A DNA stretch of 64,000 nt. Origin: Candidatus Acutalibacter stercorigallinarum. Lineage in GTDB: Bacteria > Bacillota > Clostridia > Oscillospirales > Acutalibacteraceae. The notes under the pieces are model-generated. The model did not search any database and had not been told where the DNA came from. It worked only from the letters and a program-made list of their open reading frames with translations. Position 1 is the stretch's first letter; the number at the start of each line of letters is the position of its first letter. The position numbers and the translations under genes were made by a program. The stretch lies in the NCBI GenBank assembly GCA_019112625.1, contig DXIW01000035.1, forward strand, positions 1 through 64,000, written 5' to 3'. Positions 1 through 64,000 of this stretch are shown here, piece after piece.

Positions 1-189
1 GACATCCGGGAGGTGTTCACTGGCGCGGAGGAATTCATCGACAAAGAGCGAGTGGAAGCCATCGTTGCCTCGGTGAACCAACGTGTCCAACTGCTGGCGA
101 CTTTTATCCTCACACAGCAGCCCCAGATGGATTCCACAGAGAACGATGTGGAGGAAAATGTGGCGGCGGAGTATGGGATGAAACTATAA
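1..189 (+). CDS. C-terminal 62 residues of an unidentified protein (5' partial)
   Basis: The window opens inside a reading frame that runs in frame 1 to a TAA stop. The visible tail is hydrophilic and acidic, ending in a Glu/Asp/Asn-rich stretch and then Glu-Tyr-Gly-Met-Lys-Leu. A short helical segment with Val-Gln-Leu-Leu-Ala precedes it. I do not recognise the family. The DNA after it (about 190-370) is much more AT-rich than the rest of the window and is followed by tRNA-like fragments, so the gene could belong to an old integrated element. That is inference from context only. Confidence 0.45.
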   Translation, partial: DIREVFTGAEEFIDKERVEAIVASVNQRVQLLATFILTQQPQMDSTENDVEENVAAEYGMKL

Positions 190-273
190 TGACAAGTCAG
201 CATATTTTTCTATCTTCAAAAACAATTGCTTTTTTGCATTCAATCTGCTATAATATAATCCATAAGTTGCGGT

Positions 274-380
274 TTCATTTTTGTTCAGTGAGCATTTTCT
301 GAACAAGGAACTGATGGAAACCAGCATAAAACCTAGCTTTTTTGCTTCTCTTTTTTGACAAGGGTTCATTTTCGTTCAGT
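274..380. repeat. 16-bp direct repeat pair in AT-rich spacer
   Basis: The 16-mer ttcatttttgttcagt at 274-289 recurs with one mismatch at 365-380, 91 bp apart. Between them is an imperfect inverted repeat (gttcag...ctgaac, about 284-305). The 190-386 spacer holds no convincing gene. The pair may be recombination scars or regulatory repeats; the sequence does not say which. Confidence 0.4.
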
Positions 381-386
381 AAAGCC

Positions 387-427
387 AAAAATCCAGCCGG
401 GCCCCTTGCGGGCCTGGCTGGATTTTT
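387..427. terminator. Strong bidirectional terminator hairpin
   Basis: A near-perfect inverted repeat has 12-bp arms (aaaaatccagcc / ggctggattttt) extended by a GC-rich inner stem, with A-runs before and T-runs after. It can end transcripts from either side. On the minus strand it follows the MerR gene and the hairpin mosaic at 432-613. Confidence 0.7.
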
Positions 428-431
428 AGAG

Positions 432-613
432 AATGCGGGATTCGAACCCGTGAGGGTCCGAGCGTTAAGGAAACGTCCCGGTGGGACGTTTTTAGCGAGG
501 AGCGGCGAGACGGGCCCCACACGCTTGCGTGTGGGAGTTCGAGCCAGCAGCGTTTCGCAGAAACGCTGGTCGATCCCGCCAGCCCAGCCACGTCGGAGCA
601 AAGTCCGCTTTGC
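432..613 (-). repeat. Mosaic of tRNA T-arm-like motifs and short perfect hairpins
   Basis: Read on the minus strand, this 3' flank of the MerR gene holds four short perfect hairpins: 598-613 (6-bp stem), 548-568 (8 bp), 516-535 (9 bp, 2-nt loop) and 471-491 (9 bp). It ends in a T-arm-like gggttcgaatccc motif near 437-450. Two weaker T-loop-like motifs (ctcgaac near 540, gatcgac near 570) lie between the hairpins. No anticodon arm or acceptor stem can be assembled, so this is not a functional tRNA. It may be a tRNA-derived repeat, an attachment-site remnant or a structured 3' UTR ending at the 387-427 terminator. Confidence 0.45.
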
Positions 614-633
614 GACCACGTCTTTTTTTGCCT

Positions 634-1452
634 TCACCCCACATAAAACTGTATCTTGGTGATATACTCGCTCTCATCCTCGGTGGTGATGTAGTCGTTG
701 ATGCAGAATTCAAAGGAGCCGGACCGCAGGGCCAGCCCCTGCCCCTGGCAGTAGTCCAGCAGCCTGCGGTAGGAGCGGCCGATGGACTGGTAGTCCCCCA
801 CGTGGTAGATGGCCGCGCACTTCCCTCCAGGCAGCCGGCGGATATTTTTCGCCCGGTCCGTGTCCTCAATGGGGAGGAAGGCGTGGGAGGCCTGGATGTA
901 CTCCCCCCGCCGGACCCGCTCCAGGGGCACGGTGACCCCGCTCTGAAAGAAGATGGGCAGCTTCTCCTGAAAGGCCTGGGCAAAGCACTCTTTCGTGGCG
1001 ATGCTGATCTCCCGCAGGCTGTAGGGCGGGGCCACCTCCCGGATGAGCAGACACTGGGCGGGGACCTCCTCCACCAGCACCGGGACCTCCTGCCTCAGGT
1101 ATTTCTGGGCCTGCTCCATCTGCCCGCAGCGGTGGAGCAGCCTGCTGCGGATGAGGGACAGCTCCTCCATCTTCCGGTCGATGACCTCCACCTGCCGCCC
1201 CAGGGCGGCCAGGCTGCCGGCAGTGTTGTAGTGCTCCATGTGCTCCCGGATCTGGCTTAAGGGGAAGCCAATCTTCTTCATGATGAGGATGGTGTCCAGG
1301 TAGTCGATCTGCTTGGCGCTGTAGTAGCGGTAGCCATTCTGGGGGTCCACATAGGCGGGGCGGAACAGGCCGATCTTGTCGTAGAAAATCAGTGTCTGCT
1401 TGGAAATGTTCTGATATTTTGACAGCTCCCCGATGGAAAAATAACCTTTCAC
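634..1452 (-). CDS. MerR-family transcriptional regulator with GyrI-like effector domain
   Basis: This 272-aa protein has an N-terminal MerR winged helix (about 1-75, opening GYFSIGELSKYQNISKQTL and containing the typical RYY motif), a coiled-coil linker (about 80-115) and a C-terminal GyrI/BmrR-like ligand-binding domain (about 120-272). By family it would be a dimeric activator that untwists a promoter with a long spacer. The start is a GTG at 1450-1452 behind a gcagga ribosome binding site. It is divergent from the YitT-like gene, and the shared control region carries a MerR-style promoter that the protein very likely controls together with its own expression. The ligand cannot be deduced. 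Confidence 0.85.
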   Translation of the reverse strand: MKGYFSIGELSKYQNISKQTLIFYDKIGLFRPAYVDPQNGYRYYSAKQIDYLDTILIMKKIGFPLSQIREHMEHYNTAGSLAALGRQVEVIDRKMEELSLIRSRLLHRCGQMEQAQKYLRQEVPVLVEEVPAQCLLIREVAPPYSLREISIATKECFAQAFQEKLPIFFQSGVTVPLERVRRGEYIQASHAFLPIEDTDRAKNIRRLPGGKCAAIYHVGDYQSIGRSYRRLLDYCQGQGLALRSGSFEFCINDYITTEDESEYITKIQFYVG

Positions 1453-1464
1453 ACTCCTGCCCCC

Positions 1465-1495
1465 TTGACAATATAGTTACTATATGGTTTATCAT
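1465..1495 (+). promoter_or_regulatory. MerR-type promoter with 19-bp spacer and central palindrome
   Basis: TTGACA (1465-1470) and TATCAT (1490-1495) are separated by 19 bp rather than 17. The spacer begins with a perfect inverted repeat, atatag-tta-ctatat (1471-1485). This is the hallmark of promoters activated by MerR-family DNA distortion. It faces the YitT-like gene, and the palindrome lies just upstream of the merR start, so autoregulation is likely. Confidence 0.7.
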
Positions 1496-1533
1496 ATCCC
1501 ATAGAAGCGAGAATTGCAAGGAGGCATTTCAAC

Positions 1534-2187
1534 ATGAAGCGCAAACTTTCCGCCGCCGTCCGCTGGCTTGGGGACGGTTTTTCGGGGCGGATGATCCTGA
1601 TGATTTTGCTGGGGGCGGCCATCTGCTCCTTCGGCATCCACAACATCCACCAGCGCACCGGCATCACCGAGGGCGGCGTCATCGGCATGATGCTCCTGGT
1701 GGAGCACTGGCTGGGCTTCTCCCCGGCCTACATCACCCCGGTGCTGGACATCGCCTGCTACCTGCTGGCCTGGCGGTACCTGGGGGCCGGGTTCATCAAG
1801 GTGTCGGTGGTGTCCACCCTCAGCGTATCCCTGTTCTATAAGGTGTGGGAGCAATTCCCGCCCATGCTGCCGGACTTCTCCGCCCATCCCCTGGCGGCGG
1901 CGGTGCTGGGGGGCCTGTTCGTGGGCGTGGGCGTGGGGCTCATTGTCCGCCAGGGGGGCTCCAGCGGCGGCGACGACGCCCTGGCCCTGGTCATCTCCAA
2001 GGTGAGCCGCTGGCGGCTGGCCCGGTGCTACCTGTTCACCGACATCACCGTGCTGGTGCTGTCCCTGTCCTATATCCCCGTCAAACGCATCGCCTTTTCC
2101 CTCATCACCGTCACCATCTCCTCGTTCCTCATCGATAAGATCCAGGACTTCCGCAGCAAAGGCGCCCCCGCCCCCGACGGGGCCTGA
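1534..2187 (+). CDS. YitT/YczE-like integral membrane protein
   Basis: This 217-aa protein has about five to six hydrophobic segments and the glycine-rich TGITEGGVIGM and RQGGSSGGDD motifs that mark the YitT (DUF161) family. It lacks the C-terminal soluble DUF2179 domain found in longer YitT proteins, so it is a membrane-only version. The role of the family is not established; some members are discussed as transporters. A good ribosome binding site (aaggagg) precedes the ATG. Expression is probably activated by the divergent MerR regulator, so the substrate may be linked to that regulator's ligand. A terminator follows at 2228-2256. Confidence 0.8.
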   Translation: MKRKLSAAVRWLGDGFSGRMILMILLGAAICSFGIHNIHQRTGITEGGVIGMMLLVEHWLGFSPAYITPVLDIACYLLAWRYLGAGFIKVSVVSTLSVSLFYKVWEQFPPMLPDFSAHPLAAAVLGGLFVGVGVGLIVRQGGSSGGDDALALVISKVSRWRLARCYLFTDITVLVLSLSYIPVKRIAFSLITVTISSFLIDKIQDFRSKGAPAPDGA

Positions 2188-2227
2188 GAGGGGAGAAAAT
2201 AAGCCAGCTCCCGGCTGCCCAGCCCCA

Positions 2228-2256
2228 AAAGCCCGCCTCCCCGGCGGGCTTTTTTC
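2228..2256 (+). terminator. Rho-independent terminator after YitT gene
   Basis: The stem gcccgcc / ggcgggc is preceded by AAAA and followed by TTTTTTC, 40 bp after the stop codon. Confidence 0.85.
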
Positions 2257-2274
2257 TTTCTGCCCCGCCCCCAG

Positions 2275-2303
2275 TTGAATCTTCCGCCGGTTTTTGGTAC
2301 AAT
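2275..2303 (+). promoter_or_regulatory. Sigma-A-type promoter of phosphohexomutase gene
   Basis: TTGAAT (2275-2280), a 17-bp spacer and TACAAT (2298-2303) lie 61 bp upstream of the ATG at 2365. Because the reading frame stays open back through this promoter, an upstream TTG start at 2275 is ruled out. Confidence 0.7.
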
Positions 2304-2364
2304 AGGGAAAACACCCCCGCAAAGGGGGGGAGACCCTGAAAAATCACAGAAACGGGAGATCACT

Positions 2365-3876
2365 ATGGATTATACACAGCTAAAAAGCGGCACAGACATC
2401 CGCGGCGTGGCAGTAGACGGGGTGGAGGGCCAGCCCGTCACCCTTACCGACGCAGCGGTGGAGGCCATCCTCGCCTCGTTTTTGATGTGGTGCAAGCGCC
2501 ATTTAGGCCTCAGCGCCCACGGGCTGCGGGTGGCCGTGGGCCGGGATTCCCGCGTCTCCGGTCCCCGGATCGTCCAGGCCATCCAGCGGGTGCTCCTGCG
2601 CTACGGCGCGGTGGGCCTGGACTGCGGCCTGGCCTCTACGCCCTCCATGTTCCTGGCGACTTTGGACCTGGACTGCCCCTGCGCCGTACAGGTCACCGCC
2701 AGCCACCACCCCTACTACCGCAACGGGCTGAAGTTCTTCACCAAGGAGGGCGGCCTGGACGGCCCCGACATCGCCGAGATCTTAGAGGGTGCGAACCAGG
2801 GCCTGGCCCCGGCCAAGGAGCTCCCCGGCAGCTGGGAGCCGGTGGACCACATGACCACCTACGCCGCCACCCTTCGGGACATCATCAAAAAAGGTGTAAA
2901 CGCCGGGGACTATGACCACCCCCTCCAGGGCTTCCACATCGTGGTGGACGCGGGCAACGGGGCCGGGGGCTTCTACGCCACCGACGTGCTGGCTCCCCTG
3001 GGTGCGGACATCACCGGCAGCCAGTTTCTCGAGCCCGACGGCATGTTCCCCAACCACATCCCCAACCCCGAGGACCAGGCGGCCATGGACTCCATCGCCC
3101 GGGCCACGGTAAAGGCCGGGGCCGACCTGGGCGTCATCTTCGATACCGACGTGGACCGGGGCGGCGCCGTAGACCGGGAGGGCAAGGAGATCAACCGCAA
3201 CCGGCTGGTGGCCCTGGCCTCCGCCATCGCCCTGGAGAACTGCCCCGGGGGCACCATCGTCACCGACTCCATCACCTCCGACGGCCTCAAGGAGTACATC
3301 GAGCGCACCCTGGGGGGCCGGCACTACCGGTACCAGCGGGGGTATAAAAACGTCATCAACAAGGCCCTGGAGCTCAACGCCCAAGGGGTGGACTGCCCCC
3401 TGGCCATCGAGACCAGCGGCCATGCCGCCATGCGGGACAACTATTTTCTTGACGACGGCGCCTACCTGGTCACCCAGATCATCATCAAGCTGGCCAAGCT
3501 CCGCCAGGAGGGCAAGGACTTAGAGGACCTCCTGGCCCCCCTGAAGGAGCCCATGGAGGCCGCCGAGGTGCGTCTGCCTATCCTGGACAAGGACTTCCGG
3601 GAGGCGGGCCAGTCCCTCATCGACGAGCTGGAGATCTACGCCCGGGCCCAGGGCTGGGCCATCGCCCCGGACAACCGGGAGGGCCTGCGGGTCTCCTTCC
3701 CCCGGGGGGAGGGGGATGGCTGGTTCCTGCTGCGGCTGTCTGTCCACGACCCCATCCTGCCCCTGAACCTGGAGAGCAACTCCCACGGCGGCGTGGCCCA
3801 GATCGCCGAAAAGCTCAAGACCTTCTTCCAGGCCCATCACGAAGGCGTGGATGTCTCCCCTGTGGAGAAGCTGTAA
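2365..3876 (+). CDS. Phosphoglucomutase/phosphomannomutase family protein
   Basis: This 503-aa alpha-D-phosphohexomutase interconverts hexose 1- and 6-phosphates (glucose, mannose or glucosamine) for cell-envelope and glycogen-type pathways. The catalytic phosphoserine loop TASHHP is at 111-116 (Ser113), the magnesium loop DTDVDR at 260-265 and the sugar-binding loop ETSGH at 349-353. The fourth, phosphate-binding domain occupies the C-terminus. The start at 2365 is chosen because the promoter lies inside the longer open frame. The exact sugar preference cannot be read from the sequence. ManA at 27.7 kb would supply mannose 6-phosphate in the same network. Confidence 0.87.
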   Translation: MDYTQLKSGTDIRGVAVDGVEGQPVTLTDAAVEAILASFLMWCKRHLGLSAHGLRVAVGRDSRVSGPRIVQAIQRVLLRYGAVGLDCGLASTPSMFLATLDLDCPCAVQVTASHHPYYRNGLKFFTKEGGLDGPDIAEILEGANQGLAPAKELPGSWEPVDHMTTYAATLRDIIKKGVNAGDYDHPLQGFHIVVDAGNGAGGFYATDVLAPLGADITGSQFLEPDGMFPNHIPNPEDQAAMDSIARATVKAGADLGVIFDTDVDRGGAVDREGKEINRNRLVALASAIALENCPGGTIVTDSITSDGLKEYIERTLGGRHYRYQRGYKNVINKALELNAQGVDCPLAIETSGHAAMRDNYFLDDGAYLVTQIIIKLAKLRQEGKDLEDLLAPLKEPMEAAEVRLPILDKDFREAGQSLIDELEIYARAQGWAIAPDNREGLRVSFPRGEGDGWFLLRLSVHDPILPLNLESNSHGGVAQIAEKLKTFFQAHHEGVDVSPVEKL

Positions 3877-3882
3877 CGCCCT

Positions 3883-3977
3883 GGCCGGGAGCTCCCTCTG
3901 CCACGCCCCAGGGGCGTGACCCTCTTTCCCTTGGAAAGAGGCGGCCCGGCCCGCCGGGCCGGAGGGAGCTCCCGGCC
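3883..3977. repeat. Cloverleaf-like inverted-repeat element
   Basis: A perfect 15-bp inverted repeat (ggccgggagctccct at 3883-3897, complement at 3963-3977) encloses three further hairpins. These are cacgcccc/ggggcgtg around 3902-3918, cctctttcc/ggaaagagg at about 3921-3941, and cggcccgg/ccgggccg at about 3942-3961. It sits between convergent genes and has no coding potential. Confidence 0.6.
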
Positions 3978-3997
3978 CCCAAACCCCACCGCATACC

Positions 3998-4030
3998 AAA
4001 AGGAGAGAGCCCCTCGGCCCTCTCCTTTTT
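3998..4030. terminator. Bidirectional terminator between phosphohexomutase and spoVAD
   Basis: The stem aggagag/ctctcct is flanked by AAAA on the left and TTTTT on the right. It ends immediately before the spoVAD stop codon, so it serves both converging transcripts. Confidence 0.75.
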
Positions 4031-5035
4031 CTATCCCGCGGTCAGGTGCACCACGTGGCACACCCCGGGGATGGACTGCCCCTGCTGCTGGGAGGTGGGG
4101 GACATCAGCGCCCCGGTGGCGCAGAAGAGGATGTCCCCCAGCTCCCCCTGCTCCATGCGTTTCAGCAGGTGCCCGCACAATACCGCCGCCGAGCACCCGC
4201 ACCCCGAGCCTCCGGCGTGGACATCCTGTCGCTGCCGGTCGTAGAGGAGCAGCCCGCAGTCGTCGTGGACCCGCTGGAGATGGACCCCCTCCTCCGCCAG
4301 TAGCTGGTACAGCAGGGCCGTGCCCACCGCCCCCAGGTCCCCGGTGAAAATGCCGTCGTAGTCCCCGGGGGACGTGCCCGTGTCCCGCAAATACCTGGCG
4401 ATGCTGTCCGCCGCGGCAGGGGCCATGGCCGCCCCCATGTTGGCCGGGTCCTTCACCCCCAGGTCCACGATTTTTCCCACCAGCCCTCCGCGGACCTTCA
4501 CCCTGCCGCTAAGCCCCACCACCGCGCAGCCGGCGGCGGTGGCGGTCCACTGGGCGGTGGGGGAGCGCTGCCCGCCGTACTCCAGGGGCAGGCGGAACTG
4601 CCGCTCCGCCGAGCAGAAGTGGGAGCTGGTCACCGCCGCGGCCTGGCGGGCAGCGCCGCTCTCCACAGCCAGGGCGGCCAGCAGCAGGGCCTGGGCCATG
4701 GTGGAACACGCCCCGTACTGCCCTAAAAAGGGGACCTGGTACCCCATCACCCCAAAGGTGGAGGAGATGCACTGGTTCAGCAAGTCCCCGGCGAAGATCA
4801 GGTCCAGGTCCTCCGGCCCCAGCCCGGCCCGGGCCAGGGCCAGGGCCACCGCCTCCTTCTGCAGCTGGGCCTCGGCCTGCTCCCAGGTGTCCATGCCCAG
4901 GCTGGTGTCCCCAAAGGTCTTGTCCAAGTCCGCCCCCAGGGGCCCCTGGGCCTCCCGTTTGCCCCCCACAGCGGCCCGTCCCAGCAGGGCGGGGGGCCGT
5001 TCAAAGGCCAGGCAGCCCCGGCCCACCCGCCTCAT
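4031..5035 (-). CDS. spoVAD: Stage V sporulation protein AD
   Basis: This 334-aa thiolase-fold protein is the length usual for SpoVAD. In Bacillus, SpoVAD sits on the spore inner membrane and binds dipicolinic acid during its uptake into the forespore. Family features include the early Phe-Gly-Asp-Thr-Ser segment, AGDLLNQC, the GAYGACST-like loop (here QYGACSTM) and SSHFCSAERQFR. The ATG at 5035 overlaps the spoVAC stop codon in an ATGA arrangement, so the pair is translationally coupled. Expected expression is in the forespore from the sigma-G-like site at 5512-5540. No spoVAE follows; the operon ends in the 3998-4030 terminator. Confidence 0.92.
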   Translation of the reverse strand: MRRVGRGCLAFERPPALLGRAAVGGKREAQGPLGADLDKTFGDTSLGMDTWEQAEAQLQKEAVALALARAGLGPEDLDLIFAGDLLNQCISSTFGVMGYQVPFLGQYGACSTMAQALLLAALAVESGAARQAAAVTSSHFCSAERQFRLPLEYGGQRSPTAQWTATAAGCAVVGLSGRVKVRGGLVGKIVDLGVKDPANMGAAMAPAAADSIARYLRDTGTSPGDYDGIFTGDLGAVGTALLYQLLAEEGVHLQRVHDDCGLLLYDRQRQDVHAGGSGCGCSAAVLCGHLLKRMEQGELGDILFCATGALMSPTSQQQGQSIPGVCHVVHLTAG

Positions 5036-5490
5036 GCCAGGCCTCCCAACGCCGGGAAGCAGTACAGCAGCAGCCCGTACACCACCGAGGCGGTGACGCC
5101 ATACACCAGCACCGGCCCCGCCACGGAGAACAGCTTCGCCCCCAGCCCGGTGATATACCCCTCGCTCTTGAATTCCATGGCCGGGGAGGCCATGGAATTG
5201 GCAAAGCCCGTCACCGGCACCAGGGTGCCCGCCCCGCCGTACTTGGCCAGCTGGTCGTACCAGCCCAGGGCCGTCAGGGCCGCGGAGAGGAAGATCAGTG
5301 TCACCGAAACGGCGGTGCGGGCGTCGGCAAGAGCCAGCCCCCACCCCTGGTACACCTCCCCCAAAAACTGCCCCAGCGTGCAGATGCTCCCCCCGAACAG
5401 GAAGGCGAAGCAGCAGTCTTTCCCCACCGGCGAGGGCGGCGAGGCCGCCTTTACCCGGCGGCCGTATTCCTCTTTGTCCATAGGTCTCAT
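5032..5490 (-). CDS. spoVAC: Stage V sporulation protein AC
   Basis: This 152-aa integral membrane protein has about four hydrophobic segments and the conserved VPVTGFANSMASPAMEFKSEG region of SpoVAC. In Bacillus, SpoVAC forms a mechanosensitive channel involved in dipicolinate movement across the spore inner membrane. The ATG at 5490 has the upstream purine-rich gggggctgatggg; an internal ATG at 5481 is possible but has a poorer site. It is co-transcribed with spoVAD through a 4-nt overlap. The organism is therefore a spore former or descends from one. Confidence 0.92.
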   Translation of the reverse strand: MRPMDKEEYGRRVKAASPPSPVGKDCCFAFLFGGSICTLGQFLGEVYQGWGLALADARTAVSVTLIFLSAALTALGWYDQLAKYGGAGTLVPVTGFANSMASPAMEFKSEGYITGLGAKLFSVAGPVLVYGVTASVVYGLLLYCFPALGGLA

Positions 5491-5511
5491 CCCATCAGCC
5501 CCCTTTTTCCC

Positions 5512-5540
5512 TAGTGTGGCCCGGCCCGGGCCGCCTATAC
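5512..5540 (-). promoter_or_regulatory. Candidate sigma-G promoter of spoVAC-spoVAD
   Basis: On the minus strand GTATA (5540-5536) and CACACTA (5518-5512) are 17 bp apart. Bacillus sigma-G promoters have GHATR and CATNNTA with the same spacing, so the -10 differs at one position. The match is short, and the call rests partly on the sporulation genes downstream. Confidence 0.45.
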
Positions 5541-5572
5541 CCGGGGCGTGCCGGTTTTTCTGGAAAACCGGC

Positions 5573-5601
5573 TTGCAAAACAGGGGCAAAGCTCCTATAA
5601 T
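5573..5601 (+). promoter_or_regulatory. Promoter of alcohol dehydrogenase gene
   Basis: TTGCAA (5573-5578), a 17-bp spacer and TATAAT (5596-5601) lie upstream of the ATG at 5655. A 9-bp hairpin (gccggtttt/gaaaaccggc, about 5549-5572) abuts the -35 and could be a regulator site. Confidence 0.75.
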
Positions 5602-5654
5602 CAAAGCAGAAAGCGCCGGGACGGCCGGCGCGAATCAGTTAGGAGGAATTGTAA

Positions 5655-6836
5655 ATGAACGATTTCGTGTTCCATACCCCCACCAAGGTGGTTTTCGGCA
5701 AGGGGACAGAGGACCAGGTGGGCGCCCTGGTCAAGGAGCAGGGCGGCACCAAGGTGCTGGTGCACTTCGGCGGCAGCAGCGCCAAGAAGAGCGGCCTGCT
5801 GGACCGGGTCTGCGCCTCCCTGGAGCAGGCCGGCATCCCCTATGTGACCCTGGGCGGCGTGGTGCCCAACCCCCTCCTGTCCCTGGTGTATCAGGGCATC
5901 GACCTGTGCAAAAAGGAGGGCGTGGACTTCATCCTGGCCGTGGGGGGCGGCAGCGTCATCGACTCCTCCAAGGCCATCGGCTATGGCCTCGCCAACGACT
6001 TTGACGTGTGGGACCTGTTCGACCGGAAGAACACCGCCACCGGCTGCGCCCCCATCGGGGCGGTGCTCACCATCGCCGCCGCCGGCAGCGAGATGAGCGA
6101 CTCCACCGTCATCACAAAGGACGAGGGCATGCTCAAGCGGGGCTACAACAGCAGCTACTGCCGGTGCCGGTTCGCCGTAATGGACCCCGAGCTCACCTAC
6201 ACCCTGCCCGCCTACCAGACCGCCAGCGGCGTCACCGACATTATGATGCACATCCTGGAGCGCTACCTGGTGAAGGAGGAGACCATGGAGGTCACCGACA
6301 CCATGGCCGAGGCCGTGCTCCGGGCGGTGCGCAAGTACGGCGCGATCCTCCGGGACGACCCGAAAAACTACAAGGCACGGGCAGAGATCATGTGGGCCGG
6401 CAGCCTGGCCCACAACGGGCTTCTCAACTGCGGCGGCCCGGTGGGCGACTGGGCCAGCCACCAGATCGAGATGGAACTCAGCGGCATGTTCGGCGTGGCC
6501 CACGGGGCCGGTTTGGCCGCGGTCTGGGGCAGCTGGGCCCGGTACGTGCTGGATGAGAAGCCGGAGCGCTTCGCCCAGCTGGCCCACAACGTCTGCGGCG
6601 TGGCGGATTCCGGCGACGCCAGGGCCGACGCCCTCAAGGGCATCGAGAATATGGAGGACTTTTTCCGCTCCATCCACATGCCCACCAATATCCGGGAGCT
6701 GGGCATCGACCCCCTCACCGAGGAGCAGATCGAGGAGCTGGCAGAGAAGTGCACCTACTTCGGCCAGCGCACCGTGGGCCGCTTCAAGGTCCTGCAGAAG
6801 GAGGACCTGAAGGCCATCTACCGCATGGCGCGGTAA
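5655..6836 (+). CDS. Iron-containing alcohol dehydrogenase (butanol dehydrogenase type)
   Basis: This 393-aa group III alcohol dehydrogenase would reduce aldehydes such as butyraldehyde with NAD(P)H, or run the reverse reaction. It has the VGGGSVIDSSKAI nucleotide-binding motif (about 97-108). The metal ligand set is Asp195 and His199 (DIMMH), His269 (ASHQIE) and His283 (VAHGAGL). Length and motifs fit the BdhA/YqhD subgroup. A strong taggagg ribosome binding site precedes the ATG, and the gene is monocistronic with its own promoter and terminator. The physiological substrate is not determinable. Confidence 0.88.
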   Translation: MNDFVFHTPTKVVFGKGTEDQVGALVKEQGGTKVLVHFGGSSAKKSGLLDRVCASLEQAGIPYVTLGGVVPNPLLSLVYQGIDLCKKEGVDFILAVGGGSVIDSSKAIGYGLANDFDVWDLFDRKNTATGCAPIGAVLTIAAAGSEMSDSTVITKDEGMLKRGYNSSYCRCRFAVMDPELTYTLPAYQTASGVTDIMMHILERYLVKEETMEVTDTMAEAVLRAVRKYGAILRDDPKNYKARAEIMWAGSLAHNGLLNCGGPVGDWASHQIEMELSGMFGVAHGAGLAAVWGSWARYVLDEKPERFAQLAHNVCGVADSGDARADALKGIENMEDFFRSIHMPTNIRELGIDPLTEEQIEELAEKCTYFGQRTVGRFKVLQKEDLKAIYRMAR

Positions 6837-6889
6837 AGGACCGGCCCTCTCACGCGCGCGGCGCCTGCCGCCCGCAGGGCGCCAGGCCC

Positions 6890-6917
6890 CCAGCCGCGGC
6901 AGGGCCGCGGCTGGGGT
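6890..6917. repeat. GC-rich hairpin in ADH 3' flank
   Basis: The inverted repeat ccccagccgcggc / gccgcggctgggg is separated by 3 nt. It lacks a T-run and may be part of the 3' UTR or a degenerate intergenic repeat. The remainder of 6837-6987 shows no gene. Confidence 0.5.
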
Positions 6918-6987
6918 GGGGCAAGCGCACAGAGTGCAGCTTGCCCCCGCGCGCACCTCACGAGCCCCGAACCCCCATAAACCACAA

Positions 6988-7026
6988 AACCCCCGGCCCG
7001 GGAACTCTCCCGGCCGGGGGCTTTTT
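6988..7026. terminator. Terminator between ADH and beta-galactosidase
   Basis: A long GC stem (cccccggcc...ggccggggg) is preceded by AAAAC and followed by CTTTTT. It lies just before the stop of the converging beta-galactosidase gene and probably serves both. Confidence 0.75.
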
Positions 7027-7043
7027 CACGTTTTACTGGTGCC

Positions 7044-10070
<3,027 letters not shown>

Positions 10071-10082
10071 TCAGCGCTTGGA

Positions 10083-10111
10083 TTGACATTTCGCGGAAAA
10101 CAAGTATACTT
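10083..10111 (+). promoter_or_regulatory. Promoter with palindromic -10 in divergent intergenic region
   Basis: TTGACA (10083-10088), a 16-bp spacer and TATACT (10105-10110) face the glycosyltransferase gene. The -10 lies inside the perfect palindrome aagtatactt (10102-10111), so the minus strand carries the same TATACT facing the beta-galactosidase, though without a good -35. An operator role for the palindrome is possible. Confidence 0.65.
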
Positions 10112-10203
10112 TTCCTTGTTACTGTAAGATTACTCTGAAACCGGGCAAGTGTCAATCGCCTTTTTGCAAAAAAGATTTTTCCACTGGGAAAGGAGGCGCG
10201 CTT

Positions 10204-13200
10204 ATGGGCGCAGGGATCGTAGCGTCGGCGGTGTTTGGGGGCGGGGTGCTGTACCTGGCCGCCGGCCGGCCCGCCAGAACGGCTTTGGGGAAGAACAGCT
10301 TCGCCCTGTGGGGCAGCCTGCTGTTCCTGCTGGGCCTTACGGTGCGGCTGGTCCTGGGCTACTCCCAGACCGGTTACCAGATCGACATGGACACCTTCAA
10401 AAGCTGGGCCCGCATCGTCAACGAGGTGGGCTTCTCCCAGATCTACCGGCAGGACATCTTCCTCGACTATCCCCCCGGCTACCTGTACGTCCTCTGGGCG
10501 CTGGAGCGGCTGCGGCTGGCCCTGGGGCTGGACGCCGCCTCCCAGGCCTTCACCCTCCTGATGAAGCTGCCCTCCCTCCTGGCCGACCTGGGCTGCGCCG
10601 CCGCGGTGCTTTTTGCCGCCAAGCGCCGCCTGGGGGAGAAGGCGGGGCTGTTCCTGTCGGCGGCCTACCTGTTCTGCCCGGCGGTGCTGGTCAACTCCGC
10701 CCAGTGGGGCCAGGCCGATTCCTTCTGCACCGCTATCCTCCTGCTCTCGGTGTTCCTCCTGTACCGGGAGAAGTACGAGGCCTCCGCCCTGCTCTACGGC
10801 CTCTCCGTGGCCTGCAAGCCCCAGATGCTCATCTTCGCCCCCCTGTACCTGTTCTTCACCATCCGCCAGCGGAAGTGGCTGCGGCTTGCCACCGGCGTCC
10901 TCTGCGGGGCGGGGGCGCTGCTGCTCCTCGCCCTGCCCTTTACCACGGGCTTCAACTTCCGGTGGCTCCTCACCGAGTACACCTCCACCCTCAACTATTA
11001 CGACTACTACTCCGTCAACGCCTATAACTTCTGGACCCTCCTGGGCTGGAACTGGAAGCTCCTGCCCGGGGAGCCCCTGAAGACCGTGCTCACCTTCGCC
11101 GCCCCGGTCCTGGCCACCGCCGGCTGCGGGGCCCTGCTGCTCCTCTCCAAACGGAAGGACGTCCTGTTTTTCTGCCCCGTCATGCTCATGAGCATCATGT
11201 ACATCTTCGGGGTGAAGATGCACGAGCGTTACCTGTTCCCGGCGCTGCTGTTCCTGCTCCTGGCCTGCGCCCTCTCCGGGGACCGGCGGCTGCTGGGGTC
11301 CTACGGGCTCATCGCCGTGGCCCACTACCTCAACGTGGCCCACGTGCTGTGGATCGCCGAGAACCTGGGCCAGAACTACGACCCCAACGCCCCGGGCATG
11401 CGGCTGCTGGCCGCCGCCCAGGTGGCCGCCGTGGGCTATGGGCTGTACACGGGGTGTTCCGTGTACCTCCGGGGCAAGGTGGTCCCGGCCCCCGCCCGCC
11501 AGCCCGCCCCCCTGCCCGCCTTCCCCGCCGGGGAGAGCTTCCGCATGGGCCGCTGGGACTGGCTCCTGCTGGGGGCCGTCACCCTGGCCTACGGCCTGGT
11601 GGCCTTCTGGCAGCTGGGAGACAATTCCATGCCCCAGACCAGCTGGACCCCCCAGCAGGGCCAGCAGGTGGTGCTGGAGGCCGGCAGTCCCGTAGAGGAG
11701 CTCCTCTACCTGCCGGGGCTGACAGCGGACAGCCAGGGCTATTCCTACCGGGTGGGGACCAGCGTCCAGGTGGAGGTAAGCGACGACGGCCTCACCTGGA
11801 CGGACTGCGGCTCCCTGGAGGGGGGCTACGTGTTCACCTGGACCAGCTTCCCCCTGTCCGCCCCCGGCCGCTATGTGCGCCTCACCGCCCTGGACGGCAG
11901 CGTGGTGCTCAACGAGGTGGCCCTCAAGCGCCAGGGGTACCAGGAGCTGGCCAACCTCACCCTGGAGGCGGGGGAGGGGGAGGCCCTCCTGGACGAGCAG
12001 GACCTGGCGCCCCTGTACGCCACCTATGAGAACTCCGCCTACTTCGACGAGATCTACCACGCCCGCACCGCCTACGAGCACATCCTGAACCTGGAGCCCT
12101 ACGAGAACACCCACCCGCCCCTGGGCAAATACCTGATCTCCCTGGGTATCCGCCTCTTCGGCATGAACCCCTTCGGCTGGCGCTGCGTGGGGGCTCTCTT
12201 CGGGGTGCTCATGCTCCCGGCCCTGTACTATCTCGTCAAAAAGCTCCTGGGCAGCACCTGGCTCTGCGCCCTGGGCACCCTCCTCTTCGCCTTCGACTTC
12301 ATGCACTTCACCCAGACCCGCATCGCCACCATCGACACCTACGCCGTGTTCTTCCTGCTGCTCATGTATGGGGCCATGGCCGCCTTCCTCCGCCGGGACC
12401 TCCTCCGGGACAGCTGGAAGCAGCTGCTGCCCCCCCTGCTGCTGTGCGGGGTGTTCACCGGCCTGGGCTTCGCCGCCAAATGGACCGCCGCCTACGGGGC
12501 CCTGGGCCTGGCGGCGCTGTACTTCGGCAAGCTGTACTCTGCATGGCGTGCCGCCCGCTCCGCCGGGCAGGACACCCGCCCCCTGCTGCGAACATGCGGG
12601 AAGCTCTGCGGCTTCTGCTGCGTCTTCTTCCTCCTCATCCCCTTTGCCATCTACTTCGCGGCCTACCTGCCTCTCACCACCCTGCCCCATAACGCGGGGG
12701 ACGTCTGGGGCAGCTTCTGGCGCTACCAGGACACCATGTTCTCCTACCACTCCACCCTCCAGGCGGAGCACTACTTCGCCTCCCCCTGGTACGAGTGGCC
12801 CCTGGACCTGCGCCCCATCTGGTTCTTCGCCGGCCATACGGCAGAGGGCTACAGCACCATCTCCTCCTTCGGCAATCCCCTGCTGTGGTGGGCCTGCCTC
12901 CCCTGCCTGATCGGCACGGCCGTGCTGTGGCTGCGCAGGCGCCAGTGGCCCTGGGCCCTGGCCTTGGCGGGGTTTCTGTCGGTGTACCTGCCCTGGGTGC
13001 TGGTGCCCCGGCTCACCTTCATCTACCACTACTTCACCGCCGTGCCCTTCCTGGTGCTGGCCCTGCTGGCCGTGTTCCAGCAGCTCTCCCGCCGGGGCCC
13101 CTTGGCCCGCACCATCCGCCTGGGCGGCAAGGGGGAAATCCCCCTCTCCGCCCTGCTGCTGGGGGTGTTCGCCGCCGCCTGTTTGCTCCTGTTCGCCCTG

Positions 13201-13284
13201 TACTTCCCGGTGATCTCCGGCGCCCCTACCACCCAGGCCTACGCCGACGCCCTGGAGCTCCTCCCCACCTGGTATTTTGCGTAA
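10204..13284 (+). CDS. Double GT-C membrane glycosyltransferase (PMT/GT39-type C-terminal half)
   Basis: This 1026-aa polytopic protein contains two glycosyltransferase-C-like halves. The first (about 1-450) has multiple membrane helices and an acidic motif in its first external loop (Asp61-Met-Asp63), followed by DYPPGYLYVLW. A soluble beta-rich stretch (about 480-600, with WTDCGSLEGG and RYVRLTAL) resembles a discoidin-type sandwich. The second half (about 605-1026) is PMT-like, with FDEIYHARTAYE near 614 and THPPLGK. Such enzymes transfer sugars from polyprenyl-phosphate donors outside the membrane. The ATG at 10204 has a strong aaaggagg site. Acceptor and sugar are unknown. Two catalytic-looking modules in one chain are unusual. 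Confidence 0.8.
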   Translation: MGAGIVASAVFGGGVLYLAAGRPARTALGKNSFALWGSLLFLLGLTVRLVLGYSQTGYQIDMDTFKSWARIVNEVGFSQIYRQDIFLDYPPGYLYVLWALERLRLALGLDAASQAFTLLMKLPSLLADLGCAAAVLFAAKRRLGEKAGLFLSAAYLFCPAVLVNSAQWGQADSFCTAILLLSVFLLYREKYEASALLYGLSVACKPQMLIFAPLYLFFTIRQRKWLRLATGVLCGAGALLLLALPFTTGFNFRWLLTEYTSTLNYYDYYSVNAYNFWTLLGWNWKLLPGEPLKTVLTFAAPVLATAGCGALLLLSKRKDVLFFCPVMLMSIMYIFGVKMHERYLFPALLFLLLACALSGDRRLLGSYGLIAVAHYLNVAHVLWIAENLGQNYDPNAPGMRLLAAAQVAAVGYGLYTGCSVYLRGKVVPAPARQPAPLPAFPAGESFRMGRWDWLLLGAVTLAYGLVAFWQLGDNSMPQTSWTPQQGQQVVLEAGSPVEELLYLPGLTADSQGYSYRVGTSVQVEVSDDGLTWTDCGSLEGGYVFTWTSFPLSAPGRYVRLTALDGSVVLNEVALKRQGYQELANLTLEAGEGEALLDEQDLAPLYATYENSAYFDEIYHARTAYEHILNLEPYENTHPPLGKYLISLGIRLFGMNPFGWRCVGALFGVLMLPALYYLVKKLLGSTWLCALGTLLFAFDFMHFTQTRIATIDTYAVFFLLLMYGAMAAFLRRDLLRDSWKQLLPPLLLCGVFTGLGFAAKWTAAYGALGLAALYFGKLYSAWRAARSAGQDTRPLLRTCGKLCGFCCVFFLLIPFAIYFAAYLPLTTLPHNAGDVWGSFWRYQDTMFSYHSTLQAEHYFASPWYEWPLDLRPIWFFAGHTAEGYSTISSFGNPLLWWACLPCLIGTAVLWLRRRQWPWALALAGFLSVYLPWVLVPRLTFIYHYFTAVPFLVLALLAVFQQLSRRGPLARTIRLGGKGEIPLSALLLGVFAAACLLLFALYFPVISGAPTTQAYADALELLPTWYFA

Positions 13285-13315
13285 GCCAGCAACACAGCCC
13301 GCCGCCCCCTCTGCC

Positions 13316-13380
13316 CTCGCTCCGCGACGGCCCTCCCCCTTCGGTGGAGTCGGCACGCCCCGGCGTGCCGGAGGGGGCGG
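13316..13380. repeat. Copy of intergenic three-part hairpin element
   Basis: The order is a cctccccc...ggag arm, a ggcacgcc/ggcgtgcc palindrome, then a ggaggggg arm that can also pair with the first. The design matches the elements at 29217-29262 and 32091-32197, although the variable palindrome differs. It lies in the 262-bp gap after the glycosyltransferase, which holds no gene. Confidence 0.5.
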
Positions 13381-13400
13381 CGGGTGTCCCCGCAGGACAC

Positions 13401-13434
13401 GAAAATCCCTCTGGGCTCCGCCCGCCGGGATTTT
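13401..13434. repeat. Single unit related to the 48-bp repeat at 28.9 kb
   Basis: The segment begins gaaaatccctctgggctccg and ends in gggatttt. It closely matches the third unit of the tandem array at 28893-29022 and forms the same aaaatccc/gggatttt outer stem. Confidence 0.55.
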
Positions 13435-13492
13435 AAGGGCCGCCGGCAGCTACCTTCCATAGGGGGGAGCCCCCTTTTCCCCCACCCAAAAA

Positions 13493-13525
13493 GCCCCCTG
13501 CCATCTTCTGGCAGGGGGCCGTTTT
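13493..13525 (+). terminator. Terminator after glycosyltransferase region
   Basis: The stem ccccctgcca/tggcaggggg with a 5-nt loop is followed by ccgtttt and preceded by aaaaag, so it may act in both directions between converging genes. Confidence 0.7.
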
Positions 13526-13546
13526 ATCGTCGCAATCGCCACAGGG

Positions 13547-14290
13547 TCACAGCCCCGTGGTCAGGTCAAAATACTGCAAATACCGGCTGCGGGCCTGGCT
13601 GTACCGGCTCTTGGTGATGGGCACCTGGGCGCCGCCGGTCATGATGAAGGCCTGAGAGGTGAGCCGGTCCACATGGTCGGCGTTGAGGATAAAGCTCTTG
13701 TGGGGGTGGATGAAATTGGGCTCCCGCAAAAGGGGCTCCATGGCCACCTCAAAGGAGGTCCGGATGGTCCGCCCCAGCAGGGCGGTGCCGTCGGCCAGGT
13801 GGTAGGTGAGGATATGGTTGCGGCACTCCACGTAGACGATGGAGGAGAAGGCCAGGTTTTCCTTGCCCCGCACCGTGCTCACCAAAATGGACTTGGGTGC
13901 CTGGCGGCTCAGCAGCCCCAGGGCCCGGTCCAGCACCGGGTACAGGTCCTGGGCCCGCACCGGCTTTACCAGGTACTGCAGCGCCCCCACCCGGAAGGCG
14001 TCCAGGGCGAAGTCCTTGGAGGCGGTGAGGAACACGAACGTGCCCTCGCACCCCTGGGCCTGCAGCCGCCGGGCGGTCTCAATGCCGGAGGCGCCGGGCA
14101 TGAGCACGTCCAACAGGTAGATGTCAAATTGATTTTTGTCCTTGGCGACCTGCTCCAGCAGCTGGGCCGAGGAGAGGAACACCGCGACTTGGTCGATCTG
14201 GCCGGGCTGCTGCCTTTGATAGGCCCGCACCAACCCCTCGATGTAGCGGCTGGTGGCCAGGTCGTCTTCGCAAATGGCAATGTTGGGCAT
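13547..14290 (-). CDS. LytTR-family response regulator with intact receiver
   Basis: This 247-aa protein has a CheY-like receiver (about 1-120) with the acidic pair Glu8-Asp9-Asp10, phosphoacceptor Asp61 (LLDVLMP) and conserved Lys109 (YLVKP). A LytTR DNA-binding domain follows (about 140-245). It should be phosphorylated by a sensor kinase, but none is encoded nearby. The ATG at 14290 lies 30 nt from the only good Shine-Dalgarno (14321-14329), with a stem-loop in between; no alternative start codon fits better. It is divergent from a second LytTR regulator, and the pair probably cross-regulates. Targets are unknown; the family often controls virulence, bacteriocin or envelope genes. Confidence 0.85.
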   Translation of the reverse strand: MPNIAICEDDLATSRYIEGLVRAYQRQQPGQIDQVAVFLSSAQLLEQVAKDKNQFDIYLLDVLMPGASGIETARRLQAQGCEGTFVFLTASKDFALDAFRVGALQYLVKPVRAQDLYPVLDRALGLLSRQAPKSILVSTVRGKENLAFSSIVYVECRNHILTYHLADGTALLGRTIRTSFEVAMEPLLREPNFIHPHKSFILNADHVDRLTSQAFIMTGGAQVPITKSRYSQARSRYLQYFDLTTGL

Positions 14291-14301
14291 AGCAAAACTC
14301 G

Positions 14302-14329
14302 CTGGGGAAAGATCCCCAGGCTCCTCCTT
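14302..14329 (-). promoter_or_regulatory. Shine-Dalgarno separated from start codon by a stem-loop
   Basis: On the minus strand aaaggagga (14329-14321) is followed by ctggggatctttccccag (14319-14302), a 6-bp stem. Eleven more bases then lead to the ATG at 14290. The hairpin would shorten the effective spacing to a workable distance, or gate translation. Confidence 0.4.
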
Positions 14330-14372
14330 TTTCCCCGGGCGGGCATCCCCCGCGCGGGATTTCTTTACCCCA

Positions 14373-14402
14373 ATTATACTAGGTTTCCCATCCAAAAGGC
14401 AA
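14373..14402 (-). promoter_or_regulatory. Promoter of the intact LytTR regulator
   Basis: On the minus strand TTGCCT (14402-14397) and TATAAT (14378-14373) are separated by 18 bp, upstream of the leader with the stem-loop. Confidence 0.5.
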
Positions 14403-14442
14403 GAAATTCTATGTGAGGAAACGGCTTAACTTCGCATATCTT

Positions 14443-14525
14443 GCCGTTTTTAGTCGATTTACACGAAAAAGGGCAGTTTTTACTCGAAATCCGGCACGCG
14501 GGGGGGAGGTAGATTCCTGTATAAT
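14443..14525 (+). promoter_or_regulatory. Direct repeats and -10 box typical of a LytTR-activated promoter
   Basis: The 15-mer gccgtttttagtcga (14443-14457) recurs as gcagtttttactcga (14473-14487), 30 bp downstream. TATAAT follows at 14520-14525 with no recognisable -35 (cgcggg at the expected place). Upstream direct repeats containing GTT and a weak -35 are the usual layout for LytTR-type activators, so either neighbour may bind here. Confidence 0.5.
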
Positions 14526-14613
14526 AAAAGTAAACAAAATGTTCCTGCCGGCCAACTGTGCCCCGGCAGGGCGATTTTTGGGAAAATGTTTGGGAAAATG
14601 GAGGAAAAGAACA

Positions 14614-15330
14614 ATGGTGTGGATCGCGGTTTGCGACCGGGACGCCGACCGGCGGCATTCCATGGCCGCCATGGCCCGGCGGTACTTGTCCGCCCGGAAA
14701 GAGCTGCAGGGGCAGGTGTGCCTCTTCGCTTCGGCAGAGGAGCTGCTGGAATATAAATACGCCTCCTTCGGGGTGTGCCTGGTGAACGTGGAAGCCCCCC
14801 TCCACCTGGAGGCGGGCCGGGATATCAAAGAGCGCCTGCCCCAAACGGCCCTGGTGTTCTACGGCCGGGGCCAGGAGCCCGCCTGGGCCCTCCAGGCCTA
14901 CCGGGCCGGGGCCGCCCAGTACCTGTTCCAGCCCGTGGGGGAGCAGGCCCTCTTCGCCGCCCTGGACCGCACCGTCCGGGAGGGCGGCCTCCAGCGGCCC
15001 CAGCGCATCCTGCTCAACTCCACCCAGGGCCTGGTGAACCTCCAGGTGGCCCAGGTGGCCTACGCCAAAAGCAGCGGCCACCGCATCACCTTCTTCCTGG
15101 TGGACGGGGAGGAGCTGGAGAGCAAATGCCTGCGGGTGTCCTTCGGCACCGTCCTCGCCCCCCTGGAGGGCAAGGGCTTTCTCCGCTGTCACGACTCCTA
15201 CGCCGTCAACCTGGGCTGGTCCGTCCGCCTCACCGGCGAGGGCGTCCAGCTGGCCGACGGCACCCTGGTGCCTGTGTCCACCAAAAAGCGTTCCCTCACC
15301 CGGGAGGCCCTCAAGCACATCCAATCCTGA
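14614..15330 (+). CDS. LytTR-family regulator with degenerate receiver domain
   Basis: This 238-aa protein has the receiver-plus-LytTR plan of its divergent neighbour, but its receiver has lost the chemistry. Asn58 replaces the phosphoacceptor Asp (LVNVEAP) and Gln106 replaces the conserved Lys (YLFQP). The LytTR domain (about 120-235) looks intact. It probably works without phosphorylation, responds to another signal, or modulates the intact paralog. The ATG at 14614 follows ggaggaaaagaaca; the longer open frame upstream crosses the promoter and is rejected. Confidence 0.8.
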   Translation: MVWIAVCDRDADRRHSMAAMARRYLSARKELQGQVCLFASAEELLEYKYASFGVCLVNVEAPLHLEAGRDIKERLPQTALVFYGRGQEPAWALQAYRAGAAQYLFQPVGEQALFAALDRTVREGGLQRPQRILLNSTQGLVNLQVAQVAYAKSSGHRITFFLVDGEELESKCLRVSFGTVLAPLEGKGFLRCHDSYAVNLGWSVRLTGEGVQLADGTLVPVSTKKRSLTREALKHIQS

Positions 15331-15343
15331 CTCCATCCCCCTC

Positions 15344-15369
15344 CAAGCCGCCCCCGGGCGGCTTGTTTT
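15344..15369 (+). terminator. Terminator after degenerate LytTR gene
   Basis: The stem caagccgcc/ggcggcttg is followed by TTTTCC, just after the stop codon. Confidence 0.75.
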
Positions 15370-15373
15370 CCTC

Positions 15374-15402
15374 TTGCGCCAAATCGCATTTCATGCTATA
15401 CG
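15374..15402 (+). promoter_or_regulatory. Candidate promoter of small coiled-coil gene
   Basis: TTGCGC (15374-15379) and TATACG (15397-15402) are 17 bp apart, upstream of the ATG at 15432. Both boxes deviate from consensus. Confidence 0.4.
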
Positions 15403-15431
15403 AAAAATCAAACAGAAGGGAGGCTATACCC

Positions 15432-15665
15432 ATGGACAACGAACAGCTGCTGCAGGCCCTGGAACAGCTTCTCGACAGCAAGCTGGGCCAGTTCAAAACG
15501 GAGATGGCCTCTGAGATTGCGGACAGTATAGGTGAGCAGAACGAGACGATCTGCGCCCTGCTTTCCCAGCAGAACGCCGTGCGGAAGGACGTGCAGGCAC
15601 AGGTCTCCGGGCTGCGGGACATCGTCCGGGAACACGAGGAAAAGTTGGAGGCCCATACGGCATAA
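15432..15665 (+). CDS. Small acidic coiled-coil protein, function unknown
   Basis: This 77-aa soluble protein is almost entirely helical with heptad-like Leu/Ile/Val spacing and many Glu and Gln residues (for example LLQALEQLLDSKLGQF near the start). It has no Cys cluster, membrane segment or known motif. The start is supported by agggagg eight bases upstream, and terminators lie on both sides, so it is a stand-alone gene. It may oligomerise or act as an adaptor; the sequence supports nothing more specific. Confidence 0.7.
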   Translation: MDNEQLLQALEQLLDSKLGQFKTEMASEIADSIGEQNETICALLSQQNAVRKDVQAQVSGLRDIVREHEEKLEAHTA

Positions 15666-15689
15666 GCCGGCGGGCCGGGGAAGATAAGC

Positions 15690-15726
15690 GCAGGGGCGGG
15701 GATTGGTTCCCCGCCCCTGTTTTGTC
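15690..15726 (+). terminator. Terminator after small coiled-coil gene
   Basis: The perfect stem caggggcgggg/ccccgcccctg with a 7-nt loop is followed by TTTTG. Confidence 0.85.
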
Positions 15727-15753
15727 CCCCCCCACAACTTCTGCCTTCTTCCC

Positions 15754-15782
15754 TTGACAAACCCCCGCCGCCCTCTTACAAT
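15754..15782 (+). promoter_or_regulatory. Promoter of nucleoside phosphorylase operon
   Basis: TTGACA (15754-15759), a 17-bp spacer and TACAAT (15777-15782) lie 28 bp before the ATG at 15811. Confidence 0.8.
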
Positions 15783-15810
15783 GGGAGCAAAGACGAGAGG
15801 AGGACCACCC

Positions 15811-16590
15811 ATGCTTCGCGACACCTACGACCCGGACCGGAGAGCGGCCATCGAGCCCAGCGAGTACTACAGCCCCATCCCCGGCTTCCCGGAGATCTGC
15901 ATCGGCATCTTCTCCCAACGCATCGTGGAGGAGGCCGCGGCCCGCTTCGGCGGGGAGGTCATCGCCCAGGTGGACTTCTGCACCGGGCCGGTGCCCGTGT
16001 ACCGGGTGCGGGCCGGCGGCACCGAGGCCGCCCTGTTTTTGCCCCACGTAGGCGCCCCGTCCGCCGCCAGCTTTGTGGAGAACCTCATCCCCTGGGGCGG
16101 GCGGTACTTCGTGTTCAGCGGCTCCTGCGGGGTGCTGCGCCGGGACATCACCGCCGGCCACCTCATCATCCCCACCGCCGCTGTCCGGGACGAGGGCCTC
16201 TCCTACCACTACCTGCCCCCGGCGGAGGAGATCGCCCTGGACCCCGCCTGCGCCGCCGCCTGCCGGGACGCCCTGGACAGCCTGGGCTTCCCCTTCGTGG
16301 AGGGCAAGACCTGGACCACCGACGCCTTCTTCCGGGAGACCCGGGGCAAGGTACAGCGCCGCAAGGAGCAGGGCTGCCTCTGCGTGGAGATGGAGTGCGC
16401 CTCCCTGGCCGCCGTTGCCCGGTTCCGGGGGGTGCCCTTCGCCCAGTTTTTCTGGTCCGCCGACAACCTGGACGCGGAGGAGTGGGACGCCAGGGATTTG
16501 AGCCAGCAGGGGGCCTCTGTCTCGGAAAAATGCTTCGCCGCCGCTCTGGAGACCGGCAAGCGGCTGCGGCAACACTTTGGGAGGAGTTGA
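15811..16590 (+). CDS. Nucleoside phosphorylase (PNP/UDP family 1)
   Basis: This 259-aa enzyme of the purine-nucleoside/uridine phosphorylase fold would cleave a nucleoside with phosphate into base and (deoxy)ribose 1-phosphate. Visible features are the phosphate/ribose loop FSGSCGVLRRDI (about 109-120), a base-binding region with WTTDAFFRE, and the CVEMECASL ribose-binding Glu segment (about 192-200) typical of the family. Base specificity cannot be assigned. The start is supported by gagagg-agg eight bases upstream and by the promoter. It is followed after 5 bp by a TIM-barrel isomerase, in one operon. The deoC and cdd genes near 30 kb would use its products. Confidence 0.8.
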   Translation: MLRDTYDPDRRAAIEPSEYYSPIPGFPEICIGIFSQRIVEEAAARFGGEVIAQVDFCTGPVPVYRVRAGGTEAALFLPHVGAPSAASFVENLIPWGGRYFVFSGSCGVLRRDITAGHLIIPTAAVRDEGLSYHYLPPAEEIALDPACAAACRDALDSLGFPFVEGKTWTTDAFFRETRGKVQRRKEQGCLCVEMECASLAAVARFRGVPFAQFFWSADNLDAEEWDARDLSQQGASVSEKCFAAALETGKRLRQHFGRS

Positions 16591-16595
16591 CACAC

Positions 16596-17390
16596 ATGGC
16601 GCAGATCGCCACCTTTTACGACCACATCAAAGACATCTCCCGCCAGCGGGGGATCTCCCTCATGGACGCCATGGGCCTGGCCCGCCAGCTGGGGGTGGAG
16701 GCCCTGGAGGTCAACCAGAACAACATGATCGGCCGGGAGGACGAGGTGGGCCAGGAGCTGGCCTACCACGACATGTCCATCTCGGCGGTGCCCGCCTATT
16801 TCGACTTCGGCCGCGACCCCGACGTGGCCCGCCAGGCCCTGCCCACCCTGGAGGCCGCCAGCTATCTGGGGGCCAAAAAGCTCCTGGTCATCCCCGGCTT
16901 CCTGGACCAGGACGATCCCCCCCAGGAGCGGGAGCGCCAGACCCAGGCCATGGTGGACGGCGTCTGCCGCCTGGCGGAGCTGGCGGGCCAGTACGGCCTC
17001 TCCCTGGTGATGGAGGAGTATGACAACCCCGCCGCCCCCTTCAGCACCACCCAGGGGGTGCTGCGGTTTTTACAGGGCTGCCCGGCCCTCGCCAGCTGCT
17101 TCGACACCGGCAACTTCCTCCCCGCCGGGGAGGACGTGCTGCAAGGCTGGGAGGCCCTCAAAGGCCGGGTCGGCCACGTGCACCTCAAGGACCGTGGCCT
17201 GGCCGGGGAGGGGGACGCCCGGCGCATGGTGCCCTCTCCGGTGGGGGCGGGGGCCTTGCCCCTCGCCGAAGCGGTGGAGCGCATCCGCGCCCAGGGCTAC
17301 GACGGCGCCTACACCCTGGAGTTCTACGACTCCCCCGACACCCTCGCGTTCTTAGAGCAGTCCGTGGCCTGGCTGAAATCCCAGCTGTAA
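16596..17390 (+). CDS. Sugar phosphate isomerase/epimerase-like TIM-barrel protein
   Basis: This 264-aa protein of the xylose-isomerase-like/AP-endonuclease-2 superfamily has a metal-site pattern with Glu in MEEYDNP, Asp-Thr-Gly-Asn (FDTGNF), His in GHVHLKD and Glu in TLEFYDS. Family members isomerise or epimerise sugars or related polyols using divalent metals. It is cytosolic. It is co-transcribed with the nucleoside phosphorylase (5-bp gap, gggaggag site), which hints at pentose handling, but the substrate is unproven. Confidence 0.75.
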   Translation: MAQIATFYDHIKDISRQRGISLMDAMGLARQLGVEALEVNQNNMIGREDEVGQELAYHDMSISAVPAYFDFGRDPDVARQALPTLEAASYLGAKKLLVIPGFLDQDDPPQERERQTQAMVDGVCRLAELAGQYGLSLVMEEYDNPAAPFSTTQGVLRFLQGCPALASCFDTGNFLPAGEDVLQGWEALKGRVGHVHLKDRGLAGEGDARRMVPSPVGAGALPLAEAVERIRAQGYDGAYTLEFYDSPDTLAFLEQSVAWLKSQL

Positions 17391-17406
17391 CCCTGCGACC
17401 CTCCGG

Positions 17407-17436
17407 GCCGTCCCGATTTTTTCGGGGCGGCCTTTT
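17407..17436 (+). terminator. Terminator after isomerase gene
   Basis: The imperfect stem ggccgtcccg/cggggcggcc is followed by TTTTTGCG. Confidence 0.75.
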
Positions 17437-17546
17437 TGCGTTTCGGGAAAAATTTCTCCCAAACCCTTTTCTTTCCAGTGCAAACGTGGTACCATAGGGT
17501 GGTTTTGCCTAGCTGGCAGCGCAGCAAGGGAAAGGGAAGTGTTGGT

Positions 17547-18929
17547 ATGGCAGCAGAAAACGACCTGGGCAAAGACAATATCCGCAGCCTGGTGTGGCGC
17601 ATTGCCATCCCCAGCATGCTGGGGCAGTTCGTCAGCGTCCTCTACAGCATCGTAGACCGCATCTACATCGGCAACATCCCCCAGGTGGGGGACCTGGCCC
17701 TGGCCGGGGTGGGGGTCTGCGGCCCGGTGGTGACCATGGTGGGCTCGGTGGCCTCCCTCATCGGCGTGGGGGGCGCCCCCCTGGTGAGCATCCGCATGGG
17801 GGAGGGCAACCTGAAAGAGGCCCGCCGGGTCATGTCCAACTGCGTGCTCATGCTCTGCCTGTTCTCCCTGGTGCTGGTGGCGGGCATCCTGCCCTTCCGC
17901 AAGCCCATGCTGTACCTCTTCGGCGCCAGCGACGCCACCTACGGCTACGCCGAGGAATACTTCACCGCTTACCTCAGCGGCACCCTGTTCGCCCTGGCGG
18001 CCACAGGCCTCAACCAGCTGGTGATCTGCCAGGGCTTCGCCAAGGTGGGCATGGCCTCGGTGATGCTGGGCGCCGCCCTGAACATCGTCCTGGACCCCCT
18101 GTTCATCTTCACCTTCGATATGGGGGTGCGGGGGGCGGCCATCGCCACGGTGATCAGCCAGGCGGCCAGCGCCGCCTTCGTGGTGGCCTTCCTGCTGGGA
18201 AAGCGGGCCCCGGTGCCCATCACCTTCGGCCGGTACAGCCTGCGGGTCATAGGCCGGGTGCTGGCCATGGGCTTTACCCCCTTTGTGATCATCGCCATCG
18301 ACAACGTGATGATCATCGCCATGAACGCGGTGCTCCAGCAGTACGGCGGCCCCGGGGAGGGGGACGCCCTGGTCACCTGCAACACCATCGTCCAGAGCTT
18401 CATGCTGGTGGTCACCATGCCCCTGGGGGGCATCAGCGGGGGCACCCAGGGGCTCTTGGGCTACAACTACGGCGCCCGTCAGGTGGACCGGGTCCGTAAG
18501 GCCCAGAAGTACATCGTGGGCCTGTGCGTGGGGTACACGGCCCTGTTGTTCCTGCTGGCCCGGCTGGCGGGCCCCCTGTTTGTCCGCCTCTTCACCCAGG
18601 ACCCGGACCTGTCCCGGCAGGCCTTCGACGCCATCAAGGTCTGCACCCTGGCCATCATCCCCCTGGGCGTCCAGTACGAGCTGGTAGACGGCTTCACCGG
18701 CATCGGCCAGGTGCGGTTCTCCCTGTCCCTGTCCCTGTGGCGGAAGCTGGTGTACTTCGTGTCCATCTTCCTGCTGCCCGCCCTGTTCGGGGCCCGGGCC
18801 GCCTTTTACGCCGAGCCCATCTCCGACGTGCTGGGCCCCCTGGTCACCACGGCGGTGTACTTCCTGTTCATGGGGCGGCTGCTGGAGCGCCGCGCCCACC
18901 CTGTCCCCGACCACCGGGAGGGCTCCTGA
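17547..18929 (+). CDS. MATE-family multidrug efflux transporter
   Basis: This 460-aa protein has about 12 hydrophobic segments in two pseudo-symmetric halves. Typical MATE features are the opening IAIPSMLGQFVSVLYSIVD, GNIPQVGDLALAGVG, and LGGISGGTQGLLGYNYGAR at the start of the second half. Such pumps exchange cationic drugs or metabolites for Na+ or H+. The ATG at 17547 follows aaagggaag. An upstream in-frame start would cross the preceding terminator. It is monocistronic. Substrates are unknown. Confidence 0.9.
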   Translation: MAAENDLGKDNIRSLVWRIAIPSMLGQFVSVLYSIVDRIYIGNIPQVGDLALAGVGVCGPVVTMVGSVASLIGVGGAPLVSIRMGEGNLKEARRVMSNCVLMLCLFSLVLVAGILPFRKPMLYLFGASDATYGYAEEYFTAYLSGTLFALAATGLNQLVICQGFAKVGMASVMLGAALNIVLDPLFIFTFDMGVRGAAIATVISQAASAAFVVAFLLGKRAPVPITFGRYSLRVIGRVLAMGFTPFVIIAIDNVMIIAMNAVLQQYGGPGEGDALVTCNTIVQSFMLVVTMPLGGISGGTQGLLGYNYGARQVDRVRKAQKYIVGLCVGYTALLFLLARLAGPLFVRLFTQDPDLSRQAFDAIKVCTLAIIPLGVQYELVDGFTGIGQVRFSLSLSLWRKLVYFVSIFLLPALFGARAAFYAEPISDVLGPLVTTAVYFLFMGRLLERRAHPVPDHREGS

Positions 18930-18950
18930 CCCCCGCCCGGCCCACAGGCG

Positions 18951-18981
18951 GAGAGCCTCCCCGGCCCTCCGCCTTTTTGCG
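18951..18981 (+). terminator. Terminator after MATE gene
   Basis: The stem aggcgga/tccgcct with a GC-rich inner part is followed by TTTTTGCG. Confidence 0.65.
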
Positions 18982-19016
18982 CCCCTTTGGGATTTGTAAA
19001 CAAACTGTGGCTTTTG

Positions 19017-19046
19017 TTGCAATCCCGCCCCTATATGTGGTATAAT
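19017..19046 (+). promoter_or_regulatory. Promoter of secA
   Basis: TTGCAA (19017-19022), an 18-bp spacer and TATAAT (19041-19046). The leader to the ATG at 19142 is about 90 nt. It contains a 10-codon reading frame (19131-19160) that overlaps the secA start in another frame. Confidence 0.7.
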
Positions 19047-19141
19047 ACGCTGTAAGTATGTCACTACCTACGAGCAGCGCTCTCACGATGTTCCAGCGCG
19101 GCTCGGCAAGAACCGGAAGAGAAAGGCATGATGGTCTTTTT

Positions 19142-21892
<2,751 letters not shown>

Positions 21893-21918
21893 CCGGCGGC
21901 AGGGAGGAGGGAACCAGG

Positions 21919-22719
21919 GTGAAACAGGGAAAGAGATGGCTTGCTGTGGTGTGCGCGGTCCTGCTGGCCGCGGCCCTTGCCGGGTGCAGCATCCCCATGC
22001 CGGGGTTTGCCGACTACGACGTCTCCGCCTATATCCAGGGCCTGCTGGACAGCAGCTATAAGGCCTCCCACGGGGAGTTCATGTCCCTGGCCAGCGCCAC
22101 CCTGGAGGACGCCCAGGAGAACAACACCACCACCGTGGAGAACGCCGCGGTGGAGTTCTGCAACACCTATAACCTCCTGGCCGACGACGCCCAGATGGAC
22201 CGCTTGGAGGACATCATGGCCCGGGCGCTCACTCAGGCCCGCTATACGGTGAAGGAGGAGCAGAAAGTGGACACCGGCTACTACCTGGAGGTGGACGTGT
22301 CCTCCATCACCAATTTCAGCGGCCTCACCCGCCAGCTGGAGAGCCTGCGGCAGCAGGCCCAGGACGAAGCCACCGCCGAGGATAGCAGCTCCCAGCCCGA
22401 GGACGACCGCTACGTGGCCTCCGAGGGGTACGACGAGTACGGCAACTACGTGACCTACGACCAGTACGGCGACCCCTACGACCCCGACGAGGAAGAGGAG
22501 TCCAGCTCCTCCGCCCCGGAGATCGACACCGTGGACGTGAACCAGCTCTACACCGATCTGGTGCTGGACTACTGCGAGGGACAGCTGGCAGACCTGCGCT
22601 ACGATGAGGAACCCCGCACCGTGGCCCTGGACATCCTCCAGACCGACCAGGGGGAGCTGCAGCTGGACATGAACCAGATCAAGACCATCGACCAGACCGT
22701 GCTGCGGCTCGAACCGTGA
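21919..22719 (+). CDS. Putative lipoprotein, function unknown
   Basis: This 266-aa protein starts at a GTG behind ggaggaggg. It has a classic lipoprotein signal: basic KQGKR, a hydrophobic core and the lipobox LAGC with Cys23 as the lipidated residue. The mature part is acidic and mostly helical. A low-complexity Tyr/Asp/Gly/Glu/Ser-rich linker (about 165-205, with EYGNYVTYDQYGDPYDP) separates two segments, the second containing TVDVNQLYTDLVLDYCEGQL. No known domain is recognised. It begins 26 bp after secA, so a shared transcript is likely. It would be anchored to the outer face of the membrane. Confidence 0.75.
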   Translation: MKQGKRWLAVVCAVLLAAALAGCSIPMPGFADYDVSAYIQGLLDSSYKASHGEFMSLASATLEDAQENNTTTVENAAVEFCNTYNLLADDAQMDRLEDIMARALTQARYTVKEEQKVDTGYYLEVDVSSITNFSGLTRQLESLRQQAQDEATAEDSSSQPEDDRYVASEGYDEYGNYVTYDQYGDPYDPDEEEESSSSAPEIDTVDVNQLYTDLVLDYCEGQLADLRYDEEPRTVALDILQTDQGELQLDMNQIKTIDQTVLRLEP

Positions 22720-22723
22720 CCGG

Positions 22724-22756
22724 GTGGGCGGGCCCGCCGCGGCCCGCCCTTTTTCG
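22724..22756 (+). terminator. Terminator after lipoprotein gene
   Basis: The stem gggcggg/cccgccc with a GC-rich loop is followed by TTTTTCG. Confidence 0.7.
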
Positions 22757-22782
22757 AAAAGCCATCCAAGGAGGAAGGAACC

Positions 22783-23454
22783 ATGGAACAGAACATGCTG
22801 CGCACCAAAGAGCTCTACGACCTGACCCACACCGCCGCCGCCCCCCTGCTGGAGCAGGCGGAGTACCCCTGGCAGGCCCTGCCCAAAATCGGGGACTTCA
22901 TCCGGGCCCTGGGCCCCACCCTTTCCCCGGAGGAGTACGAGCAGCGGGGAGAGGACGTGTGGGTCCACAAGACCGCCAAGATCTACCCCAACAACTTCAT
23001 CGCCGGCCCCTGCATCATCGGCCCGGGGACCGAGGTCCGGCCCGGCGCCTTCATCCGGGGCAACGCCCTGGTGGGGGCAAACTGCGTGGTGGGCAACTCC
23101 ACCGAGCTGAAAAACGTCATTCTCTTCGACAACGTCCAGGTGCCCCACTACAATTATGTGGGCGATTCCATCCTGGGCTACAAGTCCCACATGGGCGCCG
23201 GGGCCGTCACCTCCAATGTCAAGCAGGACAAGACCCCTGTCACCGTGCAGGTGGGCTACCTCCGGGTGGAGACCGGCCTGAAGAAGTTCGGCGCCATGCT
23301 GGGGGACAACGTGGAGGTGGGCTGCAACAGCGTCTTAAACCCCGGCACCGTGGTGGGCCGGGGCTCCCGGGTGTATCCCCTGTCCATGGTGCGGGGCTTC
23401 CTGCCCGCCGGGCAGATCCACAAAAACAACGGGGAGCGGGTGCCGCTCCGGTAA
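22783..23454 (+). CDS. Left-handed beta-helix acyltransferase-like protein (GlmU C-terminal type)
   Basis: This 223-aa protein has a short helical N-terminus followed by hexapeptide repeats (about 65-205; IAGPCIIGPGTEVRPGAF, then NALVGANCVVGNS). That matches the acetyltransferase half of GlmU without the uridylyltransferase domain. Family members transfer acetyl groups to amino sugars or bind nucleotide sugars. The ATG follows aaggaggaagg. It lies 12 bp before the FHA-FtsW gene, suggesting a link with envelope synthesis. The acceptor is unknown. Confidence 0.8.
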   Translation: MEQNMLRTKELYDLTHTAAAPLLEQAEYPWQALPKIGDFIRALGPTLSPEEYEQRGEDVWVHKTAKIYPNNFIAGPCIIGPGTEVRPGAFIRGNALVGANCVVGNSTELKNVILFDNVQVPHYNYVGDSILGYKSHMGAGAVTSNVKQDKTPVTVQVGYLRVETGLKKFGAMLGDNVEVGCNSVLNPGTVVGRGSRVYPLSMVRGFLPAGQIHKNNGERVPLR

Positions 23455-23466
23455 GGAGGGGAACGC

Positions 23467-25347
23467 ATGGAAGCGATCCAGGAATTTTTATCGTCCGGAG
23501 TGCTGCCCACAGTGCTCCTGGTCCTCCGGGCTCTGGTGCCCCTGCTGGCCCTGTACGTGGTGTGGCGGTGCTACACCTCCTTCAAGAAGGGCCAGCGCCG
23601 CCGGGACCCGGTCATCATGCTGTGGGACGAGGCCTCCGGCGCCCGGTTCCCGGTGCTCTACTGGGAGAACTCCATCGGCCGCAGCCGCAGCTGTGACATC
23701 ACCCTGCCCGACGCCGCCATGTCCCGGGACCACGGGGTGCTCCTGCGCCGGGACGAGGGCTGGTTCATCTGCGACACCGGCTCCAAATCCGGAATTTATG
23801 TCAACCACAAAAAGGTGGAGGGCCGTCAGCTGGTGAATATCGGCGACACCATCACCATGGGGGGCACCACCCTCACCCTGTGGAACACCGACGTAGAGCC
23901 CCGCAAGCGCCGGCGCATCTTCACCGGCTTCTCCCGGGAGGCCGCCTCCCCCTTAAAGCTGATGCTCACCGCCTCCTTCACCCTGCTGCTGGCGGCGGTC
24001 CAGGGCCTGTTCCTGGGCGGGGAGATCCACCCGGAGCAGCTCATCCCCTTCGCCGCGGTGCTGGTCATGGGCTGGGGGCTGTACATCTTCTCCATCGGCA
24101 TCCTCCACCGGGTCAGCTTCGAGATCGAGACCGTGGCCTTCCTCCTGTCGGGGCTGGGCATCCAGCTCCTCTCCGCCTTCGACCTCCAGGGCGTCACCAC
24201 CCAGCTGGCCGCCATGCTGCTGGGGGTGTTCCTCTTCAGCTTCCTGCTGTGGTTCATGGGGGACATGGAGCGCGTGGCCAAGTGCCGGCTGTGGATCGGC
24301 CTGGGGGCCCTGGGGCTTCTGGGCCTCACCCTGGTGTTCGGCTCCGGGGCCTACGGCTCCAAAAACTGGATCTACCTGGGCCCCCTCAGCGTCCAGCCCT
24401 CCGAGTTTGTGAAGATCTGCTTCATCTTCGTGGGCACCTCCACCTTAGACCGCCTCCAGACCAAGAAGAACATCGGCGAGTTCCTGCTGTTCACCGGGGC
24501 CTGCATCGGCCTGTTGGCCCTCATGCCCGACTTCGGCATGGCCCTCATCCTCTTCGCCACCTTCCTCATCATCGCCTTCATGCGTTCCGGCAGCGTGCGC
24601 ACCATCGCCCTGGTGCTGGCCGGGGCGGTGCTGGCCCTGTTCGTGATTTTGGCCGTCAAGCCCTATGTGCTGGACCGCTTCCTGGGCTGGGGCCACGTGT
24701 GGGACCACATCAACGACGAGTACGGCTACCAGCAGACCCGCACCCTCACCTACATAGCCAGCGGCGGCCTGTTTGGGCTGGGCCTGGGCAACAGCTATCT
24801 GGCCTCTGTCTTTGCCGCCGACAGCGACCTGGTGTTCGGCCTCCTGTGCGAGCAGCAGGGCCTGCTGCTGGGCCTGGTGGTGCTTTTGGCCTTTGTGCTG
24901 TGGGTGTTCTACGCCCGCAGCGACGTGACCCGCAGCCGCTCCACCTTCTTCTCCATCGCCGCCTGCGCCGCCGCGGGGATGCTCCTGTTCCAGGCGGCCC
25001 TCAACGTGTTCGGCGCCACCGACGTGCTGCCCCTCACCGGCGTTACCCTGCCCTTTATCAGCTCCGGCGGCTCCAGCCTCATCTCCGTCTGGGGGCTCAT
25101 GGCCTTCCTCAAGGCCAGCGACGAGCGCACCTACGCCGCCCGCCGGGCCAGCCGCAAAAGCGCCCCCCGGGAGGAGCCCCCGCCCTTTGTCCCGAAAAAC
25201 CGCGGCCCCCAGCAGCCCCGCCGGCCCCAGGAGCAGCCCGCCCCCGCCTACCGCCCCCAGGGGGAAGCCCCCCGGCGGGAGGCCCCGAAAAAGGGGGGCA
25301 GCCACCTGCGGCCCCCTGGCGGCCGCCATTCCAGAAAGGAGGCGTAG
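23467..25347 (+). CDS. FtsW/RodA/SpoVE family glycosyltransferase with N-terminal FHA domain
   Basis: This 626-aa fusion has one N-terminal membrane helix (about 12-34), a cytoplasmic FHA domain (about 65-140, with GRSRSCD and SRDHG phosphothreonine-binding residues), then about ten membrane helices of the SEDS peptidoglycan polymerase family (about 155-550). Signature segments are GSKNWIYLGPLSVQPSEFVKI and LPFISSGGSSL. The Pro/Arg-rich cytoplasmic tail is about 75 residues. SEDS proteins polymerise lipid II with a partner transpeptidase, here the next gene 3 bp downstream. The FHA domain implies recruitment by a phosphorylated protein. No Ser/Thr kinase is in the window. Confidence 0.9.
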   Translation: MEAIQEFLSSGVLPTVLLVLRALVPLLALYVVWRCYTSFKKGQRRRDPVIMLWDEASGARFPVLYWENSIGRSRSCDITLPDAAMSRDHGVLLRRDEGWFICDTGSKSGIYVNHKKVEGRQLVNIGDTITMGGTTLTLWNTDVEPRKRRRIFTGFSREAASPLKLMLTASFTLLLAAVQGLFLGGEIHPEQLIPFAAVLVMGWGLYIFSIGILHRVSFEIETVAFLLSGLGIQLLSAFDLQGVTTQLAAMLLGVFLFSFLLWFMGDMERVAKCRLWIGLGALGLLGLTLVFGSGAYGSKNWIYLGPLSVQPSEFVKICFIFVGTSTLDRLQTKKNIGEFLLFTGACIGLLALMPDFGMALILFATFLIIAFMRSGSVRTIALVLAGAVLALFVILAVKPYVLDRFLGWGHVWDHINDEYGYQQTRTLTYIASGGLFGLGLGNSYLASVFAADSDLVFGLLCEQQGLLLGLVVLLAFVLWVFYARSDVTRSRSTFFSIAACAAAGMLLFQAALNVFGATDVLPLTGVTLPFISSGGSSLISVWGLMAFLKASDERTYAARRASRKSAPREEPPPFVPKNRGPQQPRRPQEQPAPAYRPQGEAPRREAPKKGGSHLRPPGGRHSRKEA

Positions 25348-25350
25348 CCC

Positions 25351-26703
25351 ATGCGCACCACCGGATTCCGCTCCATGGTCCTCTACCTGCTGCTGGCCTG
25401 TTTTGTGGGGGGCGTGGTCTACCTGGGGGTCAACCTGTTCCTCCACGGGGGGCAGTGGGCCATGCAGCCCTATAACGGCCACATCTCCTCCTCCCTGGGG
25501 AACATCTCCGACCGCAGCGGCAATGTGCTGGCCACCTCCACCGAGGAGGGCCGCACCTACAGCGACAGCGAGACCGTCCGCCGGGCCCTGCTCCACACTG
25601 TGGGCGACCCCTACGGCTACATCTCCACCAGCGTGGAGTACACCATGCGGGACAAGCTCACCGGCTACAACCTGATTACCGGCCTCAACGACACCATCTT
25701 CAACCGCATGGGCAGCGACATCGCCCTCACCGTGGACCAGGACGCCTGCGCCGCGGCCTACAACGCCCTGGGGGGCAAAAACGGGGCGGTGCTGGTCTAT
25801 AACTACCAGACCGGGGAGATCCTGGTCAAGGTCAGCGCCCCGGGCTTCGACCCGGCCTATATCCCCGAGGACCTGGAGACCAACGAGGCCTACAAGGGCG
25901 TCTACCTGGACAACACCCTGTCCAGCTCCTTCACCCCCGGCTCCATCTTCAAGATTGTCACCGCCGCCGCGGCCATGGAGAAGTGGCCCGACACCTGGAG
26001 CCAGTGGACCCACACCTGCACCGGCTCCGAGAACATCGGCGGCTCCGATGTGACCTGCCTCTACGGCACCGCCCACGGGGACCAGGACATGTTCAGCGCC
26101 ATGGGCAACTCCTGCAACGTGTTCTTCGCCAGCCTGGCCAGCGAGATCGGCGCCCAGGCCCTCCAGGCCAAGGCGGAGGAGATGGGCTTCGGCCGGGAAT
26201 TCTCCCTGGGCAGCGTGCCCACCGCCCAAAGTGAGATCGACCTCTCCGCCGCCAGCCAGAACCAGCTGGCCTGGGCCGGCGTGGGCCAGTACACCGTGCT
26301 GTGCAACCCCTACCACATGATGGTCCTCATGGGGGCCATCGCCAACGGCGGGGAGTACGTCCAGCCCCGGCTCACCCAGGAGAGCCAGCTCTTTTCCGGT
26401 CTCCTCCCCGGGGAGGACCGCACCCTGGTCACCGCCGCCGAGGCCCAGAACCTCACCCAGCTCCTGCGGGGCGACGTGGAGAACTACTACGGCGACTGGC
26501 TCTTTCCCACGGGCATGAACGTCTGCGCCAAAACCGGCACCGGCGAGGTGGGGGAGGGCAAGGCCCCCAACTGCTGGATGGTGGGCTTCTGCGATTCCGT
26601 CGACTACCCCTACGCCTTCGCCATCCTAGTGGAGGAGGGCACCGGCGGCATCGAGAGCGCGGGCAGCGTGGCCAGCGCCGTGATGAACGCCCTGGCCGGG
26701 TGA
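25351..26703 (+). CDS. Penicillin-binding protein, transpeptidase (PbpA-like, class B)
   Basis: This 450-aa protein has one N-terminal membrane helix (about 9-31), a short linker domain and a transpeptidase domain with the three active-site motifs: SxxK at Ser198-Lys201 (PGSIFK), Ser254-Cys-Asn256, and KTGT at 394-397. It cross-links peptidoglycan outside the membrane. It is shorter than most class B PBPs and resembles the PbpA partners of RodA. The gene starts 3 bp after the FHA-FtsW gene behind agaaaggagg, so the two proteins are made together and probably form one SEDS-PBP complex. Confidence 0.9.
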   Translation: MRTTGFRSMVLYLLLACFVGGVVYLGVNLFLHGGQWAMQPYNGHISSSLGNISDRSGNVLATSTEEGRTYSDSETVRRALLHTVGDPYGYISTSVEYTMRDKLTGYNLITGLNDTIFNRMGSDIALTVDQDACAAAYNALGGKNGAVLVYNYQTGEILVKVSAPGFDPAYIPEDLETNEAYKGVYLDNTLSSSFTPGSIFKIVTAAAAMEKWPDTWSQWTHTCTGSENIGGSDVTCLYGTAHGDQDMFSAMGNSCNVFFASLASEIGAQALQAKAEEMGFGREFSLGSVPTAQSEIDLSAASQNQLAWAGVGQYTVLCNPYHMMVLMGAIANGGEYVQPRLTQESQLFSGLLPGEDRTLVTAAEAQNLTQLLRGDVENYYGDWLFPTGMNVCAKTGTGEVGEGKAPNCWMVGFCDSVDYPYAFAILVEEGTGGIESAGSVASAVMNALAG

Positions 26704-26734
26704 GTTTCCCGCCCATACCAAAAAATAAAAAAAG

Positions 26735-26768
26735 TGAGGGAGGAGCCGCGGCTCCTCCCTCTTTTTTT
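26735..26768 (+). terminator. Terminator after pbpA-like gene
   Basis: The perfect stem gagggaggagccg/cggctcctccctc is followed by TTTTTTT. Confidence 0.9.
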
Positions 26769-26789
26769 GCGCCAAAGCCTCCCCGCCGC

Positions 26790-27548
26790 TCACACCGGCA
26801 GCAGCGACAGCAGCACCGCCCCCAGGAACCAACTGAGGATGTTGGCCATCACGGAGCAGCCCACGGCGGTGCCCTTGCGCTGTTCCTTCAGCAGCAGCGG
26901 CAGGGCGATGGCCTCCAGCAGGATCACCAGGACCTCCATGGGTCCGTACAAAAGCACCTTGGCCCACATGGCGTCGTAAGTGCGGGAGGCCGCGGGCAGG
27001 AAGCACAAAATGGCGATGTTCACCCCAAACTGGGTGACCAGGTTCACCGCAAGGAAGATGATCCAGCTCCGCTTTTCCTGGTACCCCCACAGGTAAAAGA
27101 TGAGCCCTTCCAGGGCCAGGGTCAGGGCCACCCGCAGCACCACCAGCAGCGGCTGCCGCCACCAGGGCTGGCCGTACAGCAGCTGCCGTCCGCCCACGTC
27201 CAGGGTGATGAGGTTGTTGTACCGGGCAAACCCCGTGGGGTCGATGGGCAGGGCGAAGCTCTCACCCCCGGTCTCCACCACCAGCTTTGCCCCGGTAAGA
27301 CCCTCCGGGTCCACGTTCCACCGGCCGTAAAACCGGTAGTACCCTTCCCACAGCAACCGCTCCCCGGAAAGCCGCTGGGGCTCCTCGTCCTGGGCGCTGT
27401 CAAACTCTATGGTGAGCTCCAGGTCCCCCGGGGGCGCCAGTACCAGCACCGTAACGCAGGGCGGTTCCGCCGAGTTGGCCAGCGCCCCCACCGGCACCGC
27501 CAAACAGAACACCACCGCCGCGATGATACAGAGCACTTTCTTTTTCAC
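26790..27548 (-). CDS. Exported or membrane protein of unknown function
   Basis: This 252-aa protein starts at GTG 27548 behind ggaaggagga. A signal-like segment (about 3-25) is followed by a soluble domain of about 110 residues rich in strands (LELTIEFDS, LLWEGYYRFYGRW, NNLITLDVGG). The C-terminal half holds four hydrophobic helices (roughly 130-150, 162-184, 193-216, 226-250). I do not recognise the family. The topology suggests an extracellular sensing or binding domain on a four-helix membrane base. It is transcribed alone and divergently from manA, and a TATACT box near 27600 on the minus strand may be its -10. Confidence 0.7.
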   Translation of the reverse strand: MKKKVLCIIAAVVFCLAVPVGALANSAEPPCVTVLVLAPPGDLELTIEFDSAQDEEPQRLSGERLLWEGYYRFYGRWNVDPEGLTGAKLVVETGGESFALPIDPTGFARYNNLITLDVGGRQLLYGQPWWRQPLLVVLRVALTLALEGLIFYLWGYQEKRSWIIFLAVNLVTQFGVNIAILCFLPAASRTYDAMWAKVLLYGPMEVLVILLEAIALPLLLKEQRKGTAVGCSVMANILSWFLGAVLLSLLPV

Positions 27549-27678
27549 AGGGTCTCCTCCTTCCCCAACGAAAAATATTTGCCTTTTTCCCAAAAATAGT
27601 ATACCATAGAAACAGGAATTTGTCCCGTCTCAGCCCTGTAATCACACATAACAAATTTGTAATTGGGAGGCATCTGCT

Positions 27679-28650
27679 GTGAAACTGGAAAAATTGACCC
27701 CTGCCTTTAAGGATTACCTGTGGGGCGGCACCAAACTGCGCGACGTGTACCACAAGCCCTGCGACTTCGATAAAATCGCCGAGAGCTGGGAGCTCTCCAC
27801 CCACCCGGCGGGCCCGAGCAAAATAAGCGGCGGCGAGTACGACGGCCTCACCCTGGAGGAGTACTTCGAAAAGCTGGGCAAGGCCGCCCTGGGCAAAAAC
27901 TGCCAGCGCTTCCAGGATTTCCCCGTGCTCATCAAATTCATCGACGCCAAAGACCCCCTCTCCATCCAGGTCCACCCCAGCGACGAGTACGCCCTGCGGG
28001 TCGAGCACGAGTACGGCAAGACCGAGATGTGGTACGTGATGGACTGCGAGCCCGGCGCCTACCTGTACTTCGGCGTCAACCGGGAGGTGACCCGGGAGGA
28101 GTTTGCCCAGCGCATCGCCGACAACACCGTCTTGGAAGTCCTCAATAAGGTGGACGTCCACCCCGGCGACGTGTTCTTCATCCAGTCCGGCACCATCCAC
28201 GCCATCGGGGCCGGCATCCTCATCTGCGAGATCCAGCAGAACTCCAACTGTACCTACCGTGTCTACGACTACGACCGCCGGGGCGCCGACGGCAAGCCCC
28301 GGGAGCTCCACGTGGAGAAGGCCCTGGAGGTCTCCCGGTTCACCCCCTCCCCCCGGCAGGAGACCGCAGCCGGGGAGGAGACAGTCCCCGGCGGGAAAAA
28401 GCGCCCCCTGGCCGCCTGCAATTACTTCGCCACCCAGCGCCTCACCGTGGACACCGCCATGGAGCTGGAGGTGGGGGAGGACAGCTTCGCCTCCCTCATC
28501 GTCCTCACCGGCAGCGGCACCGCCGCCGGCCCGGAGAACCAGGTGTCCTTTGTCCCCGGCGACAGCCTCTTTGTCCCCGCGGGCACCGGCAAGGTCACCC
28601 TCACCGGCCCCTGCACCGTGGTCAAGACCACCGTTCCCGCCGGGGAGTGA
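27679..28650 (+). CDS. manA: Mannose-6-phosphate isomerase, class I
   Basis: This 323-aa zinc enzyme of the cupin fold interconverts fructose 6-phosphate and mannose 6-phosphate. It opens with the family pattern LTPAFKDYLWGGTKL and has the metal-site motif QVHPSDEYA (Gln and His), Glu in GKTEMWYV, and His in GTIHAIGAG. The length matches the short Gram-positive ManA. The start is GTG 27679 behind gggagg. It feeds mannose into glycolysis or supplies mannose phosphates for glycan synthesis with the phosphohexomutase at 2.4 kb. The C-terminal cupin half is intact. Confidence 0.92.
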   Translation: MKLEKLTPAFKDYLWGGTKLRDVYHKPCDFDKIAESWELSTHPAGPSKISGGEYDGLTLEEYFEKLGKAALGKNCQRFQDFPVLIKFIDAKDPLSIQVHPSDEYALRVEHEYGKTEMWYVMDCEPGAYLYFGVNREVTREEFAQRIADNTVLEVLNKVDVHPGDVFFIQSGTIHAIGAGILICEIQQNSNCTYRVYDYDRRGADGKPRELHVEKALEVSRFTPSPRQETAAGEETVPGGKKRPLAACNYFATQRLTVDTAMELEVGEDSFASLIVLTGSGTAAGPENQVSFVPGDSLFVPAGTGKVTLTGPCTVVKTTVPAGE

Positions 28651-28890
28651 CCGGCCCGCCAGCCGCGCCCGCTCGGGCTTCGCCGCAGGCGAAGCCCGGC
28701 TCCCCCTCCGGGTGAGCCGCCCCGCTCCCCGCGGGCCGAGCAGGCGCGGGAGGGGGAGTAAGTTTTCAAAATTAAAAGAAAGAATTTTCAAGGGGCTTCG
28801 CCCCTTGGACCCCAGGGAGCGGAACCCAGTTGCCCCAGGGCAGTTTTTGCGGTGGGGGTTCCCGAAGGGAAGCGGCTGATGCAGCGTGCC
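28651..28890. repeat. Hairpin-rich intergenic DNA after manA
   Basis: This stretch has no credible gene. It holds nested inverted repeats: cgggcttcgcc/ggcgaagcccg near 28674-28698, the 10-bp pair ctccccctcc (28700-28709) / ggagggggag (28749-28758), and aaggggcttcgcccctt (28790-28806). Proteins predicted across it change frame at each repeat and are artefacts. Confidence 0.6.
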
Positions 28891-28892
28891 GG

Positions 28893-29022
28893 GAAAATCC
28901 CTCCGCGCTCCGTGCCCCGGTCCGTGGCCGGACGGGACAGGAAAAACCCTCCGCGCTCCGTGCGCCGGTCCGTGACCGGACAGGACAAGAAAATCCCTCT
29001 GCACTTCGTGCGCCGGGATTTT
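28893..29022. repeat. Tandem array of 48-bp units (2.7 copies)
   Basis: Units start at 28893, 28941 and 28989, exactly 48 bp apart. Each begins gaaaa(t/a)ccctc followed by a gc-ctccgtgc-type motif, and the first two contain an inverted repeat ccggtccgt/ggccgga. The last unit is cut at gggatttt, so it forms an aaaatccc/gggatttt stem. A lone relative lies at 13401-13434. No adjacent Cas genes exist and there are no unique spacers, so it is not a CRISPR. Confidence 0.75.
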
Positions 29023-29124
29023 GGGGCGGGTTTACATAATTTTTTTAGCAGCCACCCCCTGCCCCCCCTTTTTTTTTCTGTCCATGCCGGTTGGAACAAC
29101 TTCCTGCCCGGAACCAGCCTCAGC

Positions 29125-29262
29125 GCCGCCCACCCTGCCCTCGCTTCGCGCGGGCGCTCCCCCGTGGGGGGAGCGGGCCCCGGCCTGCGCCGGGGCCCGG
29201 GTGGGCGGCAAGGCCCGCCTCCCTCTCTGAGGGAGGTGTCATCGCAAAGCGATGACGGAGGG
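29125..29262. repeat. Nested inverted repeats plus a copy of the three-part hairpin element
   Basis: An 11-bp inverted repeat (gccgcccaccc at 29125-29135, gggtgggcggc at 29199-29209) encloses two GC hairpins. It is followed by the three-part element (29217-29262): hairpin cctccctc...gagggagg, palindrome tcatcgc/gcgatga, then ggagggag and a T-run. The T-run suggests it can end transcription before the PfkB gene. Confidence 0.6.
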
Positions 29263-29317
29263 AGTTTTTTCACCAAGCAAATTTTCAAACATCACAAATC
29301 AGTTGGGAGGACACCCC

Positions 29318-30262
29318 ATGAAGATCATCCTGATGGGGGAGCCCATGGGCCTGTTCATGGCCAATGAGACCGGCCCCCTAAGCAAAGTAAACACCTTTAC
29401 CGCCTCCATCGCCGGGGCGGAATACAACGTGGCCGTGGGCCTGGCCCGGCTGGGCCACACCCCGGCCTACTGCACCCGCCTGGGCTTCGACCCCCTGGGG
29501 GAGCGCATCCTGGACGGCATGCGTCGGAACCACATCGCCACCGACTTGGTCACCCAGGCCCCCGGGGAGCTCACCGGCTTTATGATGAAAAGCTCCACCG
29601 ACCAGGGCGACCCGGACATCGCCTACTACCGCAAGGGCTCCGCCGCCTCCCGCCTGTCCGCCCACGACATCGACAAGCTGGACCTGTACGGCTGCCAGAG
29701 GCTCCACGTCACCGGCATCTTCCCCGCCGTGTCCGACTCCGCCCTGTCCGCCACCCGGCGGCTCATCGCCCGGGCCAAGGCCCTGGAGCTGCCCATCTCC
29801 TTCGACCCCAACCTCCGCCCCCAGCTGTGGGAGAGCGAGAAGAAGATGGCCGCCACCCTCAACAGCCTGGCCCAGGACGCCGAGACCGTCCTCCCCGGCC
29901 TGGGCGAAGGGAAGCTCCTCACCGGCCAGGACACCCCCGAGGCTGTGGCCGCCTTCTACCACCGCCTGGGGGTGAGGAACGTGGTGGTCAAACTGGGCAA
30001 GGACGGGGCCTACTACTCCGAAAAAGACGGCCAAAGCGGGTATTCCCCGGCCTTCCCCGTCAAAAAGCTGGTGGACACCGTGGGCGCGGGGGACGGCTTC
30101 GCCGCCGGGGTCATCAGTGCCCTGGCGGAAGGGGAGACCCTGGAGGAGGCCGCCTTCCGGGGCAACGCCATGGGCGCCATCCAGATCACCCACAAAAGCG
30201 ACAACGAGGGCCTGCCCACCCGGGAACAGCTGGCCCGCATCATCCAGGCGGGCACCGCCTGA
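29318..30262 (+). CDS. PfkB-family carbohydrate kinase (KdgK-like)
   Basis: This 314-aa ribokinase-fold enzyme phosphorylates a sugar or nucleoside with ATP. The N-terminal MGEPMGLFM and the [14 protein letters not shown] loop resemble 2-keto-3-deoxygluconate kinases. The C-terminal signature [13 protein letters not shown] carries the catalytic Asp and anion hole. The ATG at 29318 has gggaggacacccc upstream; a longer frame from 29252 has no such site. It is first in an operon with deoC (17-bp gap) and cdd. That context makes deoxyribose or another nucleoside-derived pentose an alternative substrate. Confidence 0.82.
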
Positions 30263-30279
30263 GAACAGGAGAACGACCT

Positions 30280-30936
30280 ATGGAACTTCGCGCCATCCTC
30301 TCCCACGTGGACCACACCCTGCTAAAGCAGGACGCCACTTGGGAACAGATCAGAACCATCGTGGACGAGGGCATCGCCTACGGCACCGCCTCGGTGTGCA
30401 TCCCCGCCTCCTACGTCCAGCAGGCGGCGGAGTACGCCGGGGGCCGGGTGCCCATCTGCACCGTCATCGGCTTCCCCAATGGGTATTCCACCACTGCCGC
30501 CAAATGCTTCGAGGCCGCGGACGCCATAAAAAACGGCGCCGCCGAGATCGACATGGTGGTGAACCTGGGCTGGGTCAAAGACGGCAAGTACGATGACGTC
30601 CTTGCCGAGATCAAAGCCGTCAAGGCAGCCTGCGGCGATAAACTCCTCAAAGTCATCATCGAGACCTGCCTCCTCACCCAGGAGGAAAAGATCAAAATGT
30701 GCGAGGTTCTGGCCCAGTCCGGCGCCGAGTACATCAAGACCTCCACCGGCTTTTCCACCGGCGGCGCCACCTTTCAGGACGTGGCCCTCCTGCGCCAGCA
30801 CTGCCCGCCCAGCGTGAAGGTCAAGGCCGCCGGGGGCATCGCCAGCCTGGCCGACGCGGAAAAATTCCTCTCCCTGGGCGCGGACCGGCTGGGCACCAGC
30901 CGCATCGTGGCCCTGGCCAAGCAGCAGGGGGTGTGA
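30280..30936 (+). CDS. deoC: Deoxyribose-phosphate aldolase
   Basis: This 218-aa class I aldolase splits 2-deoxyribose 5-phosphate into glyceraldehyde 3-phosphate and acetaldehyde. The catalytic set is visible: the [11 protein letters not shown] segment, the Schiff-base lysine in [13 protein letters not shown] and the second active-site lysine in KVKAAGGI. Length and motifs are standard. The start follows acaggagaacgacct. It forms the catabolic end of nucleoside salvage with the cdd gene 2 bp downstream and the upstream kinase. Confidence 0.95.
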
Positions 30937-30938
30937 CC

Positions 30939-31364
30939 ATGCCGGACAAGCTGGAAGCCCTCTACCAGGCCCTGGCCCAGCGCGCCCGGGAGGCCCGCCA
31001 GGCCGCCTACTGCCCCTACTCCCACTTCGCCGTGGGGGCCGCCCTGCTCTGCGCCGACGGCTCGGTATACGCCGGCTGCAACATCGAAAACGCCGGCCTC
31101 ACCGCCACCAACTGCGCCGAGCGCACCGCTTTCTTCCGGGCCGTGGCCGACGGCCACCGAGAGTTTCTGGCCATCGCCATCGCCGGCGGCCCGGCGGGCG
31201 AGCCCCCCGCCGCCGTCTGCGCCCCCTGTGGGGTGTGCCGCCAGGTCATGGCCGAATTCTGCGGCCCCGACTTCGAGATCCTCCTGGCCGGCCCCGAGAG
31301 CTATTCCCGCACCACCCTGGGGGCGCTGCTGCCCATGGCCTTCGGCCCCGGCGACCTGCAATAG
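30939..31364 (+). CDS. cdd: Cytidine deaminase
   Basis: This 141-aa homotetramer-type zinc enzyme converts cytidine and deoxycytidine to uridine and deoxyuridine. It shows YCPYSHFAVGAALL at the N-terminus, the catalytic Cys-Ala-Glu motif (NCAERTAFF) and the PCGVCRQ pair of zinc cysteines. It starts 2 bp after the deoC stop, so the two are coupled. Together with the nucleoside phosphorylase at 15.8 kb it completes pyrimidine nucleoside salvage. Confidence 0.95.
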   Translation: MPDKLEALYQALAQRAREARQAAYCPYSHFAVGAALLCADGSVYAGCNIENAGLTATNCAERTAFFRAVADGHREFLAIAIAGGPAGEPPAAVCAPCGVCRQVMAEFCGPDFEILLAGPESYSRTTLGALLPMAFGPGDLQ

Positions 31365-31368
31365 TCAA

Positions 31369-31405
31369 AAAAAGAGGGAGCCCCCGCAGGGGCCCCCTCT
31401 GGCAG
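31369..31405. terminator. Terminator between cdd and cyclophilin gene
   Basis: A GC-rich inverted repeat (agaggg...ccctct with inner gcccc/ggggc) is flanked by an A-run on the left and a pyrimidine-rich stretch on the right. It probably works best on the minus strand, where it is followed by TTTTTTT. Confidence 0.6.
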
Positions 31406-31433
31406 TTTCCGGTCTGTTTTGGCCGAACACGCT

Positions 31434-31961
31434 TTAGCCATGCTCAGGTCCGGTCTTGGGCTCGTCGTACTCCACCCCGAAGGTCTCCACCGTCACCTTC
31501 TCCATGATCTGGTCCTCATAGGGCCGGTCCATCCGGTCCCGGGGCGCGGCGACGATGGCCTGGGCCGCCTCCATGCCCTCGGTGACCTTCCCGAAGGCGG
31601 CGTACTGGCCGTCCAGATAGGGGGCGTCGTCCACCATGATGAAGAACTGGCTGCCCGCGGAGTTGGGCCGCTGGGACCGGGCCATGGAGATGACGCCGGT
31701 GGTGTGCTTCAGGTCATTCTGGATGCCGTTGGCGGCGAATTCCCCCACAATGCCGTAGCCGGGGCCGCCCATGCCGGTGCCCTCGGGGTCGCCGCCCTGG
31801 ATCATGAACCCGGGGATGACCCGGTGGAAGATGGTGCCGTCATAAAAGCCCTTCTTCACCAGGGAGATGAAGTTGTTTACCGTGTTGGGGGCCACCTGGG
31901 GGTAGAGCTCTACCTTGATGGTGCCCTGGGTGGTCTGGATGGTCACAATGGGATTCTGCAT
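31434..31961 (-). CDS. Peptidyl-prolyl cis-trans isomerase, cyclophilin type
   Basis: This 175-aa cytosolic cyclophilin accelerates prolyl bond isomerisation during folding. It has VAPNTVNNFISLVKKGFYDG, the active-site FHRVIPGFMIQGGDP (Arg and Phe/Met/Gln), MARSQRPNSAGSQFFI and FGKVTEGME. There is no signal peptide. The ATG at 31961 is preceded by acaggaggagatcctt. A TATAAT box on the minus strand at 32013-32008 is a likely -10. The C-terminal tail (EYDEPKTGPEHG) is extended and polar. Confidence 0.92.
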   Translation of the reverse strand: MQNPIVTIQTTQGTIKVELYPQVAPNTVNNFISLVKKGFYDGTIFHRVIPGFMIQGGDPEGTGMGGPGYGIVGEFAANGIQNDLKHTTGVISMARSQRPNSAGSQFFIMVDDAPYLDGQYAAFGKVTEGMEAAQAIVAAPRDRMDRPYEDQIMEKVTVETFGVEYDEPKTGPEHG

Positions 31962-32090
31962 AAGGATCTCCTCCTGTTGTCTGTTGTAAAGCGATTTCGC
32001 TGGGCCTATTATACCACACTTCTGCCCCCCATGGCCAGAGGGAAAGGAATTTTTCCCAGGGCGGGCGTGGGGGATGGGAATCGCCCAGGA

Positions 32091-32197
32091 AACCCCTTCC
32101 GCCGCCGACGGCGGCACCTCCCCCATAAGGGGAGGCAAGTCTTGGCTCCCCCTTTGGGGGAGCTGGCACGATTTCATCGTGCCTGAGGGGGTTCCCT
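32091..32197. repeat. Two copies of the three-part hairpin element, head to head
   Basis: Copy B (about 32142-32193) reads ttggctccccctttgggggag, then gcacgat/atcgtgc, then gaggggg. Copy A (about 32093-32138) is the reverse-complement layout: ccccttcc, gccgcc/ggcggc, cctccccc ataa ggggagg caag. They share the flank caag/cttg, but their inner palindromes differ. In each copy one C-rich arm can pair with either of two G-rich arms. No gene lies between 31962 and 32250. Confidence 0.65.
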
Positions 32198-32250
32198 TCA
32201 AAATCCCTCTCCCCCCCAAAAAAAACCAAAAAACTATCTGAGGTGATCCC

Positions 32251-33021
32251 ATGAAACTGGTATCCTGGAACGTCAACGGCCTGCGGGCCTGTATGGGCAA
32301 GGGCTTCCCCGCCTTTCTGGAGGCCGAGGCCCCGGATGTCATCTGCCTGCAGGAGACGAAAATGCAGCGGGAGCAGGCGGATTTCGCCTTCCCCGGCTAC
32401 CACGAGTATTGGAACTCCAGCACCGTGAAAAAGGGCTACTCCGGCACCGCGGTCTTCACCCGGCAGGAACCCCTTTCCGTGTCCTGCGGCATGGGCATCC
32501 AGGAATTTGACGGCGAGGGCCGGGTCATCGCCGCCGAGTACGGGGACTTCACCCTGGTCACCGTGTACACCCCCAACGCCCAGGCGGAGCTGGCCCGTAT
32601 CGACTACCGCATGGCCTTCGAGGACGCCTTCCGGGCCTACCTCACCCGCCTGCGGGAGCACAAGCCCGTTATCGTCTGCGGGGACATGAACGTGGCCCAC
32701 CGCCCCATCGACCTGAAGAACGCCAAGGCCAATATCGGCAACGCGGGCTACTCCTACGAGGAGCGGGGCAAATTCGCCGAGCTCCTGGCCACCGGCCTGG
32801 TGGATACCTTCCGCCACTTCTACCCCGACCAGACCGGCGCCTACTCCTGGTGGAGCTACCGGGGCAACGCCCGGGAGAACAACACTGGGTGGCGCATCGA
32901 CTACTTCTTGGCCGATGAGCGCCTGGTGCCCCAGCTGGAGGACAGCCGCATTTTGCCCCAGGTGATGGGCAGCGACCACTGCCCCGTGGAGCTGATTTTG
33001 ACAAGGAGAGGATCTGTATGA
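32251..33021 (+). CDS. Exodeoxyribonuclease III (ExoA/Xth family AP endonuclease)
   Basis: This 256-aa metal-dependent enzyme nicks DNA at abasic sites and trims 3' ends in base excision repair. It starts with KLVSWNVNGLRA and has catalytic Glu in CLQETKMQ, the VTVYTPNAQ and GDMNVAH motifs, WRIDYFLADERL and the terminal MGSDHCPVEL with the catalytic His. Length is standard. The start has a gaggtga site. A 4-nt ATGA overlap links it to the Cys-rich protein gene. Confidence 0.95.
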   Translation: MKLVSWNVNGLRACMGKGFPAFLEAEAPDVICLQETKMQREQADFAFPGYHEYWNSSTVKKGYSGTAVFTRQEPLSVSCGMGIQEFDGEGRVIAAEYGDFTLVTVYTPNAQAELARIDYRMAFEDAFRAYLTRLREHKPVIVCGDMNVAHRPIDLKNAKANIGNAGYSYEERGKFAELLATGLVDTFRHFYPDQTGAYSWWSYRGNARENNTGWRIDYFLADERLVPQLEDSRILPQVMGSDHCPVELILTRRGSV

Positions 33022-33383
33022 AAATAGACAACAATCCCATCGAAAAAGCCGCCATGGAACAGTTCCACCAGGGGAACCGCCAAGAGGGTCTCCGCCTTCA
33101 GGAGGAGTTCGCCGCGGCGTTCCGGGCGGAATTCGCGGAAAAGGACCACTGCTCCTGCCAGAAAGCCTGCCGTTACCACGGCAACTGCAAAGAGTGCGTG
33201 GCTATCCACCGGGCCCACCAGGAGCATGTGCCCAACTGTATGCGCCCTATGCTGAACGCGAAGCTCAAACTGCTTTCCCAGCTGACAGAGCACACCCTGG
33301 CCAACGAGATTGAGGCGCCCCGGGAGATTTTACGGAAAGACGCCCCCGGGCAGAGGGCTCCTGAAGGGAGGGGGCAGCTATGA
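33018..33383 (+). CDS. Small Cys-rich protein, possible zinc/metal binder (DUF6485-like)
   Basis: This 121-aa protein has a helical N-terminus and a central cluster CSCQKACRYHGNCKECVAIHR followed by a later Cys, matching small proteins with a C-x-C/C-x3-C-x2-H-x2-C-x2-C pattern (I associate this with DUF6485, not certain). The metal bound and function are unknown. It overlaps exoA by 4 nt upstream and the truncated sirtuin by 4 nt downstream, so three coupled reading frames once formed one operon. Its C-terminus is polar and looks unstructured. Confidence 0.65.
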   Translation: MKIDNNPIEKAAMEQFHQGNRQEGLRLQEEFAAAFRAEFAEKDHCSCQKACRYHGNCKECVAIHRAHQEHVPNCMRPMLNAKLKLLSQLTEHTLANEIEAPREILRKDAPGQRAPEGRGQL

Positions 33384-33559
33384 CAGGGATAGAGACCTTG
33401 CGCCAGTGGCTGAACACCGCCCGGCGGGCTGCGTTCCTGGGCGGGGCGGGCGTCTCCACTGCCAGCGGCGAAAAAACTCCTCTCTCTCCCGGTAAAAAAT
33501 CCCCCGTCCTTGCAGGGGGCGACATCACACAAAAAGAAGTGTCTCTCATATCAAGATGA
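33380..33559 (+). pseudogene. Truncated sirtuin N-terminus (59 aa), cut by a repeat
   Basis: An ATG overlapping the upstream stop (ATGA) and preceded by ggaggggg opens a 59-codon frame. Its first 30 residues are a sirtuin N-terminus with the NAD-binding [12 protein letters not shown] motif. Exactly where Ile-Pro-Asp-Phe-Arg should follow, the frame runs into the 120-bp repeat (33463) and stops 29 codons later. An intact but different sirtuin starts at 33721. The remnant lacks the whole catalytic domain and cannot be an enzyme. It is read here as a gene truncated by insertion or duplication. Confidence 0.7.
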
Positions 33560-33692
33560 CGCTTCGCCGTCTGCTCCCCTCCCAGCGGCGAAAAACCTTC
33601 CTCCCCCTCCCGGTAAAAAATCATCCCGTCCATGTGGAGAAAGTATCACACAAAAAGAAGTGTCTCCCTGTATCAAGGCGACGCTCCGCGAA
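33463..33692. repeat. Two-copy direct repeat of about 120 bp before the intact sirtuin
   Basis: Copy 1 starts at 33463 and copy 2 at 33583, both with cagcggcgaaaaa. Shared blocks are cccggtaaaaaatc, atcacacaaaaagaagtgtct and tatcaag-gacgct. Copy 1 joins the truncated sirtuin and copy 2 ends about 30 bp before the intact sirtuin's start. The copies have diverged between the blocks. Confidence 0.7.
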
Positions 33693-33720
33693 AATAATTT
33701 TTGGAAAGGCTGGTGGCACC

Positions 33721-34470
33721 ATGGCACAGCAAAAAAGTTACGAAGAGCGGCTGAAACTGTTCCAAACCTGGCTCAAAACGGGCCAAAACGGGGTCTTTTT
33801 GGGCGGAGCCGGGGTGTCTACGGGCAGCGGCATCCCCGATTTCCGCAGCGCCCACGGGCTGTACATGCAGCAAAAGGCGGGCCTCTCCTACGAGGAGATG
33901 CTCTCCCACCGCTACTTCGAAGACCACCCGTCGGAGTTCTACGACTTCCTCCGGAAAGTCATGCTGTACCCCGACGCCAAGCCAAATCCCGCCCATTACG
34001 CCCTGGCCAAACTGGAGCGGGAAGGCCGCCTGCGGGCCATTATCACCCAGAATATCGACGGCCTGCACCAGCTGGCCGGCAGCCAGAACGTCATCGAGCT
34101 CCACGGCAGCGAGAACCGCTACTACTGCCTCTCCTGCGGCAGGCAGTACGACATGTCCTGCGTGACGGGCACCACCGGGGTGCCCCGCTGTTCCTGCGGG
34201 GGCATGATCCGCCCGGACGTTGTGCTCTACGGGGAAATGCTCAACGAGGACGACCTGCGCCGGGCCATAGGCCTTAGCATGGACTGCGACCTGATGGTGG
34301 TGGCGGGCACCTCCCTGGTGGTGTACCCGGTGGCCGGGCTGGTGAATTACCTGGGCCGCAAGGCAAAGCTGGTCATCCTCAACCGGGACGAGACCCCTTA
34401 CGACGACCGGGCCGACCTGCTGTTCCGGGAGGATTTGGCCCAGGTGCTGGCCCAGGCGGCGGAGCTTTAA
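33721..34470 (+). CDS. Sirtuin, NAD-dependent protein deacylase
   Basis: This 249-aa SIR2-family enzyme removes acyl groups from lysines using NAD+. It has the NAD motif [15 protein letters not shown] (28-42), TQNIDGLH (109-116), catalytic His128 (ELHGS) and a zinc site at Cys136, Cys139, Cys157 and Cys159. The ATG at 33721 is chosen because sirtuin similarity begins there; the open frame upstream runs through the direct repeat. Length is normal. It lies behind a truncated paralog whose N-terminus differs (Thr-Gly-Ile-Glu-Thr-Leu), so this is a second, intact copy rather than the same gene. Confidence 0.92.
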
Positions 34471-34489
34471 GCGCCGCGTCACCGAAAAT

Positions 34490-34518
34490 TTGCAAAAATC
34501 GCCGGGAACGTGTATAAT
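34490..34518 (+). promoter_or_regulatory. Promoter of the glycerol-phosphate polymer operon
   Basis: TTGCAA (34490-34495), a 17-bp spacer and TATAAT (34513-34518) lie 56 bp before the first ATG of the four-gene operon. Confidence 0.8.
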
Positions 34519-34574
34519 CGGGTACAAACACTAGAGAGTATGGGGAAAGGCCCCAGGCGATAGGAGATGGTGCT

Positions 34575-35555
34575 ATGCCAAAAGCCAGCGTGATCGTGCC
34601 GGTGTATAACGTGGAGGCATATCTGGAAAAGTGTGTCCAGTCCATTTTGCGGCAGACGGAGCAGGACTTCGAGCTGCTGCTGGTAGACGACGGCTCTACC
34701 GACAGCAGCGGGCAGCTGTGTGAAGAATTGGCGAAAAAAGACAGCCGCATCCGGGTCATCCACCAGGAGAACCAGGGCCTGGGCGGCGCCCGCAACACCG
34801 GCATCCGGGAGGCAAAGGGCGACTGGCTGCTGCTGGTGGACAGCGACGACTGGATCGAGCCGGAAATTTTGGAAAAATCTTTGGAAGCAGGCCTGCGGGA
34901 GGAGGCGGACATGGTGATGTTCCCCTTCCGCTCGGTGGACGAGGAGGGCCGGGAGCTGGCCGTGTTCCGGGAGAACGTGCCCCTGGACCGGGCCCTGTCC
35001 TTAAAGGAGCGCAAAGACGTTCTCCTCACCGCGCCGGTGGCCTGGAACAAGCTGTACCGCACCGCCTTTTTCCGGGAGACGGGCCTCGCCTACCCCTCCC
35101 GGGTGTGGTACGAGGACATCCGCACCACGCCCAAGCTCATGGCGCTGGCCCGGCGCATGGTGTTTCTTGGCGACATTGGCTACAACTATCTGCAGCGCCA
35201 GGGCTCCATTATGAACAGCGGCAAGGTGGCCCGGAACGTGGAGATCATCGAGGCCTTCGACGACATCCTCCCCTGGTTCCGGGAGCATGGCCTGTTTGCA
35301 GAGTACCGGCAGGAGTTGGAGCACCTGACCGTGGCCCACATCCTGCTCACCTCTTCGGTGCGGGTGCTGCGCATGGACCACAAGAACCCCCTGCTGCGAA
35401 AATTCCGGGCGTATGTAGAGCGGGAGTTTCCCACCTACCGGGGAAACCCCTACAACAAGACCCACTTTACCCGTAATCAGAAGATCGCCCTGTGGCTGGT
35501 GGAGCGCCGGTGGTACGGGGCGGCGGCGCTGGCGTTTCGCGTCAAGGGATCGTGA
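34575..35555 (+). CDS. Family 2 glycosyltransferase
   Basis: This 326-aa GT-A enzyme adds a sugar from a nucleotide donor to a lipid- or polymer-linked acceptor at the inner membrane face. It has the N-terminal VIVPVYNVEAYLEKCVQSI, the VDDGSTDSSG donor-binding motif and the metal-binding DSDD motif (LLVDSDDWIEP, about 90-97). The acceptor is not deducible. It is first in an operon with a flippase, a glycerophosphotransferase and TagD, so it probably builds part of a surface glycan modified with glycerol phosphate. Confidence 0.9.
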   Translation: MPKASVIVPVYNVEAYLEKCVQSILRQTEQDFELLLVDDGSTDSSGQLCEELAKKDSRIRVIHQENQGLGGARNTGIREAKGDWLLLVDSDDWIEPEILEKSLEAGLREEADMVMFPFRSVDEEGRELAVFRENVPLDRALSLKERKDVLLTAPVAWNKLYRTAFFRETGLAYPSRVWYEDIRTTPKLMALARRMVFLGDIGYNYLQRQGSIMNSGKVARNVEIIEAFDDILPWFREHGLFAEYRQELEHLTVAHILLTSSVRVLRMDHKNPLLRKFRAYVEREFPTYRGNPYNKTHFTRNQKIALWLVERRWYGAAALAFRVKGS

Positions 35556-35563
35556 GGTGCCCC

Positions 35564-36859
35564 ATGAACCTGATGAAAAAATGGCAGGGCCGGCAGCATG
35601 GGGGCCTGCTGGAAAACACGGTGATGCTCTATATCCTCCAGTTTTCCAACATTTTCCTGTCCTTCCTCACCCAGGGCTACCAGTCCCGGGTGCTGGGGAT
35701 GGAGCTGCTGGGCACCCTGGGCGCGGCCCAATATACCACCAACTTTTTTCAAATCTTTATTGACTTCGGCTTCATCCTCTCCGCCACGGCGGAGGTATCC
35801 CGCCAGCGGGAGGATCGGGACGCCCTGGCCCATATTTTAACTTCGGTAATCACCGCCAAGGCCCTCTTTTCCCTGCTCTCCTTTGGGGTGCTCTTTCTTT
35901 TCGTCAGGCCTGGCCTAGCGGACGCGAAGGAGTTTGCCACCTACCTGCTGTTCCTGCTGGGTACGGTGCTCAACTCCCTGCTGCCGGACTTTATGTACCG
36001 CGGCCTGGAACAGATGACTACGATCACGGTGCGGGCGGTGTCCATCCGAGTGTTCGCCACGGTGATGATCTTCCTGTTCATCCACCAGCCGGGGGACTAC
36101 TACATGGTGCCCCTGTTCACCGCCATCGGGAACGCCGGGGCCCTGGCCTTTGTCTACTGGCACCTGTTCTGCAAGGTGGGGGTGCGGTTCTGCCGGGTCA
36201 CCTTCTGGGAGGTGTGCCGGGAGATCAAAAATTCCTTCCAGTTCTTCATCTCAAAGGCGGTAACGGCGGTTTACACCAACACCAACGGCATTATTCTGAA
36301 ATCCACCCTGGGGGGCACTGCCGCCGGGCTGTATACCAACGCGGACAAAATCATCAGCGCGGCGAAAAACGCCATGGGGCCTATCGCCGACAGCTTGTAC
36401 CCCCACATGGTGAAGCATAAAAACTTCAAGCTCATCAAAAAGGCGCTGCTGCTCATCTATCCCGTTATTTTGCTGGGGTGCGTGCTGGTGTTCCTTTTGG
36501 CTGAACCCCTGCTGAAATTGTGGCTCGGCCCGGAGGGCGGCCAGGTGGCGGCCCCTCTGCGGATGCTGATTCCGGTGGCGGTGTTCACCTTCCCCAATTA
36601 CCTGCTGGGATACCCCACCTTGGGAGCTATGGGGCTGGTACACTACGCCAACATTTCCACCATTATGGGAACGGTGGTCTACCTGGCGGGCGTTGGCCTG
36701 CTGGCCCTCACGGGGAACGCCACCCTGCTGGGGCTGTGCGCCCTCACCTCCTGCTCGGAGCTGTCCATCCTGGTGTTCCGGGTGGCTATCATCTATAAAA
36801 ACCGCCGCCTTCTGCGGGGCGGCGAGGAAGAAACTGCGAAAGACGGGGATGCCACATGA
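35564..36859 (+). CDS. Polysaccharide flippase (Wzx/MVF-type)
   Basis: This 431-aa protein has about 12-14 hydrophobic segments. It has the typical N-terminal pattern of O-antigen/teichoic acid flippases (NTVMLYILQFSNIFLSFLTQGYQSRVLG) and a central NSFQFFISKAVTAVYTNTN segment. Such proteins turn undecaprenyl-linked glycans to the outer face. It starts 8 bp after the glycosyltransferase and overlaps the next gene by 4 nt. The cargo is presumably the operon's product. Confidence 0.88.
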   Translation: MNLMKKWQGRQHGGLLENTVMLYILQFSNIFLSFLTQGYQSRVLGMELLGTLGAAQYTTNFFQIFIDFGFILSATAEVSRQREDRDALAHILTSVITAKALFSLLSFGVLFLFVRPGLADAKEFATYLLFLLGTVLNSLLPDFMYRGLEQMTTITVRAVSIRVFATVMIFLFIHQPGDYYMVPLFTAIGNAGALAFVYWHLFCKVGVRFCRVTFWEVCREIKNSFQFFISKAVTAVYTNTNGIILKSTLGGTAAGLYTNADKIISAAKNAMGPIADSLYPHMVKHKNFKLIKKALLLIYPVILLGCVLVFLLAEPLLKLWLGPEGGQVAAPLRMLIPVAVFTFPNYLLGYPTLGAMGLVHYANISTIMGTVVYLAGVGLLALTGNATLLGLCALTSCSELSILVFRVAIIYKNRRLLRGGEEETAKDGDAT

Positions 36860-37995
36860 GTCGCATACAACGGGGGGCGCGGTACGCCCTGGGCAGGCTG
36901 TGCAGCTTCTTGCCCAAACAGGGCCGGAAAGCGGTCTTTGAGAGCTTTAACGGCCGGGGCTACTCCGACAGCCCCAAGGCCATCGCCCAGGAGCTTCTGG
37001 CCCGGGGCGGGTGGAAGCTCTACTGGGTGGTAAAGGACAGGGGAGAGGCTAAATCCCTGCCAGAGGGGGTGCGGCCCATTGTGAAAGGCTCTTTGGAGGA
37101 GACCTATCACCTGCACACCGCAGGGGCCTGGGTGGACAACTGCCGAAAATGGGGCCACCTGTGGAAGCGGCCCGGCCAATATTACATCCAGACCTGGCAC
37201 GGTTTCCCCTTAAAGCGCATCGAGGGGGACGCGGCGGACGCCTTACCCCAGGACTATTTGCAGGCTGCCCGGCGGGACTCCCAGATGTGCGACCTGTTTT
37301 TGTCCAACAGCCGGTTTTTAACGGACATCTACCGCCGGGCCTTCTGGTATGGCGGCCAGGTGCTGGAGGCGGGCTTCCCCCGCAACGACATCCTCTCCCA
37401 TCCCCACCCGGAGCTGGGGGAGAAGGTCCGCCGGGCCCTTTCCCTGCCCCAGGGCAAGCGGCTGGCCCTGTACGCCCCCACCTTCCGGAAGGACAAGGGG
37501 CTCTCCGCCTACGACATGGACTACCCCCGGTGCGCAGGAGCCCTGGAAAAGCGCTTTGGCGGCGAGTGGCTGCTGCTGGCGAAGCTCCACCCCAACATCG
37601 CCGAGAAGGCCGGGGAGATGGACCTGGACCCCCGGTACATCGTAAACGCCTCGGACTACCCGGACATCCAGGAGCTGTACCTGGCCTGCGACGTGCTGCT
37701 GACGGACTACTCCTCGGTGATGTTCGACTACCTGGTCACCGGGAAGCCCTGCTTTTTGTACGTCAACGACCTGGCCGCCTACAAAAACGACCGGAATTTT
37801 TACTACGACATCGACTGCCTGCCCTTCCCCCGGGCGGAGGACAACCCCCAGCTGGAGGCGGCCATCCTGGGCTACGACCCACAGGCCCAGAAACAGCGGG
37901 AGGAGGCCTTCTGCCGGGAGTTTGGCCTATCGGAGAGCGGCACCGCCGCCGCCCAGGCCGCGGACTGGCTGGAACAACATTTGCGGAAAGGATGA
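36856..37995 (+). CDS. CDP-glycerol glycerophosphotransferase (TagB/TagF family)
   Basis: This 379-aa peripheral membrane enzyme transfers sn-glycerol 3-phosphate from CDP-glycerol to a lipid-linked glycan. Family motifs include the TWHGFPLKRI acceptor region, NSRFLTDIYRRAF, RNDIL, YAPTFR, KLHPN and LLTDYSSVMFDYL near the C-terminus. It is a single-domain, TagB-length protein, so it may add one unit or a short chain. The ATGA overlap couples it to the flippase gene. TagD, which makes CDP-glycerol, follows. Confidence 0.92.
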   Translation: MSRIQRGARYALGRLCSFLPKQGRKAVFESFNGRGYSDSPKAIAQELLARGGWKLYWVVKDRGEAKSLPEGVRPIVKGSLEETYHLHTAGAWVDNCRKWGHLWKRPGQYYIQTWHGFPLKRIEGDAADALPQDYLQAARRDSQMCDLFLSNSRFLTDIYRRAFWYGGQVLEAGFPRNDILSHPHPELGEKVRRALSLPQGKRLALYAPTFRKDKGLSAYDMDYPRCAGALEKRFGGEWLLLAKLHPNIAEKAGEMDLDPRYIVNASDYPDIQELYLACDVLLTDYSSVMFDYLVTGKPCFLYVNDLAAYKNDRNFYYDIDCLPFPRAEDNPQLEAAILGYDPQAQKQREEAFCREFGLSESGTAAAQAADWLEQHLRKG

Positions 37996-38000
37996 GTACC

Positions 38001-38390
38001 ATGAAGCGCGTGATCACCTATGGGACCTTCGATCTGCTGCACTACGGGCACATCAACCTGCTGCGCCGGGCCAAGCAGTACGGCGACTATCTGATCGTGG
38101 CCCTGTCCACCGACGAGTTCAACTGGAATGAGAAGCAGAAGAAGTGCTACTTCTCCTACGAGAAGCGCAAGCAGCTGCTGGAGGCCATCCGCTACGTGGA
38201 CCTGGTCATCCCCGAGGAGACCTGGGACCAGAAGCGCAGCGACGTGAAGGAGTACCACGTGGATACCTTCGTCATGGGGGACGACTGGGAGGGGAAATTC
38301 GATTTCCTAAAAGACCTGTGCCAGGTGGTCTACCTGCCCCGCACCCCGGAGATCTCCACCACCCAGATCAAAAAAGATTTGAACAAATGA
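38001..38390 (+). CDS. tagD: Glycerol-3-phosphate cytidylyltransferase
   Basis: This 129-aa enzyme is exactly the Bacillus TagD length and makes CDP-glycerol from CTP and sn-glycerol 3-phosphate. It has the HxGH nucleotidyl-transfer motif (FDLLHYGHINLL), YFSYEKRKQLLEAIRYVD, and RTPEISTTQIKKDL, the TagD version of RTxGxSTT. The ATG at 38001 is preferred over 38-1 codons upstream at 37992 because the aagga site is then well spaced. It supplies the TagB/F protein encoded directly upstream. Confidence 0.95.
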   Translation: MKRVITYGTFDLLHYGHINLLRRAKQYGDYLIVALSTDEFNWNEKQKKCYFSYEKRKQLLEAIRYVDLVIPEETWDQKRSDVKEYHVDTFVMGDDWEGKFDFLKDLCQVVYLPRTPEISTTQIKKDLNK

Positions 38391-38391
38391 G

Positions 38392-38418
38392 AAAACCTCC
38401 CCGTCTGGGGAGGTTTTC
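38392..38418. terminator. Bidirectional terminator after tagD
   Basis: The perfect stem aaaacctcccc/ggggaggtttt with a 4-nt loop sits between tagD and the converging isomerase gene. Confidence 0.9.
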
Positions 38419-38422
38419 TTGC

Positions 38423-39199
38423 CTATAGCAGCGACCGGAGATAGGCGAGGGAGGCTTTGATCTGTTCCAGGCCGCCGGGCATGTTGCCCTCCAGGGAGAC
38501 CTCTCCCTGGTAGCCGGCGGCCGCCAGGTGACGAAAGAATTCCCGGTAGTCCTCCCCGTCCCCGGGCAGGGGGATGAGGCGGCCGTTTTTGGCGCTGGCG
38601 ATGTGGGCGTGGCACAGGTACCCCCAGTACTGTTCCAGAGAGGGACGGGGCTCCCCCTCCAGGTCGAAGTGGTACAGGTCCACCAGCAGGCGCACCCCGG
38701 GGCGGTCCACCGCCTGGGCCAGGCGGAAGCCCTCGGCACAGGTGTTCAGGATGTTGCACTCCCCCTGGTTCAGGGGCTCGATGCAGCACACCATGCCCTG
38801 CCGCTCCATCCGGGGGGCGATGACCTCCCGGCACAGGGCGAGGAGCTGCTCCCAGGCGGCCTCTTTGGGGAAGCCCTGGGGCACCCGGCGGGCGCCGCCG
38901 CTGCCGAACACCAGTTTTTTTACGCCGAAGAGGGCGGCCTTTTCCAGGCCCTGGTCCAGGTAGTCCTCCACGGCGGGGAGGTCGACTCTGGACCCGGTCA
39001 GGGCCAGGTCTCCGGGGAAGAGCAGGTTCATCACCGGCACCGGCACGCCGGCCTCCTCCAGCGCCTGGGCCCGCTCCCGGCACTGGGCCAGGCTCAGGTC
39101 CCGGAGGGTGGAAAAGCCGGTCTCCGCGTAGTCGGCCCCGGCCTGGGGCAGGCGGAGGACGGTGTCGTCCAGCAGGGAAATACAGCAGCCAAATCGCAT
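38423..39199 (-). CDS. Sugar phosphate isomerase/epimerase-like TIM-barrel protein
   Basis: This 258-aa xylose-isomerase-like barrel has Glu in YAETGFS, EPLN (IEPLNQGECN), Asp and His in LLVDLYHFDLEGE, His in CHAHIASA and Glu in VSLEGNM, giving the usual metal-ligand series. It probably isomerises or epimerises a keto sugar. The ATG at 39199 has a strong aggaggg site. It is the last minus-strand gene before the tagD terminator and has no clear pathway neighbours. Confidence 0.78.
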   Translation of the reverse strand: MRFGCCISLLDDTVLRLPQAGADYAETGFSTLRDLSLAQCRERAQALEEAGVPVPVMNLLFPGDLALTGSRVDLPAVEDYLDQGLEKAALFGVKKLVFGSGGARRVPQGFPKEAAWEQLLALCREVIAPRMERQGMVCCIEPLNQGECNILNTCAEGFRLAQAVDRPGVRLLVDLYHFDLEGEPRPSLEQYWGYLCHAHIASAKNGRLIPLPGDGEDYREFFRHLAAAGYQGEVSLEGNMPGGLEQIKASLAYLRSLL

Positions 39200-39272
39200 G
39201 GGAAACCCTCCTGGGTGAAAATTTTTTACAAGGCGTCACCAGCGGCGGGGCTGGGCCGTCTAAAGGATGGGT

Positions 39273-39971
39273 CTACTTTTTGTAGGCCAGCAGGGCGTCC
39301 TTCTCCGCTTTGCCCACCCGGTAGGACTCCCGGATCTTCTGGATGGCCTTGTTCTGGGTGAATCTGGGCAGGGTCCGCCGCTGGAGCAGGGGGAGGGTGA
39401 GGGCCGGGAACTTTACATAACATTCGCAGACCGCCCAGGCCACCCCCATCTGCACGTAGTACTGGGGCTGCTCCATGGCCTCCAGCAGGGCCAGGCCCCG
39501 CTCCACGTAGCCGGGCAGGACAAAATGGTCCAGGAACATCACCGCCGCGAACCGGGCGTAAAACTCCCGGGGGTCGGGAAAGAGGGGCAGCAGGAAATCC
39601 CACATGGCCGGCAGCTCTGGCTCTTTCAGCCGGAAGGAGCTGCAGAAGGCGTCGCACACCGCCCAGTTGTCCATCAGGGGCAGGAACTCCGCCACCAGGG
39701 GGAGTTTTTCCGCCAGGGGCAGCTTCCAACCAGCCAGCACCATGCCCCGGAGCTGTACCTCCTCGTAGGAGCCGGGGCGGGTGTGGGCGAGAAACCCCGC
39801 CGGGTCGTTTTTCACGATCTGCTTTGCCAGGCTGCGCAGGGCGGGCAGCCGCACCCCGTAGGCCATGGACGTGCCGGGGATGAGCTTCTCGTGGAAGGCC
39901 TTGTAGGCCGGGTCCGCCAGGCGGGCAAGCTCGTCCAGGACGGCCTGGTAGTCCTGGGGGGAGAAGCTCAC
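39273..39971 (-). CDS. DNA alkylation repair protein (AlkC/AlkD HEAT-repeat family)
   Basis: This 232-aa all-helical protein of the DNA alkylation repair family has the helical-repeat pattern and the conserved DNWAVCDAFCSSF and FAVMFLDHF-like segments (here FAAVMFLDHFV). AlkD-type glycosylases remove alkylated bases without base flipping. The start is GTG 39971, overlapping the upstream stop as GTGA, with cgggaggaag before it. It is translationally coupled to a glycolipid glycosyltransferase, which gives no functional hint. Confidence 0.85.
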   Translation of the reverse strand: MSFSPQDYQAVLDELARLADPAYKAFHEKLIPGTSMAYGVRLPALRSLAKQIVKNDPAGFLAHTRPGSYEEVQLRGMVLAGWKLPLAEKLPLVAEFLPLMDNWAVCDAFCSSFRLKEPELPAMWDFLLPLFPDPREFYARFAAVMFLDHFVLPGYVERGLALLEAMEQPQYYVQMGVAWAVCECYVKFPALTLPLLQRRTLPRFTQNKAIQKIRESYRVGKAEKDALLAYKK

Positions 39972-41107
39972 GGCTCTTCCTCCCGCCGGGGGGCCTTGGC
40001 CAGCAGCTCCTGGATGAGGGCCAGCATATTGGGGATGGACTGGGACTTGTCGAACTCCTGGCAGTTTTTGCGCATCTCCTGGAGGCGCTGGCGCTCCCGG
40101 AGCAGGGCGGAAATCTCCTGGGCGAAGTCGCCGCCCTTGCCCAGGCGGACGCACATGTCGTGGGTCTTGAGGAAGTTGGCGTTGTCCTCCTCCTGGCCGG
40201 GGATGGCATCGAACACGGCCATGGGCAGGTTGCAGGCCAAGGCCTCGGAGACGGTGAGGCCCCCGGGCTTTGTCACCAGCAGGTCGGCGGCGTGCATGTA
40301 CTTCTCCACCTCGTCGGTGAAGTACACCAGCTTGGTGGGGATGCGGCTGCCCTGGCCGATCTCCTTCTCGAAGGCCTCGTAGAGCTTCTCGTTGCGGCCG
40401 GTGATGACGATGATCTGCATGGGCACGTCGGTGGCCTCCAGCTCCCGGTACAGCTTGATGATGTTGGACACGCCGAAGCTGCCCGCCATGAACAAGAGGG
40501 TGGGCAGGGCCGGGTCCAGGTCCAGCTGACGGAGCATCTCGTCCTGGTCCACGTGGTCGAAGAACACCCCGTGCACCGGGATGCCGAAGGGGTAGATCTT
40601 CTCCTTGGGCACGCCGAAGGCGGTGAGCTCGGGCACCATGTCGTCGCTGGCCACCACGTAGGCGTCTACACAGTCGCAGATGTAGGCCCGGTGCACCCCG
40701 TAGTCGGTGATGACGCAGATGAGGGGGGCCTCCACCAGGCCGTCCTCCTTCAGGTCGGAGACCATCTCCGCGGCAAAGGGGTGGGTGGTGATGACCACGT
40801 CGGGGTCGTACTCGCCGATGGTGCGCAAGAGCAGGTTGGAGAACAGGCCGCTGAGCTTGGGCACCAGGCCGGAGAACAGGTTCTCCTTGTTGGTCTGCTT
40901 GTACAGCCGGCCAAAGAGGGTGGGGGTCTTTTTGGCCATGAACAGGTAGCTGTCGCACACGGTCTTGTCCAGGAATTTGCCGATGGCCTTCAAGGTGTCT
41001 ACGGTCTTGACCTCGTAGGAGGTATTCTCCCGTATGTACTGCTCCACCGCGGCGGCGGCCCGCAGATGCCCCCCGCCGGTGGCGGCGGTCAAAAGCATGA
41101 TCTTCAT
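39968..41107 (-). CDS. UgtP/MGDG-synthase-like glycolipid glycosyltransferase
   Basis: This 379-aa GT28/GT-B enzyme has an N-terminal MGDG-synthase domain (about 1-175, opening MKIMLLTAATGGGH) and a C-terminal nucleotide-sugar domain (about 190-370) with FMAGSFG, TDEVEKYMHAADLLVTKPGGLT and an EEDNA segment. Family members add glucose or galactose from a UDP-sugar to diacylglycerol, making membrane glycolipids. The ATG at 41107 has a perfect aaaggag site; the upstream in-frame ATG at 41176 does not. A TATAAT box on the minus strand near 41170 is a likely -10. Confidence 0.88.
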   Translation of the reverse strand: MKIMLLTAATGGGHLRAAAAVEQYIRENTSYEVKTVDTLKAIGKFLDKTVCDSYLFMAKKTPTLFGRLYKQTNKENLFSGLVPKLSGLFSNLLLRTIGEYDPDVVITTHPFAAEMVSDLKEDGLVEAPLICVITDYGVHRAYICDCVDAYVVASDDMVPELTAFGVPKEKIYPFGIPVHGVFFDHVDQDEMLRQLDLDPALPTLLFMAGSFGVSNIIKLYRELEATDVPMQIIVITGRNEKLYEAFEKEIGQGSRIPTKLVYFTDEVEKYMHAADLLVTKPGGLTVSEALACNLPMAVFDAIPGQEEDNANFLKTHDMCVRLGKGGDFAQEISALLRERQRLQEMRKNCQEFDKSQSIPNMLALIQELLAKAPRREEEP

Positions 41108-41223
41108 ACCGAAATCTCCTTTCCAGAGCCCTGTGGGGAACGCCCCCCGGGCCGGTAAGAAGATTATAGCATACACACAGCGAAAATGCCACTTTTTTAA
41201 CCAATTTGAAACCTTTTCCCAGC

Positions 41224-41252
41224 TTTACATTTCCCCCGGAAAAAGGTATAAT
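41224..41252 (+). promoter_or_regulatory. Promoter of VanW lipoprotein gene
   Basis: TTTACA (41224-41229), a 17-bp spacer and TATAAT (41247-41252), 92 bp before the ATG. Confidence 0.75.
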
Positions 41253-41344
41253 AACAGGGATAGTATGACGCGATCGCCGGGGGCGGGACGAGGCCCGGGC
41301 CCCGGATGGTGATACAGCGGGAAAAAGTCCCGGAAAGGACGGTC

Positions 41345-43000
41345 ATGGATATGGAATGGAACAGGAAGATCTGGCGCAGGGCCGCTGTGCTGGCGGCCGC
41401 CGCGCTGCTGGGGGCCGCGCTGCTCGCCGGCTGCAGCCAGCAGGGCCAGGAGGAGAGCTCCCAGGTCTCGGCGGTGAGCAGCGACGCCACCCTCTTCCCG
41501 GAGGGGACCACCATCGGGGGGGAGAACATCGGCGGAAAGACGGCCGAGGAGGCCCTGGCCATCGCCCAGAAGGCGCTGGAGGAGGCGGTGGACGCCTTGG
41601 AGGTCAGCGTGAAATTCAAGGACGACACGGTGGTGCTCTCCGGGGAGGACTTCACCACCCAGGACGTGCTGGAGCTCACCCTGCCAAAGCTGTTGGAGGA
41701 CCGCACCGCTAAGGAGCACGAGCTCTCCTATGTGGTGGACCTGTCGGAGCAGGGGAAGAAGAAGCTGGAGGACGCGGCCAAGTCCTGCCAGACCGAGGCG
41801 AAGGACGCCGAGGTCACCGGGTATGACACCGAGTCCGGGGCCTTTACCTTCTCGAAGGAGCAGACGGGTATCCGGGTGGACATGGCCGCCACCCTGCAGA
41901 GCGTGCGGCAGCTGCTGTCCCAGAAGCACGGCGGTGCCATCCAGGCCGCGTTTCTGGAGACCAAGCCCACGGTGACCCAGGACTACCTCACCAAGAATTT
42001 CAAGCTCATGTCCAGCTACTCCACCTATTCGGAGAATACGGAGGCGGGTACCGCCAACATGCGGCTGGCCCTGTCCCTCATCAACGGCACCATCTTGAAG
42101 CCGGGGCAGGAGTTCTCCTACAACGGCACCCTGGGGGACAGCACCGACCCCAACAACGGCTGGCAGCCCGCCGGGGGCATTATGGGCGGTATCCTGGTGC
42201 AGATGTACGGCGGCGGTATCTGCCAGGCCTCCAGCACCTTGTACGTGGCGGCCCTGGAGGCGGGCATGGAGATCACCGAGCGGTACTGCCACAGCATGCC
42301 CTCCACCTACGTGCCCATCGGCCTGGACGCCACGGTGGACTACGGCAACCTGGACTTCCGCTTTAAGAACCCCCTGAAGGACCCGGTGTATATCTCCGCC
42401 TGGATGGACGGGCGCACCCTGTATGTGAATTTCTACGGCTGCTTCCCCGAGGAGTGGGACAGCATCTCCGCCTGGTCCGAGCAGACCGGCACCGAGGCCC
42501 CCAAGAGCACGGTGAGCTTCGTGCAGGACAGCCAGCTGGGCGCGGGCCAGTACCAGCTGCGAGAGAGCGGCCGCACCGGCTACTACGCCGCCGCCTACCG
42601 CACCTACTACAAGGGGGACCAGGTGGTAAAGACCGAGGAGCTGCCCAGCTCCCACTACGGCTCTACCGGCACCATTTACGCCGTGGGCCCCGGGACGGAC
42701 ACCAGCAAGATCGACACCAGCAAGTCCTCGGGCAGCACCGGGGAGGCGAAGCTCACCCCCAGCCCGTCGGCCTCGGCTACGCCCACGCCGGCGCCGGCGG
42801 CTGAACCCACCCCCGCCCCGGCCCAGCCCACCCCGGCGCCTACTCCGGCGCCCACGCCTGCCCCCACTCCGGAGCCGGTGCAGCCTACGCCGGAACCTGC
42901 GCCAGAGCCCACCCCGGCCCCTGTAGTGGAGGAGCCCACCCCCGCGCCGGAGACCCCGGCCGACCCTGTGCCCCCGGAGACCACCGAGGGCCAGGCATGA
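41345..43000 (+). CDS. VanW-family lipoprotein with Pro-rich tail
   Basis: This 551-aa surface protein has a lipoprotein signal ending LLAGC (Cys30), a Ser/Gln linker, a peptidoglycan-binding-like region (about 45-215) and a VanW domain (about 230-380; LKPGQEFSYNGTLG, GGGICQASSTLY, RYCHSMPSTYVP). After a soluble domain it ends in a roughly 90-residue Pro/Thr/Ala/Glu low-complexity tail. The tail may span or lie in the cell wall. VanW domains occur in Gram-positive wall proteins, with no proven reaction. The ATG at 41345 follows ggaaagga. It is monocistronic with a terminator at 43022. Confidence 0.9.
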   Translation: MDMEWNRKIWRRAAVLAAAALLGAALLAGCSQQGQEESSQVSAVSSDATLFPEGTTIGGENIGGKTAEEALAIAQKALEEAVDALEVSVKFKDDTVVLSGEDFTTQDVLELTLPKLLEDRTAKEHELSYVVDLSEQGKKKLEDAAKSCQTEAKDAEVTGYDTESGAFTFSKEQTGIRVDMAATLQSVRQLLSQKHGGAIQAAFLETKPTVTQDYLTKNFKLMSSYSTYSENTEAGTANMRLALSLINGTILKPGQEFSYNGTLGDSTDPNNGWQPAGGIMGGILVQMYGGGICQASSTLYVAALEAGMEITERYCHSMPSTYVPIGLDATVDYGNLDFRFKNPLKDPVYISAWMDGRTLYVNFYGCFPEEWDSISAWSEQTGTEAPKSTVSFVQDSQLGAGQYQLRESGRTGYYAAAYRTYYKGDQVVKTEELPSSHYGSTGTIYAVGPGTDTSKIDTSKSSGSTGEAKLTPSPSASATPTPAPAAEPTPAPAQPTPAPTPAPTPAPTPEPVQPTPEPAPEPTPAPVVEEPTPAPETPADPVPPETTEGQA

Positions 43001-43021
43001 CCGCAACACTGTGACTCACCG

Positions 43022-43051
43022 GGCTGCCGCACAAGCATGCGGCAGCCTTTT
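43022..43051 (+). terminator. Terminator after VanW gene
   Basis: The perfect stem ggctgccgca/tgcggcagcc with a 6-nt loop is followed by TTTTGG. Confidence 0.85.
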
Positions 43052-43076
43052 GGTGCCAAAGAAAGGGGATTTTGCC

Positions 43077-44990
43077 ATGAGAGACGGGTTTTTCCGGGTG
43101 GCGGCTGCCACCCCTGCCGTGCGGGCCGCCCAGGTGGCGGGGAACCTGCGCAGCATCAAGGAGCTGATCTTCCAGGCGGCGGAGGAGGGCTGCGGCTTGG
43201 TGTGCTTCCCGGAGCTGGCGGTGACCGCCTACACCTGCGGGGACCTGTTCCACGACGCGGCGCTGCTGGCCGCGGCGGAGCAGGGCCTGGCCCAGCTGCT
43301 GGAGGACACCAAAGAGCTGGACATCCTCTGCGCCGTAGGCGTCCCCGTGCCCTGGGAGGGGGCGCTGTACAACTGCGCCGCCCTGTTCCACCGGGGGCGG
43401 CTGCTGGGGCTGCCCGCCAAGGAGCACATCCCCAACTACGGGGAGTTTTACGAGGCCCGGCACTTCACCCCCGCCCCGGACCCGGTGACGGTGGCCTACT
43501 GCGGCCAGAAAGTCCCCCTGGGGAAGGGCCTGCTGTTCCCCTGTGAGAACGTGCCGGGCCTGACTGTGGCCGCGGAGCTCTGCGAGGACCTGTGGGGCGC
43601 CCAGCCCCCCAGCGCGGCCCTGGCCCAGAACGGCGCCACGGTGGTGGTAAACGCCTCCTGCAGCGACGAGACCATCGGCAAGGCGGAGTACCGCCGGGAC
43701 CTGGTGAAGATGTGGTCCGGCCACCTGCTGTGCGCCTACGTCTACGCCGACGGGGGCCCGGGGGAGTCCACCACGGACATGGTGTTCGCCGGGCACGACC
43801 TCATCGCCGAGAACGGCACGGTGCTGGGGGAGAGCCAGCTCTTTACCCACGGCCTGACCACCGCGGACATCGACCTGGAGCGGCTGGCCCAGGAGCGCCG
43901 CCGGATGAACACCTGGCAGGACCGCCGGGACAGCGCCGTGGTGCGGGTGCCCTTCCGGTACCGGGAGGAGACTTTGGCAAACTTCCAGCCCCGGCGGAAA
44001 TTCTCCCCCGCCCCCTTCGTGCCCCGGGACCAGGAGGGCCTTACCAGCCGCTGCCAGCTGATTTTGACCATGCAGGCCCAGGGCCTTGCCACCCGGCTGT
44101 CCCACATCGGGTGCAAGAGCGCGGTCATCGGCCTGTCCGGAGGCTTGGACTCCACCCTGGCCCTGTTGGTGACGGTGCGGGCCTTCGACCGTTTGCATCT
44201 GGACCGGAAGGGTATCTACGCCGTGTCCATGCCCTGCTTCGGCACCACGGGGCGGACGAAGTCCAACGCCCAAAAGATCGCCGAGGAGCTGGGGGTGGAT
44301 TTCCGGGAGGTGTCCATCGAGAAGGCGGTGCGCCAGCACTTCGCGGACATCGGCCAGGACATGGACTGCCTGGACGCGGCCTTCGAGAATTCCCAGGCAC
44401 GGGAGCGCACCCAGGTGGTGATGGACCTGGCCAACCGGGTGGGGGGCATCGCCATCGGCACCGGGGATTTGTCGGAGCTGGCCCTGGGCTGGGCCACCTA
44501 CAACGGGGACCACATGTCCATGTACGGCGTGAACGCCTCGGTGCCAAAGACCCTGGTGCGCTACCTGGTGCGCTACGAGGCGGAGCACAGCGGGGAGCGG
44601 CTGGCCCAGGCCCTCTTCGACGTGCTGGACACCCCGGTCTCCCCGGAGCTGCTGCCCCCCAAGGATGGGGAGATCTCCCAGAAGACCGAGGAGCTGGTGG
44701 GCCCCTACGAGCTCCACGACTTTTTCCTGTACTACATGCTGCGGTTCGGCTTTGCGCCGGGGAAGATCTACCGCATGGCCTGCCGGGCCTTTGAGGGCGC
44801 CTACGCCCCGGAGACCATCAAGCGCTGGCTCGCCACGTTTTACCGGCGGTTCTTCTCCCAGCAGTTCAAGCGCAGCTGCCTGCCCGACGGGCCCAAGGTG
44901 GGCTCGGTGACCCTCTCCCCCCGGGGCGACCTGCGGATGCCCAGCGATGCGTCATCTCAGCTGTGGTTGGAGGAGATTGAGAAGCTATAA
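43077..44990 (+). CDS. nadE: Glutamine-dependent NAD+ synthetase
   Basis: This 637-aa two-domain enzyme makes NAD+ from deamido-NAD+, ATP and glutamine. The N-terminal nitrilase-type glutaminase has Glu46, Lys115 and Cys169 as the catalytic triad (FPELAVT, AKEHIPNYG, AAELCEDLW). The C-terminal synthetase has the ATP loop GLSGGLDSTLAL (about 350-361) and GTGDLSELALGW. The start has gaaagggg upstream. Its last 15 codons form the first unit of an 85-bp tandem repeat, so its 3' end has been duplicated downstream without changing this reading frame. Confidence 0.95.
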   Translation: MRDGFFRVAAATPAVRAAQVAGNLRSIKELIFQAAEEGCGLVCFPELAVTAYTCGDLFHDAALLAAAEQGLAQLLEDTKELDILCAVGVPVPWEGALYNCAALFHRGRLLGLPAKEHIPNYGEFYEARHFTPAPDPVTVAYCGQKVPLGKGLLFPCENVPGLTVAAELCEDLWGAQPPSAALAQNGATVVVNASCSDETIGKAEYRRDLVKMWSGHLLCAYVYADGGPGESTTDMVFAGHDLIAENGTVLGESQLFTHGLTTADIDLERLAQERRRMNTWQDRRDSAVVRVPFRYREETLANFQPRRKFSPAPFVPRDQEGLTSRCQLILTMQAQGLATRLSHIGCKSAVIGLSGGLDSTLALLVTVRAFDRLHLDRKGIYAVSMPCFGTTGRTKSNAQKIAEELGVDFREVSIEKAVRQHFADIGQDMDCLDAAFENSQARERTQVVMDLANRVGGIAIGTGDLSELALGWATYNGDHMSMYGVNASVPKTLVRYLVRYEAEHSGERLAQALFDVLDTPVSPELLPPKDGEISQKTEELVGPYELHDFFLYYMLRFGFAPGKIYRMACRAFEGAYAPETIKRWLATFYRRFFSQQFKRSCLPDGPKVGSVTLSPRGDLRMPSDASSQLWLEEIEKL

Positions 44991-45200
44991 GCCATGTTCG
45001 ATTTTCAGACAGGCCAAAAGCATCGCGTGAGATGCGTCATCTCAGCTGTGGTTGGAGGAGATTGAGAAGCTATAAGCTATGTTCGATTTTCAGACAGGCC
45101 AAAAGCATCGCGTGAGATGCGTCATCTCAGCTGTGGTTAGAAGAGATCGAGAAGTTATAAGCCGGTTTCGGTTTTCGAAACGAGCCCGAAGCATCGCAGA
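44946..45200. repeat. Three tandem 85-bp units beginning in the nadE 3' end
   Basis: Units start at 44946, 45031 and 45116. Units 1 and 2 differ at one base in 85. Unit 3 matches for its first 24 bases, then diverges (ggttagaagagatcgagaag). Unit 1 contains the last nadE codons and stop. Because 85 is not a multiple of 3, the copies are out of frame with nadE. Each unit junction can form gcatc/gatgc. This explains most of the 340-bp gap before the next gene. Confidence 0.9.
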
Positions 45201-45239
45201 AGATGACAGCGCCCGGCTGCGGCTGGGCAAATCGTATAG

Positions 45240-45306
45240 CGGCAAAAAGCCCCCGAAGGGGGCGGAGACGATAGAACACGCGGGCCCCGGCTGTACCGCC
45301 GGGGCC
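45240..45306. repeat. Two GC-rich hairpins before dehydrogenase gene
   Basis: gcccccgaagggggc (about 45249-45263) and gcgggccccggc/cgccggggccgc (about 45280-45307) lie in the leader of the dehydrogenase gene. No T-run follows either, so they are leader structures rather than classical terminators. Confidence 0.5.
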
Positions 45307-45330
45307 GCCTGCCGAAAAGGAGGAATTCCC

Positions 45331-46341
45331 ATGGAACAGAACAAGAACATCCTGGTGACCATCCCCCTGGAGCCCGGCCAGGGGGAGCTGCTGCGGGCCG
45401 CAGCCCCGGGCTGCGCCTTCCGGTTCGCCCAGGCCTCGGTGGGGAAGGCGTCCTTCGGGGAGCTCCTCCCCGGGGAGCCCCTGACCCAGGAGCTGGCGGA
45501 CTGGGCGGACATCTGCCTGGGGAACCTGCCGGCGAAATTCCTCCATGGCTCGGAGAAGCTGCTGTGGCTGCAGACCAACTCCGCCGGGGTGGAGGAGTAC
45601 GTCCGGCCCGGGGTGCTGGGGGGAAATACCCTCCTCACCAACGCCACCGGCGCCTATGGCCTGGCCATTTCGGAGTACATGCTGGGGGTGCTGCTGGAGC
45701 TTTTGAAGAAATTGGAGCTCTACCGGGACGCCCAGAAGCAGGGGACCTGGGAGTCCCAGGGCAGCGTGGGGTCGGTGTACGGCGCCACGGTGCTGGTGCT
45801 GGGCATGGGGGACATCGGCGGGGAATTCGGACAGCGCTGCAAGGCCCTGGGGGCCAGGGTCATCGGGGTGCGGCGGAGCAAGCGCCCCTGCCCCGACTAC
45901 GCCGACGAGGTCCACACCCTGGAGGACCTGGACGAACTGCTGCCCCAGGCGGACGTGGTGGCCGTCACCCTGCCGGGGACAGAGGCCACCCGGGGGCTGC
46001 TGGGCCGGGAGCGCATCGCGCGGATGAAGGACGGGGCGGTGCTGCTCAACGTGGGCCGGGGGTATATCGTGGACACGGAAGCCCTGTGTGACGCCCTGGA
46101 GAGCGGGAAGCTGGCCGGGGCCGGGCTGGACGTTACCGACCCGGAGCCCCTCCCTGCGGACCACCGGCTGTGGCGCATCCCCACCGCGGTGGTGACGCCC
46201 CATGTGTCCGGGTTCTACCATCTGAAGGAGACCCACCGGCGCATCGTGAAGATCATGGCGGAGAACCTGAAGCGGTTCTTCGCCGGGGAGCCCCTGAAAA
46301 ATCAGGTGGATTTTTCCACCGGTTACCGGAAGCTCCCCTGA
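45331..46341 (+). CDS. D-isomer-specific 2-hydroxyacid dehydrogenase family protein
   Basis: This 336-aa protein has an N-terminal catalytic domain and an inserted Rossmann fold with VLGMGDIGGEFGQR (about 148-161). The catalytic triad positions appear as Arg (NVGRGYIVDTEAL), Glu/Asp (GLDVTDPEPLP) and His (TPHVSG). It would reduce a 2-keto acid with NAD(P)H; the substrate is unknown. The ATG at 45331 has an ideal aaaaggagg site. The open frame continues upstream through the 85-bp repeats, but that extension is repeat-derived and rejected. It is followed after 10 bp by a cysteine desulfurase gene. Confidence 0.88.
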   Translation: MEQNKNILVTIPLEPGQGELLRAAAPGCAFRFAQASVGKASFGELLPGEPLTQELADWADICLGNLPAKFLHGSEKLLWLQTNSAGVEEYVRPGVLGGNTLLTNATGAYGLAISEYMLGVLLELLKKLELYRDAQKQGTWESQGSVGSVYGATVLVLGMGDIGGEFGQRCKALGARVIGVRRSKRPCPDYADEVHTLEDLDELLPQADVVAVTLPGTEATRGLLGRERIARMKDGAVLLNVGRGYIVDTEALCDALESGKLAGAGLDVTDPEPLPADHRLWRIPTAVVTPHVSGFYHLKETHRRIVKIMAENLKRFFAGEPLKNQVDFSTGYRKLP

Positions 46342-46351
46342 GGAGGAAGCT

Positions 46352-47485
46352 ATGGAAGTCCATTATCTCGATAACAGCGCTACCACCCCGGTGCTGCCGG
46401 AGGCGGCCCAGGCCGCGGTGGAGCTGATGACGGAAGAGTACGGCAACCCCTCCTCCCTGCACACCAAGGGCTTTGCCGCCCGGCAGCGGATGGAGGCGGC
46501 CCGGGCCGCGGTGGCCGCCCGGCTGGGCGCCCGGCCGGAGGAGCTCACCTTTACCAGCGGCGGCACCGAGGCCAACAACCTGGCCCTCTTCGGGGCGGCC
46601 CTGGCCAGGAAGCGGATGGGGCGGAAGATCGTCACCACCGCGGCGGAGCACGACTCGGTCCTGAACCCCTGCCGGGAGCTGGAGAAGCAGGGCTTTCAGG
46701 TGGTGTACCTGAAGCCCGACGGGACCGGCCGCCTGCCGGAAGAGGCGCTTTTCGACGCCATCGATGGGGACACCATCCTGGTGAGCGTGATGCTGGTGAA
46801 CAACGAGACCGGCGCCGTGTTCCCGGTGGAGGCGGCCGCCCGGGCCATCCGCCGGAAGAAGGCCCCGGCCCTGCTCCACACAGACTGCGTCCAGGCCTTC
46901 GGCAAGCTGGACTTCACCCCCCAGAAGCTGGGGGCGGACCTGGTGACCATCAGCGGTCACAAGGTCCATGCCCCCAAGGGCATCGGGGCCCTGTACGTGA
47001 AAAAGGGGACCCGCCTGCTGCCCCATGTGTTCGGCGGCGGCCAGGAGCGGGGCCTGCGACCCGGCACGGAGAGCACGCCCCTCATCGCCGCCTTTGGAAG
47101 GGCGGTGGAGCTGCTGCCCAAGGCCGGGGAGGCCCTGCCCGCGGTCCGGGACCTGAACGCCCGGCTGCGCAGGGGCCTGGGGGAGCTGGAGGGCGTGACG
47201 GTCCACTCCCCGGAGGACGGGCTGCCCTATGTGCTCAGCTTCTCCGCCGGCCGGGTGCGGGCGGAGACCATGCTCCACTTTCTGGCGGAGCGAGGGGTGT
47301 TCGTCAGCGCCGGTTCGGCCTGCGGCAGGGCCAAGCCCAGCCACGTGCTGGAGGCCATGGGCCTGCCCAGGGACCAGGTGGCCTCCGCCCTGCGGGTGAG
47401 CTTCTCCCGTTTCTCTGCCCAGGAGGACGTGGAGGCCCTGCTCCAGGGCCTGAAAGAAGGGCTGGGGCGGCTGGCGCAGTTTTGA
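46352..47485 (+). CDS. Cysteine desulfurase (NifS/IscS family, NifZ-like partner of ThiI)
   Basis: This 377-aa PLP enzyme removes sulfur from cysteine as a protein-bound persulfide. The PLP lysine is Lys204 (SGHKVHAPKG), TSGGTEANNLAL binds the cofactor, and the persulfide-forming Cys324 lies in SAGSACGRA. Genes of this subtype next to thiI donate sulfur for 4-thiouridine in tRNA (Bacillus NifZ). The ATG follows gaggaggaagct. It probably also serves other sulfur acceptors, but no iscU adjoins it. Confidence 0.92.
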   Translation: MEVHYLDNSATTPVLPEAAQAAVELMTEEYGNPSSLHTKGFAARQRMEAARAAVAARLGARPEELTFTSGGTEANNLALFGAALARKRMGRKIVTTAAEHDSVLNPCRELEKQGFQVVYLKPDGTGRLPEEALFDAIDGDTILVSVMLVNNETGAVFPVEAAARAIRRKKAPALLHTDCVQAFGKLDFTPQKLGADLVTISGHKVHAPKGIGALYVKKGTRLLPHVFGGGQERGLRPGTESTPLIAAFGRAVELLPKAGEALPAVRDLNARLRRGLGELEGVTVHSPEDGLPYVLSFSAGRVRAETMLHFLAERGVFVSAGSACGRAKPSHVLEAMGLPRDQVASALRVSFSRFSAQEDVEALLQGLKEGLGRLAQF

Positions 47486-47547
47486 GGGCGCGGGGACTTT
47501 TTTCCGCGCCCCGGGAATTTTGACACTACACGTTTGGAGTTGACTCT

Positions 47548-48723
47548 ATGCCACAGGAAGTCATTTTGCTGAAGTTGGGCGAGATCGCCCTGAAGGGCCT
47601 GAACCGCAAGGCCTTTGAGGATGTGCTGCTGAAAAATATCCGGCGCAGGCTGGGGAAGGCGGGGGAATTCACCGTGACCTCCCGGCAGTCCACCATTTAC
47701 GTGGAGCCCGCAGACGGCCAGGCCGACATGGACCTGGCGGAGGAGCGGGTGCGCAAGGTGTTCGGCGTGGTGGGCTACGCCAGGGCGGGCATCGCGGAAA
47801 AGGACCTGAAGAGCATCCAGGAGCTGGCCGCCCGGTACCTGGAGGAGGAGCTGGAGGAGGCCGCCACCTTTAAGGTGGAGTGCAAGCGCAGCGACAAGAA
47901 ATTCCCCCTCAAGTCCCCGGAAATCTCCGCGGAGGTGGGGGGCTACCTGCTGGAGCGCTTCCCCCACCTGCGGGTGGATGTGCACCAGCCCGACGTCACC
48001 GTGCGGGTGGAGGTGCGGGAGGTGGGCGCCTACGTCCACACCGACCCCAAGCCCGGGGCCGGGGGCATCCCCGTGGGCACCGGCGGCAAGGCCGCCATCC
48101 TCATCAGCGGGGGATTGGACAGCCCCGTGGCCGCCTGGACCATGGCCAAGCGGGGGGTGGAGCTGACGGCCATCCACTTCGCCAGCCCCCCCTACACCAG
48201 CGAGCTGGCCCACGAGAAGGTGGTGCGGCTGCTGCGGAAGGTCAGTGAGTACGCCGGGCGCATCAAGCTGGTCACGGTGAATTTCACCCATCTCCAGGAG
48301 GAGATCCGGGACAAGTGCCCCGAGGAGCTGTCCACGGTGATTCTGCGGCGGTTCATGCTCCGGGCGGCCCAGCGGGTGGCCCGGGACGAGGGCTGCGCCG
48401 CCCTCATCACCGGGGAGAGTCTGGGCCAGGTGGCCAGCCAGACCATCCAGGCCATCGCCTGTACCGATGCGGTGGCGGACCTGCCGGTGTTCCGGCCCCT
48501 CATCGGCTCGGACAAGGCGGAGATCGTAAAGGTGGCCCACCAGATTGACACCTACGACATCTCCATCGAGCCCTATGAGGATTGCTGCACCATCTTCACC
48601 CCCAAGCACCCCCGTACCCGGCCCATCCTCCATTTCGTGGAGGAGGCGGAGCAGGCCATCGACGGCCCCGCCCTGCTGGAGGAGGCCCTGGGGCAGCTGG
48701 AGACCCAGTGGGTGTATCCGTAA
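47548..48723 (+). CDS. thiI: tRNA 4-thiouridine synthetase ThiI
   Basis: This 391-aa protein has an N-terminal ferredoxin-like and THUMP RNA-binding region (about 1-165) and an adenylating PP-loop domain with LISGGLDSPVAAW (about 187-199) and the Cys-containing segments RDEGCAAL and EDCCTIF. It lacks the C-terminal rhodanese domain of enteric ThiI, as in Bacillus, where the adjacent NifZ-type desulfurase provides sulfur directly. It makes s4U at position 8 of tRNAs and may support thiamine synthesis. It is 62 bp behind the desulfurase gene. Confidence 0.94.
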   Translation: MPQEVILLKLGEIALKGLNRKAFEDVLLKNIRRRLGKAGEFTVTSRQSTIYVEPADGQADMDLAEERVRKVFGVVGYARAGIAEKDLKSIQELAARYLEEELEEAATFKVECKRSDKKFPLKSPEISAEVGGYLLERFPHLRVDVHQPDVTVRVEVREVGAYVHTDPKPGAGGIPVGTGGKAAILISGGLDSPVAAWTMAKRGVELTAIHFASPPYTSELAHEKVVRLLRKVSEYAGRIKLVTVNFTHLQEEIRDKCPEELSTVILRRFMLRAAQRVARDEGCAALITGESLGQVASQTIQAIACTDAVADLPVFRPLIGSDKAEIVKVAHQIDTYDISIEPYEDCCTIFTPKHPRTRPILHFVEEAEQAIDGPALLEEALGQLETQWVYP

Positions 48724-48739
48724 GGGAAGGGTGATCGGG

Positions 48740-49813
48740 ATGGAAAGGGCTGCGCGCAAACAACTGAACGACCAGCTGGTCCGCTGGCTGCAGGAGAGGG
48801 CGGCCGGGGCGTTCGCCGGGGAGCTCTCCCTGGTGGTGTCCTACGGTTCCCACTGGAACGGGACGGCTGGCCCCCTGTCCGACGTGGACTGCTATTTTGT
48901 GCCAAAGACAGAGCGGGGCCAGGGGTTCGGCGGCCAGTTCATCCTCCAAGGGGTGGGGTACGATATTTTCCCCATGTCCTGGGAGCGGCTGGGAAACATC
49001 GCCAGGCTGGAGGAGTCCCTGGCCCCACTGGTAGGGGACGCCCAGGTCCTGTACTATGGGGACGAGGGAGACCTGGCGCGGTTTCGGGCGCTGGAGCGGG
49101 AATTGCGGCAGTGCCTGCAAGATAGCGCCTACTGCCGGGAAATGGCCGAAAAGCGCTTTTTCCGGGCCGGGGAAGAATGGGGGCGCCTGAAAACCGGCGA
49201 CCTGTGCTCCCGGCGGCTGGCAGCGGGCCTGCTGCTGATGGACGCGGCGGAGGCGGTGGCCTTTGTCAACGGGACGTATTTTCACCGGGGGTTGAAGGGA
49301 CAGTATGGGGACCTGCAGGCCATGGACGAAACGCCGGAAGGGTTCCTCGCGTTCTACCGGCAGGCCATCCAGGCCGGGGACGCCCAGGCGCTGGAGAAAG
49401 CCTGCGGGGCGCTGCTCGCCGCGTTGGGAAACTGGTTGGGGAAAGAAATGCCTGGCCCGGCCCCGGCCCAGCAGGCCGCGGGGCCGGGCCAGCGGCAGGA
49501 TGCCGCCGCCCTGGGCCCCTGGTATGAGGAGCTCAGCTCCACGTTTCAAAAACTCCGCTCCTGCCGGGAGCGGGGGAACTGGGTGCTGGCCTTTCTCTCA
49601 GCGGCCTGCCTGCAGCGGGAGCTGGAGGGCATCGCGCTGGAGTATGCGGTCCCCCGGTACCAGGTGCTGGGCGCCTACCAGTGGGACGACCTGGGCCCGC
49701 TGGTCCAGGCGGCGGACCGGGCGGAGGCGGACCTGACCGCCGCCATCCGCCAGAGCGGCGGGATCATCAAAGAATATGACAGCTGGGAGGACTTCCAGGC
49801 CGCCCGGCTGTAG
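48740..49813 (+). CDS. Nucleotidyltransferase-fold protein
   Basis: This 357-aa protein has an N-terminal minimal nucleotidyltransferase signature: Gly36-Ser37 (SYGSHWNG), then Asp48 and Asp50 (LSDVDCYF). A long all-helical region fills the rest (about 110-357). Such proteins adenylylate small molecules, RNAs or proteins; no close family is recognised. The ATG at 48740 is preferred over a GTG at 48731 on spacing from gggaagg. It sits 16 bp after thiI and 30 bp before cinA, so it may share their transcript. Confidence 0.7.
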   Translation: MERAARKQLNDQLVRWLQERAAGAFAGELSLVVSYGSHWNGTAGPLSDVDCYFVPKTERGQGFGGQFILQGVGYDIFPMSWERLGNIARLEESLAPLVGDAQVLYYGDEGDLARFRALERELRQCLQDSAYCREMAEKRFFRAGEEWGRLKTGDLCSRRLAAGLLLMDAAEAVAFVNGTYFHRGLKGQYGDLQAMDETPEGFLAFYRQAIQAGDAQALEKACGALLAALGNWLGKEMPGPAPAQQAAGPGQRQDAAALGPWYEELSSTFQKLRSCRERGNWVLAFLSAACLQRELEGIALEYAVPRYQVLGAYQWDDLGPLVQAADRAEADLTAAIRQSGGIIKEYDSWEDFQAARL

Positions 49814-49843
49814 GTTTTTATCGATAGAAGGAGGATGTGTTCC

Positions 49844-51100
49844 ATGAACGCTGAGATCATTTCTGTGGGGACGGAGCTGCTGCTGGGACAGGTGGTGAAC
49901 ACCGACACCGCCATCGTGGCCCAGGCGCTGTCTGGGTTGGGTATCGATCTGCTGTACTCCGCCGTGGTGGGGGACAACGTGGAGCGCCTGCGGCACGCGG
50001 TAAACACCGCCATCGCCCGCAGCGACCTGCTCATTATGACCGGGGGCCTGGGGCCCACCACCGACGACCTGACCAAGGAGACCACCGCCGCCTGCGCGGG
50101 GAAGAAGCTGGTGCTCCACCAGCCCAGCCTGGACCGGATCTTGAACTACTTCAACGAGAAGAAGGTGAGCTCGAACCAGGAGAAGCAGGCCTGGCTCCCC
50201 GAGGGCTGCCACGTGTTCCAGAACGACAACGGCACCGCCCCGGGGTGCGCCTTCACCGCCCAGAGCGGGTGCCTCATCATCATGCTGCCCGGGCCGCCTT
50301 CGGAGCTCACCCCCATGCTCTACAACTACGTGGTGCCCTACCTGCAGCAGGGCCAGGAGAGCGTCATCGTCTCCCACAACGTGCACATTTACGGCCGGGG
50401 GGAGGCCCCGGTGGCCCAGATGATGGACGACCTGATGGACGGGGTGAACCCCACCCTGGCCCCCTACGCCAAGGAGGGGGAGTGCTACCTGCGTGTCACC
50501 GCCAAGGCGGCCACCGTAGAGGAGGCCGACGCCCTGTGCCAGCCCCTCATCGATGAGATCAAAAAGCGGCTGGGGGAATTCGTCTACAGCGTAGACGTGG
50601 AGACCCTGGAGGAGCTGGTGGTGTCCCTCCTCAAAAAGCAGGGGAAGAAGCTGGCCACTGCCGAGAGCTGCACCGGCGGGCTGCTGGCCAAGCGCATCAC
50701 CGATGTCTCCGGCTCCTCCGCTGTGTTCGACATGGGCTGCGTCACCTACGCCAACGCGGCCAAGGAGATGCTGCTGTCTGTCTCACCGGAGACGTTGGAG
50801 GCCCACGGGGCTGTAAGCCCCGAGACGGCAAAGGAGATGGCCGAGGGCATCGTCCGCCGGTCCGGCAGCGACCTGGGCATCGGCATCACCGGCATCGCCG
50901 GGCCCGAGGGGGGCACCGAGGAAAAGCCCGTGGGGCTCATCTACATCGCCCTCTCCGACGGGGAGCACACCTGGGTGACCAAGCGCAGCCCCATCGGCCG
51001 CACCAAGAGCCGGGCCTGGCACCGCCATTGCGCCGCCAGCCAGGCGTTGGACATGGTGCGCCGGTACCTCACCGGCTTGCCGGTGGTGGCGGAGTCCTGA
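49844..51100 (+). CDS. cinA: CinA family protein (competence/damage-inducible, NMN deamidase)
   Basis: This 418-aa protein has an N-terminal molybdopterin-binding-like (MoCF) domain (about 1-170; SVGTELLLGQVVNTD, TGGLGPTTDDLTKE) with pyrophosphatase activity in some members. A C-terminal CinA/PncC domain (about 255-415; TAESCTGGLLAKRIT, GITGIAGPEGGTEEKPVG) deamidates nicotinamide mononucleotide. It may recycle NMN in the pathway served by nadE at 43 kb. The ATG at 49844 is better spaced from aaggagg than the ATG at 49835. The gene shares one base with the next (TGATG). Confidence 0.92.
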   Translation: MNAEIISVGTELLLGQVVNTDTAIVAQALSGLGIDLLYSAVVGDNVERLRHAVNTAIARSDLLIMTGGLGPTTDDLTKETTAACAGKKLVLHQPSLDRILNYFNEKKVSSNQEKQAWLPEGCHVFQNDNGTAPGCAFTAQSGCLIIMLPGPPSELTPMLYNYVVPYLQQGQESVIVSHNVHIYGRGEAPVAQMMDDLMDGVNPTLAPYAKEGECYLRVTAKAATVEEADALCQPLIDEIKKRLGEFVYSVDVETLEELVVSLLKKQGKKLATAESCTGGLLAKRITDVSGSSAVFDMGCVTYANAAKEMLLSVSPETLEAHGAVSPETAKEMAEGIVRRSGSDLGIGITGIAGPEGGTEEKPVGLIYIALSDGEHTWVTKRSPIGRTKSRAWHRHCAASQALDMVRRYLTGLPVVAES

Positions 51101-52050
51101 TGGAACGCCCTGTCACCGGCCGCTTTGCCCCCACCCCCAGCGGGCGGATGCACCTGGGGAACCTGTTCTGCTCCCTGTTGGCCTGGCTGGCCGCCAAGAA
51201 GGAGGGGGGCCGGGTAGTGCTGCGGATAGAGGACCTGGACCAGCTGCGCACCAGCTCTGTGTACGCGGAGCAGGCCGAGGCGGACCTGAAGTTTTTAGGG
51301 CTTTTTTGGGACGAGGGCGGCAGCCTGGGCGGCCCCCACGCCCCCTATGACCAGGGCAGCCGCTCCCCTTACTACCAGGAGCTGCTGGGGCGCCTGGAGG
51401 CCCTGGGCCTGGTGTACCCCTGCTTCTGCAGCCGGGCGGAACTCCACGCCGCCAACGCCCCCCACGCCTCCGACGGGGAGGTGGTCTACGCCGGCACCTG
51501 CCGGGGCTTGACGAGGGAGGAAATCGCGGAAAAATCCCGGAAACGGCCCCCGGCCCTGCGGCTGAAAGTCCCGGCGGAGAAAGTCGCCTTTGTGGACGGC
51601 CACTACGGCTTGGTGGAACAGGACCTGGCCACAGAGTGCGGGGATTTTATCCTCCGCCGCAGCGACGGGGTGTTCGCCTACCAGCTGGCGGTGGTGGCCG
51701 ACGACGCCGCCATGGGGGTGACCCAGGTGGTGCGGGGCCGGGATTTGCTCTCCTCCGCCCCCCGGCAGCTGTATTTGTACCGGCTGCTGGGCTTTCCGGA
51801 GCCGGCGTTCGCCCACGCCCCCCTGCTGCTGGCCCCGGACGGCCGGCGGCTCTCCAAGCGGGACCGGGACGTGAGCCTGGAAGCCCTGGAGGAAAAGGGC
51901 CTCACTGGGCCGGAGATCGTGGGGCGGCTGGCCTTTCTGGCGGGGCTCCTGGACCGCCCGGAGGCGGCCCGGCCCCAGGACCTGCTGCCGGTGTTCGCCT
52001 GGGACAAGGTGCCCCGGGAGGACGTGTGCCTGCCCCAGGGGCTGTTCTGA
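51100..52050 (+). CDS. gluQ: Glutamyl-Q tRNA(Asp) synthetase
   Basis: This 316-aa truncated glutamyl-tRNA synthetase paralog lacks the anticodon-binding domain. It activates glutamate and attaches it to queuosine in tRNA-Asp. It has the HIGH-like PSGRMHLGN, a zinc site with CFCSRAEL and a later Tyr/Cys (YAGTCR), and the KMSKS-like RRLSKRDRDVS. The length is that of GluQ rather than GltX. It starts on the last base of the cinA stop. It implies that the organism makes or salvages queuosine. Confidence 0.92.
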   Translation: MERPVTGRFAPTPSGRMHLGNLFCSLLAWLAAKKEGGRVVLRIEDLDQLRTSSVYAEQAEADLKFLGLFWDEGGSLGGPHAPYDQGSRSPYYQELLGRLEALGLVYPCFCSRAELHAANAPHASDGEVVYAGTCRGLTREEIAEKSRKRPPALRLKVPAEKVAFVDGHYGLVEQDLATECGDFILRRSDGVFAYQLAVVADDAAMGVTQVVRGRDLLSSAPRQLYLYRLLGFPEPAFAHAPLLLAPDGRRLSKRDRDVSLEALEEKGLTGPEIVGRLAFLAGLLDRPEAARPQDLLPVFAWDKVPREDVCLPQGLF

Positions 52051-52075
52051 AAATCGGAAAACGAGGAGGCGCCCT

Positions 52076-52576
52076 ATGCCCAAGCTCATTGTGCTGCGGG
52101 GGAATTCCGGCAGCGGGAAAACCACGGCGGCCAAGGCCCTGCAGGAAAGATTCGGCCCCAACACCATGCTGATCTCCCACGACATGGTGCGGATGCAGAT
52201 GCTGCACGTGTGGGGCAGGGAGGGGGTGCTCCGCTCCCTGCCGCTGCTGGTGGAGCTGCTGCGCTACGGCAGGCAGCACTCGGAGGTCACCATCCTGGAG
52301 GGCATCCTGCCCGCCGGGGACTACCGCCCCCTGTTCGAAGCGGCCTTGGAGGCCTACGGCACGGACATCTTCGCCTACTATTACGACCTCCCCTTCGAGG
52401 AGACCCTGGCGCGCCACCGCACCAAGCCCAACTGCCACGACTTCGGGGAGGAGGAGATGCGCCGCTGGTGGCGGGAGAAGGATCTGCTCCCCATGCTCCG
52501 GGAGATCGTGTTCACAAAAGAGGTGGGCCTGGAGGAGGCGGTGGAGACCATCTACCGCCAGGTGACAGGGAAATAG
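52076..52576 (+). CDS. P-loop kinase-like protein
   Basis: This 166-aa protein has Walker A GNSGSGKTT (9-17), SHDMVRMQML, LEGILPAGDY and a lid-like RTKPNCHDFGEEEMRRWW region. It resembles small AAA/zeta-toxin-type and nucleoside-kinase-like enzymes that phosphorylate small molecules. No partner antitoxin is seen, so a housekeeping kinase is more likely than a toxin. The ATG is preceded by cgaggagg. It is last in the cinA-gluQ transcript before the 52585-52614 terminator. Confidence 0.78.
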   Translation: MPKLIVLRGNSGSGKTTAAKALQERFGPNTMLISHDMVRMQMLHVWGREGVLRSLPLLVELLRYGRQHSEVTILEGILPAGDYRPLFEAALEAYGTDIFAYYYDLPFEETLARHRTKPNCHDFGEEEMRRWWREKDLLPMLREIVFTKEVGLEEAVETIYRQVTGK

Positions 52577-52584
52577 ACAGAGAA

Positions 52585-52614
52585 AAAGAGCTGCGGGTAA
52601 CACCGCAGCTCTTT
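52585..52614. terminator. Bidirectional terminator between kinase and rubrerythrin
   Basis: The stem aaagagctgcgg/ccgcagctcttt is flanked by A-runs and T-runs on both strands. Confidence 0.85.
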
Positions 52615-52628
52615 CGCGTGGCTGTGAT

Positions 52629-53168
52629 TTAGTAGTTCTCGGCCTTGATCTGGAAGTAGGCCTGGGGATGGGCGCAGACGGGACATACCTCGGGGGCCTT
52701 TTTGCCGATGACGATGTGGCCGCAGTTCTGGCACTGCCAGATCACGTCCCCATCCCGGGAGAACACCAGGCCCTCCTCGATGTTCTTCACCAGCTTCAGG
52801 TAGCGCTCCTCGTGCTCCTTCTCGATCTTGGCCACACCCTCAAACTGGGCGGCGATCTCGTCGAAGCCCTCTTCTCTTGCGGTCTTGGCGAAGCCGGCGT
52901 ACATGTCGGTCCACTCGTAGTTCTCCCCGGCGGCGGCGTCCTTCAGGTTGTCCAGGGTGTCGCCGATGCCCCCGTGGAGCAGCTTGAACCACATTTTGGC
53001 GTGCTCTTTCTCGTTGTTGGCGGTCTCCTCGAAGATGTTGGCGATCTGCACGTAGCCGTCCTTCTTGGCCTTGCTGGCGTAGTAGGTGTACTTGTTGCGC
53101 GCCTGGGACTCCCCGGCGAAAGCGGCCATCAGGTTGGCCTCGGTCTTGGAACCTTTCAATTCTGGCAT
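52629..53168 (-). CDS. Rubrerythrin
   Basis: This 179-aa non-heme di-iron protein reduces hydrogen peroxide in anaerobes. It has an N-terminal four-helix ferritin-like domain with the ligand Glu residues ([38 protein letters not shown]) and a C-terminal rubredoxin-type Fe(Cys)4 site (CQNCGHI...[11 protein letters not shown]). Electrons come from a rubredoxin or NADH oxidoreductase encoded elsewhere. The start at 53168 has a gaggaaaa site. It is expressed from its own strong promoter. Confidence 0.96.
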
Positions 53169-53220
53169 AGCGTTTTCCTCCCTGTGAAAAAATTTTGTCT
53201 GGCCCGGACTTGTTACCTTT

Positions 53221-53249
53221 ATTATATCCAGGTTTTTCCCAATAGTCAA
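53221..53249 (-). promoter_or_regulatory. Promoter of rubrerythrin gene
   Basis: On the minus strand TTGACT (53249-53244), a 17-bp spacer and TATAAT (53226-53221). No clear PerR box is seen. Confidence 0.8.
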
Positions 53250-53295
53250 GGAAAAAACGAGAATAATTTTTATTTTTTTGGGAAAGGGCCCGGCA

Positions 53296-54441
53296 CTAGG
53301 AAAACAGCTTCCTGGCCTGCTCCATTTTCGCGATCACCGACACGCCGAAGGGGCAGCGGCTCTCGCAGCCGCCGCAGGCGATGCAGTCCGCCGCCGTGGC
53401 GGGCAGGGCCTGGTAGTGGGCCTTTACCGAGGCGGGCACCTCCGGCTGCATGGCGGCCAGGTCGCAGAGCTTGTTTACCATGGCGATGTCGATGCCCGCC
53501 GGGCAGGGGGCGCAGTGGCCGCAGTAGGTGCACTGGCCGGCGTAGGCGTGGCGGGGGGCGTGGGCCAGCACCGTGGCGTAGTCCCGCTCTTCTTCGGAGG
53601 CGGTCTCGTAGGCCGCGGCGGCGTCCACGTGCTCCGGGGTGTCGTACCCCACCAGGATGCTGGCCACCGCCGGGCGGGTGAGGGCGTAGTGGATGCACTG
53701 CACCGGCGTCAAGGCCACGCCGAAGGGGGAGGCCTTGGGGTCGAACAGCCGGCCCCCGGCGTAGCCCTTCATCACGGTGAGGCCCACCCCGTGCTGCTCG
53801 CACAGCCGGTAGAGCTCCGCCCGCTCCGGGTCGATGCCCCCCAGCGCCCCCGCGTAGGAGCTGTCGGCGAAGTAGGCGTCCAGGTCGTCATTTGCAGGGA
53901 GCAGGTCGAAGGCGGGGTTGATGCTGAACAGCAGCATCTCCACCTCCCCGGAGAGCACGGCCAGCTTGGCGGTCTTGGGGTTGTGGGTGCTCATGCCGAT
54001 GTGGCGGATGACGCCCTTATCCTTCTGCTCCTTTACGTACTGGAGAAATTCCCCCTCAAACACGCGGTGGAAGTCCTCCTCCGTGTCCACGTAGTGGATC
54101 ATCCCCAGGTCGATGTAGTCCGTCTGCAGCCGGGTGAGCAGGTCCTGGAAAGCCTCCCGCACCAGGGGCAGCTCCCGGGTGCGGACGTACTGGCCCTCCT
54201 GCCAGGTGGAGCCGAAGTGCCCCTGGATGATCCACTTCTCCCGGCGGCCCTGGATGGCGTGGCCGATTTTGCTGCGCACCTCCGGGTTGGACATCCAGCA
54301 GTCCAGAATGTTGATGCCCTGTTCCTCGCACCGGCGGATGACGGCGGTGACCTCCTCCTGGTCGTGGCGCTCCAGCCACTCGGCCCCCAGGCCGATCTCA
54401 CTCACTTCCAGGCCGGTGTTCCCCAACTTGCGATAGCGCAT
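53296..54441 (-). CDS. Aldo/keto reductase-like protein with C-terminal 4Fe-4S clusters
   Basis: This 381-aa protein has an aldo/keto reductase TIM barrel (about 1-280) fused to a ferredoxin-like domain with two cluster motifs, [11 protein letters not shown] and [12 protein letters not shown]. The barrel keeps DYIDLGMIH with its His. However, the usual catalytic Tyr position reads Asn in [10 protein letters not shown], and the Lys position reads His in IIQGHFG. Classical NADPH-dependent carbonyl reduction is therefore doubtful. The ATG at 54441 has a gggaggata site. It has its own promoter. An electron-transfer or flavin-free redox role is possible, but the substrate is unknown. Confidence 0.82.
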
Positions 54442-54487
54442 GTGTATCCTCCCTTTCCCGTCCCTGATCTGGGACGCCTTTAAGAGG

Positions 54488-54516
54488 ATTATAGCATTTG
54501 GCCGGGGATTTGCCAA
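54488..54516 (-). promoter_or_regulatory. Promoter of Fe-S aldo/keto reductase-like gene
   Basis: On the minus strand TTGGCA (54516-54511), a 17-bp spacer and TATAAT (54493-54488). Confidence 0.75.
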
Positions 54517-54561
54517 TCCTGTGGGAATTGTAAATTTATCGTGAAGGCTTCCCCCGGGCGG

Positions 54562-54590
54562 TTGAAAAACCCGGCGGGGAAGGGTATACT
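54562..54590 (+). promoter_or_regulatory. Promoter of zinc-ribbon membrane protein operon
   Basis: TTGAAA (54562-54567), a 17-bp spacer and TATACT (54585-54590). Transcription would start near 54597, so the coding start must lie downstream of it. Confidence 0.7.
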
Positions 54591-54612
54591 GAAAAACAGA
54601 TCGGGAAAGGAT

Positions 54613-55017
54613 GTGTTTTGGTTGCTGTTCCAGAAATTCCAGCAGTTCATGTACGGCCGCTACGGCGGGGATACCTTCAGCCTGGCGCTGCTGGTGATCG
54701 CCCTGGTACTCTCTTTGATCGGCGGGCTGTTCTTCTGGCCCGTCACCCTGCTGGCGGATGTGGTGTACATCTACGTGCTGTTCCGCATGTTCTCGAAAAA
54801 TATCCCTGCCCGGCAGCGGGAGTATTACGCCTTTTTGAAGGTGTGGGAGCCGGTGAAGAAGTGGTTCCGGTTCCAGAAGCAGAAGTTCGACCAGCGGGGG
54901 ACCTACAAATACTTCAAGTGCCCCAACTGCAAGCAGCAGCTCCGGGCGCCCCGGGGCCGGGGGAAGATCGAGGTCACCTGCCAGAAGTGCCATACGGTGT
55001 TCCGCACGAAAACATAA
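54613..55017 (+). CDS. Small membrane protein with C-terminal zinc ribbon
   Basis: This protein of about 134 aa has two adjacent hydrophobic segments (about 25-65, LALLVIALVLSLIGGLFFWPVTLLADVVYIYVL) followed by a basic stretch. Its zinc ribbon is C-P-N-C...C-Q-K-C (KCPNCKQQLRAP, TCQKCHTVF). The function of this family is unknown; the ribbon faces the cytoplasm if the two helices form a hairpin. The start is uncertain: GTG 54613 lies very close to ggaaagg, and TTG 54622 is the alternative. The 54541 GTG is excluded by the promoter. It precedes the glycerol-1-phosphate dehydrogenase gene by 25 bp. Confidence 0.7.
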   Translation: MFWLLFQKFQQFMYGRYGGDTFSLALLVIALVLSLIGGLFFWPVTLLADVVYIYVLFRMFSKNIPARQREYYAFLKVWEPVKKWFRFQKQKFDQRGTYKYFKCPNCKQQLRAPRGRGKIEVTCQKCHTVFRTKT

Positions 55018-55042
55018 CAGAATGGTGGGGGAGAGATGAGGA

Positions 55043-56215
55043 ATGGAACATTTCGCTGACTGGCCCGCCGGGAGATTCCCGGGGGCAGAGCTGGACTGCG
55101 CCTGCGGCAAGCGCCATCTGGTGGGCATCCGCAGCATCCGCATCGGCAGCGGGCTCCTGCGGGAGCTGCCCCAGCTGCTGCAGGAGCTGGGGGCCCGGCA
55201 GGTCTACCTGCTGGCGGACCACAACACCTGGAAGGCGGCGGGCCAGCAGGCCGCGAACAGGATGGAGGCCATGGGGCTGCCCTTCCACGGGAGGATCTTC
55301 CAGACGGAGAAGCCCCTGGTGCCCGACGAATACGCCGTGGGCTCGGCCCTGGCGGCCATGGAGCCCGGGGACGACCTGATCCTGGCGGTGGGCTCCGGCA
55401 CCCTGAACGACACCGCCCGCATCCTCAGCGCCCGCACCGGGGTGCCCTACGTCATTGTGGCCACGGCCCCCTCTATGGACGGCTTCGCCTCCACGGTGTC
55501 GCCGCTGATCTTGGACGGGAAGAAGATCACCAAGCCCGCGGTGTACCCGGCGGCGATTCTGGCGGACACTTCGATTATGAAAGACGCCCCCATGCCCATG
55601 CTCACCGCCGGGTTCGGGGATATTATCGGCAAGTACACGGCTCTGGCGGACTGGCGGCTGTCCCGGGACCTGAACGGGGAGTACTACTGCGAGGAGTGCG
55701 CCGCCCTTATGGCCCGGGCCGTGGAGAAGTGCGCGGAAAACGCCGATGGCCTGCGCCGGCGGGACGAGCAGGCGGTGGAGTACGTCACCGAGGCGCTGGT
55801 GCTCTCGGGCATCGCCATGGGCATGGTGGGCAACTCCCGGCCCGCCTCCGGCGCGGAGCATCACTTTGCCCACACCTGGGAGGTGGACGCCCTGGCCCGG
55901 GGGGAGGAGCACCCCCTGCACGGCAATTCCGTGGGGGTGGCGGCGGTGGTCTCCGCCTCCTTGTACGAGCTGGCGGCGGACCTGCTGCCCGAGGGCTTCC
56001 AGCGGCCGGACAAGGCCCGCATCCTCCAGTGTCTGGAGGCGGCGGGAGCCTGCGCCGACCCCAAGTCCCTGGGCATCCGCCGGGACCTGTTTTTCGAGAG
56101 CGTGCTCCACGCCATGGAGATCCGGGAGCGGTTCACCATCCTCCGGTTTTTGGATGGGAAGGCCCTGCTGCCCGCCTGCGCCGTGGAGCTGACCAACCGG
56201 TTTTACCCGGTGTAG
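55043..56215 (+). CDS. sn-Glycerol-1-phosphate dehydrogenase-like protein (AraM/EgsA family)
   Basis: This 390-aa member of the iron-ADH/glycerol dehydrogenase superfamily resembles AraM, which makes sn-glycerol 1-phosphate from dihydroxyacetone phosphate. Visible motifs are VGSGTLNDTAR (about 115-125), the APSMDGFAS loop, GFGDIIGKYTALADW with a metal Asp, and metal His residues in GAEHHFAHTWE and LHGNSVGVA. In Bacillus this product feeds heptaprenylglyceryl phosphate lipid synthesis. No prenylglyceryl transferase is nearby. It is 25 bp behind the zinc-ribbon gene and 15 bp before the AI-2E-type transporter gene. Confidence 0.85.
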   Translation: MEHFADWPAGRFPGAELDCACGKRHLVGIRSIRIGSGLLRELPQLLQELGARQVYLLADHNTWKAAGQQAANRMEAMGLPFHGRIFQTEKPLVPDEYAVGSALAAMEPGDDLILAVGSGTLNDTARILSARTGVPYVIVATAPSMDGFASTVSPLILDGKKITKPAVYPAAILADTSIMKDAPMPMLTAGFGDIIGKYTALADWRLSRDLNGEYYCEECAALMARAVEKCAENADGLRRRDEQAVEYVTEALVLSGIAMGMVGNSRPASGAEHHFAHTWEVDALARGEEHPLHGNSVGVAAVVSASLYELAADLLPEGFQRPDKARILQCLEAAGACADPKSLGIRRDLFFESVLHAMEIRERFTILRFLDGKALLPACAVELTNRFYPV

Positions 56216-56230
56216 GGAAGGGGGAGGCGG

Positions 56231-57460
56231 ATGCGGATCAAGGACATTGGGAAAAACCTGCAGGACGAGCGGAAGGTGCTGCGCAACGGCGCCCTGCTGC
56301 TGTGTCTGGGCGCGCTGCTGGTGCTGTTTTTGATGAAGGTCGATCTGGTGTGGGGGGTGCTCTCCTCGGTGGCGGGCACCCTGTCGCCGGTGATCTTCGG
56401 CGTGGTGCTGGCCTATGTGCTCAATGTGTTCGTCCACTTTTTTGAGGACATCGTCTTCCGGCCCTTCCGGAACAGCACCTCCAAGGCCTGGAAAACGCTG
56501 AAGCGGCCCCTGTCGGTGACCCTGGCCTACGTGGTGGTGGCCCTGGTGGTGGTGTTCATCACCTGCTTTATCATCCCCGGGCTCATCGAGTCCATGTCCC
56601 TGCTGGCGGACACAGTCCAGCAGACGGCGCCGGTGTACTACAACAACGCCATGCGGTGGCTGACCCAGTTCGCCGCGGAAAACGACCTGACCTTTATCCA
56701 GGACTTTTTGTCCGACTTCAGCTGGACCTCGTTTTTGGCCGGCTTTACCAGCGTGGCCACCAACTTCCTCACCTCCCTGCTGGATGTGACCTTCAATGTG
56801 GCCAGCGGGGTGTTCTCCTTCATCATGGGCTTCATCTTTTCGGTGTACATGCTCTTCGGCAAGGAGAAGCTGCTGCGGGGGGTTCGCTCTACAGTCCTGG
56901 CGTTTTTGCCCCTGGGGGCCGCCAAAAAGCTGGGCCGGGTGGGGCGCGTCACCAACCAGGTGTTCTTCTCCTTCATCAAGGGGCAGCTGGTGGAGTGCGT
57001 CATCCTGGGCTCCCTGTGCTATGTGGGCATGAGTATCCTGCGGCTGGACTACGCCCTGCTCATCTCCTCGGTGGTGGCCCTGGGGGCGCTGGTCCCCATT
57101 CTGGGCGCCTACATCGGCGCGGCGGTGGGGGTGGTCGTCCTGCTGCTGGTCCACCCCATCGACGCCCTGATTTTCCTGGTGTTCCTGGTGGTGCTCCAGC
57201 AGGTGGAGGGCAACCTGATCTACCCCCGGGTGGTGGGGTCCTCCATCGGCCTGCCCGCGGTGTGGACCCTGTTCGCCGTGGTGTTCTGGGGCGGCCTGCT
57301 GGGCATCCCGGGCATCCTCATCGGCACCCCGGCCACGGCGGTGCTGTACCGGCTGCTGCGCACCTCGGTGCGCACCCGGCTGCGGGAGCGGCAGATTGAC
57401 CCCGCCGACCCCCGGCTGGTGGAGCCCGCCCCCCTGGAGGAGCCGGAGAAAACCGAATAA
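56231..57460 (+). CDS. AI-2E family transporter / PerM-like permease
   Basis: This 409-aa membrane protein has about eight hydrophobic segments and the family's conserved blocks: the long extracytoplasmic region after the first helices, FSFIKGQLVECVILGSLCYVG and VALGALVPILGAYIGAAVGV near 275-300, and LIYPRVVGSSIGLPA. Proteins of this family export autoinducer-2 in E. coli or act as ion/solute permeases; the substrate here is open. The ATG follows aagggggaggcgg. The cytoplasmic tail is short and acidic. Confidence 0.88.
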   Translation: MRIKDIGKNLQDERKVLRNGALLLCLGALLVLFLMKVDLVWGVLSSVAGTLSPVIFGVVLAYVLNVFVHFFEDIVFRPFRNSTSKAWKTLKRPLSVTLAYVVVALVVVFITCFIIPGLIESMSLLADTVQQTAPVYYNNAMRWLTQFAAENDLTFIQDFLSDFSWTSFLAGFTSVATNFLTSLLDVTFNVASGVFSFIMGFIFSVYMLFGKEKLLRGVRSTVLAFLPLGAAKKLGRVGRVTNQVFFSFIKGQLVECVILGSLCYVGMSILRLDYALLISSVVALGALVPILGAYIGAAVGVVVLLLVHPIDALIFLVFLVVLQQVEGNLIYPRVVGSSIGLPAVWTLFAVVFWGGLLGIPGILIGTPATAVLYRLLRTSVRTRLRERQIDPADPRLVEPAPLEEPEKTE

Positions 57461-57507
57461 CAGCGGCGCCTGGGAAGGAAAAGTCCCGGGCGCTGTTATT
57501 TTTTTCT
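57459..57507 (+). terminator. Terminator before dinB promoter
   Basis: The stem taacagcg/cgctgtta, extended by an inner cctggga/tcccggg, is followed by TTTTTTTC. The T-run abuts the dinB -35. Confidence 0.85.
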
Positions 57508-57561
57508 TGACTTTTCGAACGCATGTTCTATAATAGGAGATAGAAAACGAACGCACGTTTG
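57507..57561 (+). promoter_or_regulatory. dinB promoter with two LexA (SOS) boxes
   Basis: TTGACT (57507-57512), a 16-bp spacer and TATAAT (57529-57534). LexA box 1 is cgaacgcatgttct (57516-57529), filling the space between -35 and -10. Box 2 is cgaacgcacgtttg (57548-57561), just after the start of transcription. Both fit the Gram-positive CGAAC-N4-GTTCG consensus with one mismatch each. LexA binding would block RNA polymerase at two points. Confidence 0.85.
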
Positions 57562-57580
57562 CTGTAAGGAGGGGAGCGCG

Positions 57581-58771
57581 GTGGAAAACGGCATCCTGCA
57601 CGTGGATATGAACAACTTTTACGCCTCGGTGGAGACGCTGTTCGCCCCCCAGTACCGGGACGTGCCCATGGCGGTGGCCGGTGACAAGGAGAGCCGCCAT
57701 GGCATTATCCTGGCGAAAAACATGCTGGCCAAGGAGCGAGGGGTCAAGACGGCGGAGCCCATCTGGCAGGCCATGCGCAAGTGCCCCGACCTGCAGCTGG
57801 TGCCGCCCCACCACCGGCGGTACGCGGAGTTCTCCCGGCTGGCCCAGAAAATCTACTACGACTACACCGACCGGGTGGAGCCCTTCGGCCTGGACGAGTG
57901 CTGGCTGGACGTGTACGGCAGCCAGCGGCTGTTCGGGGACGGGGAGGAGATCGCCCAGGCCATCCGCCAGCGGGTGAAGGCGGAGCTGGGGCTCACCGTG
58001 TCCGTGGGGGTGTCCTTCAACAAGGTGTTCGCCAAGCTGGGCAGCGACTACAAAAAGCCCGACGCGGTGACGGTCTTTGGCCGGGACAAGATGGAGAGCG
58101 TGATCTGGCAGCTGCCCGCCGGGGACATGCTGCTGGTGGGGCCCACCACCCAGCGCACCCTGGCAAAGTACGGGGTGGCCACCATCGGGGACATCGCCCG
58201 GCTGGACGTGAAGGTGCTCCAGCGGCTGCTGGGCCGGCTGGGGGAGACCCTGTGGCGCTACGCCAACGGCCTGGACGACTCCCCGGTGCGGAAGGCGGGC
58301 CAGGCCGAGGAAGTAAAGACCGTGGGCAACAGCACCACCCTGCCCCGGGACGTGACCAGCGAGGAGGAGATCCGCCGCACTTTGCTGGAGCTGGCGGAGT
58401 CCGTGGGGGCCCGGCTGCGCAGGATGGGCCTGAAGGCCGGGGAGGTGCAGATCACCGTGCGGGGCGGGGACTTCCAGGAGATCCAGCGCCAGCGGAAGCT
58501 GGACCCGCCCGCCTGCGACTCCCAGACCCTGTACCGGGCGGCGCTGGACCTGTACCGCCGGGAGAACAAGCACTGGCCCGTGCGGCTGTTGGGGGTGCGG
58601 GCCGGGCGGTTGACCGGGGACGGGGAGGAGCAGACCAGCCTCTTCGGGGAGGAGGACCGGGAGCGCCTGGAGCGGCTGGAGTCCGCGGTGGACCTGGTGC
58701 GGGAGCGGTTCGGCAAGGGCAGCGTGGCCCGGGCCCTGTCCCTGGAAAAGGAGGAGAAGCGAGATGGATGA
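57581..58771 (+). CDS. dinB: DNA polymerase IV (Y-family, translesion)
   Basis: This 396-aa error-prone polymerase bypasses damaged template bases. The metal ligands are Asp9 (HVDMNNFYASVE) and Asp105-Glu106 (GLDECWLDV). The fingers/palm, thumb with helix-hairpin-helix (LLGRLGETLWRYANG) and C-terminal little finger domain are all present. A C-terminal QTSLF segment (about 354-358) is a beta-clamp binding motif. The start is GTG 57581 with a taaggagg site. The promoter has two LexA boxes. It overlaps the radical SAM gene by 8 nt, so both are induced and translated together. Confidence 0.95.
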   Translation: MENGILHVDMNNFYASVETLFAPQYRDVPMAVAGDKESRHGIILAKNMLAKERGVKTAEPIWQAMRKCPDLQLVPPHHRRYAEFSRLAQKIYYDYTDRVEPFGLDECWLDVYGSQRLFGDGEEIAQAIRQRVKAELGLTVSVGVSFNKVFAKLGSDYKKPDAVTVFGRDKMESVIWQLPAGDMLLVGPTTQRTLAKYGVATIGDIARLDVKVLQRLLGRLGETLWRYANGLDDSPVRKAGQAEEVKTVGNSTTLPRDVTSEEEIRRTLLELAESVGARLRRMGLKAGEVQITVRGGDFQEIQRQRKLDPPACDSQTLYRAALDLYRRENKHWPVRLLGVRAGRLTGDGEEQTSLFGEEDRERLERLESAVDLVRERFGKGSVARALSLEKEEKRDG

Positions 58772-60065
58772 GCTGCTGAAAAAGCTGGAGGTCCTTACCG
58801 ACGCGGCGAAATACGACGTGGCCTGCACCTCCAGCGGGGTGGACCGGCCCGGCAGGCCGGGGGCCCTGGGCAACGCGGTAAAGGCGGGCATCTGCCACAG
58901 CTTTGCCGCCGACGGCCGGTGCATCTCCCTGCTGAAGGTGCTTCTGTCCAACGACTGCGCCTATGACTGCGCCTACTGCGTCAACCGCCGCAGCTGCGAC
59001 GGCCCCCGGGCCACCTTCACCCCGGAGGAGCTGTGCCGGCTCACCGTGGAGTTTTACCGGCGCAATTACATCGAGGGGCTGTTTTTGAGCTCGGCGGTGG
59101 TGAAAAACCCGGACTACACCAGCGAACTCATGCTGACGACCCTGAAAAAGCTCCGGGAGGAGGAGCGGTTCTGGGGGTATGTCCACGTGAAGGCCATCCC
59201 CGGGGCGGACCCCCGCCTCACCCATGCCCTGGGCCTGTACGCCGACCGGATGAGCGTGAACATCGAGCTGCCCTCCCAGAAGAGTCTGGCCCTGCTGGCC
59301 CCCCAGAAGAGCAAGGAGAAGATCCTGGCCCCCATGGGCCTGATCCGGGACGGCATAAAGGAGAACGCCGCCGACCTGGCGCGCTACCGGGCCGCGCCCA
59401 AATTCGTGCCGGCGGGGCAGTCCACCCAGATGATCATCGGCGCCACCCCGGAGACGGACCGGCAGATTCTGGCCCTCACCGAGGGGCTGTACCGGAAGTA
59501 CCAGCTGAAGCGGGTGTTCTTCTCGGCCTATATGCCGGTGGTCAGCGATCGGAACCTGCCCGCCCGGGACACGCCCCCGCCCCTGCTGCGGGAGCACCGG
59601 CTGTACCAGGCGGACTGGCTGCTGCGGTTTTACGGCTTTTCCGCCGGGGAGATATTAGACGACCAGCACCCGGACTTCAACCCCCTGCTGGACCCCAAGT
59701 GCAACTGGGCGGTCAACCACATGGAGCACTTCCCGGTGGAGGTGAACCGGGCCCCCTACGAGATGCTGCTGCGGGTGCCGGGCATCGGGGTAAAGAGCGC
59801 CAAGCGCATCCGGGCGGCCCGGCGCTACGCCGCCCTGGACTTCGACGCCCTGAAAAAGCTGGGGGTGGTCCTCAAGCGGGCCCGGTATTTTATTCTGTGC
59901 GGCGGGAAGAGCATCTCCCCCCTGCCCATGGACAACCCGGCGGTGATCGCCGGGGCAGTGAGCGACCGGGGGTTCTCCCCGCGGGAGCTGGCCCCGCCGG
60001 AGCAGCTCTCCCTGTTTGCCCCCACCAAGGAGGATGGTGTGAAATGCCTGACCGGTCAAATCTAG
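58764..60065 (+). CDS. Putative DNA modification/repair radical SAM protein
   Basis: This 433-aa protein has the radical SAM 4Fe-4S motif Cys65-x3-Cys69-x2-Cys72 (NDCAYDCAYC), a TIM-barrel core, and a helix-hairpin-helix DNA-binding motif near 335-365 (LLRVPGIGVKSAKRIRAAR). It belongs to the family described as a radical SAM protein linked to a uracil-DNA-glycosylase-like partner (TIGR03916 by recognition, not by search). The chemistry is unknown; a spore-photoproduct-lyase-like repair of a DNA lesion is one idea. The last residues hold a QLSLFAP clamp-like motif. It overlaps dinB by 8 nt and the next gene by 22 nt, in one SOS operon. Confidence 0.9.
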   Translation: MDELLKKLEVLTDAAKYDVACTSSGVDRPGRPGALGNAVKAGICHSFAADGRCISLLKVLLSNDCAYDCAYCVNRRSCDGPRATFTPEELCRLTVEFYRRNYIEGLFLSSAVVKNPDYTSELMLTTLKKLREEERFWGYVHVKAIPGADPRLTHALGLYADRMSVNIELPSQKSLALLAPQKSKEKILAPMGLIRDGIKENAADLARYRAAPKFVPAGQSTQMIIGATPETDRQILALTEGLYRKYQLKRVFFSAYMPVVSDRNLPARDTPPPLLREHRLYQADWLLRFYGFSAGEILDDQHPDFNPLLDPKCNWAVNHMEHFPVEVNRAPYEMLLRVPGIGVKSAKRIRAARRYAALDFDALKKLGVVLKRARYFILCGGKSISPLPMDNPAVIAGAVSDRGFSPRELAPPEQLSLFAPTKEDGVKCLTGQI

Positions 60066-60796
60066 TCTACCGCTACGACGGGACGTACCAGGGGTTCCTC
60101 TGCTGCGTGGCCCAGTGCTTTGCGGACAAGGGGCTGCCCCAGGCGGTGCAGCGGTGGGAAGAGCCCCAGGCCACCCTGTTCCCCCTCCAGGGGGTGGACA
60201 CGGACCTGGACCTGGCCCAGCGGGTGGAGCGGTCCATCCGGAGCAAGGCCTCGCCGGAGGCGCTGCGCTGGGTGCGGGACGGCTTTTTGAGCTGCGAGGC
60301 CCAGAAGGAGCTGCTGCTCATCCGCTTTGTGCTGCTGGGGTATAAGTACGGGGCAAAAGTCACAGGGCTTACGGTGCAGCCCGACGTGTGCGCATTGTGG
60401 AAAACCGTGCGGGCTGTGCGCAACGAGGCCCACTGCTACCTGGAATTCCTGCGGTTTTCCGACCTGGGGGGCTTTTTGGTGGGGGAGCTGGCCCCAAAGA
60501 ACACGGTGCTGCCCCTGATCGCCGGGCATTTTTGCGACCGGCTGCCGGAGGAGGACTTCGTGCTGTACGACAGGACCCACGCCATGGGCTTCTTCCACCG
60601 GCGGGGCGGGCAGCGGGAATTTTTCCACGCGGACAGCATCGACCTGCCCGCCCCCGGGGAGGAGGAGCAGCGCTACCGGGCCCTGTGGAAGGGCTTCTAC
60701 CGGGCCATCGCCATCGAGGGGCGGAGGAACCCCAAGCTCCGCCGCAGCATGATGCCCCTGCGCTACTGGCCCGATCTGACAGAATTCCAGCCCTGA
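60044..60796 (+). CDS. DNA-metabolism protein of the radical-SAM-linked DUF4130 family
   Basis: This 250-aa protein starts LVYRYDGTYQGFLCC, as members of the TIGR03915/DUF4130 family do. It has the conserved AVRNEAHCYLEFLRFSD segment and ends with FYRAIAIEGRRNPKLRRSMMPLRYW. Members occur next to the radical SAM gene, either alone or fused to a uracil-DNA-glycosylase domain. Here it is unfused. It is likely a nucleic-acid-binding or processing subunit. The ATG at 60044 has a strong aaggagg site and overlaps the previous gene by 22 nt, so tight co-expression is expected. Confidence 0.88.
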   Translation: MPDRSNLVYRYDGTYQGFLCCVAQCFADKGLPQAVQRWEEPQATLFPLQGVDTDLDLAQRVERSIRSKASPEALRWVRDGFLSCEAQKELLLIRFVLLGYKYGAKVTGLTVQPDVCALWKTVRAVRNEAHCYLEFLRFSDLGGFLVGELAPKNTVLPLIAGHFCDRLPEEDFVLYDRTHAMGFFHRRGGQREFFHADSIDLPAPGEEEQRYRALWKGFYRAIAIEGRRNPKLRRSMMPLRYWPDLTEFQP

Positions 60797-60822
60797 GCGC
60801 TGGCCCAGGGCTGGAATTTTTC
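60783..60822 (+). terminator. Terminator of the SOS operon
   Basis: The stem aattccagccctg/cagggctggaatt overlaps the end of the last gene and is followed by TTTTCTG. Confidence 0.9.
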
Positions 60823-60827
60823 TGTAC

Positions 60828-61037
60828 TTATGCCCGTGTGCTGTCCCGGTCCCGGAACAGCAAAGTGATGCACCACAGGGCGGCGATGCCCACCAGGGTG
60901 TAGATGATGCGGGCGATGGCGGCGGTCTGGCCCCCGCAGAACCAGGCCACCAGATCAAAACGGAAAATGCCCACCAGCCCCCAGTTCACGCCCCCGACAA
61001 TGGCCAGGAGCAGGGCGATGCGGTCGATCAATGCCAA
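60828..61037 (-). CDS. DUF378 family membrane protein (YuzA-like)
   Basis: This 69-aa protein has two membrane helices. The DUF378 pattern is DRIALLLAIVGGVNWGLVGIFRFDLVAW followed by ARIIYTLVGIAALW. The function is unknown. The start is TTG 61037, with gaggtga seven bases upstream. It is the last gene of a minus-strand group with the TauE/SafE pair, 6 bp after the preceding stop. Confidence 0.88.
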   Translation of the reverse strand: MALIDRIALLLAIVGGVNWGLVGIFRFDLVAWFCGGQTAAIARIIYTLVGIAALWCITLLFRDRDSTRA

Positions 61038-61043
61038 TACAGC

Positions 61044-61478
61044 TCACCTCTTTGCGTTTGGTTCTTGGGTCCCGCCCTTAGGGTGCCCGGCGGAGGCGCC
61101 GTTATGCGGGCCCTTGTTTTCTGCCTGGCGGGAGAAGAGCTCCCGGCAGCCCACCCACAGCAGCACCAGCCCAAATCCCCTGCGCAGCAGTGCGGTGTCC
61201 AGGAAGTTTGCCAGCGCCGCCCCGGCCAGGCAGGCGGGGACCCCCGCCAGGGCGGCCCATAGGGCGGCGTGTTTTTCCACCAGCTTGTTTTTGAAATGCC
61301 CCCACAAAGCGGGGGCCGCGCAGGCCGTAAAATACAACAGGTTGACGCCACCGGCCTGGCGCTGGTCCATGCCCGCCGCCAGGGTGAGCCACAAGATCAG
61401 CAGGGTGCCGCCCCCCACCCCAAAGCCGGAGAGCATCCCGGCAGCCAGGCCCGCCAGGGCCGGAAGGAGAAAGCTCAT
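61044..61478 (-). CDS. TauE/SafE (TSUP) family permease, half-size subunit 2
   Basis: This 144-aa protein has about four hydrophobic helices and the glycine motif GFGVGGGTLLILWL. It is about half the usual TSUP length and has a basic, polar C-terminal tail. It overlaps the upstream half-size gene as ATGA. The two halves probably associate into one transporter of sulfite, sulfonates or organic anions. A good aaggagaaag site precedes the ATG. Confidence 0.82.
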   Translation of the reverse strand: MSFLLPALAGLAAGMLSGFGVGGGTLLILWLTLAAGMDQRQAGGVNLLYFTACAAPALWGHFKNKLVEKHAALWAALAGVPACLAGAALANFLDTALLRRGFGLVLLWVGCRELFSRQAENKGPHNGASAGHPKGGTQEPNAKR

Positions 61479-61834
61479 AGGGCCAGCACCGCCCGCACCC
61501 CGCCGTAGAGAAGCAGCGCCCCAAAGCCTCTGCGCAGCCATCCCACGGGGACTTTGGTAAACACCCGCCCGGACAAAAGCCCGCCGGCAAAGCCCCCCAG
61601 CAGGTAGGGCCAGGCGGCGGCGAGGTCCACTGCGCCCCGGCACAGGTACACCCCCGCCGATACCAAAGACAGGGGCAGCACCACCGCCACCGAGGTGGCG
61701 AAGGCCCGGCGCTGGTCCATCCCCGCCCAGCGGGTGAACAGGGGCACCAGAAACAGCCCGCCCCCCGCGCCGAACAGCCCGTTGCACAGCCCTGCCAAGG
61801 CCCCGGACACAGTGAATTTCCCGGTTTGCCGCAT
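61475..61834 (-). CDS. TauE/SafE (TSUP) family permease, half-size subunit 1
   Basis: This 119-aa protein has four hydrophobic helices and the matching motif LFGAGGGLFLVPLF. It corresponds to the N-terminal repeat of full-length TSUP transporters. The Met-Asp-Gln-Arg segment after the motif recurs in the downstream gene (GMDQRRAF versus GMDQRQAG), showing that the halves are homologous repeats. The ATG at 61834 has aaggagggac upstream. It is divergent from the penicillin-binding protein gene. Confidence 0.82.
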   Translation of the reverse strand: MRQTGKFTVSGALAGLCNGLFGAGGGLFLVPLFTRWAGMDQRRAFATSVAVVLPLSLVSAGVYLCRGAVDLAAAWPYLLGGFAGGLLSGRVFTKVPVGWLRRGFGALLLYGGVRAVLAL

Positions 61835-61982
61835 CCGCTGTCCCTCCTTTTTTCGCGTGTGGTACCAGTGTGCCCCAGGGCGCGAAAAAAACACCTGGGT
61901 GTACAAAAAATCGCCTTTGGTGTATGGCGGCGCCGGGACGGGCCATACTCCCTGTAGAAGTTTCGCGAAGGAGGGCGCAGGG

Positions 61983-63590
61983 ATGAAACACGCGCGGGGA
62001 AAGGCATACGGGATTTTCGGGGCGCTGTTGCTCCTGCTGGCAGCGGCGGCCCGGTCCATCTGGGCGGCGGGGGAGGGGGCGGAGTACGTGGCCGCCGCCG
62101 GCAGCCAGAGCCTCTACCGGCTGGAGGTGGCCCAGTCCCGGGGTACCATTTACGACCGGGACCTGGAGCCCCTGGTGGGGGAGACCCGGGAGCTGGTGGC
62201 CGCCGTGGCCCCCACCATCCAGTCCATCGGCGCGTTGGAGACGGCCACCAAGGGGCGGTTCCGCTCCCGGCTGGCCCTGGCCCTGGAGGAGGGCAAGCCC
62301 TTTACCATCTCCCTGCCCACCCTGGTGGAGGACCCCAGCATCGATTTGTTCTCCGTGCCCAAGCGCTATCAGGAGGACCAGCTGGCGCCCCATGTCATCG
62401 GCTACCTGGACAGCCAGGGCCGGGGGGCGGCAGGCGTCGAGCTGGCCATGGACGACCTGCTGGCCGGCTTTTCCGGGGAGGTGTCCGTCACCTACCAGGT
62501 GGACGCCCTGGGGCGGGTGATCGCCGGGGCGGACCGCCAGGTGGTGGACACCCTCTCCAGCGCCCGGGGCGGCGTGGCCCTCACCCTGGACCGGTCCCTG
62601 CAGGAGCTGGCGGAGGAGGCGGCAGAGGGCCTGGGGAAGGGGGCGGTGGTGATCACCCAGGTGCCGGACTGCCAGATCCTGGCCCTGGCCAGCGTCCCCG
62701 GCTTTTCCCCCAGCACTTTGGGGGAGGCGGCGGAGGACCCGGACGCCCCCCTGGTGGACCGGGGGTTCTCCGCCTACGCCCCGGGCTCGGTGTTCAAGCT
62801 GGTGGTGGCCGCCGCCCTGCTGGAGGGAGGCAGCCCCCTGGAGGACTTTGTCTGCACCGGCTCGGTGAACGTGGACGGGCTCACCTTCCACTGTATCGGC
62901 GGGGAGCCCCACGGGGAGGTGGGCCTGGAGGAGGCCCTGGCCCAGTCCTGCAACTGCTATTTCATCAACGCGGCCCGGTCCCTGGGGGGCCAGGCCATCC
63001 TCTCCATGGCCTACAACCTGGGCCTGGGGGCGGAGCAGGAGTTTGGCCGGGGGCTGTTTACCGCCGCCGGGGAGCTGCCCGACGCCGCCAGCCTGCAGCA
63101 CCCCCGGGCCCTGGCCAACTTTGCCTTTGGCCAGGGAGAGCTCACCGCCACGCCCCTGCAGCTGTGCGCGGTGCTCAACACCATCGCCAGCGGCGGCGTG
63201 TACGCCACGCCCAAGCTCATCGCCGGGGAGGTGGACGAGAACAAGCGCCTGTCGCCCCTCTCCCCGGTGACGGACAAGGAGGTGCGGGTGATGAGCGTCT
63301 CCACCGCCAAAAAGCTCCAGCGGTATCTGGAGACCGCCGCCCGGGAGGGCACCGGCCGGGCCGGGGCGGTGACAGAGGGCGTCTGCGGCATCAAGACCGG
63401 CACCGCCCAGACCGGGGTGATGGAGGACGGGGAGGAACTGCTCCACTTCTGGTACTGCGGCTATGTGGGGGAGGGGGACAGCCCCCAGTACTGCATCACC
63501 GTGCTCTGCGAGTCCACCCCTGACGACGGGGGCGCGGCGGCCCGGGCCTTCCGCCAGGCGGCCCAGGGCCTGCTGGCGGGGGAGGAGTAG
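61983..63590 (+). CDS. Class B penicillin-binding protein (transpeptidase)
   Basis: This 535-aa protein has an N-terminal membrane anchor (about 8-28), a PBP dimerisation-like region (about 50-190, with SRGTIYDRDLEPL) and a transpeptidase domain. Ser269-x2-Lys272 lies in YAPGSVFKL, the Ser-Cys-Asn motif in QSCNCYF and Lys-Thr-Gly-Thr in GIKTGTAQT. It cross-links peptidoglycan at the outer membrane face. Absence of a PASTA domain argues against SpoVD/PBP2x. No SEDS gene is adjacent, unlike the pair at 23.5-26.7 kb. The start follows gaaggagggcgcaggg. Confidence 0.9.
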   Translation: MKHARGKAYGIFGALLLLLAAAARSIWAAGEGAEYVAAAGSQSLYRLEVAQSRGTIYDRDLEPLVGETRELVAAVAPTIQSIGALETATKGRFRSRLALALEEGKPFTISLPTLVEDPSIDLFSVPKRYQEDQLAPHVIGYLDSQGRGAAGVELAMDDLLAGFSGEVSVTYQVDALGRVIAGADRQVVDTLSSARGGVALTLDRSLQELAEEAAEGLGKGAVVITQVPDCQILALASVPGFSPSTLGEAAEDPDAPLVDRGFSAYAPGSVFKLVVAAALLEGGSPLEDFVCTGSVNVDGLTFHCIGGEPHGEVGLEEALAQSCNCYFINAARSLGGQAILSMAYNLGLGAEQEFGRGLFTAAGELPDAASLQHPRALANFAFGQGELTATPLQLCAVLNTIASGGVYATPKLIAGEVDENKRLSPLSPVTDKEVRVMSVSTAKKLQRYLETAAREGTGRAGAVTEGVCGIKTGTAQTGVMEDGEELLHFWYCGYVGEGDSPQYCITVLCESTPDDGGAAARAFRQAAQGLLAGEE

Positions 63591-63644
63591 GGACTTTTCC
63601 CAGTTTTCCCGGAAAGCGGCCGGGATTTTTCCCCGTCCGGGGAG

Positions 63645-63673
63645 TTGACAGCGGGCCGCGGGAGGCTTATAAT
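63645..63673 (+). promoter_or_regulatory. Promoter of T-box-controlled gene
   Basis: TTGACA (63645-63650), a 17-bp spacer and TATAAT (63668-63673), a consensus promoter. Confidence 0.85.
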
Positions 63674-63684
63674 AGCGGGGTAGA

Positions 63685-63942
63685 AAAGAAGCGCGGAGAA
63701 GATGCCATTCCCCCCCGCCAGAGAGGAGCCGGCCGGTGCGAGGCTCCAGGACCGGGAAAGCGGCAGGCCGCTCCCGCCGCCAGGACAGGCGGCGCAGTCT
63801 CAGACGGCGCTTCCGGGGCGAGGAGTCCCGGCGCGGCCCGGCGTTATGGGAAAAGAGAGACCGTCCCCATAGGGGACGGTAATATGGGTGGTACCGCGGG
63901 CTTTCCCGTCCCATAGCTGGGGCGGGGGAGCCATTTTTTTGC
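63685..63942 (+). promoter_or_regulatory. T-box riboswitch leader with terminator
   Basis: The leader has a Stem I region with agagag and ggtgcgag motifs (about 63720-63745), further stems, the conserved T-box aatatgggtggtaccgcggg (63881-63900) and an intrinsic terminator (63899-63942: ggctttcccgtccca/tggggcgggggagcc, then T7). Uncharged tRNA pairing with the TGGT bulge favours the antiterminator. TGGT implies a tRNA with discriminator A. The specifier codon could not be read safely. The controlled gene, probably an aminoacyl-tRNA synthetase or amino-acid gene, lies past the window's right edge. Confidence 0.92.
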
Positions 63943-64000
63943 CCGGCCCGGCGCAGACCAGGCAAGGCCCTCTCGGGGCCGGACAAGTATTTTCGGAAAG

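Follow-up and report, generated by a model that had tools for sequence, protein, structure and literature searches.

A DNA polymerase gene that runs into a radical SAM gene, which in turn runs into a gene of the DUF4130 family, raises the question of what a bypass polymerase and a radical enzyme may be doing in the same unit. The locus lies in a window of 64,000 nt, the whole stretch of DNA analysed here (Candidatus Acutalibacter stercorigallinarum, contig DXIW01000035.1). We consider it fairly probable that dinB, the radical SAM (rSAM) gene and the DUF4130 gene constitute a single LexA-repressed SOS transcription unit, predicted to encode a clamp-docked, DNA-acting rSAM enzyme together with its partner.

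A three-gene unit and its LexA-type boxes

The coordinates that an earlier note had given for the unit, with overlaps of 8 nt (dinB/rSAM) and 22 nt (rSAM/DUF4130), proved right when the ORF coordinates were rechecked (Table 1). A gene for an AI-2E-family transporter precedes the upstream hairpin, which forms the 5′ border of the unit. Both flanking hairpins, the sigma-A-type promoter, a QTSLF motif in DinB and three additional invariant cysteines of the rSAM protein were absent from that note.

Table 1. Features of the dinB-rSAM-DUF4130 unit (positions in the window)
Feature	Position	Strand	Remarks
Upstream terminator-like hairpin	57462..57497	+	14-pair stem, then ATTTTTTTCT
Sigma-A-type promoter TTGACT-N16-TATAAT	57507..57534	+	11/12 consensus bases
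LexA-type box 1, CGAACGCATGTTCT	57516..57529		within promoter spacer, extends to -10
LexA-type box 2, CGAACGCACGTTTG	57548..57561		immediately 3′ of -10
dinB	57581..58771	+	Y-family DNA polymerase IV; GTG start
TIGR03916 radical SAM gene (rSAM)	58764..60065	+	product 433 aa
Codons of rSAM QLSLF, residues 414-418	60003..60017	+	predicted beta-clamp docking motif, C-terminal tail
TIGR03915/DUF4130 gene	60044..60796	+	product 250 aa
Downstream terminator-like hairpin	60800..60814	+	6-pair stem, then AATTTTTCTG; closes the unit

Four promoter-like sites occur in 3.5 kb, as against 0.3 expected, and the one in front of dinB ranks best. The two LexA-like boxes previously proposed at this promoter are indeed there, and beyond chance for the strict pattern: CGAACRNRYGTTYK is found three times in the 2.19 Mb genome, twice at the dinB unit, while the reversed control gives no match. 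A second pattern, CGAACNNNNGTTY, occurs three times in the window, a number equalled in 2 of 100 shuffles. The four window matches of the looser GAACNNNNGTTY are not significant (23 of 100 shuffles equal that), and CGAACNNNNGTTCG at one mismatch is not in excess genome-wide, with 35 matches vs 53 per strand in the control. The same genome encodes LexA (201 bits) and RecA. Both features by which we assign a unit to the SOS regulon, a predicted LexA box in the promoter and a LexA gene in the genome, are thus present.

To place these boxes in a wider context, 150 bp upstream of related units were searched for GAACN4GTTC, after 19 of 199 loci had been excluded as duplicates or because of a contig edge, a missing start or an N run. 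The exact box precedes 57 of the 152 units that begin with rSAM and 9 of the 19 that begin with dinB, compared with 6 of 1035 control regions, which were taken from mechanical ORFs, spurious ones included. Allowing up to one mismatch, the counts rise to 113/152, 16/19 and 39/1035, respectively, leaving 39 rSAM-first units without such a box in the 150 bp. In 16 of the 19 dinB-first units a box overlaps a promoter of the form TTGNNN-N15..18-TANNNT.

Loci beyond the Bacillota-dominated sets were drawn from plasmid and phage records. In all 13 alphaproteobacterial loci read, GAACN7GAAC, which we take to be the alphaproteobacterial LexA box consensus, starts 17-45 bp 5′ of the rSAM start (in Ensifer L329 this start is taken from the tblastn match and not from annotation), and it occurs only 14 times in the 95,579 bp of these loci. 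Caballeronia, the sole betaproteobacterium read, has CTGTN8ACAG at -29; this form and GAACN4GTTC are both given as LexA boxes in PMC4234289. None of the three tested box types was found in Fusobacterium L249 or in the Acinetobacter record L252. Single box sites were also noted at L150 (at -165) and L258. The predicted LexA boxes of the rSAM-DUF4130 pair follow the style of the lineage concerned. Together with the paired boxes in the window and the promoter pattern kept in the genus, this makes LexA control of the unit highly probable, and we would expect LexA itself to bind the boxes.

The radical SAM protein and its C-terminal tail

The rSAM protein belongs to TIGR03916 (654.2 bits vs a cut-off of 343.5, model positions 2-414 of 415). 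Its cysteine triad, already reported in the earlier note, is the CxxxCxxC motif C65/C69/C72, invariant in 66/66 aligned proteins. Three further cysteines, C21, C44 and C53, are invariant in the same 66 proteins, and this suggests a second metal site, an idea also favoured by top fold matches such as HydE, lipoyl synthase and biotin synthase, although they could be zinc ligands or structural residues instead; the structure model is less certain in their region (block pLDDT 67-82). The helix-hairpin-helix (HhH) that had been noticed is present at about residues 325-354. As a single sequence it stays below the cut-off of PF12836 (21.2 vs 27 bits), and a search with the family profile finds a ComEA-like HhH with an E-value of 2.6e-5. 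By itself, an HhH is no proof of DNA chemistry.

The clamp-like QLSLF described before is not peculiar to the window protein but extends through the family: the strict motif Q[LM][SD][LFMI]F occurs in 119 of 171 distinct rSAM tails (shuffled mean 0.13, maximum 2), and a relaxed motif is found in 164, vs a shuffled mean of 6.5, and is missing from seven. The C-termini of control ORFs have the strict motif in 1/907 and the relaxed one in 15/907 cases, those of spore photoproduct lyases in 0/30 and 1/30, these 30 being among the matches listed, with matches in 60 of 119 genomes. Of 66 aligned rSAM proteins, 65 retain Q414 while the adjacent tail columns are variable, and residues 411-420 have a mean pLDDT of 51 in the model, the tail probably being disordered. 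All 14 Pseudomonadota rSAM proteins read end in QLxL[FLI], three of them (QLQLL twice, QLRLL) falling outside the relaxed motif, and weaker tails are seen in Fusobacterium L249 (QLKLF) and the Acinetobacter record L252 (...QLSLGF). A conserved peptide of the QL[SD]LF type on a flexible tail is what we would look for in a beta-clamp client, and the rSAM family has it. On these grounds docking of the rSAM protein to the beta-clamp is very probable; its tail would bind DnaN. The literature searched yielded no mention of a clamp motif in this family.

No close sequence relative of the rSAM protein was found among solved structures. The best listed fold matches are HydE, lipoyl synthase, biotin synthase, viperin and HydG, none of them a DNA enzyme, and MiaB and RimO are also among the matches. 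LipA and MiaB are sulphur-inserting enzymes with an extra N-terminal cysteine arrangement, which the three cysteines ahead of CxxxCxxC resemble. The rSAM protein might on this basis modify a tRNA, a protein or a metabolite in the service of the SOS response, clamp docking serving its regulation or turnover. We regard this as improbable in view of the ComEA-like HhH, the near-universal clamp motif and, in Pseudomonadota loci, a DUF4130 partner fused with a uracil-DNA-glycosylase-type domain. A substrate that is DNA or bound to DNA appears probable, and radical chemistry would then take place on it; direct reversal of a lesion is a more doubtful matter, which we can put forward only tentatively.

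Viperin-like radical SAM proteins are defence enzymes, and rSAM homologues occur on 158 plasmid records and 10 phage-collection records, so that an anti-phage system triggered by DNA damage was also considered. However, the PADLOC models match neither the rSAM nor the DUF4130 protein, while LexA control, HhH and clamp motif suit repair; this very improbable reading was rejected for want of a PADLOC match.

The DUF4130 partner and the place of dinB

The DUF4130 protein (TIGR03915, 219.4 bits vs 112.25; PF13566, 150.9 vs 27) is modelled as one ordered fold with a mean pLDDT of 95.2. In the Bacillota-dominated sets, 179 of 186 loci have a DUF4130 match accompanying rSAM, usually in the order rSAM, then DUF4130, and the conserved unit is this pair. 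The protein also contains a QATLF, in a loop that is modelled as ordered (block pLDDT 94). Of 69 sequences compared, only 36 retain its glutamine and 33 have Q..[LMIF][FLYMW], and a clamp motif as a feature of the DUF4130 family was rejected because of this poor conservation and the ordered loop. Fold searches are topped, weakly, by DHH proteins (PDB best E 3.1e-3, TM 0.38; BFVD best E 5.4e-4, low TM 0.36). Profile comparison by hhalign returned probabilities of 0.11% against 15 NrnA-type and 0.05% against 28 RecJ-type sequences, and a DHH phosphoesterase was dropped as a claim.

The earlier note had linked both families to uracil-DNA-glycosylase (UDG)-type genes. This stands for the Pseudomonadota loci that were read, in which a UdgX-annotated protein has the DUF4130 domain as its N-terminal half, but not for the Bacillota-dominated loci, where the UDG half was matched in 0/186 by a single phmmer query that distant UDGs may escape; the same query matched 6 of 13 other loci. 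The window protein consists of the DUF4130 domain only and is not a UdgX fusion.

DinB itself has the PF00817 and PF11799 domains, scores 387.5 bits with NF002848 (cut-off 381) and shows by eye a clamp-like QTSLF in its C-terminal region; the genome, 86% complete, has no other PF00817 match. Its association with the pair, which had been taken as an operon of three, is true of the genus: dinB lies upstream of rSAM in 21 of the 24 other genus genomes that have the rSAM gene. Outside the genus it is upstream in 2 and downstream in 1 of 160 loci, the other 157 having no dinB match within the fetched stretch, and a general dinB-rSAM partnership was rejected on these counts. Both loci with dinB upstream, L063 and L169, are without a box at up to one mismatch within 150 bp. 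A neighbourhood survey of homologues, suggested earlier as a check, has thus borne out the boxes but not dinB linkage beyond the genus. The operon with dinB represents a variant, at the level of the genus, of the already known rSAM-DUF4130 system.

The linkage might then be without meaning, dinB having joined a pair that was already under LexA control and sharing its promoter only. At other loci the pair is preceded by LexA boxes of its own, and five of the 21 genus genomes have a gap of 311-693 nt between dinB and rSAM; on the other hand, the gap is at most 125 nt in the remaining 16, the arrangement is kept in most of the genus, and DinB and rSAM both carry clamp-type motifs. We give this possibility a little less than even weight; it is compatible with our preferred explanation for the pair. 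A different function for the unit would be SOS-induced base editing at the clamp, the pair altering what the bypass polymerase inserts and the original base not being restored. The LexA and clamp evidence applies equally here, the pair would be co-transcribed with the sole Y-family polymerase found in the genome, and a figure legend in PMC3765255 labels DUF4130 a 'predicted mutagenesis-related enzyme'. Nevertheless, the near absence of dinB from non-genus loci speaks against editing and no edited base is known; the present evidence does not separate repair from editing, and we think editing unlikely.

The reading that we prefer, an SOS unit with a DNA-acting rSAM enzyme, can be put as a model. 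LexA would occupy both box 1, which lies within the promoter spacer, and box 2, and damage would lead to joint production of Pol IV, the rSAM enzyme and the DUF4130 protein. With its HhH, catalytic barrel and flexible tail, the rSAM protein would act on DNA, its QLSLF-type peptide docking in the beta-clamp cleft that DinB uses as well; since the cleft is shared, a stalled fork or repair patch could retain both proteins. The SAM-derived radical chemistry of the enzyme, in which a second metal site formed by the three extra cysteines probably takes part, might there be directed at a replication-blocking base lesion or at a product left after bypass, the near-constant partner DUF4130 presenting the substrate or processing the product. 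In its full form the proposal, to which we give somewhat less than even odds, is that TIGR03916 proteins are replisome-docked DNA enzymes with two metal sites, beta-clamp clients that carry out with DUF4130 a radical reaction on base lesions, not of the spore photoproduct lyase type, at SOS-stalled forks, and that in the genus of the window they have been welded to Pol IV, bypass and lesion processing being delivered to one clamp.

For a widespread and little-studied family, the sliding clamp would thereby be the site of action and the SOS response its time. The search for a substrate narrows to lesions encountered at replication forks, with QLSLF as a peptide-level handle, and clamp-like tails in relatives from several phyla make this repair family testable. 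If the model is correct, the translesion operon of a single bacterial genus would possibly include a repair arm as well, and the enzyme would be the first of the radical SAM class, to our knowledge, that is tethered to the replisome.

Relation to known systems

Spore photoproduct lyase (TIGR04070, SplB) shares radical SAM chemistry, CxxxCxxC and a role in DNA repair, predicted for the present family, with the rSAM protein. However, an NCBIfam search at E 0.001 matched the rSAM protein with nothing but TIGR03916, its family aligns with the lyase profile over only 36 columns around the cysteine triad (probability 5.8%), and TIGR04070 has no match in this genome. Membership of the lyase family was rejected since nothing beyond the triad is matched.

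The window shares with the usual TIGR03916/TIGR03915 loci both families and their order, but differs in that dinB comes first and that paired LexA boxes lie at a sigma-A-type promoter. No statement on the family's clamp-type tail or on its three extra invariant cysteines was found in the literature searched. COG4277 is presumably the same family as TIGR03916 (rSAM_link_UDG). LexA control of the rSAM-DUF4130 pair is already known as a prediction in print: CAC3343-CAC3344 of Clostridium acetobutylicum directly anticipates the SOS control seen here in Clostridia, resting on footprint prediction and expression data for a single genome, and the accessible part of that source names no dinB in the unit and notes no clamp motif (PMC3828012). 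In Bacteroidetes a COG1573-COG4277 SOS operon under predicted LexA control joins a uracil-DNA glycosylase to the COG4277 protein and is read there as base excision repair, such a UDG-based system being also reported in Verrucomicrobia and Alphaproteobacteria (PMC8565304); the Bacillota-dominated loci differ in having no match to the UDG half.

As regards the polymerase, the ImuA-ImuB-DnaE2 and DinB/UmuC SOS operons are LexA-controlled units of clamp-using bypass polymerases. Their operon context is described in PMC3765255. In those operons the partners are ImuA, ImuB or UmuD, whereas the polymerase of the window is partnered with an rSAM protein and a DUF4130 protein.

The dinB operon and its promoter in its own genome

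The dinB, rSAM and DUF4130 genes form a real and well-formed SOS-type operon. The positions proposed for the three genes in the earlier note are correct and the overlaps of 8 and 22 nt between them were confirmed. All three assignments are firm: DinB matches PF00817 and PF11799 and reaches 387.5 bits with NF002848 (cut-off 381), the radical SAM protein (rSAM) reaches 654.2 bits with TIGR03916 (cut-off 343.5) and the DUF4130 protein 219.4 bits with TIGR03915 (cut-off 112.25). The genome itself, which is 86% complete, yielded one LexA match, contains RecA, and has the dinB of this unit as its single Y-family polymerase match.

Features of the dinB-rSAM-DUF4130 unit (window positions, forward strand)
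Feature	Position	Remarks
Strong terminator-like hairpin	57462-57497	upstream border of the unit
Promoter TTGACT-N16-TATAAT	57507-57534	unit start; 11/12 positions as in the sigma-70/A consensus
Box 1, CGAACGCATGTTCT	57516-57529	within the promoter spacer, extends to the -10
Box 2, CGAACGCACGTTTG	57548-57561	directly past the -10
dinB	57581-58771	
rSAM gene	58764-60065	
DUF4130 gene	60044-60796	
Weaker terminator-like hairpin	60800-60814	downstream border of the unit

The two LexA-like boxes previously noticed at the dinB promoter are indeed present, and the strict pattern CGAACRNRYGTTYK is rare, with three sites in the whole 2.19 Mb genome, two of them at this unit, and none for the control pattern. 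Looser box patterns, counted alone, were not significant. Variants of the same palindrome are found close to the recA gene of this genome (TAAACAAATGTTCG, 160 bp ahead of where the model match starts) and 104 bp ahead of its lexA gene (CAAACAAATGTTTG). In the stretch around the third strict LexA-type site (G000:C41:73346-73359) there is an ORF that by eye resembles a helix-turn-helix repressor, possibly from a mobile element.

Three other genes of the window deserve a mention. The protein encoded at 55043-56215 is of the Fe-ADH type, its best NCBIfam match being NAD(P)-dependent glycerol-1-phosphate dehydrogenase at 224 bits, below the cut-off of 413. A 158-aa ORF at 54541-55017 has hydrophobic stretches and, by eye, a zinc-ribbon-like CPNC...CQKC end; it gave no Pfam or NCBIfam match. 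The product of 51100-52050 matches only the catalytic domain of Glu/Gln tRNA synthetases (PF00749), an arrangement known from Glu-Q-RS-type tRNA modifiers.

Gene order and LexA-type operators across lineages

TIGR03916 is present in 25 of the 29 genomes of the genus, our own counted; in 21 of the 24 others dinB is found upstream of the rSAM gene and in the same orientation. The two genes overlap or are at most 125 nt apart in 16 of these 21, and in five (L143, L146, L147, L148 and L155) the gap between the dinB stop and the rSAM start measures 311-693 nt; at one locus (L144) dinB is broken across two frames. No dinB was found at the genus loci L140, L157 and L162 in the stretch read, which reaches 1.5 kb upstream. 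Outside the genus, among 160 loci (32 from the family, 48 from the phylum and 80 from GTDB), dinB is upstream in only two (L063, L169) and downstream in one (L070). Since a DUF4130 match stands beside rSAM in 179 of 186 loci, window and genus included, the rSAM-DUF4130 pair is the older unit and dinB a local addition. In the neighbourhood survey of homologs suggested in the earlier note, boxes occur upstream in several lineages, and the linkage to dinB is mostly limited to the genus.

The 150 bp upstream could be scored for 180 of the 199 rSAM loci; 19 were left out (contig edge, missing start, N run or duplicate), and the Gemmatirosa locus (L256) could not be scored. An exact GAACN4GTTC was found in 57 of the 152 units beginning with rSAM, which come mainly from Bacillota (L180, L225 and L245 bear other labels), in 9 of the 19 beginning with dinB and in none of the remaining set of nine, compared with 6 of 1035 control regions. 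Allowing up to one mismatch, these numbers become 113/152, 16/19 and 1/9 versus 39/1035. A box and a TTGNNN-N15..18-TANNNT promoter overlap in 16 of the 19 dinB-first units and in 72 of all 180 units. Paired sites, 23-33 bp apart, are seen in 11 of the dinB-first units. The overlap is missing in the dinB-first units L063, L150 and L169; L150 has an exact site farther upstream, at -165.

In Pseudomonadota the rSAM gene is preceded by the operator proper to each group. All 13 alphaproteobacterial loci read have GAACN7GAAC, the LexA operator type of these bacteria, beginning 17-45 bp ahead of the rSAM start, with a total of only 14 occurrences in their 95,579 bp. The single betaproteobacterium has CTGTN8ACAG 29 bp ahead of the rSAM start, its sole occurrence in 9,116 bp. 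These 14 loci were hand-picked among 40 listed of the 158 plasmid records that carry an rSAM gene; 58 of the 158 are from Phaeobacter and 142 are typed as non-mobilizable. That three operator types precede one and the same gene argues for selection on its SOS control. No exact box of the three types was found in Fusobacterium (L249), in an Acinetobacter record (L252) and in L258, a contig of the phage collection that comes from human faeces; L258 does carry CAAACAAATGTTCG. In L252 (CAKLQH020000003.1), filed as an Acinetobacter phage, the rSAM-DUF4130 pair adjoins glyS and glyQ, and the record seems to be bacterial DNA entered under a phage name.

The rSAM tail and the two partner proteins

Beyond the barrel and the helix-hairpin-helix (HhH), the rSAM tail is variable except for one pentapeptide. 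Anchoring succeeded for 180 of the 199 proteins, leaving 19 outside the count, and gave 171 distinct tails. Of these, 119 carry the strict motif Q[LM][SD][LFMI]F (shuffled mean 0.13, maximum 2 in 300 runs) and 164 a relaxed form (shuffled mean 6.5, maximum 14); seven tails have neither. For comparison, 907 other ORFs from the same loci, each 300 codons or longer, have one strict and 15 relaxed motifs in their C-terminal 60 residues, and 30 spore photoproduct lyases none and one, respectively. Between the motif and the C-terminus lie 0 to 71 residues. Q414 is conserved in 65 of 66 aligned proteins, with mixed adjoining columns. All 14 Pseudomonadota proteins end in QLxL[FLI], including three ends (QLQLL twice and QLRLL) not covered by the relaxed pattern. 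For the window's rSAM, the mean pLDDT of the model drops to 58 for residues 401-410 and 51 for 411-420, as expected if the tail is disordered. The canonical β-clamp peptide is QL[SD]LF, and DinB of the same operon carries QTSLF. From this family-wide tail motif, the low pLDDT and the DinB peptide we predict that TIGR03916 proteins are β-clamp clients. A similar QATLF in the window's DUF4130 protein was also considered as a family-wide clamp motif and dismissed, as it is not conserved across the family.

The 66 aligned rSAM proteins are mainly from Bacillota and include eight that stem from Pseudomonadota, from Fusobacterium or from records of the phage collection. C21, C44 and C53 are invariant in all of them, in addition to C65, C69 and C72. 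By sequence, no close solved relative was found; the family profile matches a ComEA-type HhH (E 2.6e-5) and HydE/HydG over the Cys-triad stretch only, and the best-ranked Foldseek matches include HydE, lipoyl synthase, biotin synthase, viperin, RimO and MiaB. The label 'SplB-like', used for the family in PMC3765255, is unsupported here past the common superfamily, because spore photoproduct lyase is not among the best 50 Foldseek matches listed and a profile comparison with 30 lyase sequences gave a probability of 5.8% over 36 columns. Shorter rSAM paralogues in three genomes of the family (L334:1932-3260, minus strand; L335; L336:2270-3523) are without the extra cysteines and have no DUF4130 match in the stretch read (3 kb only for L335). 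These three cases, wanting both, hint at a link between the extra cysteines and DUF4130. In two of them GAACN4GTTT sites lie close to the start, and the tail contains QTSLY or QLSFE.

The model of the DUF4130 protein is highly confident (mean pLDDT 95.2). Six residues invariant across 66 such proteins (R137, P151, F163, R166, R227 and E247) look like a binding or catalytic site. DHH phosphoesterases top the fold lists of both libraries, weakly, and profile comparison lends this homology no support. At the Pseudomonadota loci the rSAM neighbour is a UdgX-annotated protein whose N-terminal half matches DUF4130; we take the other half to be a uracil-DNA glycosylase (UDG) domain.

A model for the unit and its relation to known systems

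Most likely, damage would inactivate LexA, whereupon the unit would yield Pol IV, rSAM and the DUF4130 protein. Pol IV and rSAM would both grip the clamp via QxSLF peptides and could thus share or exchange it at a stalled fork, and rSAM together with DUF4130 would attack a base lesion by a radical reaction, either ahead of bypass or following it. The predicted LexA-dependent induction has strong support from sequence, and the predicted clamp docking good support from conservation; the base lesion as substrate and the radical chemistry are what we infer for rSAM.

LexA control of the rSAM-DUF4130 pair was predicted in C. acetobutylicum for CAC3343-CAC3344 (PMC3828012). PMC8565304 predicts the same for a Bacteroidetes pair of UDG and COG4277 and also names Verrucomicrobia and Alphaproteobacteria. 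A 2013 paper (PMC3765255) described DUF4130 as a 'predicted mutagenesis-related enzyme', and no occurrence of 'radical SAM' turned up in the C. difficile LexA paper (PMC4234289). Among the matches listed from the full-text open-licence literature, none was seen to describe a clamp motif for the TIGR03916 family. The system is a known one, to which the present data add its dinB-joined form and a family-wide prediction of clamp docking that makes its function testable.
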